Assembly (NCBI GenBank): GCA_018829465.1
Contig: JAHJTN010000007.1
Span: forward strand, 124,001 to 188,000
Length of the DNA: 64,000 nucleotides
Direction: 5' to 3'
Source: Bacteroidota bacterium
Lineage (GTDB): Bacteria; Bacteroidota; Bacteroidia; Flavobacteriales; Flavobacteriaceae
Made by a program: the position numbers and the translations under genes
Shown here: piece after piece, positions 1 through 64,000 of the stretch
How the letters are laid out: every line of letters starts with the position of its first letter
How positions within the stretch are numbered: the stretch's first letter is position 1
Notes under the pieces: generated by a model
The model's database searches: none
The model's input: only the letters and a program-made list of their open reading frames with translations
What the model was told of the DNA's origin: nothing

Positions 1-12
1 GATTTTCTTCAT
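1..12 (-). CDS. Start of a divergent gene, cut by the left edge (possible LacI-family regulator)
   Basis: Reading the minus strand from position 12 gives ATG-AAG-AAA-ATC (M-K-K-I) before the window ends. Many LacI-family regulators begin in this way, and a perfect LacI-type palindrome lies about 140 bp upstream, between this start and the SusE/F-like gene at 297. A minus-strand TAAATTTG box at 112-119 could drive it. Only four codons are visible, so both the gene and its family are inferences from context. Confidence 0.3.
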
Positions 13-154
13 GGACAAACAGTTAATTTTTTTAAAAGAAGTAATGCATTTTGTTTCAGTAAACTAACGAAAATTGCCTCAACTTATTTTTGTTTTTCTT
101 TTAAATGCGTGCAAATTTAGACAAACGAAACGTAAGATTGAAATATTGATGCAT

Positions 155-174
155 TTACGCAAACGTTTGCGTAA
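155..174. promoter_or_regulatory. Perfect 20-bp palindromic operator, LacI-family type
   Basis: The sequence TTACGCAAAC followed by its exact mirror complement GTTTGCGTAA forms a 20-bp perfect palindrome with a central CG. The core CGCAAACGTTTGCG is typical of operators bound by LacI-family sugar-responsive regulators. It sits about 50 bp upstream of the promoter at 225-257 of a SusE/F-like gene, in a divergent intergenic region. A role in maltodextrin or other glycan control is inferred. The rest of 1-296 holds only promoter elements. Confidence 0.7.
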
Positions 175-224
175 CACAGCTATGTTAAAATTTTATGGCT
201 TAAACCCAAAAACACCCTGGAAAT

Positions 225-257
225 TTTGCAGATAAAAGGTAGTTTTATATATATTTG
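225..257 (+). promoter_or_regulatory. Bacteroidota-type promoter of the SusE/F-like gene
   Basis: A TTTG box at 225-228 and TATATTTG at 250-257 are separated by 21 bp. This matches the flavobacterial consensus TTG-N17-23-TAnnTTTG. Transcription would start near 263, giving a leader of about 35 nt before the ATG at 297. It is the best formed promoter in the window. Confidence 0.7.
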
Positions 258-296
258 GGTGAATTTAGAACAGTTTAATTTTAAAAAACACTTTGT

Positions 297-1283
297 ATGA
301 AAAGATTTTACTTATTGATTTTTTGTTTGCTTTTAAGCAATTCACATGTTCAAGCCCAAACTTTATCGGTTGGGATTTTGGGCGACGGTGTACCCGGACA
401 TTCTTTTGCAGGTCCCGACTTGGATTTGGTCAATCAAGGTGACGATGTTAATTTCTTTTTGGCTAATGTTACACTCACAGCCGCTGCAAATGGTCTAAAA
501 TTTAGAACCAATGATGATTGGGCGACCAACTGGGGCAATACCAATTTTCCCAACGGCCAAGGATTCTTAGGAGGAGCCAATGTAGCCACACCGGCGGGCA
601 CTTTTGATATTTATTTGCACATCGATGCCAATACAGGCAATGCGGCCTACAGTTTTCAACAGCCCGGTGTTTTTCCCACAATGGGTATCTTGGGCGATGC
701 TGTGGTTGGGAATGGTTTCGCAGGTCCCGATTTGAATTTGGTAACTTCCGATGGTATAGTTTACACAGCCGCCAACGTAAGTATGGTTTCAGGTATTTTT
801 AAGTTGCGCCAAGACGACGACTGGACGCTTAATTGGGGTTTTCCAAACACAGGTCAACCTTCGGGTTCTCAAATATTAAACAATCCTGAACTTGGTGTTT
901 TTAGCGGCATCATGGTCAATGATTTCGGAGGCAGCTCTGTTAATATTGACATTGATATAACCGGTACTTCCGGTATTTTTGATATTGTTTTCAACCGGCA
1001 CACGGGCGAGTTAACCCTATCAGACTCCACCATGTCCCTAACCGACTTAACCAACACCGGTGTTCAAGCCCGCTTTGTCGGTAAAGAATTGGTTGTGAGT
1101 GGACTGAACGATGTAGCTACCATCAGCGGTTTTGATTTGTTGGGCAGAAAACTTTTTAGCGTGCAACGCAACCTAAGTGGCAATTTCAGAGAATCTTTGC
1201 CCATGCCCGAAAACCAAATAGGTATATTGCGTATAGAAAGTCCTACTTTTACCGAAACTTTAAAAGTGGCCAACATTCGCTGA
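297..1283 (+). CDS. Secreted SusE/SusF-like starch-binding protein with type IX sorting domain
   Basis: 328 residues. An N-terminal signal peptide (about residues 1-20, ending HVQAQ) precedes two homologous units of roughly 100 residues. Each opens with ILGD-x-V-x-G-x-x-FAGPDL and contains a K[FL]R-x-[ND]DDW-x-x-NWG motif, as in the glycan-binding modules of SusE/SusF outer-membrane proteins. The last 70 or so residues (DLLGRKLF ... TLKVANIR) resemble a type A C-terminal sorting signal of the type IX secretion system, so the protein is probably exported across the outer membrane and anchored at or released from the surface. It likely binds maltooligosaccharides. No SusC/SusD or amylase gene lies downstream in the window; partners may lie to the left. 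The palindrome at 155-174 suggests sugar-responsive control. Confidence 0.7.
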   Translation: MKRFYLLIFCLLLSNSHVQAQTLSVGILGDGVPGHSFAGPDLDLVNQGDDVNFFLANVTLTAAANGLKFRTNDDWATNWGNTNFPNGQGFLGGANVATPAGTFDIYLHIDANTGNAAYSFQQPGVFPTMGILGDAVVGNGFAGPDLNLVTSDGIVYTAANVSMVSGIFKLRQDDDWTLNWGFPNTGQPSGSQILNNPELGVFSGIMVNDFGGSSVNIDIDITGTSGIFDIVFNRHTGELTLSDSTMSLTDLTNTGVQARFVGKELVVSGLNDVATISGFDLLGRKLFSVQRNLSGNFRESLPMPENQIGILRIESPTFTETLKVANIR

Positions 1284-1528
1284 TGAAACCTACGGACTGT
1301 ATCAAACTTATTTGGGATTTTAGAGGTCCTGAGTCTTTTAAGATAGCTGCGCACCACGCCAAGCACCTCAAAGAATTTGCTCAAAAAGAAGCACTTACAC
1401 ATACCATAGCCGAAAGCATTCAAACAGATTCGCTTTCGGCTGTGGCTTTTTTGGTGGTCACGCAAGCAGAAATGCCTGCCGTACGCGATGCTTTAAAACC
1501 GCATCGGGGGGAAGTTTATCCGATGTGA
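1283..1528 (+). CDS. Small conserved hypothetical protein
   Basis: 81 residues, with no signal peptide and no membrane segment. Its ATG overlaps the TGA of the preceding gene (TGATG), so it is probably translated by coupling. The sequence holds a WDFRGP motif near the N-terminus and ends DALKPHRGEVYPM. I recall similar 80-residue proteins with these two motifs as widespread in Flavobacteriia, but no function is known to me. The HH-x-x-HL spacing near residue 24 could suggest metal binding; that is speculation. The coupling to a secreted glycan-binding protein may be accidental. Confidence 0.65.
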   Translation: MKPTDCIKLIWDFRGPESFKIAAHHAKHLKEFAQKEALTHTIAESIQTDSLSAVAFLVVTQAEMPAVRDALKPHRGEVYPM

Positions 1529-1663
1529 AACCTGCGGTCAATCTATTTGTTTTTAACTTTAGTAACAAGGAACACTAATACTTTTGCATGACTTAATTTT
1601 TTTGGGTTGGTAATGGTTTAAAACATTTTGTTTAATATTTTAAATATAAAGTTAAACATTTTG

Positions 1664-1671
1664 TATCTTTG
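1664..1671 (+). promoter_or_regulatory. -7 box (TATCTTTG) of the SRPBCC-SDR-photolyase cluster
   Basis: TATCTTTG lies 17 bp before the ATG at 1689, after an AT-rich stretch in which AAACATTTTG occurs twice (1621-1630 and 1654-1663). No good TTG box stands at the expected distance. A second possible -7 box, TACTTTTG, lies at 1579-1586. Confidence 0.45.
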
Positions 1672-1688
1672 CATGAGATCATCAAATC

Positions 1689-2156
1689 ATGAAATTGCAT
1701 ACACTCCACAGCATTCAGAAGTTGCCCATTCCACTCGATCAAGCCTGGGATTTTTTATCCAATCCGGCAAACCTCAGTGTCATCACACCTCCCGATATGG
1801 GTTTTGTCATTCGATCGGGCGCAGACAGAAAAATGTATCCGGGACAAATCATCCACTATTGGGTTTCACCTTTTGCCGGCATTAAAACGCAGTGGGTGAC
1901 GGAAATTACCCATGTACAAAATCAACAATTTTTTGTAGATGAGCAGCGCTTTGGTCCATATAAAATGTGGCACCACAAGCATTTTCTGAAAGCGGTGGAT
2001 GGCGGTGTGGAAATGGAAGACATCATTCATTATGTAATACCCTTTGGATTTTTGGGAACTGTAGCACACCAACTTTTTATTCGCAAAAAATTGGAAACTA
2101 TTTTCGAATTCAGGCGGTTGAAACTCATCGAATTGTTTGGTTCTTTTGAAAAGTGA
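1689..2156 (+). CDS. SRPBCC-family ligand-binding protein
   Basis: 155 residues, cytoplasmic. The opening (HSIQKLPIPLDQAWDFLSNP followed by NLSVITPP) is the usual start of SRPBCC/START-like proteins often annotated as cell-division inhibitor or polyketide-cyclase-like. The fold is a helix-grip with a hydrophobic pocket; the ligand is unknown. The GPYKMWHHKHFL stretch near residue 95 and a C-terminal amphipathic helix fit the family length of about 150. An SDR and a photolyase follow on the same strand after an 81-bp gap. That association is familiar from flavobacterial and other bacterial genomes where photolyase genes cluster with light- or stress-responsive genes, so a photoprotective role is possible but inferred. 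Confidence 0.8.
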   Translation: MKLHTLHSIQKLPIPLDQAWDFLSNPANLSVITPPDMGFVIRSGADRKMYPGQIIHYWVSPFAGIKTQWVTEITHVQNQQFFVDEQRFGPYKMWHHKHFLKAVDGGVEMEDIIHYVIPFGFLGTVAHQLFIRKKLETIFEFRRLKLIELFGSFEK

Positions 2157-2237
2157 CGCTTTTCACCTGCGTAAAAGCAATCTCAAGACAGATTGTGAAC
2201 ACGCAAAAATTTTTAGATTATAAATCCTAGTTGATTC

Positions 2238-2933
2238 ATGAAAAACATTCTTCTCATCGGCGGTTCGTACGGCATAGGTCTTCAAACGGCACGTATTTTG
2301 TCTGAAAATAATAAGGTTTTTGTTGCGTCTAGGTCAGTCGGAGATTTGGATACAAACCTCATCACCCACATATCTTTTGATGCGGCCACAGATACTTTGT
2401 CTGAATCCCAACTTCCTGAAGTTTTAGACGGATTTGTCTTTTGCCCGGGCAGTATTAACCTCAAACCTTTTAGGGCTTTGAAGCCAGAACATTTTGCATC
2501 CGACTTCAAAACAAACTTTTTAGATATGGTTACGGCTTTGCAAGCCGTTTTACCCATGTTGAAAAAGTCAAAACAAGCCTCAGTTGTCTTGTACAGTACG
2601 GTTGCAGTTACTCAAGGCATGCCTTTTCATACAAGTGTAAGTGCATCTAAAGGTGCTATTGAAGGTTTTGCGAAGGCTTTTGCAGCCGAACATGCACCTC
2701 AGATTCGCATGAATGTGATTGCCCCTTCACTGACGCAAACACCCTTGGCAGAAAAACTCTTATCTTCGGATGAAAAAGTAGAAAAAGCCGCGCTCAGGCA
2801 TCCGTTGAAAAGGATTGGACAGGCAATAGACATTGCACAAGCAACGGCCTTTTTACTCTCTGATGAAGCTTCTTGGATTACCGGTCAGGTTTTAGGTGTT
2901 GATGGTGGTTTGTCAAGTTTAAAAATAGGATAG
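2238..2933 (+). CDS. SDR-family protein lacking the catalytic tyrosine
   Basis: 231 residues with a Rossmann fold. The N-terminal nucleotide-binding motif is GGSYGIG (residues 8-14), and the C-terminal signature GQVLGVDGG is intact. The active site is not: the usual YxxxK is VSASK, with valine at residue 134 and lysine at 138, so the catalytic tyrosine is replaced. The nearby sequence GMPFHTSVSASKGA is the kind seen in a group of SDRs found near photolyase genes. The protein may bind NAD(P)H without classical oxidoreductase activity, or use another acid. Its stop is 3 bp before the TTG start of the photolyase gene, so the two are very probably one transcript. The start ATG is well supported by the Rossmann strand that follows directly. 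Confidence 0.8.
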   Translation: MKNILLIGGSYGIGLQTARILSENNKVFVASRSVGDLDTNLITHISFDAATDTLSESQLPEVLDGFVFCPGSINLKPFRALKPEHFASDFKTNFLDMVTALQAVLPMLKKSKQASVVLYSTVAVTQGMPFHTSVSASKGAIEGFAKAFAAEHAPQIRMNVIAPSLTQTPLAEKLLSSDEKVEKAALRHPLKRIGQAIDIAQATAFLLSDEASWITGQVLGVDGGLSSLKIG

Positions 2934-2936
2934 TTT

Positions 2937-4238
2937 TTGGAAAAATTAAATATTTTTTGGTTTAGAAGAGATTTGCGTATTGCAGACAATCACGGCTTGT
3001 TTTGTGCGTTGAATTCGTCTGAAAACGTTTTGCCTATATTTATTTTTGATGCTGAAATCTTAGCAAATCTCCCAAAAAACGATGCACGTGTTACCTTTAT
3101 CCACCAACAGCTTAGTCAGCTCAACAATTTTTTAAAAACGCAAAATAAAGGCATACGGGTTTGTGTAGGTAAACCGTTCGACGTGTTTGCGCAGCTTTGC
3201 TCAGAATTTCGAATTGAAAGTGTCTTTAGCAATCGGGACTACGAACCCTATGCGCAAAAACGCGATCGGGAGATTGCCGGATTTTTAAACAAAAACGGTA
3301 TTCGCTTTCAGCAATACAAAGATCAGGTCATATTTGAGCAAAATGAAGTAGTCAAAGAAGACGGAAACCCCTACGTGGTGTACACGCCGTTTATGCGCAA
3401 ATGGAAAAGTGTTTTTGCCAAAACACCACCCTGTCAATATCCTTCAGAAGCGTACTTGCATAAACTGTGGTGGCAAAAAACGTATTCAATACCTACTTTG
3501 CAAGAAATCGGCTTTGAAGCTTCATCCATACATGCGCCACAGTATCAAATGGATGCGCCAACCCTCACAAATTATGAAGCAACCCGAAATTTTCCTGCCT
3601 TGGATGGCACTTCTTTTTTAGGAACCTATCTTAGGTTTGGCACAGTGAGCGTTCGCCAAATTGTGCAAAGCGCATGGCAGATTGAGAACCAAACATTTTT
3701 AAATGAACTGATTTGGCGAGAGTTTTTTATGCAAATTCTTTGGCATTTTCCACATACGGTTACGCGAAGTTTCAAATCCCAATACGATGCGATTTTGTGG
3801 CGCAACAGCGAAGCCGATTTTGACAAATGGAAGCATGGCCAAACCGGTTTTCCTTTGGTTGATGCGGGCATGCGTCAACTTAACCAAACCGGTTGGATGC
3901 ACAATCGGGTGCGCATGCTCGTGGGAAGTTTTTTGTGCAAACATCTGTTGATAGATTGGCGCTGGGGCGAAGCTTATTTTGCTGAAAAGTTGTTGGACTA
4001 CGAAATGTCCAGCAATGTAGGCAACTGGCAATGGGTAGCCGGATGCGGGGTAGATGCAGCTCCCTATTTTCGCATCTTCAATCCTGCTGAACAAGTCAAA
4101 AAATTTGATGCAAAACACCTGTACATCAAAAAATGGGTGGATGAACTGGATAGCTTCGCTTATCCGCAACCCATGGTAGATCACAAAGAAGCGCGAGAAC
4201 GTTGTTTGCGGGTTTACAAAACCGCTTTGGGAAGCTAA
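2937..4238 (+). CDS. phrB: Deoxyribodipyrimidine photolyase (cryptochrome/photolyase family)
   Basis: 433 residues, class I CPD-photolyase type. Residues 1-130 form the alpha/beta antenna domain (FWFRRDLRIADNHGL). The C-terminal FAD-binding domain contains GNWQW and DAAPYFRIFNP. Residues needed for CPD binding in the E. coli enzyme are kept: the glutamate of LIWREF, and N323 and M327 within HNRVRM. It repairs UV-induced cyclobutane dimers with blue light. The start codon is TTG, 3 bp after the SDR stop; the protein reads E-K-L-N-I-F-W-F-R-R directly after it, so no better start exists. The 3' end overlaps the convergent exonuclease gene by 4 bp. Confidence 0.95.
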   Translation: MEKLNIFWFRRDLRIADNHGLFCALNSSENVLPIFIFDAEILANLPKNDARVTFIHQQLSQLNNFLKTQNKGIRVCVGKPFDVFAQLCSEFRIESVFSNRDYEPYAQKRDREIAGFLNKNGIRFQQYKDQVIFEQNEVVKEDGNPYVVYTPFMRKWKSVFAKTPPCQYPSEAYLHKLWWQKTYSIPTLQEIGFEASSIHAPQYQMDAPTLTNYEATRNFPALDGTSFLGTYLRFGTVSVRQIVQSAWQIENQTFLNELIWREFFMQILWHFPHTVTRSFKSQYDAILWRNSEADFDKWKHGQTGFPLVDAGMRQLNQTGWMHNRVRMLVGSFLCKHLLIDWRWGEAYFAEKLLDYEMSSNVGNWQWVAGCGVDAAPYFRIFNPAEQVKKFDAKHLYIKKWVDELDSFAYPQPMVDHKEARERCLRVYKTALGS

Positions 4239-4855
4239 CGGCAATTCACAAAATATCGCTTCCAGATTGGATTCCGATTTTCAAAGAGTTTTCTTTTTAT
4301 TTTCAGAAAGGCCAGCGCCGTCAACATAGCATCACCTTCAGCAGTGTGCCTTCCATGTCCGGATATGTTTAACTCATGACAAAGTGCGTCCAAAGAAACG
4401 GCTTCGTTTTTGTGGTCGTATGTATAGAGCGGTTTAAGTTTTTTAAACAGGTAAGCCGTGTCGAGCGTGGGATTGCGGAGTTTCATCAAACCATTTCTCT
4501 CAAGTGCGCAGTTGAGCATTTTTATATCAAAACAAACATGATGCCCGAGCAAAATGGCATCACCCACATAGGCCAAAAATTTTTCCAAAGCTTCCTTTTC
4601 AGTAATTTTACTTTCCGACCCTTTTTTGGTAATGCCGTGAATGCCGGCAGTTTTTGAGTTAAAGTAATCTTGGGCAATTAAACACTCAAACCTGTTTGCA
4701 AGCAAAATTTGATTGCCTTCAATGGTGAGACAAGCGATAGAAAGCAGCCTGTCGATATGCACGTCAAGTCCGGTAGTTTCGGTATCCAATACCACAATTT
4801 TGGATACCAAATCTTTGTTGTGAATTTTTAAAAAGCGCTTTGTAAATGACCACAT
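4235..4855 (-). CDS. DnaQ-like 3'-5' exonuclease (DEDDh family)
   Basis: 206 residues. Motif ExoI is VLDTETTGLD (about residues 22-31), ExoII is HHVCFDIKML, and ExoIII is HTAEGDAMLTALAF with the H-x5-D arrangement of DEDDh enzymes. The length suits a stand-alone exonuclease domain related to the epsilon subunit of DNA polymerase III. Its substrate is unknown; in many flavobacteria such a gene follows a CBS-domain nucleotidyltransferase gene, which is not present here. The stop codons of this gene and phrB overlap in convergent orientation. The sensor kinase ends 23 bp upstream of its start, in the same direction, so the two may share a transcript. Confidence 0.88.
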   Translation of the reverse strand: MWSFTKRFLKIHNKDLVSKIVVLDTETTGLDVHIDRLLSIACLTIEGNQILLANRFECLIAQDYFNSKTAGIHGITKKGSESKITEKEALEKFLAYVGDAILLGHHVCFDIKMLNCALERNGLMKLRNPTLDTAYLFKKLKPLYTYDHKNEAVSLDALCHELNISGHGRHTAEGDAMLTALAFLKIKRKLFENRNPIWKRYFVNCR

Positions 4856-4878
4856 GAAAAAGGCGGTTTACACTAAAG

Positions 4879-7035
4879 TCAGACTAAGAGTTTGAAGAGT
4901 TTTCGATAAAACTCGTCAGGTTTAAAAGGCTTGTTGATGATTTCATCCATGCCACAAGCCAGAAGTTCTTGTCTTTTTTCGCTCAGAGACAGGGCGGTGA
5001 GTGCGATAATTGGTATAGCGGTGTTAAAAATTCGGATGTAGCGTGTCGCTTCAATGCCACTGATGCCCGGCATGTGTATGTCCATCAAAACGCCATCGTA
5101 TTTCCTGTATTTGACCATTTCTACAGCTTTGGTGCCATTGTCAACCACTTCGCAAGAGATGCCCACACTTTCGACAATTTTCCGGGTGATCATTTGGTTT
5201 ATTTTGTTGTCTTCTACGATTAAGAGTTTTTTGCCTTTGAGTTTTTCCAAATCAAAATGTGTGATTTCTTGGCCGTCTTCTCCATTACTCAGTTTGGCGG
5301 TCAAATCAAAATAGAAAGTAGAACCCTCGCCCAATTTACTTTTGACGGAAATTTCGGAATCCATCACTGCTAAAATGCGTTTTACAATGGCCAATCCTAA
5401 ACCGGTACCACCAAATTTTTTATTGATTTCGGTATCACCCTGAGAGAAATTGTCAAAAATATTTTCGAGGTGTTTTTCTTCAATACCTATACCCGTATCT
5501 TGAACTTCGAAAGTAAAATTAACAGCAGTGTCTTTTTGCCAATTTTGTTTGATGCGCACCCAAACCGTACCATCTTCTGTAAATTTAACTGCGTTTCCGA
5601 TTAGATTGACGATGACTTGATTAAATTTCACTTCGTCTGTGACGATTTTTTCGGGCAGATTGGGGTCGATTTCTAAAATTAATTTGGTGTTGTTTTTCTT
5701 GGCAGTTTCCTGAAAAGATTGGATGACTTGTTGTAGGGTAGTTCTGATCTCAAACTGGTTAAAATCAACGGTTGCCTTATCTGAATCGAGCCGGTTGATT
5801 TCGAGGATGTCATTGACAAGCGCTAGCAGATACTCACCCGAATATCGCAGCGATTCCAAATTTTCTAATTGTTCCGGTTTGGGATTATCGTTGAACAATA
5901 AATGAGAAATACCTGTCACGGCATAGAGCGGTGTTCTCAATTCGTGGCTAATGGTAGAAATAAAACGTTCGCGAATAGAGGCGATGTCTTCCGCTTTGTT
6001 TTTGGCTACTTCCAATTGTTGGTTTTTGATGCGAAGCAGTTCGTTGGACCGGAGGCGCAGGTTGTTGTTTCTATAAAATGTACGCGTCAAGAAAGCCAAT
6101 ACAATAATCAGTGCCAAACCCATAAAAGTAATCAGGTACAAATTGCGTATCGTTTTGGCATCTGCGGCTTGGCCCGCTTTTAAACGATCGATGATTTCCG
6201 AATAATACTGACTGTTTTCCGACTTTTTTAGCGGGAAAAACTGGTATTGGTTTGAAAACAGTATTTTATCTTTTTCTTCTTGATGTTTTTTGAGGTACAA
6301 GAGGGTCTTTTCGGTGTCTTTTATCGCTTCATAATAATCAGACAGCCGCTTATAGGCCATAGATGACAGCATGATATAATTTTCCTGAAGAGCAAAATTG
6401 AGCACCTCTCTGCTCAACTCATAGGCTGTTTCCAAATTCCCGACCTTGAGGTGTGCCCCGGCAAGTTTTGCTTTGGCATAGTTGATTTCATAGCCATTTT
6501 TGTGTTTTTCAAAAGTCTTGAGTGAAAATTCATAACGTTTTAAAGCTTCTTGGGGCAGTTCGCGATGTTCGTCAAGAATTCCTAAATAAATATAAGCTTT
6601 TGCCTTAAAGTATTTGCTCGGAAGTCTTACGGTAGAATCGATGGCAGTGTTGAAATACAAATTTGCCAAGTCTAAGTTTTTCTTGCCCAAGTGAAAAATA
6701 CCATAAGCCAGATAAGTTCTGCAAATTATTGAATCGTTGTTTTTTTGTTGGATTTCAAGCGCTTCTTTTAAGTGTCGTTCAGTCTCATCAAAATAGTTGA
6801 GTGCCATGTAGGCTTCTGTGAGTAAAGTGCCGAATCTGGCTTGCTCTTGTGTGTTATTTTCCAAAATAGCAAAATCATACACTTCTCTAGCTAAAATGGC
6901 TGCTTCGGTAAAATTTGCTTTCTCGAATAGATGTGTAAATTCATTTTTCTCTGCTACATAGTCAAAACCTTGCGAATGACTTATGCAACAAAAACAGAGA
7001 AAAAATGTTAAAATCTTGAGTTTAGTCAGTGTCAT
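4879..7035 (-). CDS. Hybrid sensor histidine kinase with TPR sensor and receiver domain
   Basis: 718 residues from the ATG at 7035; a TTG 27 bp further upstream is less likely because the signal peptide (MTLTKLKILTFFLCFCCISH) begins at this ATG. Order: signal peptide, periplasmic tetratricopeptide-like repeats to about residue 265, one membrane helix near 300, HisKA with phospho-acceptor H364 (STISHELRTP), HATPase_c (NLIGNAVKFT, DTGIGI, GGTGLGLAI), and a receiver domain with phospho-acceptor D652 (LMDIHMPG). There is no DNA-binding output domain, so the signal must leave by phosphotransfer or protein contact. The TPR-kinase layout is typical of Bacteroidota. The ligand is unknown. No adjacent response regulator is seen. 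Confidence 0.9.
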   Translation of the reverse strand: MTLTKLKILTFFLCFCCISHSQGFDYVAEKNEFTHLFEKANFTEAAILAREVYDFAILENNTQEQARFGTLLTEAYMALNYFDETERHLKEALEIQQKNNDSIICRTYLAYGIFHLGKKNLDLANLYFNTAIDSTVRLPSKYFKAKAYIYLGILDEHRELPQEALKRYEFSLKTFEKHKNGYEINYAKAKLAGAHLKVGNLETAYELSREVLNFALQENYIMLSSMAYKRLSDYYEAIKDTEKTLLYLKKHQEEKDKILFSNQYQFFPLKKSENSQYYSEIIDRLKAGQAADAKTIRNLYLITFMGLALIIVLAFLTRTFYRNNNLRLRSNELLRIKNQQLEVAKNKAEDIASIRERFISTISHELRTPLYAVTGISHLLFNDNPKPEQLENLESLRYSGEYLLALVNDILEINRLDSDKATVDFNQFEIRTTLQQVIQSFQETAKKNNTKLILEIDPNLPEKIVTDEVKFNQVIVNLIGNAVKFTEDGTVWVRIKQNWQKDTAVNFTFEVQDTGIGIEEKHLENIFDNFSQGDTEINKKFGGTGLGLAIVKRILAVMDSEISVKSKLGEGSTFYFDLTAKLSNGEDGQEITHFDLEKLKGKKLLIVEDNKINQMITRKIVESVGISCEVVDNGTKAVEMVKYRKYDGVLMDIHMPGISGIEATRYIRIFNTAIPIIALTALSLSEKRQELLACGMDEIINKPFKPDEFYRKLFKLLV

Positions 7036-7127
7036 TGATGGATTTTTATCAATCCACCCCAAAAGTAAAAATAAAATTGAGAAATTTCTTTATTTATCAA
7101 TTTATAAAATACCTAGCGTTTTTTTCT

Positions 7128-8000
7128 TTACAAAATGTGTTTCTGCGCTTTGTAGGATGAACGCACCAAAGCACCACTTTCTACATGTCTAAAACCGAGA
7201 TTCTTACCGATTGCTTCATATTTGTGAAATTGCTCCGGCGTGATGAATTCTTTTACAGGCAGGTGTTTTTTGGAAGGCTGAAGGTATTGCCCGATGGTGA
7301 CTACATCTACCTCGGCATTTCTCAAATCGTGCAATGTTTGTATTACTTCTTCTTCTTTTTCACCCAACCCCAACATGATGCCTGATTTTGTTCGACGTAC
7401 GCCTTGCGTTTTTAAATATTGTAAAACTTGCAGACTTCTGTCGTATTTTGCTTGGATACGTACTTCGCGGGTAAGTCTTCGCACCGTTTCTAAGTTGTGA
7501 GAAACGACTTCGGGTGCGACTTTCACAATACGGTCAATATTGCGATGCACTCCTTGGAAATCCGGGATTAAGGTTTCTAGGGTGGTTTGCGGATTCATCC
7601 TTCGGATTGCCATAACAGTTTCTGCCCAAATAATAGAACCCATATCTTTGAGGTCGTCTCTATCTACAGAGGTGATGACGGCATGTTTGATACCCATTAT
7701 TTTGATAGATCGCGCCACCTTTTCGGGTTCCGCCCAATCTACTGATTCCGGCCGACCGGTCTTAACACCGCAAAAACCGCAAGATCGGGTACATACATTT
7801 CCCAAAATCATAAAAGTGGCTGTGCCTTCACCCCAACATTCGCCCATGTTTGGGCAACTTCCCGAAGTGCATATAGTATTGAGTTTATAGTTTTCTACCA
7901 GGCTGCGAAGTTCTGTATATTTTTTTCCTGTGGGAAGCTTCACGCGAAGCCATTTGGGTTTGGCGGTGGGCAATATATGCGATTTTTCTAGAGTTTCCAT
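7128..8000 (-). CDS. lipA: Lipoyl synthase
   Basis: 290 residues, a radical SAM enzyme that inserts two sulfurs into octanoylated lipoyl domains. The auxiliary cluster motif C-x4-C-x5-C is [12 protein letters not shown]; the radical SAM cluster motif C-x3-C-x2-C is CTRSCGFC; the C-terminal RSSY signature is present (LVRSSYKA). The length is typical. The promoter TTTG-N20-TACCTTTG lies just upstream, inside the 3' end of the Nramp gene, so lipA can be transcribed on its own although it lies in line with the sigma factor and transporter genes. Confidence 0.97.
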
Positions 8001-8018
8001 AGCAAAATTTTAAAGATA

Positions 8019-8050
8019 CAAAGGTATGATTTACTTATAAGATGCTCAAA
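8019..8050 (-). promoter_or_regulatory. Promoter of lipA
   Basis: On the minus strand, TTTG (plus-strand CAAA at 8047-8050) and TACCTTTG (plus-strand 8019-8026) are separated by 20 bp, fitting TTG-N17-23-TAnnTTTG. The predicted transcription start is near 8013, leaving a leader of about a dozen bases. The -33 element overlaps the last codons of the Nramp-like gene. Confidence 0.6.
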
Positions 8051-9258
8051 TACCAAATGCTAAAACTAACCAAAAAGAACAAACCGCTCCAGCTGAGTAA
8101 ACGCAGCCACTTACCCGGCCTGTCTGCCACCGGCATATGCTTTCCGGTGACCAATCGAAAATTCATCAAGGCGTAAAAAGGCGCTGTCAAAAACGAGGTA
8201 ATTGTAGCAAATTTGACCAAAGTACCCATTTCTGAAATGTAGAAAAAGAAAATAACAAGCGTACCCGTTGCGAGTATTCCAATCCATAAAAAGTATCCTT
8301 TGCTATTTTTCTTTCCTGATATGATCTCAACAGCCCTATTCATAGACCTAGGCGAAGCATCCAATGTGGTGATGGTGGTGCTAAACATAGTTGTAAAAGC
8401 TGCTATGGCTACCACGATTGCAGCTCCCGAACCGAGCGTTTCTGTGTAAAGGCTTAAGAGTTGTGAAGTAAAAGTTGATGCATTATCGCTGAAACCTATT
8501 GGACGGCCATACATCACCAAAGCACCCAAAAGCAGAAAGAGAATCGCCAGAACCACAGCACCGATGAGGCCGAAATTGAAATCGCGTAAACCCGATTTTT
8601 GGTCGAAAGATGCGTTTGACTTCTTTTTTTCCAACACCCATAGCGATTGCCAAACCGAGATGTCCAAAGGAGCCGGCATCCAACCCATAAAAGCAATCAG
8701 AAAGACAATCCCTGTAGTTTCCGTTGGGAAGGCTTGCGCCCAATGTATTGAATGTGTTTTTTGGAAGGCAAATGCCACGGCCAGGAGTGTGCAAATCGTG
8801 AGTGTGAGAATAATAACTTTCATGATTTTATCCAAAAAAGCATATTTTCCTACAGTCAAAATCAGGATGCAAACTAAGGTGATAACGCCACTCCAAACAG
8901 CCAGGTTGTCCGTGAGGCCGAACAAATGCCCGGCAATGTTGGCTGTCACGATAGTAACCGCTGTTTGTATGGTAAACATGGTTGCAAAAGTGATGACGAT
9001 ATAGACCACCAACACCCATTTCCCCATTTTTCTGTAGCCCTCTAGCAAGCTTTCACCGGTTGCCAAGGCATATCGAGGTCCGTATTGAAAAAATGGATAT
9101 TTAAAAAAGTTGGCCAACAAAACGGCCCAGAGCAACCCCAAGCCGTAATCGGCACCGGCACGTGTAGATTGTACCAAATGAGACACGCCCACAGCCGCGC
9201 CGGCAAACAAAAGTCCCGGACCCAGGTTTTTGACAAAGGAAACCGCCTTAGGAAACAT
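8035..9258 (-). CDS. Nramp-like divalent metal transporter lacking the TM1 DPGN motif
   Basis: 407 residues with about eleven membrane helices. The start (NLGPGLLFAGAAVGVSHLVQ) aligns with the first helix of Nramp proteins, but the metal-binding D-P-G-N is replaced by G-V-S-H. The TM6 region keeps the methionine-proline pair (GWMPAPLDIS) but not the following histidine of canonical MPH. Canonical Nramp proteins carry Mn2+ or Fe2+ with protons; this variant may have a different ion or mechanism. The ATG lies inside the end of the ECF sigma gene (11-bp overlap), which suggests coupled translation. Family membership is clear, substrate is not. Confidence 0.82.
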   Translation of the reverse strand: MFPKAVSFVKNLGPGLLFAGAAVGVSHLVQSTRAGADYGLGLLWAVLLANFFKYPFFQYGPRYALATGESLLEGYRKMGKWVLVVYIVITFATMFTIQTAVTIVTANIAGHLFGLTDNLAVWSGVITLVCILILTVGKYAFLDKIMKVIILTLTICTLLAVAFAFQKTHSIHWAQAFPTETTGIVFLIAFMGWMPAPLDISVWQSLWVLEKKKSNASFDQKSGLRDFNFGLIGAVVLAILFLLLGALVMYGRPIGFSDNASTFTSQLLSLYTETLGSGAAIVVAIAAFTTMFSTTITTLDASPRSMNRAVEIISGKKNSKGYFLWIGILATGTLVIFFFYISEMGTLVKFATITSFLTAPFYALMNFRLVTGKHMPVADRPGKWLRLLSWSGLFFLVSFSIWYLSIL

Positions 9259-9823
9259 GATCGCCTTGGTTTTTTATGATTTCTGCCAACAATTTCTTGG
9301 CGCGTAAGAGCTTTATTTTTACATTATTAACAGGTTCTTGTTTGACGGCTGCAATTTCTTTGTACGAAAGTTCCTTAAAATAGCGCAGGTTGATGATTTC
9401 TCTGTAATCCGGTTTCAGCTTTTTAATGCATGCCAACAAATTGGACAAATTTTGCTCTCGAATCAATTCGTCTTCTTGGGTGAGCGATTCATCTGCAATT
9501 TCGTGTTTGCGAATGTCTGAGGCTTGTTCCATATCGATGTTTTTGACTGCATTTTTTTTGCGAAGAAAATCGATGTAAACGTTTTTAGAAATGGTAATCA
9601 GCCAGGTTTTAAAGGTGTAATTGGCGTCGTAAGTGTTTATCTTTTCAAAAGCTTTAGAAAAGGTTCGTATGCAAATGTCTTCAGCATCGTTTTCATTTAC
9701 ATTTCTTTTCAGGTGAAAGGCCAATACTTCTTGCCAATACAAGTCGAGCAGACTGCTGAATGCCTGTTGCTGTCCTTTTTTGGCAGCTTCTATAAGTGCA
9801 GAAACATTTTTTATTGGATTCAA
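9248..9823 (-). CDS. ECF-type RNA polymerase sigma factor
   Basis: 191 residues. Region 2 is seen around DAEDICIRTFSKAFEKI and TWLITISKNVYIDFLRKKN; region 4 around LKPDYREIINLRYFKELSYKEIA, a helix-turn-helix that reads the -35 element. These sigma factors direct RNA polymerase to stress or transport genes. Most are held by an anti-sigma factor encoded next to them; here the coupled downstream gene is a transporter instead and no anti-sigma gene is visible on either side. The 3' end overlaps the transporter start by 11 bp. The upstream 260 bp up to 10083 contain no strong minus-strand TAnnTTTG box. Confidence 0.92.
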   Translation of the reverse strand: MNPIKNVSALIEAAKKGQQQAFSSLLDLYWQEVLAFHLKRNVNENDAEDICIRTFSKAFEKINTYDANYTFKTWLITISKNVYIDFLRKKNAVKNIDMEQASDIRKHEIADESLTQEDELIREQNLSNLLACIKKLKPDYREIINLRYFKELSYKEIAAVKQEPVNNVKIKLLRAKKLLAEIIKNQGDHVS

Positions 9824-9898
9824 ACAGTTCGGTTTCGATTGAAAGCGTCAAATATCAAGGGTAAATATACACAAGGAAAATTAATAGTAAAATTTTTT

Positions 9899-10018
9899 AT
9901 GTTGCCAAACACAAAACAAGTGTTCATTTATATGATGAGTTTTTGGCTAGAAACTTTTATTGCAATTGGCCTGGGTGTCTTTAAAAGAGGTCTCGACTGT
10001 CCGGAAACACAATCCTAA
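9899..10018 (+). CDS. Possible 39-residue protein
   Basis: An ATG-started frame encodes a 39-residue peptide with a hydrophobic middle (MMSFWLETFIAIGLGVF) and a charged C-terminus. It lies in the 260-bp gap between the sigma factor gene and the NqrM-like gene, on the opposite strand to both. I see no promoter in front of it and no known family. It may be chance; the rest of the gap holds nothing I can identify. Confidence 0.2.
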   Translation: MLPNTKQVFIYMMSFWLETFIAIGLGVFKRGLDCPETQS

Positions 10019-10083
10019 ATGAAAATGAACAAGCTGCTGTATGTATGATAATCAAACGCAGGTAATGAAGAAAGTGCCGCGGT

Positions 10084-10287
10084 TTATTTCTTTTTTTCTC
10101 CCTCACAAGTATCAAACTGGTCGGGCGTTTTGCCGCAAAAACTACAGGCTTCACCATCTTGATTCAGAAAAGGACTTTGGCTGGCGCAAGTGCCCGAAAA
10201 TTTACCGTCTTTTTTAGCCCAGATTTTTATGGCAATACCGGCAAATGACAAGCCAATTAATACGATGGTAATCAGAAAAAGTTCCAT
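10084..10287 (-). CDS. NqrM/DUF539-like small membrane protein
   Basis: 67 residues. One N-terminal membrane helix (LFLITIVLIGLSFAGIAIKIW) is followed by a soluble tail with four cysteines (GTCAS, ACSFCGK, TCEG). The layout, helix then G-[ST]-C and a cysteine-rich tail, resembles NqrM, which helps insert iron into the Na+-translocating NADH:quinone reductase. In Flavobacteriia similar small genes are annotated only as membrane or secreted protein. No nqr genes occur in this window, so the assignment is tentative. A minus-strand -7 box lies at 10306-10313. Confidence 0.55.
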   Translation of the reverse strand: MELFLITIVLIGLSFAGIAIKIWAKKDGKFSGTCASQSPFLNQDGEACSFCGKTPDQFDTCEGEKKK

Positions 10288-10305
10288 GACTGTTTAATTT
10301 CACCA

Positions 10306-10313
10306 CAAAGATA
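10306..10313 (-). promoter_or_regulatory. -7 box (TATCTTTG) of the NqrM-like gene
   Basis: Plus-strand CAAAGATA at 10306-10313 reads TATCTTTG on the minus strand, 18 bp before the start codon at 10287. No clear TTG box is seen at the expected distance. Confidence 0.45.
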
Positions 10314-10392
10314 AGAGATGAAAAACTTATTCTAAAATGTGAGGCGTTAATTATTTTATAAACCCTCAATAAATTGAGAATGAATGCGTTTG

Positions 10393-10442
10393 TAACTTTG
10401 TTTTATTCGCCCAAATAGATTCTGACAATTGTGTTATTTTTG
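10393..10442 (+). promoter_or_regulatory. Two candidate -7 boxes in front of guaA
   Basis: TAACTTTG lies at 10393-10400, with a TTG 16 bp upstream (10374-10376), giving a leader of about 40 nt. TATTTTTG lies at 10435-10442, only three bases before the ATG at 10446, which would produce a leaderless or almost leaderless mRNA. Either could be used; the first is better placed for a normal leader. Confidence 0.5.
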
Positions 10443-10445
10443 CGC

Positions 10446-11975
10446 ATGCAAAACAATGTACTCATACTCGATTTTGGTTCCCAATACACCCAACTGATTG
10501 CCAGAAGGGTTCGTGAACTCAATATTTATTGTGAAATTTTCCCGTTCAACAAAATTCCGGAGGATCTCTCTAGCTTCAAAGCTGTTATCCTTTCGGGTAG
10601 TCCGTCCTCAGTTCGGTCTGATGCCGCACCCATACCCGATTTGAAAAACATCAGAGGCCATTTGCCTGTGTTGGCTGTCTGCTACGGTGCCCAATATTTG
10701 GCCCATAGTTTCGGAGGCGAAGTCAATGCGTCAAACACCCGTGAATACGGACGTGCAAAACTCTCCTACGTTTCTGAAGATTGTCCGCTTTTTCAAAACA
10801 TAGCAGTGGGCTCTCAAGTTTGGATGAGCCATAGTGATTCAATTATCCGCTTGCCTGAGGGTGCCAAACATATTGCCGCCACGCACGATGTCAAATACGC
10901 TGCTTTTCAGATGCCAGGTGAGCTGACTTTTGGCATCCAATTTCATCCTGAAGTGTATCATTCCACAGACGGCGCGCTGTTGTTAGAGAATTTTTTGATT
11001 CGTATCGCCAAACTTTCACAAGATTGGACACCGGATTCCTTTGTAGAAATGACGGTTGCCGATTTGCAAGCTCAAATTGGCTCCGATAGGGTAGTGCTCG
11101 GTCTTTCCGGCGGAGTCGATTCTACTGTGGCCGCAGTATTGTTGCACAAGGCCATTGGCAAAAATTTGTACTGTATTTTTGTAAACAACGGTTTGTTGCG
11201 CAAAAACGAATTTGAAAAGGTTTTAGATCAGTACAAACACATGGGCCTCAACGTAAAAGGCGTCGATGCTACAGATCAGTTTTACAAAGCATTGGCCGAC
11301 AAAGAAGACCCCGAGCAAAAGCGAAAAGCCATTGGTAAAACTTTTATCGAGGTTTTTGATCAAGAGGCGCATGCCATTCAAGATGTTTCCTGGTTGGCGC
11401 AAGGCACCATTTACCCGGATGTCATCGAATCGGTATCCGTAAACGGGCCGTCTGTTACTATCAAATCGCACCACAACGTGGGTGGGTTGCCCGATTTTAT
11501 GAAGCTGAAAGTTGTAGAGCCTTTGCGGATGTTGTTCAAAGATGAGGTGAGGCGCGTAGGCCGCTCCTTGGATATCGCAGACAGTTTGTTGGGGAGGCAT
11601 CCTTTTCCCGGCCCCGGTCTGGCCATACGCATTTTAGGTGATGTCACCGCCGAAAAGGTACGGTTGTTGCAGGAAGTGGATGACATATTTGTGGAAGGAC
11701 TCAAAACTTGGGGTTTGTACGATGATGTTTGGCAAGCGGGTGTCATTTTGTTACCCGTTCACAGCGTGGGTGTTATGGGTGACGAAAGAACCTATGAGAA
11801 AGTAGTCGCTTTACGGGCAGTTTCTTCTACGGATGGGATGACCGCAGATTGGGTACATTTGCCTTATGAGTTTCTGATGAAAGTGTCTAACGATATTATT
11901 AATAAAGTAAAAGGCGTTAACAGGGTAGTGTACGACATTTCCTCTAAACCGCCATCAACCATAGAATGGGAGTAA
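10446..11975 (+). CDS. guaA: GMP synthase (glutamine-hydrolysing)
   Basis: 509 residues. It converts XMP to GMP with glutamine as nitrogen donor. The N-terminal class I glutamine amidotransferase domain has the nucleophile C79 (AVCYGAQ) and the histidine/glutamate pair in FGIQFHPEV. The ATP pyrophosphatase domain has the P-loop SGGVDST, followed by the dimerisation domain ending PPSTIEWE, the usual C-terminus. I chose the ATG at 10446 because the protein then starts [16 protein letters not shown], the normal opening; an upstream GTG at 10431 would add five residues. The LysM-protein gene follows 17 bp downstream. Confidence 0.98.
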
Positions 11976-11992
11976 TTATAAACAAAACAGTT

Positions 11993-13849
11993 ATGCTGAG
12001 AAAAACATATTTTGCAATTCTATTTGTTTTTATCATTCAACTTTCTTTTGCACAGTTACATACGGTTCAAAAAAGAGAATCTATCACAGATGTTGCTAGG
12101 CAATACAACATGACACCTTTTGAATTGTTTCAGCTCAATCCGCATGCAAAAAACGGACTTGAAGAAGGCGAAGTACTTCGGGTGACGCAAGTAGTGCCAC
12201 TTGGTACACAGCTATATGATGCATACAAAGTAGGCAGGAAAGAAACCCTTTTTGCGATAGGTCAGAAATTTGGAATTTCCGTAGAAGACATCAAAAAATA
12301 CAACCCGATTTTGGAGCGAAATGAATTGAAAAACAAACAGGTGCTGCTGATACCCGTATCATATGATGATATGTTTGGTGATGAAAATGCACCGATTGCC
12401 CAACAATATGTTGTAAAACCAAAAGACACCAAGTGGCGTGTGGCTTACCTACACAATATGACACTTGAAGAGTTGGCGACTTTAAACCCCGGGCTGGCAG
12501 AAGTGTTAAAGCCGGGTCAGATATTGAAAGTTTCGCATCCCATGAGGATTTTACCCACTTTCGATGCTGATAAATATGATTTGTACGAAGTAAAACCTAA
12601 AGAAACACTATATAGTTTGCTCAAAAAGTGGCAAATTTCTGAGGCTGCGCTCAACGAATTAAATCCCCAACTAAAAGACGGATTAAAGGCCGGAATGATG
12701 TTGAAAATTCCAAAACAGCAACAGGATAAGTCTTTTGAGGTTTTTGAAAATGTAGCTGCTTTGCAGTCAGAAATGCTCAATACAAAACCCTACAAATTGG
12801 CCTTCATGTTGCCATTTGCCATCTCCAAAATGGAAGCCGATACGCTTTTTGACTACAAAAAACAATTTCGTACCGATCGAAACCTCAATGTGGTTCTCGA
12901 TTTTCTTTCGGGTGCGCAAATGGCTATAGATTCGGCCAGAACATTAGGGATGAATGTTACTTACAAAGTCTATGACACGGAAAACAATCCGGAAAAAGTT
13001 GCGCAACTCATCAGGCAAAACAGGCTAGAAACGGTAGATGCAATGATAGGGCCACTATATCAAAAAAATGTGGAGCGCGCCGGAGAAATGCTCAAGAATG
13101 ACAAAACGCCCGTTTTCTCGCCTCTTACAAACCGTGAAATTCAACTCTTTCAGAATTGTTTCCAGACAGTACCATCCCAAGAATTGATGGAAGATAAAAT
13201 GATTGATTTTATAGAAGCACATCACACCGACCAAAACATCATCATCATCGCTGATAGAAAATTGCAAGGAAGGGCAAAAAAAATTCAATCAAAGCTTAGA
13301 GAAAGTTTGGTAATTACCTCGGACACAAACGGTTTGGTCAAACCTGAGTTGCTGCGTACCGCTCTTGCTGTTGACAAACCCAATTGGGTGTTGTTGGAAT
13401 CTGAAAACTTAAACCTTATCAGCACAGTAGTGCCCAAGTTGGCAGAATTTTTAAAGGACTACAAAATTACCTTGCTTACCACAGACCGAAATCGATTTTT
13501 TGAAGGAGACGAAGTTCATAGCAGCCACCTTGCGCGTTTGCATTTTCATTTCCCTTCGGTTGATAAGCCCTATCAAAAAGATGCTTTGGATACATTTGCG
13601 AAAGCTTATAAAGAGAAAAATGGCATCAGCCCTGATAAATTTGCCGTGCGTGGTTTTGACTTAACCTTTGATGTTTTAATGCGTTTGGGAAGTTATGAAG
13701 ATATTTATGAAAGTTTTAAAGAAAACATTACAACTTCTTATGTAGAGAATGCTTTTTCATATCAGAAAAAACTATTAGGCGGATTTGTCAATCAGGCATT
13801 TTATATTCTTAAATACGACGGTTATAAAATCATAGAAGCGACCCCATGA
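11993..13849 (+). CDS. LysM-repeat protein with periplasmic-binding-like domain
   Basis: 618 residues. Signal peptide (MLRKTYFAILFVFIIQLSFA), four LysM repeats (about residues 22-65, 75-125, 135-180 and 190-235), then a domain resembling type 1 periplasmic-binding proteins (AFMLPFAIS ... GPLYQKNVERAGEML). LysM repeats bind peptidoglycan; the C-terminal fold is the ligand-binding fold of amino-acid ABC transporter receptors but no transporter genes are near. Proteins of this layout commonly follow guaA in flavobacteria and their role is unknown; cell-wall sensing or remodelling is a reasonable guess. The ATG at 11993 is preferred over one inside guaA because it begins the signal peptide. The last four bases overlap osmC (ATGA). 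Confidence 0.85.
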   Translation: MLRKTYFAILFVFIIQLSFAQLHTVQKRESITDVARQYNMTPFELFQLNPHAKNGLEEGEVLRVTQVVPLGTQLYDAYKVGRKETLFAIGQKFGISVEDIKKYNPILERNELKNKQVLLIPVSYDDMFGDENAPIAQQYVVKPKDTKWRVAYLHNMTLEELATLNPGLAEVLKPGQILKVSHPMRILPTFDADKYDLYEVKPKETLYSLLKKWQISEAALNELNPQLKDGLKAGMMLKIPKQQQDKSFEVFENVAALQSEMLNTKPYKLAFMLPFAISKMEADTLFDYKKQFRTDRNLNVVLDFLSGAQMAIDSARTLGMNVTYKVYDTENNPEKVAQLIRQNRLETVDAMIGPLYQKNVERAGEMLKNDKTPVFSPLTNREIQLFQNCFQTVPSQELMEDKMIDFIEAHHTDQNIIIIADRKLQGRAKKIQSKLRESLVITSDTNGLVKPELLRTALAVDKPNWVLLESENLNLISTVVPKLAEFLKDYKITLLTTDRNRFFEGDEVHSSHLARLHFHFPSVDKPYQKDALDTFAKAYKEKNGISPDKFAVRGFDLTFDVLMRLGSYEDIYESFKENITTSYVENAFSYQKKLLGGFVNQAFYILKYDGYKIIEATP

Positions 13850-14247
13850 CCTCAACTGTACACTATCAAGGAAATCTTCGCACCCGCTGCGAGCATCAAC
13901 AATCGGGTAATGCATTTATCACCGACGCCCCCACAGACAACAACGGCAAAGGAGAGGCCTTCTCGCCAACCGACACAGTAGCTACTGCACTAGCCTCTTG
14001 TATGTTTACCATAATGGGCATTAAGGCAAACCAAATGCAAATAGATTTAGCCGATAGCCGTGCAGAGGTAACCAAAGTGATGACAACAGACCCCAGGCGT
14101 ATTGCCAAAATTGAGATAACTTTTGATATGTGCGGCACCTTCGATACAAAAACACGTCAAATCCTTGAAAACGCCGCAAAAACATGCCCGGTTTGGTATA
14201 GCTTACATCCGGATATTGAGAAACAAATCGTATTCCGTTGGAAATAA
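13846..14247 (+). CDS. OsmC-family peroxiredoxin-like protein
   Basis: 133 residues. The two cysteines of the OsmC/Ohr fold are present, one in ALASCMFTIMGIK and one in AAKTCPVWYSL. Such proteins reduce organic hydroperoxides. The length and the C-terminal TCPV signature suit the YhfA-like or general OsmC branch. The start codon overlaps the stop of the LysM gene (ATGA), so expression is coupled; pyrG follows after 99 bp behind its own promoter. Confidence 0.88.
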   Translation: MTSTVHYQGNLRTRCEHQQSGNAFITDAPTDNNGKGEAFSPTDTVATALASCMFTIMGIKANQMQIDLADSRAEVTKVMTTDPRRIAKIEITFDMCGTFDTKTRQILENAAKTCPVWYSLHPDIEKQIVFRWK

Positions 14248-14282
14248 ATCTTAAGAAAAGCATTGGCTTTGGTTTTTTGTGA

Positions 14283-14313
14283 TTGGTCGGCTCGATTCAA
14301 ATTTGTACTTTTG
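14283..14313 (+). promoter_or_regulatory. Promoter of pyrG
   Basis: TTG at 14283-14285 and TACTTTTG at 14306-14313 are separated by 20 bp, fitting the flavobacterial consensus. The expected transcript start is near 14319, about 28 nt before the pyrG ATG. Confidence 0.6.
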
Positions 14314-14346
14314 CCCGGATTCAACAAACAATACTTGGCTACCTGA

Positions 14347-15990
<1,644 letters not shown>

Positions 15991-16006
15991 ATCTCATCTC
16001 ATTCTA

Positions 16007-17875
16007 ATGGAAGATAAAAAATTTGATACCAACTCTATTATAGGTTTTGTACTGATTGGTGTCATATTTATATGGATGCTATACAACAACCAACCTACCG
16101 AGGAAGAATTGTTACAGCAACAACAAGAGCAAGTTGACAATCCGCCACAGATACCACAACAACAAACACAAGAACCGGTATCAGCCGAACAAGTATTGGA
16201 TTCTGCCGGTTTGGCAGCCCAAGCCACCAAATTGGGAAGCTTTGCCTATTCAGCAACACTCGCCAAAGCAGAAGACTTTACCATGCTCGAAAATGATGTG
16301 ATGTCACTAAAAGTGAGTAACAAGGGTGGTTTTGTGATTGAATCCAAACTCAAAGACTTTCATACCTACAATCAAAAGCCGGTCTATCTTATCAAAGATG
16401 GCAATGCAGATTTCAACCTCTCTCTACAGACTACCGATAACCGCACCTTGCAAACCCGTGACTTGGTTTTTCAACCTACTTTGACATCACAAAACGGGAA
16501 TCAGATTTTATCTATGCGGCTAAAAGTTTCCGAAAATCAATTCTTGGAATACAGATACGCACTGCGTCCAGGAGATCATATGTTAGATTTTTCCATTCGA
16601 TCTCAAGGTTTGGAAAATGTACTGAATACCGCCACCCAACCGCTGATGCTTTGGCAAATGAAAACGTACAGATATGCCAAAAGCGTTTCTTATGAAAATC
16701 GCTATTCGGAACTTTTGTTTGAATATGAAGGCGGCAAAGATGATTGGTTAAATGCGCAAAGCGAATCTACAGATGATACGGCTAAAGACGTAACTTGGGT
16801 AGCTTATAAACAGCATTTTTTCACAAATATTTTACTGACAGATACGCCATTTGAAAATGCCAATTTCCGCTCAGAAAATTTGGTAAAAGACGAAGTAGTG
16901 GATACCCTTTTTACCAAAAGATACACCACCACTGCGCCACTTAAGCTGACCGCCGGAAACCTAAGCTATAATATGAATTGGTATTTTGGCCCGTCGGACT
17001 ATAAAATTTTAAACGCCTACGACCGAAACTTAGATGAAGTCATTCCTTTGGGTTGGGGTCTTTTCGGATGGATAAACCGCTATCTATTCATTCCCTTTTT
17101 CACCTTTCTCAGCAACTGGTTGCCACACGGCATCGCCATTATCATCATGACAATAGTTGTTCGCATCTTGATGTCGCCGGTTACTTACAAGTCTTATTTG
17201 TCTCAGGCCAAGATGAAAGTCATCCGCCCGGAAATTACCGAAATCAATGAGAAATTTAAGAAAGACGCCATGAAAAGGCAGCAAGAAACCATGAAGTTGT
17301 ATTCCAAAGCGGGTGTCAATCCTATGGCAGGATGTATTCCGGCAGTGATGCAAATTCCGATTTTCTATGCCTTATTTATGTTTTTCCCCTCCACCATAGA
17401 ATTGCGTCAGAAACCCTTTCTGTGGGCAGACGATTTGTCTTCCTACGACACCATTTTTAAGTTGCCTTTTCACATTCCTTTCTACGGAGACCACGTGAGT
17501 TTGTTCCCTATTTTGGCCTCGATAGCCATCTTTGGCTATATGCAAATGACAACGGGACAACAAATGATGGCGCAACCCACACAAGAAGGCATGCCGGACA
17601 TGGGTAAAATCATGAAAATCATGATGTATTTATCACCCATCATGATGCTGTTTTTCTTCAACAACTACGCCAGTGGTCTGAGTTTGTATTACTTTGTTTC
17701 CAACCTCATTACCATCTTGATTATGTTGGTGATTAAGTATCGTATTATAGACGAAGCGAAAATCCATGCGAAGATTCAAGAAAACAAACTAAAACCCCGA
17801 AAAGTGGGCAAGTTCCAGCAGAAGATGCAGCAAATGATGGAAGAAGCCGAAAAACAAAAAAAGAACAAACGCTAA
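16007..17875 (+). CDS. yidC: Membrane protein insertase YidC
   Basis: 622 residues, in the range of the Gram-negative family. One N-terminal membrane helix (about residues 8-24) is followed by a glutamine-rich linker and a large periplasmic domain to about residue 340. The conserved C-terminal core of about five helices begins around GWGLFGWINRYLFIPFF and includes NPMAGCIPAVMQIPIFYALF. The tail is rich in lysine, which in this family contacts the ribosome. It inserts membrane proteins with or without SecYEG. Its stop codon abuts the stop of the convergent rhodanese gene. Confidence 0.97.
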   Translation: MEDKKFDTNSIIGFVLIGVIFIWMLYNNQPTEEELLQQQQEQVDNPPQIPQQQTQEPVSAEQVLDSAGLAAQATKLGSFAYSATLAKAEDFTMLENDVMSLKVSNKGGFVIESKLKDFHTYNQKPVYLIKDGNADFNLSLQTTDNRTLQTRDLVFQPTLTSQNGNQILSMRLKVSENQFLEYRYALRPGDHMLDFSIRSQGLENVLNTATQPLMLWQMKTYRYAKSVSYENRYSELLFEYEGGKDDWLNAQSESTDDTAKDVTWVAYKQHFFTNILLTDTPFENANFRSENLVKDEVVDTLFTKRYTTTAPLKLTAGNLSYNMNWYFGPSDYKILNAYDRNLDEVIPLGWGLFGWINRYLFIPFFTFLSNWLPHGIAIIIMTIVVRILMSPVTYKSYLSQAKMKVIRPEITEINEKFKKDAMKRQQETMKLYSKAGVNPMAGCIPAVMQIPIFYALFMFFPSTIELRQKPFLWADDLSSYDTIFKLPFHIPFYGDHVSLFPILASIAIFGYMQMTTGQQMMAQPTQEGMPDMGKIMKIMMYLSPIMMLFFFNNYASGLSLYYFVSNLITILIMLVIKYRIIDEAKIHAKIQENKLKPRKVGKFQQKMQQMMEEAEKQKKNKR

Positions 17876-18223
17876 TTAGAAATTTCTTTTCCAAGCGAGA
17901 TATCCGCCCGAAAGCTCAAAAATTTCTTTAAATCCCAAATCGGCCATGAGCCGTGCGGCTTTTTTACTCCTCATCCCGGATTGGCAATAGATAAAAACCG
18001 TTTGGTCTTTTGAAAATTTCGCCAACTGTTCAGCAAAGTTTGCGTCAAAAAAATTGATGTTTTTAGCCTTTGAAATATGGCCTTGCAAAAACTCGTTCGG
18101 TGTGCGTACGTCAATGAGTTGGCCGTTTTTCCGTTTGATGTTTTCCGAAAATTCAAAAGCGTTTATGGAGACAAAGCCTTGCGAATGTTTTTTCGGCTGA
18201 AAAAAGGATAAGATACTAGGCAT
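17876..18223 (-). CDS. Rhodanese-like sulfurtransferase domain protein
   Basis: 115 residues from the ATG at 18223 (MPSILSFFQPKK); an upstream start would add twelve residues unlike the family. A single rhodanese domain carries LIDVRTPNEFLQGHI and the active-site loop YCQSGMRS with catalytic cysteine, ending LSGGYLAWK. It can transfer sulfane sulfur; the partner is unknown. It is a single gene, convergent with yidC and divergent from the membrane protein gene at 18419. Confidence 0.88.
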   Translation of the reverse strand: MPSILSFFQPKKHSQGFVSINAFEFSENIKRKNGQLIDVRTPNEFLQGHISKAKNINFFDANFAEQLAKFSKDQTVFIYCQSGMRSKKAARLMADLGFKEIFELSGGYLAWKRNF

Positions 18224-18380
18224 GTTGTAATGTTTTGATGCAAAATTACACCAAGACAACCCAGCCGAAAGTTACAAAAGTTACATCCAGACGGATAGCT
18301 CTTTTTGGTTGCGTTTGCACAAACCCCTTCGATTTACGTATTTTCCTATCAGACGTATTCAAAAACCATTTGTTTTTCTC

Positions 18381-18414
18381 ATTGAAATACTGTTATTTAG
18401 ACATGTATTTCAAT
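18381..18414. repeat. 10-bp inverted repeat just before the gene at 18419
   Basis: ATTGAAATAC (18381-18390) and its exact complement GTATTTCAAT (18405-18414) are separated by 14 bp and end 4 bp before the ATG at 18419. It could be a regulator-binding site, or an RNA stem covering the translation start. No T-run follows, so it is not a terminator. Confidence 0.5.
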
Positions 18415-18418
18415 ACAC

Positions 18419-18934
18419 ATGAACAACCACTTCCACGACGGCACCAACTTGCGCATTCGTTTTGAAAAAACGTTGTCAGCGCCTCCCGATTACTTTCTTG
18501 AAAAATTTAAAAAAGCCAAAGCGGCATCATCGCCTCTCTATAAAATTAAAATGCTAGACAGGCATGTGTGGTTGAGCATGGGTACTTCAGAAAAAAAATA
18601 CTATTCGCCTACCTTGCATTTGGAATTTGAACCTATAGATGACGGTTCAAAGACCCTTCTGAGAGGGCTTTTTGGTCCTGAAGCGGGCTTGTGGACTATG
18701 TTTATGTTTCTACACTTTGTGGTAGCCGGTATTTTTATTATGTTTTTGACTTTTGCATATTCAAATTGGGTTATGCATCAGTCCTATGTATTGGATATCA
18801 TTGTGATGGTTTTGATGTTGGTGGCGTGGTTTGCACTCTATTTTTTTGCCCGCCTCAACCGAAAAAACGGTATGCCACAAGCGAGAAAGCTCAACCGGCT
18901 TATGGAAGAAGTTTTGGGTAATAACGATACCTAA
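18419..18934 (+). CDS. Membrane protein of unknown function
   Basis: 171 residues. An N-terminal soluble part of about 85 residues, with an RFEKTLSAPPDYFLEKFKKA stretch, is followed by two membrane helices (about residues 93-117 and 124-147) and a short cytoplasmic tail. There is no signal peptide. Similar proteins in flavobacteria are sometimes labelled GTP-binding, but I see no GTPase motif. The start at 18419 is the first ATG after the inverted repeat. Confidence 0.7.
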   Translation: MNNHFHDGTNLRIRFEKTLSAPPDYFLEKFKKAKAASSPLYKIKMLDRHVWLSMGTSEKKYYSPTLHLEFEPIDDGSKTLLRGLFGPEAGLWTMFMFLHFVVAGIFIMFLTFAYSNWVMHQSYVLDIIVMVLMLVAWFALYFFARLNRKNGMPQARKLNRLMEEVLGNNDT

Positions 18935-18999
18935 ATAATAATTTTTCACCCTTTTTTTTCTAAAAGTAGTGGTTAAAAACGAAGTCTTATCTAAGATTT

Positions 19000-19021
19000 G
19001 TGTTACAAACGTGTTACAAAC
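19000..19021 (+). repeat. Tandem 11-bp direct repeat
   Basis: GTGTTACAAAC occurs twice head to tail (19000-19010 and 19011-19021) in the 282-bp stretch between the membrane protein gene and the tRNA. The function is unknown; tandem half-sites of this length can bind regulators. Apart from this and the tRNA-like repeat at 19068, nothing is recognised in 18935-19178. Confidence 0.4.
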
Positions 19022-19067
19022 ACAAAATAAAAAAAGGGCTACATTGCTGTATGACCTTATTTTATTA

Positions 19068-19084
19068 GTGGTCCCACCTGGGCT
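19068..19084 (-). repeat. 17-bp copy of the tRNA 3' end
   Basis: The 17 bases here, GTGGTCCCACCTGGGCT, are identical to 19216-19232, the 3' acceptor and T-arm part of the tRNA on the minus strand. The copies lie 148 bp apart in the same orientation. Such partial tRNA copies are left by integrative elements that use tRNA 3' ends as attachment sites, or by decay of a tandem tRNA gene. No integrase is present between or beside the copies. Confidence 0.55.
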
Positions 19085-19178
19085 TGCCTCGATGGCTACG
19101 CCATATACCTTCAATTGAAATATATTTTAATTTCGATAGTGCTCGGCATAAACTTCTCGCCCATAAACTTTACGGAAC

Positions 19179-19210
19179 AAAAAAAGCCTCACAAAAAGTG
19201 AAGCTTTTTT
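19179..19210 (-). terminator. Rho-independent terminator of the tRNA(CAU) gene
   Basis: On the minus strand an AAAAAAGCTTCAC stem, TTTTT loop and GTGAGGCTTTTTTT stem (one G-U pair) end in a run of T, six bases downstream of the tRNA 3' end. Confidence 0.75.
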
Positions 19211-19216
19211 AACTTG

Positions 19217-19290
19217 TGGTCCCACCTGGGCTCGAACCAGGGACCACCTGATTATGAGTCAGGTGCTCTAACCAACTGAGCTATAGGACC
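19217..19290 (-). tRNA. tRNA with CAU anticodon (tRNA-Ile2 or elongator Met)
   Basis: 74 nt without encoded CCA. Cloverleaf: acceptor GGTCCTA with TGGGACC (one wobble), D-arm GCTC/GAGC, anticodon stem CCTGA/TCAGG with loop CTCATAA, T-arm CCTGG-TTCGAGC-CCAGG, discriminator A. The CAU anticodon serves initiator Met, elongator Met or, after lysidine modification, Ile(AUA). The first pair is G-C, which argues against initiator. The C-G pairs at positions 4-69 and 5-68 and the ACTCATAATC anticodon region resemble tRNA-Ile2, which I favour. Confidence 0.93.
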
Positions 19291-19467
19291 GTTGTGCAAT
19301 ATTTATTTGGCGTTTTACCTGAATCAGACAGCACAAAGGCAAAAGACATTCTGCAACAGTTTCCAAATCAATTAATAAAACAAAATAAATACTTTTGAAC
19401 GTGTGCAACACGCTGTAAGCGTTTAGCGGTGCGAAATTAATACATATTTTCGGATGGTAAAAATTTT

Positions 19468-19878
19468 TTATCTGTCCTTTTCTATCTCTTCACACAATTC
19501 TACCAAAACGCCTTGGGTGCTTTTAGGATGCAGAAAGACAATGCGCTTGTTGTCGGCACCTTTCTTGGGTGTTTCGCTCACGAAGGAAAATCCTAACGAT
19601 TTTAACCTGTCTATTTCAGCGTTTATGTCATCTACAGCTATGGCAATGTGATGCATACCCGGTCTGTTTTTGGATAAAAATGAAGCAATCGCACTTTTTT
19701 CGTCTAAACTTCCCAAAAGTTCGAGTTTGCTTTCACCGAGTTGGAAAAATTCGGTTCGCACGCTTTCGGATGCTACATCCTCGGTTTTGTAAGATTTTCG
19801 GTTGAGGAGTTTTTCAAAAGTATCAGATGCCAAACCCAAATCCGAAACAGCAATACCGATATGTTCTATTTTATTCAT
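19468..19878 (-). CDS. mce: Methylmalonyl-CoA epimerase
   Basis: 136 residues, VOC (glyoxalase) fold. The two beta-alpha-beta-beta-beta units start with KIEHIGIAVSDL and MHHIAIAVDDI; metal ligands are probably the histidines in those motifs and the glutamate near the C-terminus (LVELCEE). The enzyme interconverts the (R) and (S) forms of methylmalonyl-CoA in the propionate/succinate route. It is a single gene, divergent from rbfA; no mutase gene is in the window. Confidence 0.92.
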   Translation of the reverse strand: MNKIEHIGIAVSDLGLASDTFEKLLNRKSYKTEDVASESVRTEFFQLGESKLELLGSLDEKSAIASFLSKNRPGMHHIAIAVDDINAEIDRLKSLGFSFVSETPKKGADNKRIVFLHPKSTQGVLVELCEEIEKDR

Positions 19879-19910
19879 GCCGTCAAAATCTTTTTAATGC
19901 TTAAAAATAC

Positions 19911-19918
19911 TACTTTTG
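19911..19918 (+). promoter_or_regulatory. -7 box (TACTTTTG) directly before rbfA
   Basis: TACTTTTG ends four bases before the rbfA ATG at 19923. With the usual 4-7 bases from box to transcript start, the mRNA would begin at or next to the start codon, suggesting a leaderless message. No TTG is seen 17-23 bp upstream. Confidence 0.45.
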
Positions 19919-19922
19919 TAGC

Positions 19923-20315
19923 ATGGAAACAAACAGACAGAAAAAAATAGCAACCATCATCCAAGAAGACATGGCAGACATCTTAATGCGCGATCTAAAG
20001 GCGCAAAATTTGCAAGGTGTGGTGCTTTCTGTGACCGATGTACACGTGACGGCCGACTTGTCTGCGGCAAAAATATATGTGAGTGTGTTCCCCAAAGTTC
20101 ACCAGAAAGGACTTATTGCCGAAATTGCGGAAGCCACAGTAAAATATAGACACGAACTCGCCCGGCGAACCCGTCATCAACTCAGACGGGTTCCGGAGTT
20201 GACTTTTCAAGCCGACGACTCCGTAGAACGCGCACAAGAAATTGAAAAATCTCTGACCAATCCGGATAATCCCATTTCCAATCCGGACTTATTGGATAAA
20301 AGAAAAAAGATCTAA
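19923..20315 (+). CDS. rbfA: Ribosome-binding factor A
   Basis: 130 residues with the KH-like fold: ETNRQKKIATIIQEDMADIL at the start and the strand VTDVHVTADLSAAKIYVSVF. It matures the 30S subunit by acting on 16S rRNA processing, and is needed in the cold. The FtsX-like gene starts one base after its stop, a pairing often seen in flavobacteria. Confidence 0.95.
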   Translation: METNRQKKIATIIQEDMADILMRDLKAQNLQGVVLSVTDVHVTADLSAAKIYVSVFPKVHQKGLIAEIAEATVKYRHELARRTRHQLRRVPELTFQADDSVERAQEIEKSLTNPDNPISNPDLLDKRKKI

Positions 20316-20316
20316 A

Positions 20317-21516
20317 TTGTCTTTTCCGCTCTACATCGCCAAGCGTTACCTCGTTGCTAAAAGCAAACAAAACGCTATTAATATCATCACGCGCATTACC
20401 GGATTGGTGGTCGTTGTTGGTGCTTTTTCACTTTTTGTTGTCTTGGCAGGCTTTGCCGGGTTAAAAGAATTCAGCCTTTCTTTTATCAACAATTTCGATC
20501 CCGATCTTAAGGCTTACCCAATTCAAGGCAAAACTTTGACAGTCTCTACGCAACTTGAAGATGATTTGCAAAACACCAAGGGCATTGCTGCTTACAGTTT
20601 TGTAGTAGAGGACAAAACTTTTTTTAAATACCGCGACAAAAGTCACGTAGGTATTCTTAAAGGAGTTGACGCACATTACGGAAGGGTTCACGACATTGAT
20701 TCCATGATGGCCTATGGCAATTGGATAGAACCGGAAAAACCACAGGTTGTAGCCGGATTTGGCGTTGCTAATGTACTGTCTCTGCCTTTGTTTGATTATG
20801 AAAACCCACTAGTTGCCATGGCGCCAAAGCCCGGAAAAGGAACCGTCGATCGACCTGATGAAGCATTTGAAGAAATAAACCTCTTTTCTGTCGGCTTGTA
20901 CAACATCACAGAAGAAATCGACAAAAAATATGTTTTTGCAGATTGGCGTGTGGCACAAAGATTATTCAGCATCGATACCAACAAGGTTTCCTACATCGAG
21001 TTCAAACTCATGCCGAATGCTGATGAAGCCGAAGTGGTGGCTGACCTTCAAGAAGTTTTCTCTCAGGGTGTTCTCATCAAAAACCGCATGCAACTGAACG
21101 ATGCGCTTTATAAAATGTTGAACACGGAAAACTTGGCTACCTATTTGATTTTTACCTTAATTATTATCGTGGCGCTATTCAATGTGGCTGGCGCAACCAT
21201 TATGATGATTTTGGACAAAAAAGCAAATCTTAAAACCCTCTTTAGTTTGGGAGCCTCTTTGTCACAAATCCGATACATTTTTTTCTTACAAGGAACGCTG
21301 CTTTCCGTTTCAGGTGCGGTTATCGGTATTTTGTTGGCGACGCTTTTGGTGTTGGTTCAGCAAAAATGGTCGCTAGTGATGATTACACCTACCTTGGCAT
21401 ATCCGGTTAAACTAGAATGGATAAACTACGTGGTCGTTTTTCTCACTATTGTGATATTGGGCATGCTGTCCTCTAAAATTGCCGCTAACCGCATTCGAGA
21501 CAAAATGTTTTTATGA
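20317..21516 (+). CDS. FtsX/LolE-like ABC transporter permease
   Basis: 399 residues. One N-terminal membrane helix (about residues 24-45), a periplasmic domain of about 220 residues, then three C-terminal helices (about 275-295, 320-345 and 368-388), as in LolC/LolE, which release lipoproteins from the inner membrane. The start is TTG at 20317, one base after the rbfA stop; the sequence SFPLYIAKRYLVAKSKQNAINII is the usual opening of this family. The ATPase partner (LolD) is not nearby. Assignment to lipoprotein export is by family. Confidence 0.87.
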   Translation: MSFPLYIAKRYLVAKSKQNAINIITRITGLVVVVGAFSLFVVLAGFAGLKEFSLSFINNFDPDLKAYPIQGKTLTVSTQLEDDLQNTKGIAAYSFVVEDKTFFKYRDKSHVGILKGVDAHYGRVHDIDSMMAYGNWIEPEKPQVVAGFGVANVLSLPLFDYENPLVAMAPKPGKGTVDRPDEAFEEINLFSVGLYNITEEIDKKYVFADWRVAQRLFSIDTNKVSYIEFKLMPNADEAEVVADLQEVFSQGVLIKNRMQLNDALYKMLNTENLATYLIFTLIIIVALFNVAGATIMMILDKKANLKTLFSLGASLSQIRYIFFLQGTLLSVSGAVIGILLATLLVLVQQKWSLVMITPTLAYPVKLEWINYVVVFLTIVILGMLSSKIAANRIRDKMFL

Positions 21517-21543
21517 GCCGTTTCAGCTCAAAGGGCATTTGAA

Positions 21544-23226
21544 TTACTGCATTTTAGCCCAACTATCGCGCAAACCGACAGTTTTGTTGAATACCAATTT
21601 TTGGGTATTGCTGTCCTTGTCCACACAAAAATAACCTATGCGTTGAAACTGGAATCTATCGCCGGGTTTGGCTGTTTGTAAACTCGGTTCTGCATAAGCG
21701 TCTATAAGCTGAAGCGAATCCGGATTTAAAAATTCCAAGAAGTCTTTCCCTTTATGGCCATCGGGCGATTCGTTTAGAAAAAGACGGTCGTAGAGCCGTA
21801 CTTCTGTTTTGATGGCATGTTTTACAGAAACCCAATGTAGGGTTCCTTTCACCTTGCGCAAACTTGCTTCTGTGCCACTTCCGCTGCGACTGTCCGGATC
21901 AAAAGTGGCATGAATTTCAAGAATGTTGCCGGCGGCGTCCTTCACAAGCTTTTCTCCTTTAATAATGTAAGCATTTTTTAACCGAACTTCTTTGCCTAAG
22001 GTCAAGCGGAAAAATTTTTTGTTGGCTTCCTCCAAAAAATCCTCCCGTTCGATATACAAGGTATTGGAAAAAGGTACTTTTCGTGAACCGGCAGTTTCAT
22101 CTTCCGGATTGTTTTCTGCATCTAACCATTCCTCGGCATCCTCCGGATAATTGGTGATAACTAATTTTACGGGATCCAACACGGCCATCACTCGGGGTGC
22201 AGACTTGTTGAGGTCTTCACGTACACAAAATTCTAGCAAAGACACATCAATCACGTTGTCTCTTTTGGCAACACCCACTGTTTCTGCAAATTTTCGAATC
22301 GCTTCGGGCGTGTAACCGCGCCTGCGCATGCCCGATAGGGTAGGCATACGCGGGTCGTCCCAGCCACTGACGTGCTTTTGGTTGACCAATTGCAGTAGTT
22401 TTCTTTTGCTCATGATAGTGTAGCTCAAGTTTAACCGGGCAAATTCTCGCTGTTTGGGTGGCTGTGGCAACGTTTTGGAGTCGTAAACATGTTCGATAAA
22501 CCACTCGTAAAGTTCGCGGTGCATCATGAATTCGAGTGTGCAGATGGAATGAGATACTTGTTCTATATAGTCTGATTGGCCGTGTGCCCAATCGTACATC
22601 GGATAAATACACCAACTGTTTCCGGTGCGGTGGTGGGGCTTATTTAGTACGCGATACAAGATGGGGTCGCGCATCAGCATATTAGAGGAAGCCATGTCAA
22701 TTTTGGCACGCAACACATGTGTGCCGTTTGGATATGTGCCATTTTTCATGGCTTCAAAAAGTGCAAGATTTTCGGAAACAGATCGATTTCTGTACGGACT
22801 TTCTGTTCCGGATTGAGAAGGTGTTCCTTTTTGTGAAGCAATGTCCGTAGATGTTTGCGAATCTACATAGGCTTTGCCTTTTTCGATAAGCATCACGGCC
22901 CAATTGTACAACTGCTGAAAATAGTCTGAAGCATAACACTCTTTTGCCCAAGAGAAACCAAGCCACTCAATATCTGCCTTGATGGCATCTACGTATTCTT
23001 GTTCTTCCTTGTCAGGATTTGTATCGTCAAAACGCAAATTGACGGGTGCCGCGTAGCGAAGCCCTAAGCCAAAATTCAGGCAAATAGATTTTGCGTGCCC
23101 GATGTGGAGATAACCGTTGGGCTCGGGAGGAAAACGAAAACGGAGCTTGTTTTTGTCTAGGCCGTTTTTGAGGTCTTCTTCAATAATATGTTCTAAAAAA
23201 TTGAGCGATTTTGTTTCCGTTGACAT
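21544..23226 (-). CDS. glnS: Glutaminyl-tRNA synthetase
   Basis: 560 residues from the ATG at 23226 (MSTETKSLNFLEHIIEEDL); the longer frame adds ten residues unlike the family. Class I motifs: PNGYLHIGHAKSI (HIGH) and IMSKR (KMSKS). The C-terminal anticodon-binding beta-barrels contain the conserved GDRFQFQRIGYFCVD. It charges tRNA-Gln directly. The -7 box at 23245-23252 lies just upstream. Confidence 0.97.
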   Translation of the reverse strand: MSTETKSLNFLEHIIEEDLKNGLDKNKLRFRFPPEPNGYLHIGHAKSICLNFGLGLRYAAPVNLRFDDTNPDKEEQEYVDAIKADIEWLGFSWAKECYASDYFQQLYNWAVMLIEKGKAYVDSQTSTDIASQKGTPSQSGTESPYRNRSVSENLALFEAMKNGTYPNGTHVLRAKIDMASSNMLMRDPILYRVLNKPHHRTGNSWCIYPMYDWAHGQSDYIEQVSHSICTLEFMMHRELYEWFIEHVYDSKTLPQPPKQREFARLNLSYTIMSKRKLLQLVNQKHVSGWDDPRMPTLSGMRRRGYTPEAIRKFAETVGVAKRDNVIDVSLLEFCVREDLNKSAPRVMAVLDPVKLVITNYPEDAEEWLDAENNPEDETAGSRKVPFSNTLYIEREDFLEEANKKFFRLTLGKEVRLKNAYIIKGEKLVKDAAGNILEIHATFDPDSRSGSGTEASLRKVKGTLHWVSVKHAIKTEVRLYDRLFLNESPDGHKGKDFLEFLNPDSLQLIDAYAEPSLQTAKPGDRFQFQRIGYFCVDKDSNTQKLVFNKTVGLRDSWAKMQ

Positions 23227-23244
23227 ATGCGTTGTTATAAGCGG

Positions 23245-23252
23245 CAAATTTA
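23245..23252 (-). promoter_or_regulatory. -7 box (TAAATTTG) of glnS
   Basis: Plus-strand CAAATTTA at 23245-23252 reads TAAATTTG on the minus strand, 18 bases before the glnS ATG. Its position supports the shorter glnS start. Confidence 0.5.
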
Positions 23253-23354
23253 TCAAATAATCTGTGGATACACTAAGTAGCAGGCATGCATTTTTATTTG
23301 ATTTGAAATGACATACTTGAATACGTCAAAATTTTAATAACAACGGGGTTTGAT

Positions 23355-23362
23355 TATCTTTG
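23355..23362 (+). promoter_or_regulatory. -7 box (TATCTTTG) of folB
   Basis: TATCTTTG ends 11 bases before the ATG at 23374. A transcript starting near 23368 would include this ATG but not the upstream in-frame start at 23350, which supports the shorter protein. Confidence 0.5.
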
Positions 23363-23373
23363 GAAAAAAAAAT

Positions 23374-23727
23374 ATGGGCGTCATCAGACTTCGAAACATA
23401 CGGCTCTATGCCTATCACGGCTGTATGGAGGAAGAGGGTAAAATAGGGTCAGAATACCGCGTGGATGTTAAAGTAAAAGCAGATTTGAGCCTCGCCTCAG
23501 AAACCGATCGCTTGCAAGATACCGTAGATTACGTAACACTTCACCGCATTGTAAAAGAAGAAATGGCCATCCGATCTAAACTATTGGAGACGGTTGCGAA
23601 AAGAATCATTGACCGGGTGCTTTCAGAATTGACTGCAGCGAAAATAGAAGTAGAGATTTCTAAGCTCAATCCGCCTATCGGGGGTGATGTACTGTCTGTA
23701 TCTGTTGCCATACAAGGGCGCAAATAA
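23374..23727 (+). CDS. folB: Dihydroneopterin aldolase
   Basis: 117 residues. It cleaves dihydroneopterin in folate synthesis. Family marks are the opening IRLRNIRLYAYHGCMEEE with the substrate-binding Tyr-His-Gly, the LQDTVDYVTLHRIV stretch, and the ISKLNPPIGGDVLSVSV end with the catalytic lysine. The ATG at 23374 gives the usual length. tRNA-Cys follows 57 bp downstream. Confidence 0.93.
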   Translation: MGVIRLRNIRLYAYHGCMEEEGKIGSEYRVDVKVKADLSLASETDRLQDTVDYVTLHRIVKEEMAIRSKLLETVAKRIIDRVLSELTAAKIEVEISKLNPPIGGDVLSVSVAIQGRK

Positions 23728-23784
23728 AAAAAACTTTGCTATATTTTTAGAGATATTTTTTCTAACTTCGCAACCCAAAATAAG

Positions 23785-23855
23785 GGCATCGTGGCCGAGT
23801 GGCTAGGCAGAGGTCTGCAAAACCTTTTACAGCGGTTCGAATCCGCTCGATGCCT
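23785..23855 (+). tRNA. tRNA-Cys (GCA)
   Basis: 71 nt without encoded CCA. Acceptor GGCATCG pairs perfectly with CGATGCC, discriminator T. D-arm GCC/GGC, anticodon stem GAGGT/ACCTT with loop CTGCAAA (anticodon GCA), T-arm AGCGG-TTCGAAT-CCGCT. The U73 discriminator is the major identity element of cysteine tRNA. TTTG at 23735-23738 and TAACTTCG at 23763-23770 could be its promoter. Confidence 0.95.
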
Positions 23856-23899
23856 CTAATTTTTTTCTCCCTCTTAGTTTTAAACTATGGTAAGAAGCA

Positions 23900-23943
23900 T
23901 CGGGCTTGTGTTTTTATGATAGGTCATAAAAACACAAGCCCGA
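23900..23943. terminator. 20-bp perfect hairpin between tRNA-Cys and tonB
   Basis: The arm 23900-23919 (starting TCGGGCTTGTG) pairs without mismatch with 23924-23943; the loop is TAGG. On the plus strand a run of six T follows four bases after the stem, which suits a terminator for tRNA-Cys. On the minus strand no T-run follows, though it could still stop tonB transcripts. The stem is longer than needed for termination. The 24-residue and longer frames around 23944-24075 have no start codon and are not called. Confidence 0.65.
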
Positions 23944-24075
23944 ATACTTTTTTATGGTTAGGCGCATTATTTGGTTTGCAAAATGGTTTCAATTTCGCCC
24001 GACTTAAAGCGAACTGCAGAGAATTTAACCAAAAACTCTTTGACTGACCAATTGATAAGGCGACCTCGGCGTAAA

Positions 24076-24789
24076 TTATTTTTGCAATACAAAATTGATA
24101 GGGAGACTGTAGGGCACTTTTACAGCTTTGCCACCTTGTTTTCCTGGAATCATTTTGGGCAGTTTGGAAATAATTCTTCCGGCTTCTGTTTCCAGCCTGC
24201 TATCCGGACCACGCATTTGAATATCCGTGATATTGCCTTGTTGATCTATGATAAATTGAATATAAACGCGGCCTTGCACATTCAAGTCGATAGCATCTTG
24301 TGGATAGCGAAAATTTTTCTTGACATGTTCGGTCATTTTATCTTGAAAACAAGCCCTTTGTTGGTTTTTTGCCACTTTTTCGCAACCCGGGAACAACGGA
24401 ATTTGTTCTACAAATTCATAGGGAACCCTCACATTTTCGGTTGGTTCTATAAATGGAATGTCTTCCACTTTGGCCACAGGCGTATCTTGGGTCACATCTT
24501 GGGCTAAAATATCGACTTCGATGATATCATCGTCATCCGGTCTTACGTCAATTTTTTCGGGCTGTTTGGGCTGAGCAGCCGGAGGCTCGGGTTTTTGGAT
24601 TTCGATAAGCGGAACTTCAGGTTCCATGAGCAATTCGGGTTTGCCGTAGTAAACTTCTGAAATTTCCGAACTAGAAGTTTTCAGCTCAAAAGAGAGATAC
24701 GTTAAAAACAAAACGAGAATCAAGCCTATTTGAAAATACAATTGGCTCTTGCGATTGAGGTCTTTGCGGGGATTTTTCTTGACATGCAT
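24076..24789 (-). CDS. tonB: TonB-family energy transducer
   Basis: 237 residues from the ATG at 24789 (MHVKKNPRKDLNRKS), the usual start in flavobacteria; the longer frame adds 25 residues. One N-terminal membrane anchor (LYFQIGLILVLFLTYLSFEL), a proline- and glutamate-rich spacer (EPEVPLIEIQKPEPPAAQP) with an aspartate run, and the C-terminal TonB domain (VQGRVYIQFIIDQQGNITDI). It links ExbBD proton motive force to outer-membrane receptors such as the one at 60104. No exbB/exbD genes are adjacent. Confidence 0.92.
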   Translation of the reverse strand: MHVKKNPRKDLNRKSQLYFQIGLILVLFLTYLSFELKTSSSEISEVYYGKPELLMEPEVPLIEIQKPEPPAAQPKQPEKIDVRPDDDDIIEVDILAQDVTQDTPVAKVEDIPFIEPTENVRVPYEFVEQIPLFPGCEKVAKNQQRACFQDKMTEHVKKNFRYPQDAIDLNVQGRVYIQFIIDQQGNITDIQMRGPDSRLETEAGRIISKLPKMIPGKQGGKAVKVPYSLPINFVLQK

Positions 24790-24932
24790 AACTTGATATT
24801 TTTTTGATTTAGACAATGGTTTACGGTTTCCTGAAAAAAATATTTTCGGGATGAGATCCATCAAGCTATACTGCAGTAAGAAGATGTTAATTTTCTTAAC
24901 AAACCAATATCTGTGCCATAATTTGTGAAAAT

Positions 24933-24964
24933 AACAAAACCCCTAAAATTTCAGGGGTTTTGTT
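24933..24964. terminator. Strong terminator of the lipoprotein gene
   Basis: AACAAAACCCCT (24933-24944) pairs perfectly with AGGGGTTTTGTT (24953-24964) around an 8-base loop. Flanking T/A runs make it usable in both directions; it lies 34 bp past the end of the minus-strand lipoprotein gene and upstream of tonB. Confidence 0.8.
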
Positions 24965-24997
24965 TTGCATGCATCGTGTTGTTTAGTTAGTGTAAAT

Positions 24998-26077
24998 TTA
25001 TCTGTCGCTGCATACTTGGGCATTCACAATTAGCCAGTACTGGCCATCTCCGCTGTATTTTATTTCATAAGTCACAGAAGTTGCATTGGCATTGCGTTGT
25101 CGAAACGGATAGGTGTTGGGTGTGTGCTGTGCGGGAGGGTCGTCGGACAGGTACACATTGGTTTGGTTGAATGAATATCCGGGAAATGCCTGCATTTCAA
25201 CGGTGACTTTTTTGCCATTGTGCGTTATCAACACGTCAGACACATGAGAAGCGACAGCAAGGTTGTTATTGACGGCGCCAATGTACATGGGTTTGGGTTG
25301 CGTGGTTTCGTTGGTGTTGATTTCGGAAATCCATCCCCAGCGTGTGTTTGTGAGTCCGAAATCTATAAAAGACACGTCTCCAAACATGAAGGCATCTTGA
25401 CAGTTAAGCCCTTGTATCTTAAAGCAATCTTGTAAACAGTAATTCATATAGCGAGCAATGCTATTTCCGGGAAAATCCTGATCGCCCGCCCATCCGCCTT
25501 CATAGCGATACTTCTTGCCGATGCTGCTTTGGGCATTGCTTGTAAAATTTTCGATAACCGCTGCTGTTTGCCTGTCGTTATCGTCATCGTCGTCTGCTTC
25601 GGGCAATTTTGTAACTAAGGCAGCGTAAGCTGCAATGCTAATACAAGTAGGTGCAGACAGCGATATTTCGGACAAAGCAATAGATAGTCTAAATTCTGTC
25701 TTTGGTTTTTTAAATAGATGTTTGTAAGGGAATTGCCCCACTTTTGGGTTACCACCACCAGAAAGCGGGATGTCTTCAAATTTTCCGGCGAATACTTTTG
25801 CGGCTACCATATACCAACCTTCGTTGAGCTTGTAGGTAACGGTGAGCGAATCTTTGGTGTTTTCTACCAAAACTTTCCCTGCAATTTCTTTTCGTCCGGC
25901 ATAGAGGTTGAAAGATACGGACAAACATTCATCGAAAGGAACAACCAGTTGGGGAGTTTGGTCAACCGATTGAAGCACGTCTGTTTGGGGCCTTGTGGAT
26001 AAGATTTCTTCTGATTCGTCAATGCTACAACCCAGCACTGCCCAACACATAAAGAAAGCTAATACTTTACGAGGCAT
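24998..26077 (-). CDS. Lipoprotein of unknown function
   Basis: 359 residues. The signal sequence ends in a lipobox (WAVLGC, cysteine at residue 17), so it is a lipoprotein of the cell envelope. A run of aspartates (EADDDDDNDRQ) lies near residue 163 and could bind calcium or act as a linker. Four cysteines cluster at about 215-230 (YCLQDCFKIQGLNCQDA). No catalytic motif or known domain is recognised. A single-gene unit with its own terminator. Confidence 0.7.
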   Translation of the reverse strand: MPRKVLAFFMCWAVLGCSIDESEEILSTRPQTDVLQSVDQTPQLVVPFDECLSVSFNLYAGRKEIAGKVLVENTKDSLTVTYKLNEGWYMVAAKVFAGKFEDIPLSGGGNPKVGQFPYKHLFKKPKTEFRLSIALSEISLSAPTCISIAAYAALVTKLPEADDDDDNDRQTAAVIENFTSNAQSSIGKKYRYEGGWAGDQDFPGNSIARYMNYCLQDCFKIQGLNCQDAFMFGDVSFIDFGLTNTRWGWISEINTNETTQPKPMYIGAVNNNLAVASHVSDVLITHNGKKVTVEMQAFPGYSFNQTNVYLSDDPPAQHTPNTYPFRQRNANATSVTYEIKYSGDGQYWLIVNAQVCSDR

Positions 26078-26208
26078 AAAACCAATTTTTAAAGATTAGT
26101 TTTGTAAAGTTAATAGCTTACTTTTCTATAAAGAACTGTAAAACAGTTTATTCTATAAACGGTTTGTTTTTATCGATGAAAGGCGATCAAGCCCATCGTA
26201 AGAGTAAA

Positions 26209-26388
26209 TCACTGTGTCAATTGTACATCAAATGATACAATTTCTTCATTTTCTATTGAAATCAAGAAATCCAATGGCCTACAGCAAATTTCGCAATCTT
26301 CTGTGAGATTTTGTTCTTTTATAGAAACATCTACCAGTAGAGAAACCTGCTGCCAACAACTTGGGCAGGTAAAAAAATATTCAATCAA
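26209..26388 (-). CDS. CPXCG-type cysteine-rich small protein
   Basis: 59 residues, starting at a TTG two bases after the stop of the YHS gene. The sequence opens MIEYFFTCPSCWQQVSLLVD and has a second pair CEIC-C near residues 32-36, the two-knuckle pattern of the CPXCG cysteine-rich family, which probably binds zinc. An in-frame TAA lies upstream of the TTG, and there is no ATG in this frame, so the rare start is needed. In other bacteria such genes are found alone or next to small stress genes; the function is unknown. Same transcript as the YHS gene is very likely. Confidence 0.72.
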   Translation of the reverse strand: MIEYFFTCPSCWQQVSLLVDVSIKEQNLTEDCEICCRPLDFLISIENEEIVSFDVQLTQ

Positions 26389-26390
26389 AT

Positions 26391-26774
26391 TCAGCCGTTG
26401 AGTTTTTTATAAGCCGCATCGGCCAATTTTTGTTTTTCTTCGGGTGCTTTTACCCACTGGCGTTTGGCATCAATTAATCCGAAAAGCAATCGCGTAAAGA
26501 AATAGAGTTTGCCGTCTTGAACAACAAAGCTTTTTGGGTTCGGATTTACCTGTTTTCCTTCCGACATGGCAATGGCGCAGTAGCCACCATATTGAGGCGT
26601 AAAGGCATCGGGAGATTTTTTAAATTTTTGAAGGTTGGCATCATTTGCAAACCGGTACTTGGCTTCTTTGTGGGTGGTTTCAAATTGTGGCGAGCCTTGA
26701 ACCGCTTGGCCGTTAAAAAATTCTACGAGGTCGAAACCGTTGGCTGCCAAACCATTTTTTAAATTCTGTAACAT
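26391..26774 (-). CDS. YHS-domain protein
   Basis: 127 residues from the ATG at 26774 (MLQNLKNGLAANGFDLVEFF); the longer frame adds 19 residues of poor character. The YHS-type core is GFDLVEFFNGQAVQG, YRFANDANLQKFKKSPDAFTPQYGGYCAIAMSEG. YHS domains are small, possibly metal-binding, modules associated with metal transport. The CPXCG gene follows immediately, so a metal-related two-gene operon is plausible. Confidence 0.82.
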   Translation of the reverse strand: MLQNLKNGLAANGFDLVEFFNGQAVQGSPQFETTHKEAKYRFANDANLQKFKKSPDAFTPQYGGYCAIAMSEGKQVNPNPKSFVVQDGKLYFFTRLLFGLIDAKRQWVKAPEEKQKLADAAYKKLNG

Positions 26775-26880
26775 GGATAGATAATTTAATCTGGTTGAAA
26801 TTTTTTTTTGACGACACTTACGTATCATCATACAGTCTTATTCGTTGCAATCAGAGGATTAAACTTACGAAAAAAATCAA

Positions 26881-27321
26881 TCAATTTGAAATGACCAAGT
26901 TACCACCTTCAAATCGAACGGCATAGTTGACGAGTCCAAACAGTTGCCTGTCGCTCTCAGACATGATTTGACCTGTAAAAAGGTTGTATTCGTATTGCTC
27001 GCATTGGCAAGTTACGGTGAGGCCACTAGCCAGTGTGGTTGAACAAGCATTAGGAAAATGATTGGGGCAACTCGCTTCCCAAGCCATAAAACCACTGCCG
27101 GTGTTGATAACATGTACACCTTTGATGCCGGTACCATCATTGTTGTTCGGGATAAAAAGGGTGTTTCCGGTGACCAAAATCCTGCTGAAAGCCGGCAAAT
27201 TGGTGTTGATAACCCTCGTAAATGATACCTTTCGAATATTCGGGTTTCTGTTGTCGCTACTCCCCGATGTGCTGCAGGCCAAAACAGAAAGCACAAAAGC
27301 CAAAGCCAAAATTTTTTTCAT
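26881..27321 (-). CDS. Rieske-like lipoprotein with non-standard cluster ligands
   Basis: 146 residues from the ATG at 27321 (MKKILALAFVLSVLAC), a lipoprotein signal peptide with the lipobox VLAC. The C-terminal half resembles Rieske [2Fe-2S] domains: EASCPNHFPNAC and VTCQCEQYEYNLFTGQ. The standard C-x-H ... C-x-x-H ligands are not complete: the first site is C-P-N-H and the second has C-Q-C-E with no histidine. Many flavobacterial homologues share the C-x-C form. It may hold an unusual cluster or be a structural relic. Confidence 0.7.
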   Translation of the reverse strand: MKKILALAFVLSVLACSTSGSSDNRNPNIRKVSFTRVINTNLPAFSRILVTGNTLFIPNNNDGTGIKGVHVINTGSGFMAWEASCPNHFPNACSTTLASGLTVTCQCEQYEYNLFTGQIMSESDRQLFGLVNYAVRFEGGNLVISN

Positions 27322-27462
27322 TTGTCGATATTTATTTTTAGTTCCTAAAAGTGCCCGGTTTGTTATGTGTTTCCATTCGCAAAAGGTATGTGTGCACAAA
27401 ATTTCGAAATAATGAAAACGTTTTAAAACGTTATATACTGTAAATATAGAAATCTTTTTCAC

Positions 27463-27470
27463 TATATTTG
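27463..27470 (+). promoter_or_regulatory. -7 box (TATATTTG) of greA
   Basis: TATATTTG lies 53 bp before the greA ATG. The predicted transcript start, near 27476, is the first base of the hairpin described at 27476-27498. Confidence 0.5.
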
Positions 27471-27475
27471 TGATG

Positions 27476-27498
27476 AAATCCCGGCCATGTTGGGATTT
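27476..27498 (+). promoter_or_regulatory. Terminator-like hairpin in the greA leader
   Basis: AAATCCC (27476-27482) pairs with GGGATTT (27492-27498) around a 9-base loop and is followed by TTCTTTTTTCT. It sits at the very 5' end of the predicted greA transcript, 25 bp before the ATG. It may stabilise the mRNA, stall early transcription, or attenuate greA. A terminator for an upstream gene is unlikely because the neighbour at 27321 is transcribed away. Confidence 0.6.
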
Positions 27499-27523
27499 TT
27501 CTTTTTTCTAAAACGATGAAGTC

Positions 27524-28000
27524 ATGAGTAAAGTATCTTATTACACCGAAGAAGGGTTAAAAAAATTACGAGATGAGCTCGATCATTTAAAATCCGTAGA
27601 GCGTCCAAAGGTTTCGCAGCAAATTGCAGAAGCCAGAGACAAAGGCGATTTGTCTGAAAATGCAGAATACGATGCGGCAAAAGAAGCGCAAGGTTTGCTG
27701 GAACTGCGCATTGCTAAGATGGAGGAAACCCTTTCAAACGCGCGTTTGATAGATGAATCTCAATTGGATATATCCAAAGCTTTGGTGCTGTCCCATGTAA
27801 AGATTAAAAATTTATCAAACGGGAAAACCATGGATTATACCCTTGTAGCGGAGAGTGAGGCAGATTTAAAAAGCGGAAAAATATCGGTTACGTCTCCCAT
27901 TGGTAAAGGTCTTTTGGGGAAATCTGTAGGAGAAATTGCCGAAATAAGCGTGCCCAACGGTTCTTTAAAATTTGAAATTCTCCAAATCTCAAGAAGCTAA
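27524..28000 (+). CDS. greA: Transcription elongation factor GreA
   Basis: 158 residues, the usual length. The N-terminal coiled coil (KKLRDELDHLKSVERPKVSQQIAEARDKGDLSENAEYDAAKEAQ) contains the conserved acidic tip DLSENAEY, which reaches into RNA polymerase and triggers cleavage of backtracked transcripts. The C-terminal domain ends SPIGKGLLGKSVGEIAEI. The peroxiredoxin gene follows after 3 bp. Confidence 0.97.
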   Translation: MSKVSYYTEEGLKKLRDELDHLKSVERPKVSQQIAEARDKGDLSENAEYDAAKEAQGLLELRIAKMEETLSNARLIDESQLDISKALVLSHVKIKNLSNGKTMDYTLVAESEADLKSGKISVTSPIGKGLLGKSVGEIAEISVPNGSLKFEILQISRS

Positions 28001-28003
28001 GCA

Positions 28004-28558
28004 ATGTCAACACAAATTAGAACCGTAAAAGAACCCAAAGGGCTTGCTGTTGGTGCGCAAGTGCCCAATTTTGAAGCAAAGGATTTATTCGATCAAACCT
28101 TTCAGCTATCGGAAGCACTCAAAAAAGGTTGTTTGGTTGTTATTTTTTATCGCGGGCAGTGGTGTCCGTTGTGTAACAAACATCTGAAAGCTGTTGAAAA
28201 AAGACTCGAGGAAATTTATGCAAAAGGCGCGCAAGTTGTTGCCGTATCGCCCGAACGCTCAGAATTTTTAAAAATGACAGCCGAAAAAACGAAGGCCTCT
28301 TTTCAATTGCTCTTTGATGAAGATTATGCCATTTCCAGGCTTTTCGATCTCGATTTTAAACCCTCACTCACCTCACGAATGATGTATAACAAACTGTTAG
28401 GTGCTAATTTGAAAAAAGCGCATTCAGACGATAGTGAGCGTTTGCCTATTCCGGCTACATACATCATAGACCAGCAAGGAAAAGTTATATGGAGACACTT
28501 CGATCCGGATTATAAGAAGCGATCTTCGGTAGGTGATATTTTTGCTAACTTACCCTAG
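28004..28558 (+). CDS. Peroxiredoxin-like thiol peroxidase (AhpC/TSA family)
   Basis: 184 residues, thioredoxin fold. FYRGQWCPLCNKHL holds the peroxidatic C54, with a second cysteine at 57 (a CPLC motif, as in the peroxiredoxin-like group rather than typical 2-Cys enzymes). The end FIIDQQGKV-like strand (TYIIDQQGKVIW) is normal. It probably reduces hydroperoxides. It is co-oriented with greA at 3 bp, and its stop overlaps that of the convergent Maf gene by 4 bp. Confidence 0.87.
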   Translation: MSTQIRTVKEPKGLAVGAQVPNFEAKDLFDQTFQLSEALKKGCLVVIFYRGQWCPLCNKHLKAVEKRLEEIYAKGAQVVAVSPERSEFLKMTAEKTKASFQLLFDEDYAISRLFDLDFKPSLTSRMMYNKLLGANLKKAHSDDSERLPIPATYIIDQQGKVIWRHFDPDYKKRSSVGDIFANLP

Positions 28559-29151
28559 AATTTCCCTGCTTTGATTTCCATTAGTGTGGCATAAACCTTA
28601 TGTGTGGGAAGTCCCATGACATTGAAAAAAGACCCTTCCAGTCTTTCAACACCAATCAGGCCAATCCAATCTTGTATGCCGTAAGCACCGGCCTTGTCAT
28701 AAGGTTTGGCCATCTCTAGGTAGTAGTTGATTTCAGCAACACTGAGTTTTTTAAAAGTTACTTGGGTGATATCGGTTATTACCTTCTCAAAACGCGTAGT
28801 TTTAAAGAAGACAGCCGTTATCACCTCATGCGTTTTGCCCGATAATTTTTGGAGCATTTGCGTAGCTTCTGCGGCGTTTTCGGCTTTTGCCAACGACTCG
28901 TTTTCACACCAAACTACGGTATCAGATGTGATGAGCAGTTCTTCATCTGACAAATCGGTGAAAACAGAAGCCTTGAGTTTGGCAAGGTAAACCGCTATAT
29001 CTTCTCGTTTGAGCGTTTCGGGATATACTTCTTCCAAAGACCGAACCCTTGAAGTGAAAGGGATGCCTAAATCTTTAAAAAATTGTTGCCTGCGCGGTGA
29101 GCCCGAGGCAAGTACTATTTGATAGGGGTAAGAATCAAAAAAACTATGCAT
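28555..29151 (-). CDS. Maf-like nucleotide pyrophosphatase
   Basis: 198 residues. The signature ASGSPRRQQFFKDLGIPF begins at about residue 15, and LITSDTVVW follows. Maf proteins hydrolyse non-canonical or modified nucleoside triphosphates such as dTTP/UTP analogues and affect septum formation. It is the last gene of a three-gene operon after the KdsC-like (3-bp gap) and DUF2520 genes. Confidence 0.93.
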   Translation of the reverse strand: MHSFFDSYPYQIVLASGSPRRQQFFKDLGIPFTSRVRSLEEVYPETLKREDIAVYLAKLKASVFTDLSDEELLITSDTVVWCENESLAKAENAAEATQMLQKLSGKTHEVITAVFFKTTRFEKVITDITQVTFKKLSVAEINYYLEMAKPYDKAGAYGIQDWIGLIGVERLEGSFFNVMGLPTHKVYATLMEIKAGKF

Positions 29152-29154
29152 GGT

Positions 29155-29658
29155 TTAAAAATTCCAGTTTCCGTGTACGCGCAAAACCTGTTCTATCACA
29201 TCACGTACGCATCCTTTGCCACCTTTTTTGTGGGAGACATACAGTGCCATTTTTTTGACTTCGGGCACTGCATCTTGTGGGCAAGTAGGCAGTGCCACCA
29301 TCTGCATGGCTTCCAAATCCGGAATGTCATCTCCCATGTAGAGGACTGTTTTAGGATCGATTTGGTTAATGTCTAAAAATTCGTCCAAAGCAGCTCTTTT
29401 TTCAAGAGATCCAAAGTACAAATCAGTGATGCCAAGTTCTCTGAGCCGATGCTTCACACCTTCGTTATTGCCGCCGGAAATGATACAAAATTGGTAGCCT
29501 TTTTCATGAGCAATTTTTATGGCAAAGCCATCTTTGGTGTTCATGCTGCGCAGTAAATCTCCTGAGGTGGTGATGATAAAACTTCCGTCTGTTAACACAC
29601 CATCTACATCGAAGACAAAGGTTCGTATATCGTTGAGGTATTCTTTATAATTCTTCAT
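29155..29658 (-). CDS. KdsC-like HAD phosphatase
   Basis: 167 residues, HAD-IIIA. Motif I is VFDVDGVLTDG, motif II is ISGG, the lysine motif is in SLEKR, and motif IV is MGDDIPDLE. It is closest to 3-deoxy-D-manno-octulosonate-8-phosphate phosphatase, a step of lipopolysaccharide core synthesis. Without other kds genes nearby, related sugar phosphates are possible. The start overlaps the stop of the DUF2520 gene (ATGA). Confidence 0.88.
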   Translation of the reverse strand: MKNYKEYLNDIRTFVFDVDGVLTDGSFIITTSGDLLRSMNTKDGFAIKIAHEKGYQFCIISGGNNEGVKHRLRELGITDLYFGSLEKRAALDEFLDINQIDPKTVLYMGDDIPDLEAMQMVALPTCPQDAVPEVKKMALYVSHKKGGKGCVRDVIEQVLRVHGNWNF

Positions 29659-30443
29659 CTATGGCCATTTTTTTCTCTATTCAAATCGTCGTGTATTTTT
29701 CGAATAGACATTGTCATTATTTCATACAAATGGCGCAAATCTACATCTTCAATCAACGACAAATGCCGCTCCAAGGTGGGCAAATCCAAGCGTTTGGCCG
29801 GGCCGGTTTGTGCCATTTTTGGGCTGAGGTGCTGCACTTTTTCGGCAGTTTCCAGTATAAGTGGTTTTAACAAATCAAAACGGAGATTGTTTTTATGTAG
29901 AAATAGCTCAGATAATGTATAGAAATGGTTGGAAAAATTATTGACCAATGTGGCCGCCAAATGATATTTTACGCGTTCTTCAGACGAAACCCATGCAAAG
30001 CGATTGGAGAATGCCGAAGCTAATTTTTCTAATATGGGTTTGTCGGACTCGTTTACGGTTTCCAACAAGACCGTGATTTTGTTGTAGTCGATCACACGTC
30101 CAATAGAAAAACTTTGCAGGGGATAAAAAACACCGCCTCGTTGCTTGGTGCAAATGGCGTCAATGTTTGTAGCACCTGAAGTGTGTATGACAAGTTTGTC
30201 TTTAAAAGGCAGTTGTGCACATACAGACGCAATAGAACTGTCCGAAACGGCCAAAACATAAATGTCTGCATCGGGCAAAGCATGGATGTCGTTGCAAATT
30301 CGATAGGTGTAGGTATTGAAAAGAACTTCCTTCTCGGGATTTCGTACCCAAATGCTTTCTACAGAAACTTGCTGTTTTCCGTGCAAACATTTAGCCAAGT
30401 GATAGGCTACATTTCCGCTACCGATGATGGCTACTCTAATCAT
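29655..30443 (-). CDS. Rossmann-fold DUF2520 protein
   Basis: 262 residues. The N-terminal NAD(P)-binding motif is IGSGNVAYHLAKCL; the C-terminal domain is the helical DUF2520 part (EERVKYHLAATLVNNFSNHFYTL). The fold resembles 6-phosphogluconate dehydrogenase-like or pyrroline carboxylate reductase-like oxidoreductases, but the substrate is not known. It is first in the operon with the KdsC-like and Maf genes; TACTTTCG, a near -7 box, lies just upstream on the minus strand at about 30447-30454. Confidence 0.88.
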   Translation of the reverse strand: MIRVAIIGSGNVAYHLAKCLHGKQQVSVESIWVRNPEKEVLFNTYTYRICNDIHALPDADIYVLAVSDSSIASVCAQLPFKDKLVIHTSGATNIDAICTKQRGGVFYPLQSFSIGRVIDYNKITVLLETVNESDKPILEKLASAFSNRFAWVSSEERVKYHLAATLVNNFSNHFYTLSELFLHKNNLRFDLLKPLILETAEKVQHLSPKMAQTGPAKRLDLPTLERHLSLIEDVDLRHLYEIMTMSIRKIHDDLNREKNGHR

Positions 30444-30538
30444 GCTGCGAAAGTAGTTTTAAAAAAACTTCTTTCAAAAAACACAATCAAAAAAGGCTAA
30501 TATATGATGAATGTCATAGATAAATCTTCTCAATGTCG

Positions 30539-30546
30539 TAAATTTG
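30539..30546 (+). promoter_or_regulatory. -7 box (TAAATTTG) of ccsBA
   Basis: TAAATTTG lies 55 bp before the ccsBA ATG at 30602. No TTG is seen at the normal spacing. Confidence 0.45.
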
Positions 30547-30601
30547 TGCAACAAATATGTAGTTAAATTTTTCGTTCAACTATCCTCTACTCAGAACCGC
30601 T

Positions 30602-33600
30602 ATGATTGCAAAAAAGATTGCTCAAATTTTATTTTCTACCAGACTCACTGCACTTTTATTTATCGTCTTTGCTATTGCAATGGCGGTGGGCACATTTATA
30701 GAAGATGCATACAACACAACCACGGCTCGTGCATTAATCTACAACAGCTGGTGGTTTGAAGCCATTATGGGATTTTTCCTCATCAATTTCATTGGAAATA
30801 TTGACCGATATCGTCTGTTTCGCAAAGAAAAATGGGCGACGCTAATCATACATTTGTCTTTTATCCTTATTATTTTGGGTGCATTTATTACTCGCTATAT
30901 CAGTTATGAAGGCAGTATGCCCATACGCGAAGGCGAAACAGAAAATGTCATTTACTCAGACAATACTTTTTTGACAGCCTATGTAGATGGTGAAATAGAC
31001 GGAGAGCCCAAAAGACGAATTTTGCCCAAAAAGAAACTTTTTCTATCTACCGAGGCAAACAATCATTTTACACTGTCATCAGACTATAATGGGACGCCTA
31101 TCGAAATAGAATACGTCGATTTTATCATGTCTGCCAAAGAAGCTTTTGAAGCAGACGAGCAAGGAGATTTGTACCTCAAAGTGGTTGGCACAGACGAGAG
31201 CGGCAGAAGTGAGGTGTACATGAAAGCGGGCGAAATCAAGCACATAGGTGGCGGTCTTTTTACGTTCAACAATCCGATGGACGGCGCCATCAATCTGATG
31301 TACGAAAACGGCAACTACCAAATCCAATCTTCCTTCCCGGGCGGGTTTATGCGTATGGCCGATCAGTCCAACGGCTTGGTCACAGCCGACAGTTTGCAAC
31401 CCCTCGAACTGCGTTCGCTCTATAACGTGGGCGGCGCGCAGTTTGTATTGCCCGAAATGGCAGGCGTGGGTAAAATCGTGCTCAAACAGCCCGAAGAAAT
31501 CGATGAAAACGCACCCGATGCACTTGTAGTAGATGTCACTTCGGGCAGCGAAACCAAACGCGTAAATCTGTTCGGGTCTCAAGGAACTGTGAGGCAGGAC
31601 ACCAAAGTGGAAATCAACGGCCTAGATGTGTATCTTCACTACGGTTCGGTTCGCTATCAATTGCCTTTTTCCGTTAAATTAAACGATTTTATAGCTGAAA
31701 AATACCCGGGTACTGAAGCCGGCTACTCTTCTTATGAAAGCCAGGTTACCGTAATTGACCCCAGCGAAACTTTTGACTATAGAATTTACATGAACCACGT
31801 ACTGGATTACAAAGGCTATCGGTTTTTTCAAGCTTCTTTTAATCCGGATGAAAAAGGTACCATTCTCTCCGTGAATCACGATTTTTGGGGCACTTGGATT
31901 ACTTACATAGGTTATTTTTTACTTTATTTTGGACTCATGGCTATTCTTTTTGATAAAAACACGCGCTTTGCAGATTTAAAAAATATGCTCGAAAAAGTGA
32001 AGGCGAAAAAGGCAAGCCTCTCCGTTTTGATGCTGTTTATTTCGTTGGGCGCAGTAGCTCAAGAAATACCGGACAGCCACAAGGCTTCTGCGGAAAAGTT
32101 AGATTCCTTGATTACAGCCAATGCCGTTGATCCGGATCATGCATACGATTTTGCTTCGCTGGTGATTCAAGATGCCGGCGGTCGGATGAAACCTGTAAAT
32201 ACGTTTGCTTCCGAACTGCTCAGGAAAGTGAGTAAAAGCGACACTTACAAAGGGCTCGATGCCAATCAGGTGATGATGTCTGTCATGGAAAATCCATTTT
32301 TGTGGTACAACGTGCCTTTTGTCTTTTTGAAAAGGGGCAACGACAGCCTTCGGCAAATCATTGGTGTGCGCAAAGAAGCCAAGTACGCTGCCATGGTTGA
32401 TTTTTTTGACGAAGAAGGTAATTATAAATTGGCCAAATATTTAGAAGAAGCTTCGCGCGCAGCCATCCCCAACCAGTTTCAAAAAGATTTTTTGGAAGTA
32501 AACAAAAAAGTGAACTTGCTCTATTCGGCTTTGGAAGGTCGTATTTTTAGGTTTTTTCCGGTTCCAGGCAGTGAAAACAACAAATGGATTTCCTCTTTTG
32601 AACTTGGTGAATACGACATCACCGGTATGGATTCTACCTATGTAAAAAATGTATTGCCCATCTATTTTAACGAATTGCAAAGAGGTAAAAAAGAAGGAAA
32701 TTATGAAAGTGCAGACGAAATTTTGGCCAGTATGCACAAATATCAAAAAAAATATGGTGCCGAAGTGATGCCGACAGACACACACGTCAAACTCGAAATT
32801 CTTTACAACAAGTTTGATGTATTTAAAAAGCTCTTTAGCTACTATATGTATGCGGGCACGCTGATGTTTGTCTTTCTGATTTTTCAGATTTTTAAAGACA
32901 GAAAATGGCTGCGAATCGCCATCACAGGCTTCAAAATCATCATAGCTGTTTTGTTCCTTTTGCATACGGCAGGCTTGATTGCGCGTTGGTATATTTCCGG
33001 ACACGCACCTTGGAGCGATGCTTACGAGTCTATGATTTACGTGGCCTGGGCAACGATGTTTTTCGGATTGGCCTTTGGCAGAAAATCAGATTTGACATTG
33101 GCGGCAACTACTTTTGTGGCTTCCATGATATTGATGATAGCCCATTGGAACTGGATGGATCCGTCCATAGCCAATTTGCAACCTGTTTTGGATTCGTATT
33201 GGTTGATGATACACGTTGCCGTGATTGTGGCCAGTTACGGACCGTTTACCCTCGGGATGATTCTCGGTCTGGTGTCGCTGTTCCTCATTATTTTTACCAC
33301 CAAAAGCAACAAAGCCAAGATGGATATCAACCTCAAAGAGTTGACGCTCATCAACGAAATGGCGCTCACCGTGGGCTTGGTGATGCTCACCATTGGCAAT
33401 TTCCTAGGAGGACAATGGGCCAACGAGAGTTGGGGACGATATTGGGGATGGGATCCCAAAGAAACTTGGGCGCTCATTAGTATTATGATTTATGCTTTTG
33501 TGATACACATGCGCTTGGTACCAGGTCTTCGTGGGCGGTTTGCTTTTAATCTTGCAGCCGTTTGTGCCTTTGCCTCTATTATGATGACCTATTTTGGTGT

Positions 33601-33745
33601 CAATTTCTACCTTTCCGGTTTGCATAGCTATGCCAGTGGAGACAGGGTGGTCACGCCCACTTTTGTGTATTATTCAGTGGCTGTTGTGGCTGTTGTCGGC
33701 AGCTTGGCTTATTGGCGATATAGGGTGCACTACGCTAAGAAATAA
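30602..33745 (+). CDS. ccsBA: Fused cytochrome c biogenesis protein CcsBA (ResB-ResC)
   Basis: 1047 residues, the fused type found in Bacteroidota. The N-terminal ResB-like half has membrane helices near residues 15-35, 48-68 and 78-100 and a large periplasmic domain to about residue 425. A middle membrane segment is followed by a second periplasmic stretch, and then the CcsA half from about 745 with the heme-binding loop GQWANESWGRYWGWDPKETW (WWD type). The protein exports heme and attaches it to apocytochrome c (system II). A single gene with its own promoter, divergent from the DUF2520 operon. Confidence 0.96.
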   Translation: MIAKKIAQILFSTRLTALLFIVFAIAMAVGTFIEDAYNTTTARALIYNSWWFEAIMGFFLINFIGNIDRYRLFRKEKWATLIIHLSFILIILGAFITRYISYEGSMPIREGETENVIYSDNTFLTAYVDGEIDGEPKRRILPKKKLFLSTEANNHFTLSSDYNGTPIEIEYVDFIMSAKEAFEADEQGDLYLKVVGTDESGRSEVYMKAGEIKHIGGGLFTFNNPMDGAINLMYENGNYQIQSSFPGGFMRMADQSNGLVTADSLQPLELRSLYNVGGAQFVLPEMAGVGKIVLKQPEEIDENAPDALVVDVTSGSETKRVNLFGSQGTVRQDTKVEINGLDVYLHYGSVRYQLPFSVKLNDFIAEKYPGTEAGYSSYESQVTVIDPSETFDYRIYMNHVLDYKGYRFFQASFNPDEKGTILSVNHDFWGTWITYIGYFLLYFGLMAILFDKNTRFADLKNMLEKVKAKKASLSVLMLFISLGAVAQEIPDSHKASAEKLDSLITANAVDPDHAYDFASLVIQDAGGRMKPVNTFASELLRKVSKSDTYKGLDANQVMMSVMENPFLWYNVPFVFLKRGNDSLRQIIGVRKEAKYAAMVDFFDEEGNYKLAKYLEEASRAAIPNQFQKDFLEVNKKVNLLYSALEGRIFRFFPVPGSENNKWISSFELGEYDITGMDSTYVKNVLPIYFNELQRGKKEGNYESADEILASMHKYQKKYGAEVMPTDTHVKLEILYNKFDVFKKLFSYYMYAGTLMFVFLIFQIFKDRKWLRIAITGFKIIIAVLFLLHTAGLIARWYISGHAPWSDAYESMIYVAWATMFFGLAFGRKSDLTLAATTFVASMILMIAHWNWMDPSIANLQPVLDSYWLMIHVAVIVASYGPFTLGMILGLVSLFLIIFTTKSNKAKMDINLKELTLINEMALTVGLVMLTIGNFLGGQWANESWGRYWGWDPKETWALISIMIYAFVIHMRLVPGLRGRFAFNLAAVCAFASIMMTYFGVNFYLSGLHSYASGDRVVTPTFVYYSVAVVAVVGSLAYWRYRVHYAKK

Positions 33746-33971
33746 GGGCGTGCGGTTATTCATTGGAAATGACAGTACAAAATATAGATTTATCTCTGAA
33801 TCAAATCAATATTTAGAATTAGTAAACAATTCTGAAAAACCGTCTGACTTTATATACAGAGGTCAAACGAATTCATATACTGACTATAAATTTAATGAAT
33901 GGAAGATAGTTTCTTCTTTTAATCGGAATTATATGTTTCCTCTTTCACTCGTCTTTTTCTTTGCCAGGTAA
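33746..33971 (+). pseudogene. FRG-domain gene remnant
   Basis: The frame ending at TAA 33969-33971 reads KGVRLFIGNDSTKYRFISES ... FIYRGQTNSYTDYKFN-EWKIVSSFNRNY. The FIYRGQ and W-x-[LI]-x-SS-x-x-R parts are the core of the FRG domain, found at the N-terminus of proteins in toxin and phage-defence settings. After NRNY the frame changes character and stops, and no start codon is seen before it except within ccsBA in another frame. It is more AT-rich than ccsBA. I take it as a truncated, dead copy, probably the rest of a transferred gene. Confidence 0.62.
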
Positions 33972-33987
33972 ATAAAAACAAAAAAAC

Positions 33988-33995
33988 TACATTTG
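33988..33995 (+). promoter_or_regulatory. -7 box (TACATTTG) of the NIPSNAP gene
   Basis: TACATTTG ends 23 bases before the ATG at 34019. A TTTG at 33960-33963 lies 24 bp upstream, one base more than the usual range. Confidence 0.5.
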
Positions 33996-34018
33996 TTGTC
34001 GCATTACAAACAGTAACC

Positions 34019-34801
34019 ATGTATTCAAAAACTTTTTTCAAATCCATTTTTGCGGTTCTTTGTTTTATTATATGTAGCAATACACAGTCACAAGACCGTC
34101 AATTTTATCAACTCAATATATACACCATTTCCGATAAAAATCAGGAGCAGATCATTGATCAGTATTTAGAAAATGCCTTGTTACCGGCACTCAAAAGACA
34201 AAATATCGAAAAAGTGGGGGTTTTTAAATCTGTTCAAAACCAGCAAGATACCCTTAGCAAAATCTATGTTTTGGTGCCATACCGCTCATTGTCAGCCATC
34301 CCCGAGGTTTCAGACGCGCTCTTAAACGACAACACTTACCTGTCTGCGGGTAAGGCTTACATACAGGCACAACACGACCAGCCGCCATACCACAGAATAG
34401 AAACGGTTTTGCTCCGTGCATTTTCGAGTATGCCTGTTTTGCAAACACCCTCACTGAAGGGTGAAAAAAAGGACAGAATTTACGAACTGCGCAGCTATGA
34501 ATCGGCCACAGAAGCACTCTATAGAAACAAGGTAGAAATGTTTGACGGCGGCGGTGAAACAGCCTTGTTTCACCAATTGGGTTTTCAGCCCGTTTTCTTT
34601 GGAGAAGTAATTTCAGGTAGCCGTATGCCCAACCTCATGTACCTCACAACTTTCGAAAACATGGATGATCGTACAGCACATTGGAAGGCTTTTGTGGCAT
34701 CTGACAAGTGGAACCAAATCAAGGATTTACCCAAATATCAAAACAATATGAACCACGCTGATATTTGGTTTCTCTATCCTGCGGGTTATTCAGATTACTA
34801 G
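34019..34801 (+). CDS. Exported NIPSNAP-family protein
   Basis: 260 residues. A signal peptide (MYSKTFFKSIFAVLCFIICS) is followed by two ferredoxin-like NIPSNAP/Dabb-type domains, the second starting IYELRSYES. The family fold is known, but its biochemical role in bacteria is not. Export to the periplasm is unusual compared with mitochondrial or cytoplasmic members, although many Bacteroidota homologues have signal peptides. It stands alone between the FRG remnant and the convergent AlbA_2 gene. Confidence 0.85.
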   Translation: MYSKTFFKSIFAVLCFIICSNTQSQDRQFYQLNIYTISDKNQEQIIDQYLENALLPALKRQNIEKVGVFKSVQNQQDTLSKIYVLVPYRSLSAIPEVSDALLNDNTYLSAGKAYIQAQHDQPPYHRIETVLLRAFSSMPVLQTPSLKGEKKDRIYELRSYESATEALYRNKVEMFDGGGETALFHQLGFQPVFFGEVISGSRMPNLMYLTTFENMDDRTAHWKAFVASDKWNQIKDLPKYQNNMNHADIWFLYPAGYSDY

Positions 34802-34834
34802 TGCTTTACTGCTAAAGGTTTGCCCTCTAGTGCA

Positions 34835-35974
34835 TCAACCGCTGTATTTCAGCTTCCTGAAAATTCGCATGGTTTCTTTAAAGGTGTTGTAAGTGTCCTC
34901 GCCTTGGGCTTTTAAAAAAGCCTTGGCTTCTATCACTTTCTCCTTGGCATCGCCAAAACCGTTCAGGTAACACAGCAAATAAGTATTGGCAAGGTTTTTT
35001 AGTTCGCCACTTTCCGCCTCTGTCAAGGGAGTTCCTTTCATCAATTTGCCTAGCAATGCGTTGTTGGCATTGTAGAGGTGGTGCATCACTTTTTTGTCAA
35101 ACTGTGGCGGTTCAAAAAGCATGTCATTGGTAATCAGATAGGTACCGTTTTCCCTAAAATGGATGGTAACCTTTTCCAGCGGATAGTATTTAGAATAAGG
35201 ATTTACACCCAAATGCACATATTCCAAAATACTAAAACAATCCGAATCGTAGGAAATGGACACTTCGTCCAAAGCCGAGTAAAACAAACGAACTTGCTCG
35301 TTTACGAGCTCAATATCGAGCCTGGAATAATAGGTTTTGTCGTTTACTTTTTTTTCAACCCCCGCCCAGCACAACACAAAAATTTCTTTAAAAACCTTGT
35401 ACTGAGAACGCAAATCAGGGTGTTTTTTCATAATAAAATCGAAAACACTGTCCAGCGTCAGTTCAATATTGTTTTGCGCAGACCTTTCAATAGATGCCAC
35501 TATGGCCGAATTGGTATCGCGCAAATCACTTCTAAAACGCACAGGCACCGAGTTGCTTCCCTGTCTAAAAAACACCGTCCCGCCCCAGTATTTCCAAATA
35601 TTTCTCCGAAGCGACGTCAGTTTGTTGTTCGGATGAATCGTCACCAAGCCCACCACTTTGTCGGCAGGCAAATGCGGAAACGGAATGTTTTCATAAGAAA
35701 CCACCGGCGCATGATCCATATAGGCATCAATCAAATTTTGAATGCGGCTGTCATCAAAAAAATCGACCCCCACTATTGCATTGTCCGTGTCTTCCACGCC
35801 CACCACGATGTACGAATTGTTCATAGGATTCGAATTGCTCAAGGCACAAACGTGCTTCAGAAACTTGGCCTTGCCCTCTTTGGCATACAAATCCAACCGA
35901 CGTTTTTTGTCATAGAAACTGTTTTCGTCTTGGTGTGCGAGCAAATTTTTCACCAACAACCGTTTGTTTATCAT
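34835..35974 (-). CDS. AlbA_2/Schlafen-like ATP-binding domain protein
   Basis: 379 residues, no signal peptide. The N-terminal 150 residues resemble the AlbA_2 (AAA_4) domain: EGKAKFLKHVCALSN, YIVVGVEDTDNAIVGVDFF. The rest is a helical and mixed region with no recognised domain. AlbA_2 proteins bind nucleic acids or nucleotides and occur both as core regulators and in defence loci. Its place beside an FRG remnant suggests an accessory region, but no partner is present. Start at ATG 35974. Confidence 0.75.
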   Translation of the reverse strand: MINKRLLVKNLLAHQDENSFYDKKRRLDLYAKEGKAKFLKHVCALSNSNPMNNSYIVVGVEDTDNAIVGVDFFDDSRIQNLIDAYMDHAPVVSYENIPFPHLPADKVVGLVTIHPNNKLTSLRRNIWKYWGGTVFFRQGSNSVPVRFRSDLRDTNSAIVASIERSAQNNIELTLDSVFDFIMKKHPDLRSQYKVFKEIFVLCWAGVEKKVNDKTYYSRLDIELVNEQVRLFYSALDEVSISYDSDCFSILEYVHLGVNPYSKYYPLEKVTIHFRENGTYLITNDMLFEPPQFDKKVMHHLYNANNALLGKLMKGTPLTEAESGELKNLANTYLLCYLNGFGDAKEKVIEAKAFLKAQGEDTYNTFKETMRIFRKLKYSG

Positions 35975-36101
35975 TTTTTAAAGAAAATTTATTCGCTTAA
36001 ACAACGCAACAATTTAGTGAGAATTTCCAAGCATTGCGCTATTTTTTTGGGCGATTTTCCCGGCAATGTATTGCCAGGAAACCGGGCTTTCCACTCATAG
36101 T

Positions 36102-36133
36102 TCCTTCAAAATGCACTTGTGCATTTTGAAGGA
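36102..36133. repeat. 15-bp perfect inverted repeat
   Basis: TCCTTCAAAATGCAC (36102-36116) and GTGCATTTTGAAGGA (36119-36133) are exact complements around TT. No T-run follows on either strand, so it is not a standard terminator. A smaller one, GGCAA-TGTA-TTGCC, lies at 36062-36075. They occupy the 190-bp gap between two minus-strand genes and could be an mRNA-end stem or a REP-like element. Confidence 0.65.
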
Positions 36134-36164
36134 CGCTAACCGTTTCAATCCCTATCGCGGGTGC

Positions 36165-37070
36165 TCAACCAATTGCCAAAGCCCCGCCGCCAATGGTGTT
36201 TTCTGCCGTACCCAAGTACAAATCAATACGGCCCATATACACACCTTTGTACCCAACCTGATTGATCAATACGCTTTTGCCTTCTCTGTTTTTAACAAAA
36301 ACCGGCGCTTCCATCAGCGTATGCGTATGCCCACCAATAATGATGTCTATGTCTGTGGTTTCAGCAGCCAATACGCGGTCGCTTACCTTGTCGTTTTTGT
36401 ATGCATAACCCAAGTGTGACAGGCAAATCACCACATCGCAGGCCGCTTCGGTTTTAAGTTGCTTAACGATTTTGGTAGCCGTTTCTATGGGTTCCAAGTA
36501 CACGGTTTCTTTGTACATCCTTGGGTCAACCAAGCCTTCTAGCGCTATGCCCAATCCGAAAACACCAACGCGAATGCCATCTTTTACAAACACTTTGTAG
36601 GGTTTTACATAGCCCGCCATCACCGTTTTAGAAAAATCGTAGTTGGCAGCCAACAGTTCAAATTTGGTATGTGGCATCTGCGCCAAAAGTCCGTCCAATC
36701 CTCCGTCAAAATCGTGGTTTCCGATGGCCGCAGCATCGTATCCCATCATGCTCATCAACTTCATTTCCAGCTCGCCGCCATAAAAATTGTAATAAGGCGT
36801 TCCTTGGAAAATATCACCAGCATCCAATAGCAAGGTATTCGGATTTTCTTGCCTGATTTGCTTAACCAAAGTGGCGCGTTTGGCCGCGCCGCCCATATTG
36901 GCAAATTGCGGATGTGTGTTTTCATACGGATCTATTTGGCTGTGCACGTCATTCGTGTGCAAGATGGTAAGCCATTTATCTTTTGGAGCACAGCTTTTCA
37001 AGGCAAATCCGGGGATGGACAATGCGCCGGCAGCTACGATGGTTTTTTCTAGAAAATGTCTGCGTTTCAT
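36165..37070 (-). CDS. Metallophosphatase, N-terminal half of a split 5'-nucleotidase
   Basis: 301 residues. The N-terminus has a Tat-like signal (MKRRHFLEKTIVAAGALSI). The calcineurin-like metal sites are TNDVH, DAGD, GNHDFD and GGHTH, as in the catalytic domain of UshA-type 5'-nucleotidases. The substrate-binding C-terminal domain is missing from this protein; it is encoded by the gene immediately upstream in the transcript (37206-37982). Together they probably remove phosphate from nucleotides outside the cytoplasm. Confidence 0.9.
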   Translation of the reverse strand: MKRRHFLEKTIVAAGALSIPGFALKSCAPKDKWLTILHTNDVHSQIDPYENTHPQFANMGGAAKRATLVKQIRQENPNTLLLDAGDIFQGTPYYNFYGGELEMKLMSMMGYDAAAIGNHDFDGGLDGLLAQMPHTKFELLAANYDFSKTVMAGYVKPYKVFVKDGIRVGVFGLGIALEGLVDPRMYKETVYLEPIETATKIVKQLKTEAACDVVICLSHLGYAYKNDKVSDRVLAAETTDIDIIIGGHTHTLMEAPVFVKNREGKSVLINQVGYKGVYMGRIDLYLGTAENTIGGGALAIG

Positions 37071-37205
37071 AGATTGGGTTTATTTTTTTGAAGTACAAGC
37101 CCGTAGGCATGAGGTGTAAAAGCTTTTGGTGTGTAGTTTTTAAAACATCATGAATACGTTGGTTTCTTATTTAGCATTCACCAATCAAACCATCGCATCA
37201 GCAAA

Positions 37206-37982
37206 TCATTGCACCCGAAACCGTCCATCTATTTTCGTATAAATGGTATCCGTTTTATCCAAATAGTCGATGAGTGCATTCCTCACTTTGTAGTCCAGAT
37301 AAAGTACCAAAACCGGATTTTTGAAAAAATTCATTTGGTCGCCGCCGTTCATAAGATAGTCATTCGTCACCACCCAATAGGTTTTGTTTTCTTGTATGGG
37401 TTTTTGCTGAATCAGAAAGTTTTTTAGAACCCCGCTATGATCCATAGTGAGTTGCAGGCCCCAAATGGGATGCGCCGTTTTAGATTGAACCAGATAGGTA
37501 GCCAACGCCAGCATTTGGTCGCTAGTGAGTTCTAGTGCAACCAGTGCGTTTTCAAACGGCATGACTCCATAGATATCGGCTACTTTGACATCACCTTTTG
37601 CCAATATATTTCGAATACCCCCGTGATTGAACAAACCCGCATCGGCACTTTTGCCTAGTCTTTGTTTTAGTACAAAATTGGCCTGTGCCATCAAGGCGTC
37701 GGCAAACCAATTGCCCAAACGAGTTTCCAGTTGGCCCTCGCTTTTATTGAGCAGTTCCAGATTGTAGGCTAAAACCCGCTCCAAACCCTGTTGCATGCCT
37801 ACTCTGTATGGGGTAATCAGGCTGTCTATTTTGATGTCTTTTTCTAAAGAATCTGTTAAAGCGACTTCAACTCCCTGAATATTTTGTAATTTCAATTCAG
37901 AATTTTGGCAAGACCCCAAAAAAATAATTGTTACAAATAAAACAATATGTTTTAAAATTAATTTAAGTCGTATATTTGTCAT
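37206..37982 (-). CDS. 5'-nucleotidase C-terminal-domain lipoprotein
   Basis: 258 residues. The signal sequence ends in a lipobox (IFLGSC, cysteine about residue 25). The rest is the 5_nucleotid_C substrate-binding domain: FNHGGIRN, IYGVMPFENALV, NDYLMNGGDQMNFF. It lacks the metallophosphatase domain, which is supplied by the next gene 135 bp downstream. Separate genes for the two halves are common in flavobacteria. Confidence 0.9.
   Translation of the reverse strand: MTNIRLKLILKHIVLFVTIIFLGSCQNSELKLQNIQGVEVALTDSLEKDIKIDSLITPYRVGMQQGLERVLAYNLELLNKSEGQLETRLGNWFADALMAQANFVLKQRLGKSADAGLFNHGGIRNILAKGDVKVADIYGVMPFENALVALELTSDQMLALATYLVQSKTAHPIWGLQLTMDHSGVLKNFLIQQKPIQENKTYWVVTNDYLMNGGDQMNFFKNPVLVLYLDYKVRNALIDYLDKTDTIYTKIDGRFRVQ
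37971..37978 (+). promoter_or_regulatory. -7 box (TATATTTG) of the DUF6913-dapA operon
   Basis: TATATTTG lies within the first codons of the divergent nucleotidase gene and 40 bases before the TTG start at 38019. The two genes are only 36 bp apart, so the promoter overlaps the neighbour's coding sequence. Confidence 0.45.
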
Positions 37983-38018
37983 CCTTTTTCGGATTTGATT
38001 ATGTAAATGTAAAAGAAA

Positions 38019-38534
38019 TTGAACAGCCTAAAAAAAATACTTGTAAAAAGAATCGTTCGCAAGCGAATAGCCGCTTATGAATGTTCAAATCTGCAAGAGG
38101 ATAAACTCCAATCCATGTTGATACTGTTTGATGCGGAAGCTGCATTTTCAGAAAATTTTTTTACCGAATTGGGCAGCTTGGCAAACATTCCGCCTGGTCA
38201 GACAAAATGGTTAGGATTTAGCGCAAAGCCACGAAAGAAAAAAGTCTGGAAACACCCTGTTTTTCACAACAAACACATCGCTTGGGATGGCACTTTAAAA
38301 GGCGATGGGGTAGAGGCAGTTTTGAACCGTCCGTATGATTTGGTTATCAATTTTTTTGACAAGCCGAGTTGGCAATTAAAAGCGGCAGCTTCTCAAGTTC
38401 AAACCGGGTTGAGACTAGGCTTTGAAGAGGTGAATGCAGACATCAATGACATTGTTTTTAAAGCTGATTTGAAGGCCGAAGAAGTATTTAAGACAGAATT
38501 TTGTAAATATCTTAAAGCGCTGAGAAAGTTATAA
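38019..38534 (+). CDS. DUF6913-type protein
   Basis: 171 residues, cytoplasmic. The TTG at 38019 gives MNSLKKILVKRIVRKRIA; no ATG is available near. The sequence VLNRPYDLVINFFDKPSWQLKAAASQV is a family mark that I recall from the gene before dapA in many flavobacteria. Function is unknown. dapA starts 36 bp downstream. Confidence 0.75.
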   Translation: MNSLKKILVKRIVRKRIAAYECSNLQEDKLQSMLILFDAEAAFSENFFTELGSLANIPPGQTKWLGFSAKPRKKKVWKHPVFHNKHIAWDGTLKGDGVEAVLNRPYDLVINFFDKPSWQLKAAASQVQTGLRLGFEEVNADINDIVFKADLKAEEVFKTEFCKYLKALRKL

Positions 38535-38570
38535 CGCAGTACACATAAAAAAAATATAAAAAGCACAAAA

Positions 38571-39464
38571 ATGGACACAAGGTTTACAGGAACAGGTGTG
38601 GCACTCATCACGCCTTTTGATGCATCAGGGGCAGTTGATTATACAGCCTTGGAAAAACTGATTACATTCAATATCAATAGTGGTATAAACTACTTGGTTG
38701 CTTTGGGCACAACTGCCGAAACGGCCACGCTCACCGATGCGGAAAAAAAAGCTGTAAAACAATGTATTTTAGATACCAACCACGGTCGCTTGCCTTTGGT
38801 ATTGGGCGTAGGCGGCAACAACACAACTGCTTTGCAAGCCGAACTCAAGTCAGCCGAAGTTCGCAGTTTTGATGCCATTTTGTCTGTTTCACCCTACTAC
38901 AACAAGCCTACCCAAGAAGGTATTTATGCGCATTACAGAGCACTGTCGGCCGTGTCGTCTTTGCCGATTATTTTATACAATGTGCCCGGACGCACAGGAT
39001 CCAATGTGCTGCCGCAGACCGTTTTGCGTTTGGCAAGGGAATGTGACAACATTATAGGCATCAAAGAAGCGTCGGGCGATATCGTTCAAGGGATGCGCTT
39101 ACTTAAAGAAAAACCTACAAATTTTTTAGTTATTTCCGGTGATGACATGACCGCTTTACCACTGATTTTGGCCGGCGGTTCGGGTGTGATTTCTGTTATA
39201 GGGCAAGCCATGCCGGATGTTTTTTCAAAGTTGGTACAAGCGGGTTTGTCGGGCGATGTGTCCACGGCCAATACCTTGCAACATCAATGTATGCCTATCA
39301 TAGATCTCATCTTTCAGGAGGGCAATCCGGCAGGTATTAAATCCTTGTTGGCACAACTCGGTTTTGGAACGCCCACCGTCAGGCTACCTTTGGTTTCGGC
39401 ATCAGAAACCCTTGCTTCGCAGATTGGCCTGTTTTTGAATCAAACCAAGGCAGTTACCTGTTAA
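38571..39464 (+). CDS. dapA: 4-hydroxy-tetrahydrodipicolinate synthase
   Basis: 297 residues, TIM barrel. The Schiff-base lysine is K165 in [10 protein letters not shown]; the catalytic tyrosine region is LYNVPGRTG. It condenses pyruvate with aspartate semialdehyde, the first committed step to lysine and diaminopimelate for peptidoglycan. It starts a long run of envelope and cofactor genes to 47449. Confidence 0.96.
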
Positions 39465-39547
39465 ACTTACCTTAACAAACACTTAAAGGCTTTATTTTGA
39501 AGTCATTTGGATATGAAAAATAGTTTTTTATATAAATGATTAATGTG

Positions 39548-39555
39548 TACTTTTG
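39548..39555 (+). promoter_or_regulatory. -7 box (TACTTTTG) of bamD
   Basis: TACTTTTG lies 19 bp before the ATG at 39575. It falls inside a longer upstream frame, which supports the start at 39575 rather than 39536. Confidence 0.5.
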
Positions 39556-39574
39556 CAGGCAACTTTCAGTGTAC

Positions 39575-40396
39575 ATGAGACATTTTTTCTATTTATTGAT
39601 GTTGATGCTAATTACCTCCGGTTGTAGCCAGTATCAAAAAGCGTTAAAATCAGAAGATTTGGCATTCAAATCCAAATTGGCTGAGGAGCTTTATAATGCA
39701 AAAAAGTACAAAAAATCCATACGTCTTTATGAACAAATAGAGCCCAAATACAGAGGCAGGCCGCAAGGCGAGCGCATACTGTATTTTTACGCCACCAATT
39801 TGTATTTTTTGAAAGACTACATCACATCGGGTTACCAATTAGAAAGATTTACCAGTGCCTATCCGCGCAGCGAAAAAGTGGAAGAAGTAGCTTTGATGGG
39901 CGCCAAAAGTTATTACCATTTATCTCCTAAGTACAGTTTGGACCAAACGGATACACAAACTGCGCTTGACAAATTACAGAATTTTATCAACTCCTATCCC
40001 AAATCTGAAAGGTTGGACGAGGCCAATGCCTTGTATCAGGAACTTGCCGGTAAGTTAGAACGCAAAGCCTTTGAAGTAGCCAAGCAATACAATAAAATTT
40101 ACGATTATCAGGCAGCACTCAAATCTTTAGATTTATTCCTGACAGAATATCCCGGTTCTTCTTTTCGAGAAGAAGCATTGTATTACAGGGTTTTAGCTTC
40201 TTTCAATTATGCAGAAAACAGTATTCAAATCAGGCAGATTGATAGGTATAAAGATGTTTTAGCCGCATACAACAAACTTGTAGATTCTTTTAAAGAATCC
40301 ATTTATATAGGACAGCTCAAAACCATGGTCAACAAAAGCAAAGCACAAATAGAACGCCTGACACTCCTCGCTAACAACGCATCAAACAATCCATAA
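39575..40396 (+). CDS. bamD: Outer membrane protein assembly factor BamD
   Basis: 273 residues. A lipoprotein signal (MRHFFYLLMLMLITSGC) is followed by TPR-like repeats (YNAKKYKKSIRLYEQI, FLKDYITSGYQLERF). BamD is the essential lipoprotein of the BAM complex that inserts beta-barrels in the outer membrane. I chose the ATG at 39575 because it starts the signal peptide. rpoZ starts two bases after the stop. Confidence 0.94.
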   Translation: MRHFFYLLMLMLITSGCSQYQKALKSEDLAFKSKLAEELYNAKKYKKSIRLYEQIEPKYRGRPQGERILYFYATNLYFLKDYITSGYQLERFTSAYPRSEKVEEVALMGAKSYYHLSPKYSLDQTDTQTALDKLQNFINSYPKSERLDEANALYQELAGKLERKAFEVAKQYNKIYDYQAALKSLDLFLTEYPGSSFREEALYYRVLASFNYAENSIQIRQIDRYKDVLAAYNKLVDSFKESIYIGQLKTMVNKSKAQIERLTLLANNASNNP

Positions 40397-40397
40397 A

Positions 40398-40727
40398 ATG
40401 ATAGATTTAAAAAACACAGACGCACCCGTCACTACGGTTACACTCAACAGAAACGAAATTGACCAGCAAACCAATAACATCTACGAAGCCATTGTGATTG
40501 CTGCCAAACGTGCAGAACAAATCAATTCGGAAATCAAAAAGGAACTCTTAGAAAAATTGGAAGAGTTTGCCACTTACAACGACAGTTTGGAAGAAGTTTT
40601 TGAAAACAAAGAGCAAATCGAAGTTTCCAAGTTTTTCGAAAGATTGCCCAAGCCGCACGCATTAGCCCTACAAGAGTGGTTGGATGGTAAAATTTATTAT
40701 CGTCACGTTGACGACCAACAGCAATAG
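40398..40727 (+). CDS. rpoZ: RNA polymerase omega subunit (Bacteroidota type)
   Basis: 109 residues. The core NIYEAIVIAAKRAEQINSEIKKEL corresponds to the omega helix that clamps the beta' subunit; the rest is the longer Bacteroidota tail ending DGKIYYRHVDD. It lies between bamD and coaBC with gaps of 1 and 8 bp. Confidence 0.9.
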   Translation: MIDLKNTDAPVTTVTLNRNEIDQQTNNIYEAIVIAAKRAEQINSEIKKELLEKLEEFATYNDSLEEVFENKEQIEVSKFFERLPKPHALALQEWLDGKIYYRHVDDQQQ

Positions 40728-40735
40728 TTTTTTAC

Positions 40736-41947
40736 ATGTCTGTTTTTCAAGACAAAAAAATTCTTCTCGGTGTTTGCGGAGGCATAGCTGCATATAAAAC
40801 AGCTTCGTTGGTGCGACTTTTAGTAAAAGCCGGCGCAACTGTAAAGGTAATCATGACGCCATCTGCAAAAGATTTTGTGACGCCGCTCACCTTGGCAACC
40901 TTGTCTAAAAACCCTGTACTTTCCGGCTTTACCGAGCAAGACGACCCGTCGGGTGTATGGAATAACCACGTAGATTTAGGCCTGTGGGCAGATGCAATGG
41001 TCATTGCACCTGCAACAGCCAATACCTTGTCAAAAATGACAGACGGCGCATGCGACAACTTGCTGCTCGCCGTATATCTTTCTGCCAAATGTCCGGTGTA
41101 TTTTGCTCCGGCTATGGATTTGGATATGTACCAACATCCGGCTACGCAGTCTGCCTTTGACAAGCTACAATCCTATGGCAATATCATGATTCCGGCTACC
41201 AGTGGCGAGTTGGCCAGTGGTTTGGTTGGCCAAGGTAGGATGGCTGAGCCTGAAGATATTGTAGCCTTTATTGAAAAAGATTTGACTGCCCAATTGCCGT
41301 TGAGAAACAAAACCGTGCTCATCACTGCCGGGCCTACGTATGAAGCCATTGACCCGGTTCGTTTTATCGGAAACCATTCCACAGGTAAAATGGGCTTCGA
41401 AATTGCCAAAGCAGCTGCAAATTTGGGTGCCGAAGTCATACTCATCAGCGGCCCTTCTCAACAAACCGTTTCGCATCCCAAAATCATACTTATTCGCGTT
41501 ACCGGCGCAGACCAAATGTACGACGCCGTACATCAACATTACTCCAAAGCTGATATTGCCATCCTTTCTGCCGCCGTTTCAGATTATAAACCCAAAACCG
41601 TTATTTCTCAAAAAATAAAGAAAAAAGACCAAAACCTTCAAATAGAATTGGTGCCAACCCCCGATATTTTAGCTTCTCTCGGTAAGATAAAGAAACAGCA
41701 ATTTCTGGTAGGATTTGCCTTAGAAACGAATGACGAAATCGAAAATGCCAAAGGCAAACTCACACGTAAAAATTTAGATCTTATCGTTTTAAATTCATTG
41801 AATGATGCCGGAGCCGGATTTGGAACACCTACCAACAAAATAACTTTGATAGATAAATCGTTAGAGATAACATCCTTCGATTTGAAATCTAAAACAGCTG
41901 TAGCCTACGACATCTTAAATCACGTCATTTTAAAATTACAAACATGA
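40736..41947 (+). CDS. coaBC: Bifunctional CoaBC (PPCS-PPCDC)
   Basis: 403 residues. The N-terminal decarboxylase domain (GVCGGIAAYKTASLVRLLVK) binds FMN and converts phosphopantothenoylcysteine to phosphopantetheine. The usual active-site motif PxMNxxMW is PAMDLDMY, with aspartate (D128) in place of asparagine, as I recall being normal in Bacteroidota. The C-terminal synthetase domain begins about residue 185 and contains GNHSTGKMGFEIA. It overlaps the porD start by 4 bp (ATGA). Confidence 0.95.
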   Translation: MSVFQDKKILLGVCGGIAAYKTASLVRLLVKAGATVKVIMTPSAKDFVTPLTLATLSKNPVLSGFTEQDDPSGVWNNHVDLGLWADAMVIAPATANTLSKMTDGACDNLLLAVYLSAKCPVYFAPAMDLDMYQHPATQSAFDKLQSYGNIMIPATSGELASGLVGQGRMAEPEDIVAFIEKDLTAQLPLRNKTVLITAGPTYEAIDPVRFIGNHSTGKMGFEIAKAAANLGAEVILISGPSQQTVSHPKIILIRVTGADQMYDAVHQHYSKADIAILSAAVSDYKPKTVISQKIKKKDQNLQIELVPTPDILASLGKIKKQQFLVGFALETNDEIENAKGKLTRKNLDLIVLNSLNDAGAGFGTPTNKITLIDKSLEITSFDLKSKTAVAYDILNHVILKLQT

Positions 41948-42834
41948 CCAAAAAACTGATTTTCACGCTTTTTATCTTGTCACAATTCACCGTGGTGGCT
42001 CAAGAAATGAATTGCTATGTGGAAATCAATTTTAATGAAGTCAAACAATCTAACCGAAAAATATTCGGTACGCTTCAGCAAAGCCTCTCAGATTTTATCA
42101 ATAAAAACCGTTGGACAAATAGAGCCGTCAATCCACAAGAAAAGATAGATTGTTCTGTTTTTGTTCGTGTTCGTGAATTTGTAGGGCAAGAATTTGTAGC
42201 AGAACTTCAGGTGCAATCTGCCAGACCCGTTTACAACAGTACCTACAGCACCCCGGTCTTGAACTTTCAAGATGATCAGTTTCGTTTTAGCTATGTCGAA
42301 TTTCAGGACATGACCTACAATTCTTTTGTGTTTAACTCCAACCTCTTGTCTGTCATGACTTTTTACATCTACACCATGATTGGTTTGGATGCAGACACCT
42401 ATTCACTCATGGGAGGTGCGCCTTTTTACCAGGAGGCACAAAAAGTTATGAATTTGGCGCAGGGTAACGGCTACAAAGGCTGGGACAGCACAGACGGCAA
42501 CCAAACGCGCTTTCGAATGATTACAGATTTGACCTCCGGCACGTTTGACAACTACAGACAAGCATTGTACGAATACCATAGAAACGGATTAGACATGTTG
42601 GCAGACAACCCCAGAAAAGCCAAAGAAAGTATTGCCAAAAGTTTTTTGTTTCTTGAAGAGATGAACAGCAGCAGGCCTAATTCGATGTTGCTACGCATGT
42701 TTTTTGATGCCAAATCCGACGAGATTTTCAACGTTTTTTCTGAGGGTCCGGCCATTAATTTGGTCAGTACACTCAATGTCCTCAACAAATTAGCACCTCA
42801 ATATGCCTCTCGTTGGGCGATGATCCAAAATTAA
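41944..42834 (+). CDS. porD: PorD-type protein (DUF4835), type IX secretion associated
   Basis: 296 residues. A signal peptide (MTKKLIFTLFILSQFTVVAQ) is followed by the DUF4835 domain, with VEINFNEVKQSN near the start and YRQALYEYHRNGLDML toward the end. PorD has been linked to the Por/type IX secretion system; the exact role is unclear. Together with the sorting domain at 297-1283 it indicates that this cell has the system. Confidence 0.88.
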   Translation: MTKKLIFTLFILSQFTVVAQEMNCYVEINFNEVKQSNRKIFGTLQQSLSDFINKNRWTNRAVNPQEKIDCSVFVRVREFVGQEFVAELQVQSARPVYNSTYSTPVLNFQDDQFRFSYVEFQDMTYNSFVFNSNLLSVMTFYIYTMIGLDADTYSLMGGAPFYQEAQKVMNLAQGNGYKGWDSTDGNQTRFRMITDLTSGTFDNYRQALYEYHRNGLDMLADNPRKAKESIAKSFLFLEEMNSSRPNSMLLRMFFDAKSDEIFNVFSEGPAINLVSTLNVLNKLAPQYASRWAMIQN

Positions 42835-42972
42835 GCTTTCGTCAATTTTTTCTTTTTTACCCTTGGTGACATGGAGACTTACAGTGAGCTTCAAAAAGAG
42901 TCATGTAAATTTTCGTTTAGCGTTTTTTAAAAAATTTGAATACGCGTATCTTTAGGCTCAAATTTTACCATT

Positions 42973-44634
42973 TTGCTGCAATCCATTTATGTAAAAAATT
43001 ACGCGTTGATAGAAGACATACAAGTGTCTTTCGGCAAAGGATTGTCCGTGATTACCGGAGAAACAGGTGCCGGAAAATCTATTTTGCTCGACGCTTTGGG
43101 CTTGCTGCTCGGCAATCGTGCAGATTTGGACAGTTTGCGCGACAAGGAACAAAAATGCACCATAGAAGCACATTTTTCACTAGATAATCTTCATCTCGAA
43201 TCACTTTTTGAAACTTTAGCATTCGATTACGACAAGCATACCGTTGTACGCAGAGAAATTTTGCCCGGAGGAAAATCGAGGGCTTTTGTGAATGATTCGC
43301 CGGTAGGCCTGCAAGCGCTAAGTCAATTGGGTACTCGGTTAATCGATATTCACTCCCAGCATCAAACCCTTCAATTGGCCGAAACCGACTTTCAGTTTCA
43401 ATTGCTTGATGCCTTGGCGCAAAATTTTAAAGGATTGCAAGAGTACAGAGAAGCGTACCAAAAATTTCAAATAGCCGAAAAAGCGTTGCAAGCACTTATA
43501 GATTTTCAGAAATCTGCATCCAAAGAGCAAGAATTTGATACTTTTCAACTCGAAGAATTGGAGCAAGCCGCGCTTAAACCCGGTGTGCAAGAAACTTTGG
43601 AAGAAACCGTTGAGCAACTCTCCAACGTAGAAGATATACAGCAACAGCTATCGCAAGCCATTGCATTGCTAGATCACGAAGAAATGGGAGTTCTTAAGCA
43701 ACTCAATCAAATTCGACAGGCGTTGCAAGCGGTTACGGGTTTTTCAAAAGATTACCAAGAACTCTTTGAAAGAACCGAATCGGCGCGTATTGAACTGTTT
43801 GATATCAGCACCGCTTTGCAAAATACAGCTGAACGTTTGGAGGCAGATCCTGAAACTTTAGCCAAAGCCAACGAACAACTGCAACGCATCTATTTTCTTC
43901 AGAAAAAACACAATGTACAAAGTGTGGAAGCACTTATTGCACACAGAGACCAACTCGCGCACAAAGTACTTAGGGTGCTAAACCTTTCGGATGAGATACA
44001 ATCCAAACAGCAATCGCGCGACCAAGCTTTTGAATATGCCAAAGAAATTGCGGAACAGTTGCACAAATCGCGCTTGGCGATTATTCCCGAACTCGAAAAA
44101 CAACTCCGGGAAATTGTTTCACAATTGGGTATGCAACACGCACGTTTTCAGATAGTTTTGACGGCTACTGAAACATTTGACAAGTATGGGCGAAGTAGGG
44201 TAGAAGTGCAGTTTTCGGCCAACAAGGGTTTGCCTTTCGGGCTGCTGAAGAAAATGGCTTCGGGTGGCGAATTGTCTCGTGTGATGCTCGCTGTGAAAGC
44301 TGTTTTGGCCAAACACATGCGTTTGCCCACCATTATTTTTGACGAAATAGACACGGGTATTTCGGGTGAGGTGGCCAAACAAATGGCAGATGTACTCGAT
44401 ACACTCAGCCAAAGCCTTCAGGTGATTGCCATCACCCATTTGCCGCAAATCGCAGCCAAAGGCCAGCACCATCTAAAAGTGTATAAAGAAACCCTCGAAA
44501 ATACAACCCGTACCCAATTGACCGTGCTTCAAGAAACTGAACGCATTACAGAATTGGCAGAAATGTTGGGTGGAAAAACGCTGACAGATGCGGCGATGGC
44601 GCATGCACGAGATTTATTGACAAACAAGCAATGA
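42973..44634 (+). CDS. recN: DNA repair protein RecN
   Basis: 553 residues, SMC-like ATPase. The Walker A motif is GETGAGKS at about residue 30, the Walker B is TIIFDEIDTGISG near residue 457, and the middle is a coiled coil. It acts in double-strand break repair. The start codon is TTG, and the following LQSIYVKNYALIEDI is the normal opening. Its end faces the remnant frame at 44639. Confidence 0.96.
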   Translation: MLQSIYVKNYALIEDIQVSFGKGLSVITGETGAGKSILLDALGLLLGNRADLDSLRDKEQKCTIEAHFSLDNLHLESLFETLAFDYDKHTVVRREILPGGKSRAFVNDSPVGLQALSQLGTRLIDIHSQHQTLQLAETDFQFQLLDALAQNFKGLQEYREAYQKFQIAEKALQALIDFQKSASKEQEFDTFQLEELEQAALKPGVQETLEETVEQLSNVEDIQQQLSQAIALLDHEEMGVLKQLNQIRQALQAVTGFSKDYQELFERTESARIELFDISTALQNTAERLEADPETLAKANEQLQRIYFLQKKHNVQSVEALIAHRDQLAHKVLRVLNLSDEIQSKQQSRDQAFEYAKEIAEQLHKSRLAIIPELEKQLREIVSQLGMQHARFQIVLTATETFDKYGRSRVEVQFSANKGLPFGLLKKMASGGELSRVMLAVKAVLAKHMRLPTIIFDEIDTGISGEVAKQMADVLDTLSQSLQVIAITHLPQIAAKGQHHLKVYKETLENTTRTQLTVLQETERITELAEMLGGKTLTDAAMAHARDLLTNKQ

Positions 44635-44638
44635 TGCG

Positions 44639-44845
44639 TTAAGCCTTTTTAAAAAACTCCTGACGGCATTTTTTTAACGGCTGTTCCATATCATTTTCAT
44701 ACAAAACCTCAGCCCGTTTAAAACAAAGTGTTTTTTCTACCAGTCCTTCGCTGCCTTGAGTTTTATCTGAAGATTCGAGCAAGCCAACAGAATAAACACC
44801 ACCAAGGTGTAAGTTTGAAACTGTATAAATTGAGGTGTTTTTATC
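44639..44845 (-). pseudogene. Possible remnant or unrecognised short coding sequence
   Basis: A 68-codon open frame ends at TAA 44639-44641 on the minus strand; its last 45 residues (EGLVEKTLCFKRAEVLYEND ... CRQEFFKKA) look protein-like. It has no ATG except near the end; a TTG at about 44787 would give 47 residues. No family is recognised. It fills most of the 350-bp gap between recN and fabI; the rest holds the fabI promoter and an inverted repeat at 44866-44883. Confidence 0.22.
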
Positions 44846-44950
44846 TTACTATTGTCGAAGTCATATTACATTAAATTATGTAAAAGTTTGTGTAAAGAAT
44901 TCGCAGATTTTCCTGAGACAACTTTGCTGTTTCAACTCATATTTTTTAAA

Positions 44951-44958
44951 TATCTTTG
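44951..44958 (+). promoter_or_regulatory. -7 box (TATCTTTG) of fabI
   Basis: TATCTTTG lies 30 bp before the ATG at 44989. A TTTG at 44923-44926 is 24 bp upstream, close to the consensus spacing. A small inverted repeat, TTACAT-N6-ATGTAA, lies at 44866-44883. Confidence 0.5.
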
Positions 44959-44988
44959 ACGCCACCAAGAACGTTAAAACCATTTAGC

Positions 44989-45804
44989 ATGTCATACAAT
45001 CTTTTAAAAGGAAAACGAGGAATAATATTTGGCGCGTTGGACGAAAACTCCATCGCTTGGAAAACCGCCGAAACAGTTTACAAGGAAGGCGGTCGTTTTG
45101 TGTTGACCAACGCACCCATAGCCCTTCGCATGGGCACTATTAATGAACTGGCCGAAAAAACCGAGTCACAGGTCATTCCGGCCGACGCAACGAGTATGGA
45201 AGATTTAGAAAATTTAGTGGCTAAAGCCCAGGAAATACTCGGTGGTAAAATCGATTTTGTTCTACACTCTATCGGAATGTCGCTCAATGTGCGCAAAGGG
45301 CGTCACTACACAGAGCAGAACTATGAATTTACAACCAAAGGTTGGGATATTTCTGCAGTGTCTTTTCACAAAGTCATGCAAGTGCTCTACAAGCAAGACG
45401 CCATGAATGAATGGGGCAGTATCGTTGCTTTGACTTATATGGCCGCGCAGCGTACCTTTCCTGATTATAACGACATGGCAGACAACAAAGCCTATTTGGA
45501 ATCTATTGCCAGAAGCTTTGGTTACTTCTTCGGAAAAGACAAAAAAGTACGCGTCAATACCATTTCTCAATCGCCTACACCCACCACGGCGGGCAAAGGT
45601 GTCAAAGGATTTGACGGCTTTATCAGTTTTGCCGATAAAATGTCGCCTTTGGGCAATGCTACGGCACAAGATTGCGCCGATTACACCGTCACGCTTTTCT
45701 CAGATTTGACCAAAAAAGTCACGATGCAAAATCTTTTTCACGATGGCGGTTTTTCAAACACCGGCGTGAGCCAAGAAGTTATTGAAGCCTTTACCGAGGA
45801 ATAA
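44989..45804 (+). CDS. fabI: Enoyl-[acyl-carrier-protein] reductase FabI
   Basis: 271 residues from the ATG at 44989 (MSYNLLKGKRGIIFGALDENSIAW), the normal start; an upstream in-frame start would lie before the -7 box. It reduces enoyl-ACP in the last step of fatty acid elongation. The Y-x6-K pair is in PDYNDMADNKAYL, and the substrate region is SIGMS. GT2 follows after 20 bp. Confidence 0.96.
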   Translation: MSYNLLKGKRGIIFGALDENSIAWKTAETVYKEGGRFVLTNAPIALRMGTINELAEKTESQVIPADATSMEDLENLVAKAQEILGGKIDFVLHSIGMSLNVRKGRHYTEQNYEFTTKGWDISAVSFHKVMQVLYKQDAMNEWGSIVALTYMAAQRTFPDYNDMADNKAYLESIARSFGYFFGKDKKVRVNTISQSPTPTTAGKGVKGFDGFISFADKMSPLGNATAQDCADYTVTLFSDLTKKVTMQNLFHDGGFSNTGVSQEVIEAFTEE

Positions 45805-45824
45805 TTTCTCACTCAATTTGAAAA

Positions 45825-46823
45825 ATGGAACTTTCGTTATCGATTGTGGTTCCGGTTTACAACAGGCCAGAGGAAATTGGTGAATTGCTGGATAGTTTGC
45901 GGCATCAAACCGTCAAAACTTTTGAAGTGGTGATTGTGGAAGATGGATCGAACGAAAAAGCAGAAGCTGTAGTTGAGGCATTTCGACCCCAACTCAATAT
46001 TCTCTATCTGGCGAAACCCAACACCGGTCCCGGCGATTCGCGAAACTATGGTATGGCGCGTGCGCGAGGTAATTATTTTATCATTTTGGACAGCGATTGC
46101 CTCTTGCCGCCGCAATACATCGAAGTGGTAACTGAAAATCTAAAAACCAAATACACCGATTTTTTTGGAGGACCGGACACGATGCACCCCGATTTTTCGA
46201 ATATTCAAAAGGCGATAAACCACAGCATGACGTCTTTTTTCACTACCGGAGGTATTCGAAATTCCGAATCGCACCGCAAATTTCAACCGAGAAGTTTCAA
46301 TATGGGTATATCTAAAGAAGCTTTTGAGGCCAGTGGCGGCTTTGGAAATATTCACCCGGGCGAAGATCCGGATTTGACCTTGCGGTTGTGGAAAATGGGT
46401 TTTAGTTCACAACTGATTCCCGATGCCTTTGTGTATCACAAAAGACGTATTTCATGGTCAAAATTTTATAAACAAGTTTATAAATTTGGGGTCGCACGTC
46501 CCATACTCGACAGTTGGCATCCGGAATATAAAACGGTTTCCTACTGGTTTCCGAGTCTTTTTTTGATAGCAGAAATGGCATCGATTTTTTTCCTTTTGGC
46601 CGGTTTTGGTTTTCCTGCATTTTTGTTTTTGTGCTACTTCGGTTTGGTCTGTTTGGACGCTTTTGTGAAGCAACAAACCATTCGCACCGCTTTGTTGAGC
46701 ATTTTGGCAGTTCAAATTCAGTTTCTTGGTTATGGTTGGGGATTTTTAAAATCTTTTTTTAAGGTGCGGCTTTTGGCACAAAAACCACAAGTTGCTTTCC
46801 CCGATTTTTTCTTTAAACACTGA
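45825..46823 (+). CDS. Glycosyltransferase family 2
   Basis: 332 residues. The N-terminal GT-A domain has SIVVPVYNRPEEIGELLDSL, VVIVEDGSN and the metal-binding LDSDC. Helices near residues 245-300 form a hydrophobic C-terminal region, so the protein sits at the inner membrane. The acceptor is unknown; a role in surface polysaccharide is likely. Its TGA overlaps the rsmG start (TGATG). Confidence 0.9.
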   Translation: MELSLSIVVPVYNRPEEIGELLDSLRHQTVKTFEVVIVEDGSNEKAEAVVEAFRPQLNILYLAKPNTGPGDSRNYGMARARGNYFIILDSDCLLPPQYIEVVTENLKTKYTDFFGGPDTMHPDFSNIQKAINHSMTSFFTTGGIRNSESHRKFQPRSFNMGISKEAFEASGGFGNIHPGEDPDLTLRLWKMGFSSQLIPDAFVYHKRRISWSKFYKQVYKFGVARPILDSWHPEYKTVSYWFPSLFLIAEMASIFFLLAGFGFPAFLFLCYFGLVCLDAFVKQQTIRTALLSILAVQIQFLGYGWGFLKSFFKVRLLAQKPQVAFPDFFFKH

Positions 46824-47449
46824 TGTCAAATATGGAGACAATCGCACATTATTTTCCTGATTTGACCAGTTTGCAAAGAGAACAGTTTGCCATGCTCGGT
46901 GATTTGTATGCAGAATGGAACTTGAAAATCAATGTGATTTCCCGAAAAGATATAGACCATTTATACACGCGTCATGTGCTGCACAGCCTGGCGATTGCCA
47001 AAGTAATATCTTTTAACCCCAATGCTAAAGTGCTGGATGTTGGCACGGGAGGCGGTTTTCCGGGCATACCTTTGGCTATTCTTTTCCCGGAAACAGATTT
47101 TTTACTGATTGACGCTATCGGGAAAAAAATTTCGGTGGTAAAAGCTGTTTCAGAAGCTTTAAACTTGCAGAATTTGAGAGTGGCGCACACACGTGCCGAA
47201 GCGGTCAAAGATCGTTTTGATTTTATCGTCAGCCGTGCGGTGACCAATATGCCTGATTTTGTAAATTGGGTGAAAGGCAAAACGTATAAAGAAAATAAAC
47301 ACACACTTAAAAACGGCATCCTTTACCTGAAAGGTGGCGATTTGGCAGCAGAGCTGAAGCCTTTTCCAAAAGCCAAATGTTACCCCATATCGGGCTTTTT
47401 TGGCGAAGCTTTTTTTGAAACCAAAAGTGTTGTGCATCTGCCGATGTGA
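46823..47449 (+). CDS. rsmG: 16S rRNA (guanine-N7) methyltransferase RsmG
   Basis: 208 residues. The SAM-binding motif VLDVGTGGGFPGIPLAILFP is diagnostic of RsmG/GidB, which methylates G527 of 16S rRNA. The start overlaps the GT2 stop by one base; a second in-frame ATG three codons later is also possible. A short gap separates it from the convergent lysS. Confidence 0.95.
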   Translation: MSNMETIAHYFPDLTSLQREQFAMLGDLYAEWNLKINVISRKDIDHLYTRHVLHSLAIAKVISFNPNAKVLDVGTGGGFPGIPLAILFPETDFLLIDAIGKKISVVKAVSEALNLQNLRVAHTRAEAVKDRFDFIVSRAVTNMPDFVNWVKGKTYKENKHTLKNGILYLKGGDLAAELKPFPKAKCYPISGFFGEAFFETKSVVHLPM

Positions 47450-47489
47450 GTTGTCAAAGGCAATGTTATTAAGATTAATTTTTTCAATC

Positions 47490-49184
47490 TTAGACCAATC
47501 CAACCCAAAGTCCGTCTTCGTTTTTAGTAACCTTAGCCAGTTGATTTTGGGTGAGTTCTTTAATGGCTTTGTCCCATTTTTTATTCGACAAACCGGTTTG
47601 ATTTTTCACTTCTTCCAACAATTTTTCTCCTTCAGTCTTCAGGTGGTTTAGTATTTCTTTTGCTTCATCACTCAGCGCGATGGCTTTTTTCTCGGGTTTC
47701 ATTTGCGGGAAGAACAAGACTTCTTGTATGGAACTGTTGTTGGTCATCAGCATGACGAGTCTGTCTATGCCTATGCCAATTCCGGCTGTGGGAGGCATGC
47801 CGTATTCTAAAGCGCGTAAAAAGTCTTGATCGATAAACATGGCTTCATCGTCACCTTTTTCAGACAGCCGAAGTTGATCTTCAAAACGAAGTCTTTGTTC
47901 TATGGGATCATTGAGCTCGGAGTAGCAATTGGCAATTTCTTTACCGTTGATAAGCAACTCAAAACGCTCTGTGAGTTCGGGATTGTCTCTATGTTGCTTA
48001 GTAAGCGGACTCATCTCTTTGGGATAGTCTATAATAAAAGTAGGTTGTACATAGTGATGTTCACAAGTTTCGCCAAACAACTCGTCTATCAGTTTTCCTT
48101 TGCCCATGGTTTCGTCAACTTCCAGGTGAAGTTTTTTACAAACTGCCCTCAACTCGTTTTCGTCCATGCCGGCAACATCAAATCCGGTATGTGTTTTGAT
48201 GGCTTCAAGTATGGGCACGCGCGGATAGGGCGCTTTAAAGTTGATTTCTTTATCGCCCACTTTTACGGTTGTTTTCTGATGTACTTTTTGAGCAATTTCT
48301 TCCAGCAGTTTTTCGGTGGTTTCCATCATCCATCTGTAATCTTTGTAAGCCACATACAGCTCCATCACTGTAAATTCCGGATTGTGTGTACGATCCATAC
48401 CCTCGTTTCGGAAGTCTTTCGAAAACTCATATACGCCATCAAATCCGCCTACAATCAGTCTTTTTAAATACAATTCGTTGGCAATACGCAAGTAGAGCGG
48501 AATATCCAAAGCGTTGTGGTGCGTGATAAACGGACGGGCAGATGCACCGCCGGGAATGGGTTGTAGTATAGGCGTTTCCACTTCCAAATAACCTAAGCGG
48601 TTGAGAAATTCACGAATGGTGTTGGTGATTTGCGTTCTTTTGACAAAAGTGTTTTTAACGGCGTCGTTTACGATCAAATCTACGTAGCGTCTGCGGTAGC
48701 GTTGTTCCGGATCAGAGAAAGCGTCATGGGTTTTGCCGTCTGCATCTGTTTTGACAACCGGCAAGGGCCGCAAGGCTTTGGAAAGTACGAAAAGCTCGCG
48801 CGCATGGACAGAAATCTCACCGACTTGTGTTTTAAATACTTCACCGCGAATACCGATAAAATCGCCTATGTCTAACAGTTTCTTAAAAACAGCGTTGTAC
48901 ATGGTGCCGGTTTCGTCTGATGAGATATCATCGCGAGTAATATACACCTGAATGCGTCCGCTGCTGTCTTTCAATTCTGCAAATGAGGCTTTCCCCATGA
49001 TGCGTCTGCTCATGAGTCTGCCGGCCAAAACCACTTCTTTTCCTTGTAGTGTATCGTAGTGTTCTACAATTTCGGTAGCGTGATGGGTAATCTGAAAAGC
49101 GGCTGCCGGATAGGGTTCTATGCCCATTTTTCTGAGCTCAATCAGACTTTCTCTGCGGATGTTTTCTTGTTCGCTGCGTTGCAT
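47490..49184 (-). CDS. lysS: Lysyl-tRNA synthetase, class II
   Basis: 564 residues. The N-terminal OB-fold anticodon domain is followed by the class II core: motif 2 (FRNEGMDRTHNPEFTVMELY) and motif 3 (GIGIGIDRLVMLMTN). About 65 extra residues follow motif 3 (HLKTEGEKLLEEVKNQTGLS, NKKWDKAIKELTQNQL), a winged-helix-like tail usual in Bacteroidota. The -7 box at 49210-49217 lies just upstream. Confidence 0.97.
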   Translation of the reverse strand: MQRSEQENIRRESLIELRKMGIEPYPAAAFQITHHATEIVEHYDTLQGKEVVLAGRLMSRRIMGKASFAELKDSSGRIQVYITRDDISSDETGTMYNAVFKKLLDIGDFIGIRGEVFKTQVGEISVHARELFVLSKALRPLPVVKTDADGKTHDAFSDPEQRYRRRYVDLIVNDAVKNTFVKRTQITNTIREFLNRLGYLEVETPILQPIPGGASARPFITHHNALDIPLYLRIANELYLKRLIVGGFDGVYEFSKDFRNEGMDRTHNPEFTVMELYVAYKDYRWMMETTEKLLEEIAQKVHQKTTVKVGDKEINFKAPYPRVPILEAIKTHTGFDVAGMDENELRAVCKKLHLEVDETMGKGKLIDELFGETCEHHYVQPTFIIDYPKEMSPLTKQHRDNPELTERFELLINGKEIANCYSELNDPIEQRLRFEDQLRLSEKGDDEAMFIDQDFLRALEYGMPPTAGIGIGIDRLVMLMTNNSSIQEVLFFPQMKPEKKAIALSDEAKEILNHLKTEGEKLLEEVKNQTGLSNKKWDKAIKELTQNQLAKVTKNEDGLWVGLV

Positions 49185-49209
49185 AGGTTTCGTTACTTTT
49201 TTAAAGTTG

Positions 49210-49217
49210 CAAAGATA
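49210..49217 (-). promoter_or_regulatory. -7 box (TATCTTTG) of lysS
   Basis: Plus-strand CAAAGATA at 49210-49217 reads TATCTTTG on the minus strand, 25 bases before the lysS ATG. Confidence 0.5.
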
Positions 49218-49262
49218 AGGATGAAATTTGAACCCCGATAAGTTGCAGGTCTATAAATGCAA

Positions 49263-50726
49263 CTATTTAAAAACCAAACGCACATATTTTTCGATCAATT
49301 GGTTGATTTCTACAGAAATTTTAAATAGATACGCCACACCCACATACAGCAAAGTAGTGAGGGTCGATTTTAAAAAGATATTTACGGTTGGGTGAAACGG
49401 GAAGTCCCAATAATAGAGTAAGCCAAACAAAAACAACGAAAACAGGAATAATTTGACGGTATTTTGGGTAAATGGAAATAATTTAATCTTTCGGACGACA
49501 AAATACAGCTTTAAAATGCTATAGGCCAACATGCTCAAAAGCGTGGCGATGGCCGCGCCTTCTATACCCAAAGCAGGAATCAGCCAAATGTTGAGACCGA
49601 TGGTTGTTAAAATCAGAAATATGCTGATGGCCAACACAATGCGGTAGTAATTTGAATTGAAGATAATCGCGTTGTTGTTGCCGAGCACCAACTCGAAATA
49701 TTTAGAAAAACCAATCAGAAAAACAATAGGAATGCCACCGCTGTACTGTGCCGGAATCAGTTCGTATATCTGATGCAGGTTTACGAGTATCCCCAAAAAA
49801 ATGAATCCACCAACAAATTGCAGGTTGATAGAAGTTTGTTTGTAAAGTTTGTTTAATTCCAGAAAGTTTTGTTGCGCCATCAGTTTGGCGGTAAGCGGGT
49901 AAGTGATTTGATGCATGGCCCTACCCGGTACGGCAATCACGGCTGCAATAAAAACGGCTACAGAGTAGTAAGCAACATTCTCGATCTGTACAAATTGTGA
50001 AATCATAAAGCGATCTATATCAACCAGAAGTGCTGCAATACTACCCGAAATTAAGATAAAAAATGAGTAGGTGAGGATAGATATCAGCTTATCGGGCAAG
50101 TACAATTTAAAGCTGGGTTTCTTAATCCAAAATGCGGTCAGCATCATAACGCTCGTATTCAACCCATAAATCAAAACCAGTGAAAAGACAAAAAAAACAG
50201 CCGTGATGATTTCATAATAAACCATGAGCAAGCTTACGCTCACCAAAAAGCGCAAAAAAACTTCTTTTAGAAAACTTCCGAAAACAGATTGAAAATGGAC
50301 CTTTACCCAAGCGTAATAAATTTCGAAATAGCTCATTAAAATACCCAAAACGGGCAAAAGCCAAATGAAATCGAGCAACATTGGATTTTCTCGACTGAGC
50401 CAAAGGGCAATTTCCGTGTATTTTAGATAAAAGATTAAGCCAAGCGGCAGAAAAAAAAGCAGCGGCAAAAAAAGCATGGCTGTGAGGAAGCCCGATTGTT
50501 TTTTGGCCGTTTCACCATGCGGATAAAATTTGACGATGGTGTTGTGCGCGCCCAATGCCATCAAAGGCATCAAAATGCCGGATGACGACAAAACAAATGC
50601 GGTGATACCGTAGTAGGTTTCGCCCAAAATTAAAGTGTACAGAAAAAGGGCATTGACAGCACCTATCCCAAAACCAAAATAGGTAGTGAGGGTGTTTCTT
50701 ATCGATTGTTTGATGACAATACCCAT
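49263..50726 (-). CDS. Polysaccharide flippase (MOP superfamily, Wzx-like)
   Basis: 487 residues with about fourteen membrane helices, from YFGFGIGAVNALFLYTL to LLYVGVAYLFKISV. The opening IKQSIRNTLTTYFGFGIGAVN is typical of flavobacterial lipopolysaccharide or O-antigen exporters. It moves lipid-linked oligosaccharide across the inner membrane. It is transcribed directly after the GT4 gene, whose stop is adjacent to its start. Confidence 0.88.
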   Translation of the reverse strand: MGIVIKQSIRNTLTTYFGFGIGAVNALFLYTLILGETYYGITAFVLSSSGILMPLMALGAHNTIVKFYPHGETAKKQSGFLTAMLFLPLLFFLPLGLIFYLKYTEIALWLSRENPMLLDFIWLLPVLGILMSYFEIYYAWVKVHFQSVFGSFLKEVFLRFLVSVSLLMVYYEIITAVFFVFSLVLIYGLNTSVMMLTAFWIKKPSFKLYLPDKLISILTYSFFILISGSIAALLVDIDRFMISQFVQIENVAYYSVAVFIAAVIAVPGRAMHQITYPLTAKLMAQQNFLELNKLYKQTSINLQFVGGFIFLGILVNLHQIYELIPAQYSGGIPIVFLIGFSKYFELVLGNNNAIIFNSNYYRIVLAISIFLILTTIGLNIWLIPALGIEGAAIATLLSMLAYSILKLYFVVRKIKLFPFTQNTVKLFLFSLFLFGLLYYWDFPFHPTVNIFLKSTLTTLLYVGVAYLFKISVEINQLIEKYVRLVFK

Positions 50727-52007
50727 CTATTTTTTTATCAAAGCAGCCAAAGAAGCCGTTAGATTTTCTCGACTATAAACATCTATGTTTTTTGAATCGA
50801 CCTGTAGTTTTCCTTCATTGAATTTTTGAAAACTGTCAACTATATATTTCTTTAAGGCGGTTTTTTCGCGGTGTTCAAAACACATGCCCGATTGCGTTTT
50901 TTCAAGCATATCCGACACTTCCCACGCAGCAGGACCAATGGCTAAAATAGGTCTTTTTGCCTGAAAATATTCAAAAATTTTACCGGGAATAATTTGCCGC
51001 GTTTCTTCCGAATCAATTTCTATCAACAACAACATTTGAGCACCGGCTTGTGTTTTTTTCGCTTCCAAATGGGGCAAATAACCGAGTTGTAAAACATGAG
51101 CAGACAACCCGTGTTCCTCGAGTGCATACAAAACTTCCCGGCTGACCACACCCGCCAAATCGATGCGTAATTTGTTTTTAAAATCGGTATCTTCTTCAAT
51201 CAATTCAGCCAAAACTTCCCATAGATGCGTCGGATTTCGGGCAGAAAGCAATGAGCCCGTGTGCACAATGTTAAACACTTTATCCGATGGTTTTCCTATT
51301 GAGATTTCTGTCTTGTCAAACCCATTTGTAATCAACACGACAGGATTGTCGGTTCGCTTTTGATACAAATTTTGCAACGCCTTACTTGTAACCAAAATGC
51401 TGTCGGCTTGGTCTAAAACGGATTGCTCCATCTTCAAATGTTTTTGTTTGGCAAAAGGCAGTAGTCTTAGTTTTTTGTGATAGCCAATGTCTGTCCACGG
51501 ATCTCTAAAATCGGCTATCCAACGGATGCCCAAAGTGCGTTTTAAAGACTGTCCAATTAGGTGTAAACTGTGTGGCGGACCGCTTGTGATGATGACATCA
51601 ACAGGATGCGCTTCAAGTTTTTTACTCAAAAATGCAACGGAAGGCTTTACCCATGATATTCTGGCGTCCGGAATAAAAAAATTACCCCTTACAAAAAGCA
51701 ACAGCGTTTCTAAAAGTGATGGATTTTTATGTGAGATCATACCCGAACTGATTTTTTGAGTTTGTTTTTTGGCGATGAGACCGGCCCAAGTGTAAGGTTC
51801 GGAGATGGGAAAACGAATGAGCTGTAAAGCCTCTGAAACTTCCTGCTGTAATTCCACATCTACAATAGGGTAATGTGGATTATCGGGCACAAAAACAATG
51901 GGCTCGATGCCGAATTGGGGCAGGTATTTTACGAATTTCAACCAACGCTGCACGCCGGGTCCGCCCGCCGGTGGCCAATAATAGCAAATGATCAGAACTT
52001 TGGTCAT
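50727..52007 (-). CDS. Glycosyltransferase family 4
   Basis: 426 residues, GT-B fold. The N-terminus VLIICYYWPPAGGPGVQRWLKFV is typical of flavobacterial GT4 enzymes of surface polysaccharide synthesis; the C-terminal nucleotide-sugar domain has PGKIFEYFQAKRPILAI. The gene forms a two-gene unit with the flippase, with no spacing between the genes. The donor and acceptor are unknown. Confidence 0.9.
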   Translation of the reverse strand: MTKVLIICYYWPPAGGPGVQRWLKFVKYLPQFGIEPIVFVPDNPHYPIVDVELQQEVSEALQLIRFPISEPYTWAGLIAKKQTQKISSGMISHKNPSLLETLLLFVRGNFFIPDARISWVKPSVAFLSKKLEAHPVDVIITSGPPHSLHLIGQSLKRTLGIRWIADFRDPWTDIGYHKKLRLLPFAKQKHLKMEQSVLDQADSILVTSKALQNLYQKRTDNPVVLITNGFDKTEISIGKPSDKVFNIVHTGSLLSARNPTHLWEVLAELIEEDTDFKNKLRIDLAGVVSREVLYALEEHGLSAHVLQLGYLPHLEAKKTQAGAQMLLLIEIDSEETRQIIPGKIFEYFQAKRPILAIGPAAWEVSDMLEKTQSGMCFEHREKTALKKYIVDSFQKFNEGKLQVDSKNIDVYSRENLTASLAALIKK

Positions 52008-52023
52008 ACAGATTCGGTTGTTG

Positions 52024-52031
52024 CAAATGTA
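52024..52031 (-). promoter_or_regulatory. -7 box (TACATTTG) of the GT4-flippase operon
   Basis: Plus-strand CAAATGTA at 52024-52031 reads TACATTTG on the minus strand, 16 bases before the GT4 ATG. Confidence 0.5.
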
Positions 52032-52166
52032 AAATTTATTTAACGAGTCTTTACTGGCAAATTTAAGATTTCATAGTCTATTTCTTTACAATGTTTCTGA
52101 ATGTGAAAAGAAACCCTGTCAAAAGTTAAAGAAAAACTAAAAACTTCGCTTCGCTGTTATTTTTTC

Positions 52167-52174
52167 TAAATTTG
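52167..52174 (+). promoter_or_regulatory. -7 box (TAAATTTG) of the PIG-L gene
   Basis: TAAATTTG lies 25 bp before the ATG at 52200. No TTG stands at the normal spacing. Confidence 0.45.
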
Positions 52175-52199
52175 GAAATCGCAACCAAAAATCTATTCC

Positions 52200-54716
52200 A
52201 TGTTACGTCAGTTTACGTATGTGTGCTTTCTTTCACTGATAATTTTTCAATTTTCATTTGCTCAAAAACCATCAAAGCCCAATGCGTCAGATATTTACGA
52301 AGCCATTAAAAAGCTCAATTTCGTAGGTTCGGCGATGTTTGTGGCTGCCCATCCTGATGATGAAAATACACGACTTATTTCCTATTTGGCCAACAGCCTC
52401 AAAGCCCAAACGACTTATCTTTCTATCACACGTGGCGACGGTGGCCAAAACCTGATTGGGCCCGAATTGGGACCTTTCTTGGGCGCCATTCGCACCCAAG
52501 AATTGCTGGCAGCCCGACGCACAGACGGTGGCCAACAAATGTTTACACGCGCTGTTGATTTTGGTTATTCTAAACATCCGGACGAGACGTTCGCCATTTG
52601 GGACAAGCAAAAAATATTAGCAGATGTGGTTTTTGCCATTCGCAAACTTCGGCCCGATGTCATCATCAATAGGTTTGACCATCGGTCGCCCGGAACTACC
52701 CACGGACACCACACCGGCTCGGCTATGCTCAGTTACGAAGCTTTTAGTTTGGCCGGCAATCCTGATGCATTTCCGGAACAATTAGACCAAGTAGAGGTGT
52801 GGAAACCTCGAAGGATGTTCTTCAACACTTCCTGGTGGTTTTACGGCAGTCAAGAAAAATTTGAACAGGCCGATAAATCGGGCATCACCCAAGTAGAAGT
52901 TGGCAATTTTTATCCAAGTTTAGGGCTTTCAAACGGCGAAATAGCCTCTTTGAGCAGAAGCCAGCACAAGAGTCAAGGATTTGGCTCTACGGGGTCAAGG
53001 GGCGCCGAAACCGAATATTTAGAATTTATTAAAGGGCAGGCACCACGTCCCAAGTACAAAAACGACCTGTTTGATGGCATAGACACAGGTTGGGGAAGAC
53101 TTGCCAATGGCGAGGCTGTAAAAGAAGTGTTAGAATTAATTTTGATGCGCTTCGACCACCGCCAACCCGAGGCCAGCATTCCACTTTTATTGGATGCGCA
53201 AGTATTAATCAGCAAATTAAAAGATGACCACTGGCGCAGAATCAAATTGACGGAAATCAACGAAATTATAGCGGCTTGCTCGGGCTTGTTTTTAGAAGCG
53301 ATTGCACAGCGAGCATCGGCAGTGCCGGGTGAATCTATAAGCATCAATGTGGAGGCCATCAACCGTAGCGATTTCCCGGTCACCTTAAGTGGTTATAAAG
53401 TTTCATTGGCACAAAATAGCGAACTTCAAAATTTGCAACTCAATAACAATGTGTCTCACAAACTCGAAGCCACATTGACCATTCCAGAAAACACACCCTA
53501 CAGCAGTCCTTATTGGCTACAAAATGATAATGCATTGGGAATTTATACGGTTGAACAGCCTGAATGGATTGGTTTGCCGGAATCTCCCGCTGCGGCAACG
53601 GTCGATTTTTTACTTTCATTTGGTGGCAAATCGACTGTTTTGTTGCGCAGAGATGTGGTCTTTAAATCGAACTCGCGTGTAGATGGCGAGGTGTACGAGC
53701 CATTTGTGGTTTTACCGCCGGCTACCGTTGGGATTGATGAAAAAGTATGGATGTTTACCGAAAATACCGCACAAAAAATACCTGTAAAAGTAGTTTCCAA
53801 CCAACAAAATATTTCCGGCACGGTTCATTTGGATGCACCTGTGGGGTGGCAAATCAGTCCGGAAAGTTTTCCCTTCCAAGCAAAGGGTTTGGCAGAGACT
53901 TTTGAATTTACTGTAACACCGCCTTCCGGCGAATCTTCCGGGACTTTTCGCCCGTATGTATTGATAGGTGAAAAGCGCTACGCACTTGAAAAATTTGTCA
54001 TCGACTATCAGCATATTCCCAAGCAAACCATACTGATGCCGGCCGTTGCCCAAGTCAGTAAAACCAATTTAAAGAAAGCCGGACTTCGCATTGCGTATCT
54101 GCACGGAGCCGGCGATGACATTCCGCAAAGCTTGCGGCAAGTTGGCTATGAAGTCGTAGAGCTTAAGCCGGAGGAAATCATTTTGGAAAACCTGAGTCAG
54201 TTTGACGCTTTGGTCATAGGTATTCGTGCCTATAATGTACATGATCAGTTTGAAGCAAAACAAAAGGAAATACTTGCATATGTGTCGCAAGGTGGTACGG
54301 TGGTCACCCAGTACAACACCACAGGCGACCTAAAGTTGAAAGACTTTGCACCTTACCCATTGAAAATTTCTCGTGAACGGGTAACAGACGAGCAAGCTAC
54401 AGCCATCTTTTTGGCGCCCAATCATCCGGCACTCAATTATCCTAACAAAATCAGTGCTTCCGATTTTGACGGTTGGGTGCAAGAGCGCGGTTTGTATTTC
54501 CCGGACCAGTGGGATGCCGCTTACACGCCCATCCTTGGCTTGAAAGATCCGCAAGAAGCGGTTGAATTGCAAGGGGGACTCCTGGTAGCTAGCTATGGTA
54601 AAGGTTATTATGTCTATACAGGCCTAAGTTTTTTTAGGGAATTACCTGCCGGCGTACCGGGTGCTTTTAAATTGTTTGCAAATCTCTTAGCTTTGAGCCA
54701 AAATGGACAACCCTAG
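52200..54716 (+). CDS. Exported PIG-L-family deacetylase
   Basis: 838 residues. A signal peptide (to about residue 21) is followed by the LmbE/PIG-L domain: AAHPDDENTR and HGHHTGS supply the zinc ligands. Residues about 370-600 appear to be Ig-like or beta-rich, and the last 200 (LRIAYLHGAGDDIPQSLRQVGYEVVEL) resemble a glutamine-amidotransferase-like fold without a clear active site. PIG-L enzymes remove N-acetyl groups from amino sugars or N-acetylated glycoconjugates. The 36-residue gene overlaps its end, and a sodium symporter follows, suggesting uptake of a released product. Confidence 0.88.
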   Translation: MLRQFTYVCFLSLIIFQFSFAQKPSKPNASDIYEAIKKLNFVGSAMFVAAHPDDENTRLISYLANSLKAQTTYLSITRGDGGQNLIGPELGPFLGAIRTQELLAARRTDGGQQMFTRAVDFGYSKHPDETFAIWDKQKILADVVFAIRKLRPDVIINRFDHRSPGTTHGHHTGSAMLSYEAFSLAGNPDAFPEQLDQVEVWKPRRMFFNTSWWFYGSQEKFEQADKSGITQVEVGNFYPSLGLSNGEIASLSRSQHKSQGFGSTGSRGAETEYLEFIKGQAPRPKYKNDLFDGIDTGWGRLANGEAVKEVLELILMRFDHRQPEASIPLLLDAQVLISKLKDDHWRRIKLTEINEIIAACSGLFLEAIAQRASAVPGESISINVEAINRSDFPVTLSGYKVSLAQNSELQNLQLNNNVSHKLEATLTIPENTPYSSPYWLQNDNALGIYTVEQPEWIGLPESPAAATVDFLLSFGGKSTVLLRRDVVFKSNSRVDGEVYEPFVVLPPATVGIDEKVWMFTENTAQKIPVKVVSNQQNISGTVHLDAPVGWQISPESFPFQAKGLAETFEFTVTPPSGESSGTFRPYVLIGEKRYALEKFVIDYQHIPKQTILMPAVAQVSKTNLKKAGLRIAYLHGAGDDIPQSLRQVGYEVVELKPEEIILENLSQFDALVIGIRAYNVHDQFEAKQKEILAYVSQGGTVVTQYNTTGDLKLKDFAPYPLKISRERVTDEQATAIFLAPNHPALNYPNKISASDFDGWVQERGLYFPDQWDAAYTPILGLKDPQEAVELQGGLLVASYGKGYYVYTGLSFFRELPAGVPGAFKLFANLLALSQNGQP

Positions 54717-54813
54717 AAACGAACCTTCTTGGCGCAAATGGTATGTGATGATTCTAATCGCAAATCTGCTGTATTTTTTGGTTTTTATTTACCTGATGAA
54801 TTTATACGCCTGA
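54703..54813 (+). CDS. 36-residue single-helix membrane peptide
   Basis: The ATG at 54703 overlaps the end of the PIG-L gene by 14 bp and the TGA is one base before the symporter ATG at 54815. The peptide starts MDNPRNEPSWRKWYVM and then forms one hydrophobic helix (ILIANLLYFLVFIYLMNL). Its place between a deacetylase and a symporter, with overlap on the left and a one-base gap on the right, suggests a real, coupled gene: perhaps an accessory subunit of the symporter, as in the DUF4212/YhdT-type small partners of other sodium symporters. It is too short for most gene finders. Confidence 0.68.
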   Translation: MDNPRNEPSWRKWYVMILIANLLYFLVFIYLMNLYA

Positions 54814-54814
54814 T

Positions 54815-56515
54815 ATGCAGCTACTCGATTGGACAATATTGATAGGAACGCTCTCTTTTATAGTCTTTTACGGTTATTATAAATCCAAAGGCAGCAAGAA
54901 CGTAAAAGATTATTTGCTGGCCAATAATGAATCTAAATGGTGGACTGTGGGTTTGTCTGTAATGGCTACACAGGCTAGCGCGATTACCTTTTTATCTACG
55001 CCCGGACAAGCATTTCACGACGGAATGGGTTTTGTGCAATTTTATTTTGGGATGCCTTTGGCGATGGTCGTGATTTGTGTCACGTTTATTCCTATTTTTC
55101 ATAAATTAAAGGTTTATACGGCCTACGAATTTTTAGAAAACCGATTTGATTTAAAGACGCGTTCACTTGCCGCTATTTTGTTTTTGATACAAAGAGGTTT
55201 GGCAGCCGGTATAACCATTTATGCACCTGCCATTATTCTTTCGTCTATCTTGGGCTGGAACCTAAAAGTGTTGAATATCCTTATCGGAACCATGGTTATT
55301 ATTTACACCGTTTCGGGTGGCACCAAAGCCGTGAGCGTCACACAAAAACAACAAATGTTTGTCATTATGATGGGGATGTTTGCCGCTTTTTATTTTATTG
55401 TCAGTCAACTTCCCGAAGAAGTCAGTTTTGCAAACGCATTGCAGCTAGCCGGAGCAAGCGACAAAATGAAAATCATAGACTTTTCGTTTGATTTAGACAA
55501 CAGATATACCATTTGGTCGGGTACTTTGGGTGCTTTCTTTTTGTTTCTTTCGTACTTTGGTACAGACCAGTCTCAGGTGCAGCGATATTTGTCGGCAAAA
55601 TCTGTCAGGGAAAGTCGTATGGGCTTGCTTTTTAATGCAGCCATCAAAATACCCATGCAGTTTTTTATTCTGTTGGTGGGCGTGATGGTTTTTATCTTTT
55701 TTCAGTTTCAATCGGCACCTTTAAATTTTAGTCCTGCTGCCAATGAGGTGGTCAAAAGTTCTGAATACGCGCAGCAATATACAGATTTGGAATTGGTATA
55801 TGCAGGCATGCAGCGCAGGAAAATGGAACTCAATATGGATTATCTGCAAGCGATTGAGAACAATACGGATGACCGCAAAGCCTTGCAAAATACAATGGAG
55901 CAGATTACTACTAAAGAAAAACAGATTAGGGAAGAAGCCAAAGAGTTAATATCGGCCGCAAACAAATCAACAGAAACCAATGACAAGGATTATGTTTTTA
56001 TTTATTACATACTCAATTACCTCCCAAGTGGATTGATTGGTCTGCTTTTGGCCGTTATTTTTTCGGCAGCAATGTCTTCTACCGCATCCGAGTTAAATGC
56101 GTTGGCATCAACCACAGTGATGGATATTTACAAGAGAAATTTAAAAACAGAAAAGAGCGAAACCCATTATTTGAACGCCTCCAAATGGTTTACGGTGATG
56201 TGGGGATTGATTGCCATTCTCTTTGCCAGTTTTGGTACTTTGTTTGAAAACCTCATCCAATTCGTCAATATAGTAGGCTCTATCTTTTACGGCACCATAC
56301 TCGGTATCTTTTTAGTGGCTTTCTATGTGAAATCCATCAGGGGTGCATCTGTTTTTTGGGCAGCTTTGTTGTCTGAAATACTTGTGATAGCCGTATTTTT
56401 TCAAGACATCCTCAGCTATCTTTGGCTGAATGTTTTGGGCGTTTTTCTGACCGTTCTCATGGCATTTATATTGCAACAATTGAACAACTTCAGACACAGA
56501 CCACTCACGGCTTAA
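54815..56515 (+). CDS. Sodium:solute symporter
   Basis: 566 residues with about thirteen helices, SSS family. Landmarks are LLANNESKWWTVGLSVMATQASAITFLSTPG in the first helices and SAAMSSTASELNALASTTVMDIYKR, the Na2-site region. A charged, probably cytoplasmic loop lies near residues 310-385. The substrate is unknown; the position after PIG-L suggests an acetamido sugar, a deacetylated sugar or acetate. The ATG follows one base after the 36-residue gene. Confidence 0.9.
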   Translation: MQLLDWTILIGTLSFIVFYGYYKSKGSKNVKDYLLANNESKWWTVGLSVMATQASAITFLSTPGQAFHDGMGFVQFYFGMPLAMVVICVTFIPIFHKLKVYTAYEFLENRFDLKTRSLAAILFLIQRGLAAGITIYAPAIILSSILGWNLKVLNILIGTMVIIYTVSGGTKAVSVTQKQQMFVIMMGMFAAFYFIVSQLPEEVSFANALQLAGASDKMKIIDFSFDLDNRYTIWSGTLGAFFLFLSYFGTDQSQVQRYLSAKSVRESRMGLLFNAAIKIPMQFFILLVGVMVFIFFQFQSAPLNFSPAANEVVKSSEYAQQYTDLELVYAGMQRRKMELNMDYLQAIENNTDDRKALQNTMEQITTKEKQIREEAKELISAANKSTETNDKDYVFIYYILNYLPSGLIGLLLAVIFSAAMSSTASELNALASTTVMDIYKRNLKTEKSETHYLNASKWFTVMWGLIAILFASFGTLFENLIQFVNIVGSIFYGTILGIFLVAFYVKSIRGASVFWAALLSEILVIAVFFQDILSYLWLNVLGVFLTVLMAFILQQLNNFRHRPLTA

Positions 56516-56591
56516 TCAGTTAAAGAATAGTTTTTCTCATGTAAAAACGTTGTTTGATGTCCTTTCTCTTCAATTTAACAATTTCATAACG

Positions 56592-56599
56592 TATATTTG
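56592..56599 (+). promoter_or_regulatory. -7 box (TATATTTG) of the second hybrid kinase
   Basis: TATATTTG lies 19 bp before the ATG at 56619. No TTG is seen at the normal spacing. Confidence 0.45.
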
Positions 56600-56618
56600 T
56601 ATAATTTAGGATTGATAA

Positions 56619-59045
56619 ATGGTCCACAATAAGACTTTATTATTCTTCTGCTCAGGCAAAAGTTTTTGTATTTGCATGATTTTTTTTCTCATGCAAACCT
56701 TCCCTTTTTTTGCGCAAAACAAGCTTGAAAAACAAAATGGAATTATTGACCTCACCGGGCTCGATTTCAACAAAACCGAAGATGTAAGTTTGGAAGGCCA
56801 ATGGGAGTTTTATTGGAACGAACTCATACATCCACAAGATTTTATTCTCAAGCAAACGCCACATTACGAGGCGTTTCCAAAACTTTTTAATGACATAAAC
56901 GGGAATAGTTACGGCTACGCCACTTATCGTGTGATTTTGCAATTGCCGAAAAGCCATCCCGAATTGGCCTTGTATATTCCAGATTTTTACAGCTCCTATA
57001 AGTTGTTTGCCAACGGCAAAGTGATTTCGCAAAACGGAATGGTTGCAAAATCAAGAACCCTTTATCAGCCTAAATTTAAACCCACTACAGTACGTCTTCC
57101 TGCCGATACACCACAGGTTGAATTGGTGCTGCAAATTGCCAATTTTCACCATTACAGAGGCGGTGCAGCAAAGCCTATCTATTTAGGGTCTGAAAATTTT
57201 ATAACTAACCACCTAGCAAGCTCAAACGGGCTGATTTATTTGCTGGCAGGTATGGCCTTTGTTTGCGGCCTTTTTTTCATCAGCCTGTTTACCTTTAACA
57301 AGACAGACAGGGCTTCGTTTTATTTTGGACTTTTTTGCCTGTCTTCATCGCTGTATATTATGCTACGCGGCGAATATCTTTTGCTCAATTTTTTCCCCAA
57401 TTTACCTTGGCAATTGGTCACAAGACTCGAACATCTGAGCTTTTTCATAGGTGCTTTTCTGTTTATTCGCTTCGTGAAACACCTTTTTCCGAATAATGTT
57501 CACCCCCGAATCGTGTACGTCATTTCCGGCATCTCTCTTTTTTACACAGCACTGGCTTTGCTTTTGCCAATCTATATTTATACGGCTTTGACGCCTGTGT
57601 TTTTAGGAGTGATGATTTTAAATGTTTTGTATGTAAAATATGTTTTTTTGACTGCCATTTTAGAGAAGCGATTGGGAGCTGTTTTTGCGTTTGTTAGCGT
57701 AGCCCTTTTATCTGTCTCTATTTTATACATCATTTTTTATCATTTCGATTGGATAAGGCCCATTCCGTATGTTTATTTCACAGGACTTTTCGGTTCATTT
57801 ATTACCATGACACTCTTGATTTCTTATCGTTTTGCAGACACCATGACCAAGGCCAGAATCAAAGCAGAGACTGCCGTTGAAGCCAAAAGTCAGTTTTTGT
57901 CTAACATGAGCCATGAGATTAGAACCCCTTTAAATTCTGTAATTGCCCTAGCAGATTTGTTGCAGAATACAGATTCGGAAGAGGACAAAAAAGAATTTTT
58001 AGTGTCCATTAAAAAAAGCGGCGAAACCCTGTTGTCTATTATTAATGATATTTTAGACTACTCAAAAATAGAGGCCAACGAATTGATTATTAGACAAAAC
58101 AAGCTCAACATCAGGGACTTTCTCAGGGATGTGTATGCCATCAATAAACCCATTTGCAATGACAAATCGATCACTTTAAAACTTTTTATTGATGAAGAAG
58201 TACCGCATTGTGTGGTGACCGATGCAACACGTTTGCAACAAATACTCAACAACCTGATTGGCAACGCCATCAAATTTACCAAAGCGGGTAGTATAGAGAT
58301 TAAAGTGGAGCGCATACATAATGAAGCCATCCCGGGTAATTTAAAATTTAGCGTCATAGACACCGGTTCGGGCATCCAAGAGGATAAACTCCCATTGTTG
58401 TTTGAAAGATTTTCTCAAATAGAAGACCGCGAGTCTAAGAAACTTACAGGAACCGGGCTAGGTTTGGCCATTTCAAAACTTCTCTCCATAGCTTTGGGCG
58501 GTACCATCGATGTGTCTTCTGTTTGGGGAGAAGGATCTGTTTTTTGGTTTACCATCGCAGCACCCGAAGCTTGCAACAAAGAGTTTGAAGCTGAAAATGA
58601 GATGCTTGCAGCGATTCAACTGTCTAATCATATTTCTTTTTCATCTTTAAAAGTTCTTTTGGTAGAAGACAATAGCATGAATCGGCTTGTGGCCATCAAA
58701 GTGTTAGAAACCTTGGGCATATCAGATATTGAGATAGCCCATGACGGCCTTGAAGCTATTGATAAATGCGAAAAGCATTTTTACGATTTGATTTTTATGG
58801 ATATGGAAATGCCCAATATGGGCGGCGTAGAGGCGACAAAATACATTAGGCAATTGGTCAACCACGGCTATATCTCTAAAATTGTTGCCATGACAGCCAA
58901 CGTAACCGAAGATGACAAAGAAAACTGTTTGAATGCGGGCATGAACGACATCATTTTTAAACCCATTTCTAAAGAACGCATTGCTGCTGTGCTCAACAAA
59001 CTCTTTTCACACAAGCAAGATGAAAGAATCATCAGACAAAATTAA
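56619..59045 (+). CDS. 7TMR-DISM hybrid sensor histidine kinase
   Basis: 808 residues. A signal peptide, a periplasmic 7TMR-DISM extracellular domain (about residues 35-190, carbohydrate-binding-like jelly roll), seven membrane helices (about 200-405), HisKA with H432 (NMSHEIRTPLN), HATPase_c (NLIGNAIKFT, DTGSGI, GTGLGLAIS), and a receiver with D728 (FMDMEMPN). It senses an unknown, possibly sugar, ligand. Like the kinase at 4879 it has no output domain. Its last 26 bp overlap the Gfo/Idh start, an overlap that suggests co-expression. Confidence 0.9.
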   Translation: MVHNKTLLFFCSGKSFCICMIFFLMQTFPFFAQNKLEKQNGIIDLTGLDFNKTEDVSLEGQWEFYWNELIHPQDFILKQTPHYEAFPKLFNDINGNSYGYATYRVILQLPKSHPELALYIPDFYSSYKLFANGKVISQNGMVAKSRTLYQPKFKPTTVRLPADTPQVELVLQIANFHHYRGGAAKPIYLGSENFITNHLASSNGLIYLLAGMAFVCGLFFISLFTFNKTDRASFYFGLFCLSSSLYIMLRGEYLLLNFFPNLPWQLVTRLEHLSFFIGAFLFIRFVKHLFPNNVHPRIVYVISGISLFYTALALLLPIYIYTALTPVFLGVMILNVLYVKYVFLTAILEKRLGAVFAFVSVALLSVSILYIIFYHFDWIRPIPYVYFTGLFGSFITMTLLISYRFADTMTKARIKAETAVEAKSQFLSNMSHEIRTPLNSVIALADLLQNTDSEEDKKEFLVSIKKSGETLLSIINDILDYSKIEANELIIRQNKLNIRDFLRDVYAINKPICNDKSITLKLFIDEEVPHCVVTDATRLQQILNNLIGNAIKFTKAGSIEIKVERIHNEAIPGNLKFSVIDTGSGIQEDKLPLLFERFSQIEDRESKKLTGTGLGLAISKLLSIALGGTIDVSSVWGEGSVFWFTIAAPEACNKEFEAENEMLAAIQLSNHISFSSLKVLLVEDNSMNRLVAIKVLETLGISDIEIAHDGLEAIDKCEKHFYDLIFMDMEMPNMGGVEATKYIRQLVNHGYISKIVAMTANVTEDDKENCLNAGMNDIIFKPISKERIAAVLNKLFSHKQDERIIRQN

Positions 59046-60009
59046 TTGGGGCATTCTCGGACCGGGCAAAATAGCCACACTCTTTGCCGAAGATCTTCAA
59101 AAAGTACACGGTGCCCGACTCTATGCATGCGCTTCTACACAAATAGAAAGAGCTACTCAATTCGGCCAAACTTTTAATATCCCTTTCATGTATGGCAGTT
59201 ATGCAGAAATGCTCAACAACCCCGATTTAGATGTGGTGTACATTGCTACGCCACACGTTTTCCACTACCAAAATACCCTGCAATGCCTCAGAGCCGGAAA
59301 AGCAGTATTTTGCGAAAAGCCTTTTGCCATCAATACCGCTCAGGTAAAAGAAATGATTGAATTGGCCACGGAGAAGAATCTTTTTCTGATGGAAGCCATG
59401 TGGACGCGTTTTTTGCCGCATTTTCAGTTTGTTTTGGAGACGATTCGCGATCAAAAATTGGGTGCTTTGCGCGTTATGGAAGCAGACTTCGGTATCGATG
59501 TGCCCTTCGATGCTGCTTCGCGTATCTATAACAACATATTGGGCGGTGGTAGCCTTCTAGATTTAGGTATTTATCCGGTTTTTGCCGCTTTGATGTTTAT
59601 GGGAAAACCCGATGACATAAAGGCAAAAGCAACTTTGTCAAATACAAATGTAGATTTGGATTGTCAAATCACTTTTGATTACAGCGACGGTAGACAAGCC
59701 AAACTTTTCTCAGCCATCAACCTAGATACACCAACCACGGCCACGCTACATTTTGAACGTGGAAAAATCTTGATGAACAGCCGTTTTCACCAACCTACCA
59801 CAGTCACTGTAACGGACAAACACAGCTCAAAAACCCATGATTTCGGCTACACCACACATGGCTACTCCTACGAAGCACAACACGTGACAAACCGCTTGCT
59901 AAACCGTCAAAAAACGAGTGAACTCATGACACATAAACTGAGTGTACAGTTGATTTCTACGCTCGATGCCATCAGAAGTAAAATAGGACTCATTTACCCC
60001 CCGGACTAA
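59020..60009 (+). CDS. Gfo/Idh/MocA-family oxidoreductase
   Basis: 329 residues from the ATG at 59020 (MKESSDKINWGILGPGKIATLF), 26 bp inside the kinase gene; the longer frame would add 13 residues. The Rossmann motif GPGKIA and the catalytic FCEKPFA are present. These enzymes oxidise sugars, inositols or other alcohols with NAD(P); the substrate is unknown. Linkage to a sensor kinase may mean it is part of a sugar response. Confidence 0.9.
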   Translation: MKESSDKINWGILGPGKIATLFAEDLQKVHGARLYACASTQIERATQFGQTFNIPFMYGSYAEMLNNPDLDVVYIATPHVFHYQNTLQCLRAGKAVFCEKPFAINTAQVKEMIELATEKNLFLMEAMWTRFLPHFQFVLETIRDQKLGALRVMEADFGIDVPFDAASRIYNNILGGGSLLDLGIYPVFAALMFMGKPDDIKAKATLSNTNVDLDCQITFDYSDGRQAKLFSAINLDTPTTATLHFERGKILMNSRFHQPTTVTVTDKHSSKTHDFGYTTHGYSYEAQHVTNRLLNRQKTSELMTHKLSVQLISTLDAIRSKIGLIYPPD

Positions 60010-60103
60010 GCAAATCTATAGAATAAAAGACTGAAAAACTAAATGCTAGCACTTCTTTGGCGTAAAAGTTGATGAGACTAAAGAACAATTTTTTTAACTC
60101 AAA

Positions 60104-62512
60104 ATGATTCAAAAGTACCTATTTCTATTTCTCTTGTTCTTTTATATTTCAAACCAAGCACAGACGCTCACTGTTTTGGATGCAACTACCCAAAAACCGA
60201 TTGAGTTTGCCAGTGTTTACACACAGTCATCCAATATTTTCTTAACCACGAATGCCAAAGGGCAAGTCAAATTGGGAAAACTCAAAAATGCCTCGGAAAT
60301 TACCGTATCCATTATTGGTTACAACACCCAGAAAATCAACAACAACGCTCTTAAAGAGAGTCATTATATCGTTTTACTTACCACAAGCGCATCGCCTCTG
60401 AACGAAGTGGTCGTTTCTGCTTCTAAATGGTCTCAAAACTCGGGCAAAGTCCCTGTTAAAATAGAAACCATAGACCATGCTTTCACCCTTTTTTCCAACC
60501 CACAAACCAGCGCAGATTTGTTAAGCGCTTCCGGAAGTATATTTGTACAAAAAAGCCAACTCGGTGGTGGTAGCCCAATGATTAGGGGTTTTGCTACCAA
60601 TAGGGTTTTGATGACCGTAGATGGCGTGCGTATGAACACAGCCATATTCAGAGGTGGAAACCTGCAAAATGTCATTTCGTTGGACCCGTTGGCTGTCGGC
60701 AAAACTGAAATTATCTTTGGGCCTGCATCGGTGATTTACGGCAGTGACGCCATTGGTGGTGTTATGAATTTCCAAACGCTGAAACCTGTGTTTTCAGGTA
60801 CTGATAAAACGCTAATCAGTACTTCTGGACTTACCCGATATTCCACTGCAAATGAAGAGCAAACGGCGCACGCAGACGTAATGATCGGACTCAAGAAATG
60901 GGCTTTTATAAGCAGTTTTACCTATTCGGATTTTGGCAATTTAAGAACGGGGACACACGGGCCCACGCGTTTTTTGCGAGATCGATTTGTGAAGCGCATC
61001 AATGGAGAAGACGTCCAACTGGAAAATGATAGCCCCAGAGAGCAAGTTTCATCAGGCTTTAGCCAAACACACTTGATGCAGAAAATCAGTTTTAAACCTT
61101 CCGAAAGCTGGCAGTTTGATGCAAACGTCTATTTTTCATCTTCTTCTAAATACAATAGGTTCGACCGTTTGTTGCGCCCGCGCGGCGACAACTTAAGGTC
61201 TGCTGAATGGTTTTACGGACCACAACAATGGTTGTTGGGTTCTTTGGCTGTTTCTCATTCAGAAAAATCCTTTTGGTACGATGAAATGAAACTGATAGTG
61301 GCTGGCCAGCGATTGGAAGAAAGTAGGCACGACCGCGATTTGAATGCTGTCATTCGAGACAATACCATCGAAAATGTAGATGCTTATTCCTTCAATGCAG
61401 ATTTCTCTAAAAAACTCGACTCGACTAAAAATCTCTATTATGGAAGCGAGTATGTGTTAAATAATGTTTTCAGTACGGCCTTTTCAGAAAACATTGATAC
61501 AGGGGCACGCGAAAAAATTCAAACCCGATATCCCGATGGATCAGATTGGCAATCACTAGCTGCGTATGCCAATTTTTCATGGGAAGTATCGCCCAAGCTT
61601 ACACTGCAATCCGGCGTTCGATACAACTTCGTGTCTATCTCCGCTACGCTCGATGATACCTTTATTCCATTTCCTTTCAAAAAAGTTCAATTGGATCACG
61701 GTGCGCTTACCGGCAGTTTGGGGCTCACCTGGAGGCCGGCACCTTCGTGGATTGTCAAGCTAAACGAATCTACCGGATTTCGGTCTCCAAACATAGATGA
61801 TATCGGCAAGATTTTCGACTCGGAACCCGGCGCACTTGTAGTGCCCAATCCCGACTTAGATCCGGAATACGCATGGAATACAGACATAGGTGTGGTAAAA
61901 AGTTTTGGCAATTGGTTAAAGCTCGATTTCACAGCTTTTTATACGCATTTGGAAGATGCATTGATTCGTGATAACTTCACTATAAACGGTTCTGAAACCA
62001 TTTTTTTTGACGGCGAAGAAAGCCAAGTCTTAGCCATACAAAACGCAGCACAGGCTTATGTATATGGATTTCAATACGGTGCCGAAGTCAACTTTACGCC
62101 TCAATGGCAATTGAGCACTAAGGGAAATTACCAATGGGGAAATGAAAAACCGGAAAACGGCCGTGCGGTACCGCTGCGCCATGCTGCGCCATTTTTTACA
62201 GATGCGCACCTGCGCTTTAAAAGCAAAAGATTGAATGCTGATTTGTTTGTAAACTACAACGCAGAAGTGTCTTTTAACAGGCTTCCACCCTCAGAAAGAA
62301 GTGAAACGCACCTGCACGATTTGGACAAGAATGGAAACCCCTTTACGCCGAGTTGGTACACGCTCAATTTACGAACCCAATTCCCTGTTAATGAGCAGTT
62401 TATTTTATCGGGAACCATAGAAAACATGACCGATCAACGCTACAGACCCTTTTCATCGGGCATTTCCGCACCCGGAATCAATTTCATTTTTGCTGTAAAA
62501 GTGACCATTTGA
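60104..62512 (+). CDS. TonB-dependent outer membrane receptor
   Basis: 802 residues. A signal peptide, a short CarboxypepD_reg-like domain (about residues 22-100), a plug domain (GGGSPMIRGFATNRVLMTVD, GVRMNTAIFRGGNLQNV) and a beta-barrel ending FIFAVKVTI with the C-terminal aromatic/hydrophobic strand. The plug sequence is of the hemoglobin/heme or siderophore receptor type; vitamin or other ligands cannot be excluded. It depends on TonB, such as the one at 24076. Confidence 0.9.
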   Translation: MIQKYLFLFLLFFYISNQAQTLTVLDATTQKPIEFASVYTQSSNIFLTTNAKGQVKLGKLKNASEITVSIIGYNTQKINNNALKESHYIVLLTTSASPLNEVVVSASKWSQNSGKVPVKIETIDHAFTLFSNPQTSADLLSASGSIFVQKSQLGGGSPMIRGFATNRVLMTVDGVRMNTAIFRGGNLQNVISLDPLAVGKTEIIFGPASVIYGSDAIGGVMNFQTLKPVFSGTDKTLISTSGLTRYSTANEEQTAHADVMIGLKKWAFISSFTYSDFGNLRTGTHGPTRFLRDRFVKRINGEDVQLENDSPREQVSSGFSQTHLMQKISFKPSESWQFDANVYFSSSSKYNRFDRLLRPRGDNLRSAEWFYGPQQWLLGSLAVSHSEKSFWYDEMKLIVAGQRLEESRHDRDLNAVIRDNTIENVDAYSFNADFSKKLDSTKNLYYGSEYVLNNVFSTAFSENIDTGAREKIQTRYPDGSDWQSLAAYANFSWEVSPKLTLQSGVRYNFVSISATLDDTFIPFPFKKVQLDHGALTGSLGLTWRPAPSWIVKLNESTGFRSPNIDDIGKIFDSEPGALVVPNPDLDPEYAWNTDIGVVKSFGNWLKLDFTAFYTHLEDALIRDNFTINGSETIFFDGEESQVLAIQNAAQAYVYGFQYGAEVNFTPQWQLSTKGNYQWGNEKPENGRAVPLRHAAPFFTDAHLRFKSKRLNADLFVNYNAEVSFNRLPPSERSETHLHDLDKNGNPFTPSWYTLNLRTQFPVNEQFILSGTIENMTDQRYRPFSSGISAPGINFIFAVKVTI

Positions 62513-62625
62513 TGGGTGTTTTGTAAGAGGTGCTTATTACGTTTTTCTTAATGATATCTGAAATCTTATTATTTTTAAATGACAACCAATCAATCGCGAA
62601 ACATTGGTAGCATGACCAAATTGAG

Positions 62626-64000
62626 TTATTCCATTTCCGATGTAAAATAAAACCGTATAGATGGATATTTGTCTTGCGTCATTTGTAGTGTAAAAGCCGA
62701 ATCGGCTAAAAACACCAGTTGGCCGCGTTTATCTTTGGCCAAAAATTTATTTTTTACCCTAAGAAAGTCAAGAAATTCGTCACTTTTAGGATTGTCCGTT
62801 GCCACCCAGCAAGCCTTATGGATAGATAGTGGTTCGTAGCTGCATTTGGCGCCGTATTCGTGTTCCAATCGGTATTGGATTACCTCAAATTGAAGTGCGC
62901 CAACCGTACCAATGACTTTTCTGTTGTTCATTTCAAGCGTGAAAAGCTGTGCCACGCCTTCGTCCATCAATTGGTCCACACCTTTGTCTAATTGTTTGGT
63001 TTTCATTGGGTCGGCATTGTTAATGTAGCGAAAGTGTAGCGGAGAAAAATTTGGGATTCCCTTAAAGTGGAGCAGTTCGCCACCGGTAAGGGTGTCGCCA
63101 ATTTTAAAATTTCCTGTGTCGTGCAAACCGACAATATCACCCGGGTAAGAAACATCTACAATTTCTTTTTTTTCGGCAAAAAAAGCATTCGGGCTGGAAA
63201 ATTTAAGTTTTTTGTTATGCCTGACGTGCAAGTATGCCACATTGCGTTCAAAAGTTCCGGATACGACTTTGATAAAAGCCAAGCGGTCGCGGTGTTTTGG
63301 ATCCATGTTGGCGTGTATTTTAAACACAAAACCCGAAAAGTCAGTTTCATCCGGATTTACGAGGCGTTCTTCTGCTTTTTTCGCCCTAGGAGCAGGTGCT
63401 ATTTGGATGAAACAATCGAGCAGTTCGCGAACGCCAAAATTGTTGAGTGCCGAACCGAAGAAGACCGGTTGTAAGTTACCGCTCAAGTATGCGTTTCTAT
63501 CAAATGTTGGATAGACTTCATAAACCAATTCCAGATTATTTCTCAGGTCTGTGGCAGATTTTTGACCTATCATTTTTTCGAGTTCCGGACTCTCCAAATC
63601 TTCAAAAGAAATAACATCTTCTATATTTTTCCGACCGTCTTCGCTAAAGAGATTGATGTTTTTCTCCCAAATGTTGTAAATGCCTTTAAAATCATAACCC
63701 ATACCAATCGGGAAACTCAGCGGCGTAACACGTAATCCTAGTTTTTGTTCCACTTCGTCCAGCAAGTCAAAGGCATCTTTTCCTTCACGGTCGAGTTTAT
63801 TGATAAACACGATCATGGGAATGCTACGCATGCGGCAAACTTCTACCAATTTTTCGGTTTGCTCTTCCACACCTTTGGCCACGTCAATCACAACAATCAC
63901 ACTATCCACGGCGGTAAGCGTACGGAAAGTGTCTTCTGCAAAATCCTTGTGCCCGGGCGTGTCGAGGATATTGATTTTTTTGTCTTTATAAAGGAAGGCC
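62626..64000 (-). CDS. prfC: Peptide chain release factor 3 (partial)
   Basis: The gene runs off the right edge, so the N-terminus with the first GTP-binding loop is missing; about 458 residues are visible. The frame is open to 64000 and reads NILDTPGHKDFAEDTF, with the DTPGH G3 motif, and FINKLDRE, the NKxD G4 motif. The C-terminal domains II and III match RF3 (HLPPNFSPLHFR-like region, LQFEVIQYRLEHEYGAKC). RF3 removes RF1/RF2 after termination. The GTG near 63909 is internal, not a start. Confidence 0.94.
   Translation of the reverse strand, partial: AFLYKDKKINILDTPGHKDFAEDTFRTLTAVDSVIVVIDVAKGVEEQTEKLVEVCRMRSIPMIVFINKLDREGKDAFDLLDEVEQKLGLRVTPLSFPIGMGYDFKGIYNIWEKNINLFSEDGRKNIEDVISFEDLESPELEKMIGQKSATDLRNNLELVYEVYPTFDRNAYLSGNLQPVFFGSALNNFGVRELLDCFIQIAPAPRAKKAEERLVNPDETDFSGFVFKIHANMDPKHRDRLAFIKVVSGTFERNVAYLHVRHNKKLKFSSPNAFFAEKKEIVDVSYPGDIVGLHDTGNFKIGDTLTGGELLHFKGIPNFSPLHFRYINNADPMKTKQLDKGVDQLMDEGVAQLFTLEMNNRKVIGTVGALQFEVIQYRLEHEYGAKCSYEPLSIHKACWVATDNPKSDEFLDFLRVKNKFLAKDKRGQLVFLADSAFTLQMTQDKYPSIRFYFTSEME

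Follow-up and report, generated by a model that had tools for sequence, protein, structure and literature searches.

Within the window, meaning the whole 64,000-nucleotide stretch of DNA that was analysed, three open reading frames on the forward strand were confirmed base-exact, namely a PIG-L family protein gene (52200-54716, 838 amino acids), a gene for a 36-residue single-helix membrane peptide (54703-54813) and a sodium:solute symporter gene of the SSS/SLC5 type (54815-56515, 566 amino acids). The peptide gene begins within the 3' end of the PIG-L gene, with an overlap of 14 bases (54703-54716, forward strand), and its stop codon is separated from the symporter ATG at 54815 by a single base (54814); the initial annotation had described this geometry with coordinates that are right to the base. 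Peptide and symporter are probably co-transcribed, in which case the same message would yield the peptide just before the symporter. A gene for a 7TMR-DISM hybrid histidine kinase was found downstream in the window by a Pfam scan.

The PIG-L protein and the symporter

The PIG-L protein matches the Pfam PIG-L model (E 2.7e-12, 47.7 bits for a cut-off of 28.2) and is composed, within 52200-54716 on the forward strand, of a PIG-L/MshB-like domain (residues ~40-297), a beta-sandwich in the middle and a C-terminal ThuA/GATase1-like domain (residues ~628-838). The motif AAHPDDEN (52344-52367, forward strand, residues 49-56), which we take to be the metal-site motif of PIG-L enzymes, is invariant among 52 sequences at all of its positions (A49, A50, H51, P52, D53, D54, E55 and N56). 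The AlphaFold2 model of the protein (pLDDT 89.3) matched the folds of MshB (4ewl, Z 21.9 over 241 residues), STM3548 (2gk3, Z 17.4) and a ThuA-like protein (4pxy, Z 15.6). NCBIfam equivalog cut-offs for named PIG-L enzymes were missed for Mca (44.5 versus 277.15), MshB (18.1 versus 224.35) and BshB1 (17.9 versus 182.5). The fold is common to MshB, BshB and diacetylchitobiose deacetylases (Z about 18-22), from which the window protein differs by its additional beta-sandwich and ThuA/GATase1-like C-terminal domain and by a probable export, predicted because its N-terminal helix, as judged by eye, is signal-like.

The product of 54815-56515 is an SSS/SLC5 symporter by family model and fold, and transport is predicted. 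It matches Pfam SSF (E 6.5e-41, 141 bits for a cut-off of 22.8) and TIGR00813 (E 7.2e-69, 232.8 bits for a cut-off of 184), and has about 13 transmembrane helices. Structural comparison relied on a fused chain of the orthologue L165, consisting of peptide, short linker and symporter, which was used for fold class only (pLDDT 68.2, versus 44.6-59.3 for the other models); it matched SMCT1 (Z 28.0, rmsd 3.3 over 417 residues), NIS (Z 27.9), SiaT (27.6) and vSGLT (26.3), with SGLT1 and SGLT2 also scoring high. A long insert (55721-55999, forward strand, residues about 303-395) follows the seventh core helix; its middle is variable and its end better conserved (ETNDKDYVF in the window), with D390 invariant and Y393 and F395 kept in at least 90% of 20 aligned sequences, and the fused model has helices at 361-387 and 391-418 in this region. 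A search of plasmid records at E 1e-80 found nothing matching the symporter. A putative route in which the exported PIG-L enzyme frees an acetylated sugar that the symporter imports appears plausible, because the PIG-L fold is closest to MshB and near the diacetylchitobiose deacetylases, and because the structures nearest to the symporter are those of SiaT, SMCT, NIS and SGLT.

The peptide and its distribution

Codon changes mark the peptide as a genuine protein that is selected at the amino-acid level, with a pooled pN/pS of 0.17 (pN 0.098, pS 0.564) over 93 non-independent pairs that do not differ in length and share 72% or more (but less than 100%) nucleotide identity. Conserved positions occupy one face of the helix (W10, Y14, V/I17, N21, I/F25, F28, T/M32 and F/Y35), the conservation moment having a p value of 0.002 at 100 degrees and its peak at 104 degrees. 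The N side carries a mean net charge of +1.7 and the C side one of +0.3, and we infer an N-in, C-out topology. Family members are mostly 30-55 residues long with one helix, and a single copy is found in the genome of the window (next match, E 1.1). Scans of the window proteins returned no Pfam or NCBIfam match for the peptide. With 56 peptides, the NCBIfam scan listed 15 families with an E value of 1 or less, among which TIGR03647 (DUF4212) and MetS, both presumably represented by NCBIfam models, were absent; DUF485, DUF997, DUF3311 and DUF4212 were likewise absent among the Pfam matches listed (the best 25 of 34, E up to 1).

The initial annotation had proposed a search of relatives for short membrane frames at this position, to be decided against if the frame proved broken or absent in most of them. 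Such a frame lies at the equivalent spot in all 30 first loci, from the window's own genome and 29 relatives (the L022 peptide, read by eye, has a GTG start). In the wider set, a profile built on the peptides of loci L003-L099 scored at least 10 bits immediately before the symporter gene at 222 of 233 loci versus none of 699 control windows, the highest of which reached 9.9 bits; most relatives thus retain the frame, and the proposal was not refuted by this check. L096 and L269, where a peptide below 10 bits is visible by eye, are scored as misses in this count, while the L089 peptide, also read by eye, scores 21.1 bits; L220, L221, L223 and L224, in which no symporter was matched at E 1e-20, were excluded from the 233. 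Among loci outside profile building, the peptide is found in 80/80 (L100-L179, some of them identical or closely related to earlier ones) and 51/56 (L222 and L225-L279), and its spread covers 18 families of the phylum. This pairing, together with the lack of any family among the matches listed, supports the proposal of a small accessory subunit missed by family libraries. The spacing is tight: relative to the symporter start, the peptide stop falls between -15 and +14 at 210 of the 222 loci and between -3 and +4 at 181, including 42 with an ATGA overlap (stop at +4).

A PIG-L gene ends at most 450 bases upstream in 170 of the 222 peptide loci and lies further off in 7, and no PIG-L match (E 1e-5) was found in the remaining 45 within the flank covered (1.5 to 9 kb). 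Since these 45 loci have peptide and symporter with no PIG-L in that flank, the companion of the peptide is the symporter, not PIG-L. The proposal of a single functional set made up of the three genes is not supported in that form, as PIG-L is absent from the covered flank or further off in those loci and as four genomes (G218, G200, G170 and G192) keep PIG-L and symporter without the peptide. Where adjacent, PIG-L most likely belongs to the same pathway as the symporter but stands outside the subunit pair. In 72 named loci, mostly of Flavobacteriaceae, the commonest neighbours comprise PIG-L (62 loci), a convergent gene downstream (51), and Maf-like (41) and MscS-like (36) genes, the last two assigned by eye; at other loci, two convergent neighbours are DUF2911. 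Deduction of a substrate from gene neighbourhood was rejected, as these neighbours point to none.

At the genome level, 103 genomes have both peptide and symporter, 12 the symporter only, 1 the peptide only and 180 neither, in a table of 296 genomes (assumed to be those with handles up to G349) that ignores shared ancestry and from which G140 and G232 were removed beforehand as false. Long open frames in these two genomes, considered as natural peptide-symporter fusions, were rejected as they correspond to an unrelated 488-residue membrane protein. The 12 symporter-only genomes include four with a divergent peptide (L268 in G139, L269 in G207, L270 in G262 and, by eye, L096 in G270), three of the same genera as carriers with loci outside those examined (G329, G313 and G333), one with a partial symporter (G166) and four without peptide. 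In G085, the genome with the peptide only, the PIG-L and peptide genes are present and what comes after them is a remnant of the symporter gene, made of the first codons (by eye) and, shortly after, a piece of residues 501-541; the core is missing, through either deletion or an assembly gap.

The persistence of symporter and PIG-L in four genomes without the peptide indicates that the latter is not indispensable everywhere. In the corresponding peptide-lost loci (L068 and, within one genus, L091, L260 and L261), the PIG-L gene stops either at the start of the symporter or 18 bases away from it. An extra helix that might compensate was found at neither end of these four symporters, and inspection by eye of roughly 0.5 kb downstream showed no similar frame; elsewhere in the G218 genome, weak peptide matches reach E 0.011 at best. 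Two paralogues, L061 and L062 (35-36% identity), are without a peptide, and so is L067 (44%). In G157 and G112, no peptide precedes the symporter (1.4 and 2.4 bits) and the peptide lies about 15 kb away, adjoining another transporter-like gene (named by eye). Coordinates indicate a similar separation in G096 and G084, and the sole peptide match of G330 is 108 kb from the symporter. The distances in these five genomes suggest that the peptide can act in trans.

Role of the peptide

We consider it likely that the peptide serves the symporter as an accessory subunit that crosses the membrane once. Probably translated just before the symporter from the shared message, it would insert with its positive N-terminus facing the cytoplasm and its C-terminus on the outer side. 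The conserved face (W10, Y14, V17, N21, I25, F28, T/M32 and F35) would then pack on the symporter, and the peptide would help it fold, stay stable or become active, as MAP17 does for human SGLT2. We infer physical binding at some stoichiometry and an effect of the peptide on transport. The binding site was located neither by coevolution nor by folding of the peptide-linker-symporter chain (pLDDT 68.2). Coevolution, computed on 220 peptide-symporter pairs (effective number 117), was rejected as evidence for such a site: direct coupling placed 9 of the top 30 pairs at symporter residues 504-562 (3.1 expected), entropy-binned scores were spread and showed no excess there, only 7 of the top 60 falling at or beyond residue 500, and mutual information instead favoured symporter helix 10 with peptide positions 21 and 24, a signal that reflects mostly clade-level differences.

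Several other explanations were weighed against an accessory subunit. Frames of 30-40 amino acids are common in the window, so the peptide could be a hydrophobic frame that occurs by chance in a short spacer, but conservation (222/233 loci against 0/699 controls, with the low pN/pS) already refutes this and leaves it practically no chance. The tight spacing and the 42 ATGA overlaps would suit a cis-acting leader or translational coupler, with translation of the frame serving to open or recharge initiation for the symporter and the peptide itself being inert; this is very unlikely, however, given the selection at the amino-acid level, the conserved helix face and the five genomes in which 15 or 108 kb separate peptide and symporter, where coupling is impossible.

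The peptide might instead serve PIG-L, for example by anchoring the exported enzyme to the membrane or otherwise helping it, its adjacency to the symporter being only a matter of operon order. Although PIG-L lies close in 170 of the 222 loci, as it does in the window, which fits this idea, it appears extremely unlikely in view of the 45 loci in which peptide and symporter have no PIG-L match in the covered flank, and of the four loci in which the peptide is lost though PIG-L still abuts the symporter. Regulation of sensors or proteases is a frequent task of small membrane proteins, and action on another membrane partner (kinase, protease or insertase), with co-inheritance with the symporter for regulation, would agree with the hybrid histidine kinase downstream in the window and with the transporter-like gene beside the unlinked peptide of G157 and G112. 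We regard it as improbable, since the constant companion of the peptide is the symporter and the kinase of the window does not appear among the 25 commonest neighbour groups listed for the 72 named loci.

Relation to known systems

The proposed accessory subunit resembles MAP17, a single-helix auxiliary protein found with human SGLT2 and SGLT1, which are also SSS/SLC5 sodium symporters. TM13 of SGLT is oriented N-in, C-out, and MAP17 has the opposite topology. MAP17 contacts TM13, a helix that seems to have no counterpart in the bacterial symporter, because the model aligns to SGLT1/2 only up to residue ~554 and ends at the 13th helix. The predicted N-in orientation of the peptide is opposite to that of MAP17 and would match that of TM13. 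The peptide could be pictured as a fourteenth helix that has become detached. In most lineages it would be an obligate subunit, occupying in the bacterial 13-helix symporter the spot beside the scaffold helices at which animal SGLTs have TM13 and bind MAP17. We hold this to be unlikely, but if true, the spread over 18 families would mean that the peptide represents the SGLT accessory-subunit principle in an ancient bacterial form. A sequence relation to MAP17 was not found: the peptide profile, whose 37 positions give low power, had four matches up to E 10 among PDB sequences, none of them MAP17. Single-helix control of SLC5 transporters is now studied on SGLT2-MAP17, SGLT2 being a diabetes drug target, and if the bacterial pairing is physical, it would offer a minimal system for such control. 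Two articles state that MAP17 is required for SGLT2 transport and tie it to stability and surface expression (PMC10803289, PMC9616851), and in one of them SGLT2 structures are said to speak against a direct effect of MAP17 on activity (PMC10803289).

A search of one literature library listed nothing on this peptide-symporter pair, which is no proof of its absence from print, and the main text of the Pro-SMP finder paper (PMC10903887) is without the words symporter, Bacteroid- and Flavobacter-. With a family whose members mostly span 30-55 residues, unnamed in the libraries searched, paired phylum-wide with a conserved symporter, annotation of this transporter is probably incomplete in many genomes, and heterologous expression of such symporters without the peptide may fail.

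Other small proteins are encoded beside bacterial SSS genes, such as YjcH/DUF485 with ActP, YhdT/DUF997 with PanF, and the DUF4212 (TIGR03647) and DUF3311 proteins. Like the window peptide, these are short and hydrophobic, but they have two helices and 60-110 residues, whereas the peptide family has one helix and mostly 30-55 residues. MetS, the very short single-helix small subunit of the NSS transporter MetP, resembles the proposed subunit in its size, its one helix and its sodium-coupled partner, although MetP belongs to another transporter family and the peptide has no NCBIfam match to MetS. A DUF485 protein and ActP belong to one regulon in Pseudomonas fluorescens (PMC5715377). We claim no sequence relation to AcrZ, whose partner AcrB is an efflux pump of another superfamily; this small Escherichia coli protein is described in PMC7267776 as interacting with the membrane part of AcrB and altering the effect of the transporter.

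A short membrane frame kept beside the symporter gene

Three forward-strand open reading frames make up the unit: the PIG-L gene (52200-54716, +; Pfam PIG-L, 2.7e-12), the 36-residue membrane peptide (54703-54813, +), without a family match in Pfam or NCBIfam, and the sodium:solute symporter (54815-56515, +; SSF, 6.5e-41; TIGR00813, 7.2e-69). The first two frames overlap by 14 bases and a single base separates the peptide from the symporter, and re-reading reproduced exactly all the positions, the overlap and the gap of the initial annotation.

Symporter matches (E 1e-60 or better) were found in 40 of 60 near relatives and in 144 of 395 genomes across the phylum. All 30 near-relative loci (our own and 29 relatives) carry a short membrane frame whose end coincides with the start of the symporter or lies close to it; the majority pattern of these frames is WKKxYTLVLxANxxYIxxFYLIMxxF. 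The wider locus set combined a phylum spread with 80 named loci (Flavobacterium, Tenacibaculum, Polaribacter, Maribacter, Salinimicrobium and others), some loci sharing genomes or being close relatives of one another. The initial annotation had suggested searching between PIG-L and symporter genes in other Bacteroidota; upstream of the symporter, the frame is kept in 222 of 233 loci. A profile built from 56 peptides (loci L003-L099) and applied to the interval from -400 to +60 of the symporter reached the threshold of at least 10 bits in that number, whereas none of 699 control windows drawn from the same DNA did. Since the profile derives from L003-L099, where 91 of 97 loci pass, the cleaner figures are those from loci outside its construction, namely 80/80 (L100-L179) and 51/56 (L222 and L225-L279). 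The frame has changed far less at non-synonymous than at synonymous sites (pN/pS 0.17; 93 pairs, with branches shared among pairs).

Few gaps interrupt the 29 aligned positions of the peptide, and weighted conservation is highest at W10 (93%), Y14 (96%), V17 (79%), I25 (74%) and F28 (86%), with N21 (50%), T/M32 and F/Y35 also conserved. This conservation is periodic at the helical angle (100 degrees, p 0.002; peak at 104 degrees), and one helix face is thus kept while the remainder drifts, a pattern such as would be expected of a helix packed against a protein partner. Net charge averages +1.7 for the N side and +0.3 for the C side, from which the positive-inside rule predicts an N-in topology.

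Among the matches listed from Pfam, NCBIfam and the PDB, none represents the peptide family, and the literature searched yielded no description of the peptide-symporter pair. Tiny transporter subunits are already known as a kind; the interest of this family lies in its spread over 18 families of the phylum and in its being directly testable.

Companions of the peptide and its occurrence in trans

The constant companion of the peptide is the symporter, not PIG-L. Of the 222 peptide loci, 170 have a PIG-L gene ending no further than 450 bases upstream and 7 have one at a greater distance; the other 45 have none in the examined flank (1.5 to 9 kb). In whole genomes, the peptide profile matched 106 of 296; after two false matches were struck out, 103 genomes held both peptide and symporter, 12 the symporter only, one the peptide only and 180 neither (counts that assume nested samples and ignore shared ancestry). 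Four symporter-only genomes carry a divergent peptide: G139 (locus L268, 10.6 bits), G207 (L269, 7.7), G262 (L270, 14.6) and G270 (L096, by eye). G329, G313 and G333, whose own loci lie outside the set read, come from genera with peptide carriers; G166 has just part of a symporter, and G170, G192, G200 and G218 have no peptide beside the symporter. The sole peptide-only genome, G085 (locus L224), retains PIG-L (residues 201-832 matched), then the peptide, then a symporter remnant minus its core. Loci L091, L260 and L261, from three congeneric genomes, have the symporter without the peptide. The genome G349 contains two copies of the unit with an identical peptide (L085 and L086) near the opposite ends of one contig, one symporter having an internal stop; the duplication may reflect overlapping ends in the assembly of a circular chromosome.

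The frame could instead be a leader peptide or translational coupler for the symporter, but in five genomes it is unlinked from it. In G157 and G112, the symporter lacks an upstream peptide and a 38-residue family member sits about 15 kb off, between other genes; coordinates indicate the same arrangement in G096 and G084, and place the single match of G330 108 kb from the symporter. Leader or coupler action is impossible from such distances. Four of the five belong to one genus and may therefore reflect one event, G330 being from another family. Presence in trans is the strongest single point for the peptide as a symporter partner, and we regard an accessory subunit as the probable role. The unit would probably be transcribed as one message (PIG-L, peptide, symporter), with the gene overlaps favouring similar dosage; the peptide would enter the membrane N-in, and its conserved face would pack against the symporter and thereby stabilise or activate it.

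Comparison with SGLT-MAP17

The nearest worked example is SGLT2 with MAP17. According to PMC10803289, SGLT2 needs MAP17 for transport, with a link to stability and surface expression, and the SGLT2 structures are said to speak against a direct effect of MAP17 on activity. By sequence, the symporter comes closest among solved structures to 5nv9 (sialic acid symporter SiaT), SMCT1, SMVT, NIS and vSGLT; by fold, the model of an orthologue comes closest to SMCT1, NIS, SiaT and vSGLT. This model, in which the orthologue is fused to its peptide (pLDDT 68), has 13 long membrane helices and a helical outer insert; in the window this insert of roughly 90 residues (55721-55999) is variable in its middle and better conserved at its end (ETNDKDYVF). 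The model aligns to SGLT1 and SGLT2 just to chain residue ~554. Q581 and E582 of hSGLT1 are placed in IL6 (PMC9616851), which is described for hSGLT2 as the TM12-TM13 loop (PMC10803289); the bacterial symporter therefore stops where animal SGLTs go on into TM13, the helix touched by MAP17. The pairing of 13 helices in the symporter with a single-helix protein encoded apart is accordingly suggestive of a peptide at a site like that of TM13/MAP17. None of the results places the peptide there: coevolution methods conflicted with one another and with controls. We consider it unlikely that the peptide acts as a detached fourteenth helix filling the place of TM13.

PIG-L and the neighbouring genes

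In the PIG-L model (pLDDT 89), an MshB-like amidase domain (Z 21.9) is followed by a beta-sandwich and, at the end of the protein, a ThuA/GATase1-like domain (Z up to 17.4). Its N-terminus is signal-like, and the AHPDDEN motif is invariant in 52 sequences. The enzyme is probably exported and would act as a de-N-acylase or amidase on a sugar-type conjugate; judging from gene order only, the symporter may import its product.

Downstream of the symporter, on the same strand, lies a hybrid histidine kinase whose sensor is of the 7TMR-DISM type (56619-59045); this kinase is not among the 25 most frequent neighbour groups listed for 72 named loci. A Gfo/Idh/MocA oxidoreductase occupies 59035-60009, and a similar gene was recognized by eye downstream of the symporter in 9 of the 72. 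A convergent gene group follows the symporter in 51 of the 72; at two other loci, L006 (635-1483) and L011 (580-1422), the convergent downstream genes encode DUF2911 proteins. At loci L077, L078 and L079, PIG-L and the peptide are separated by a further small hydrophobic frame, 53-65 residues long.
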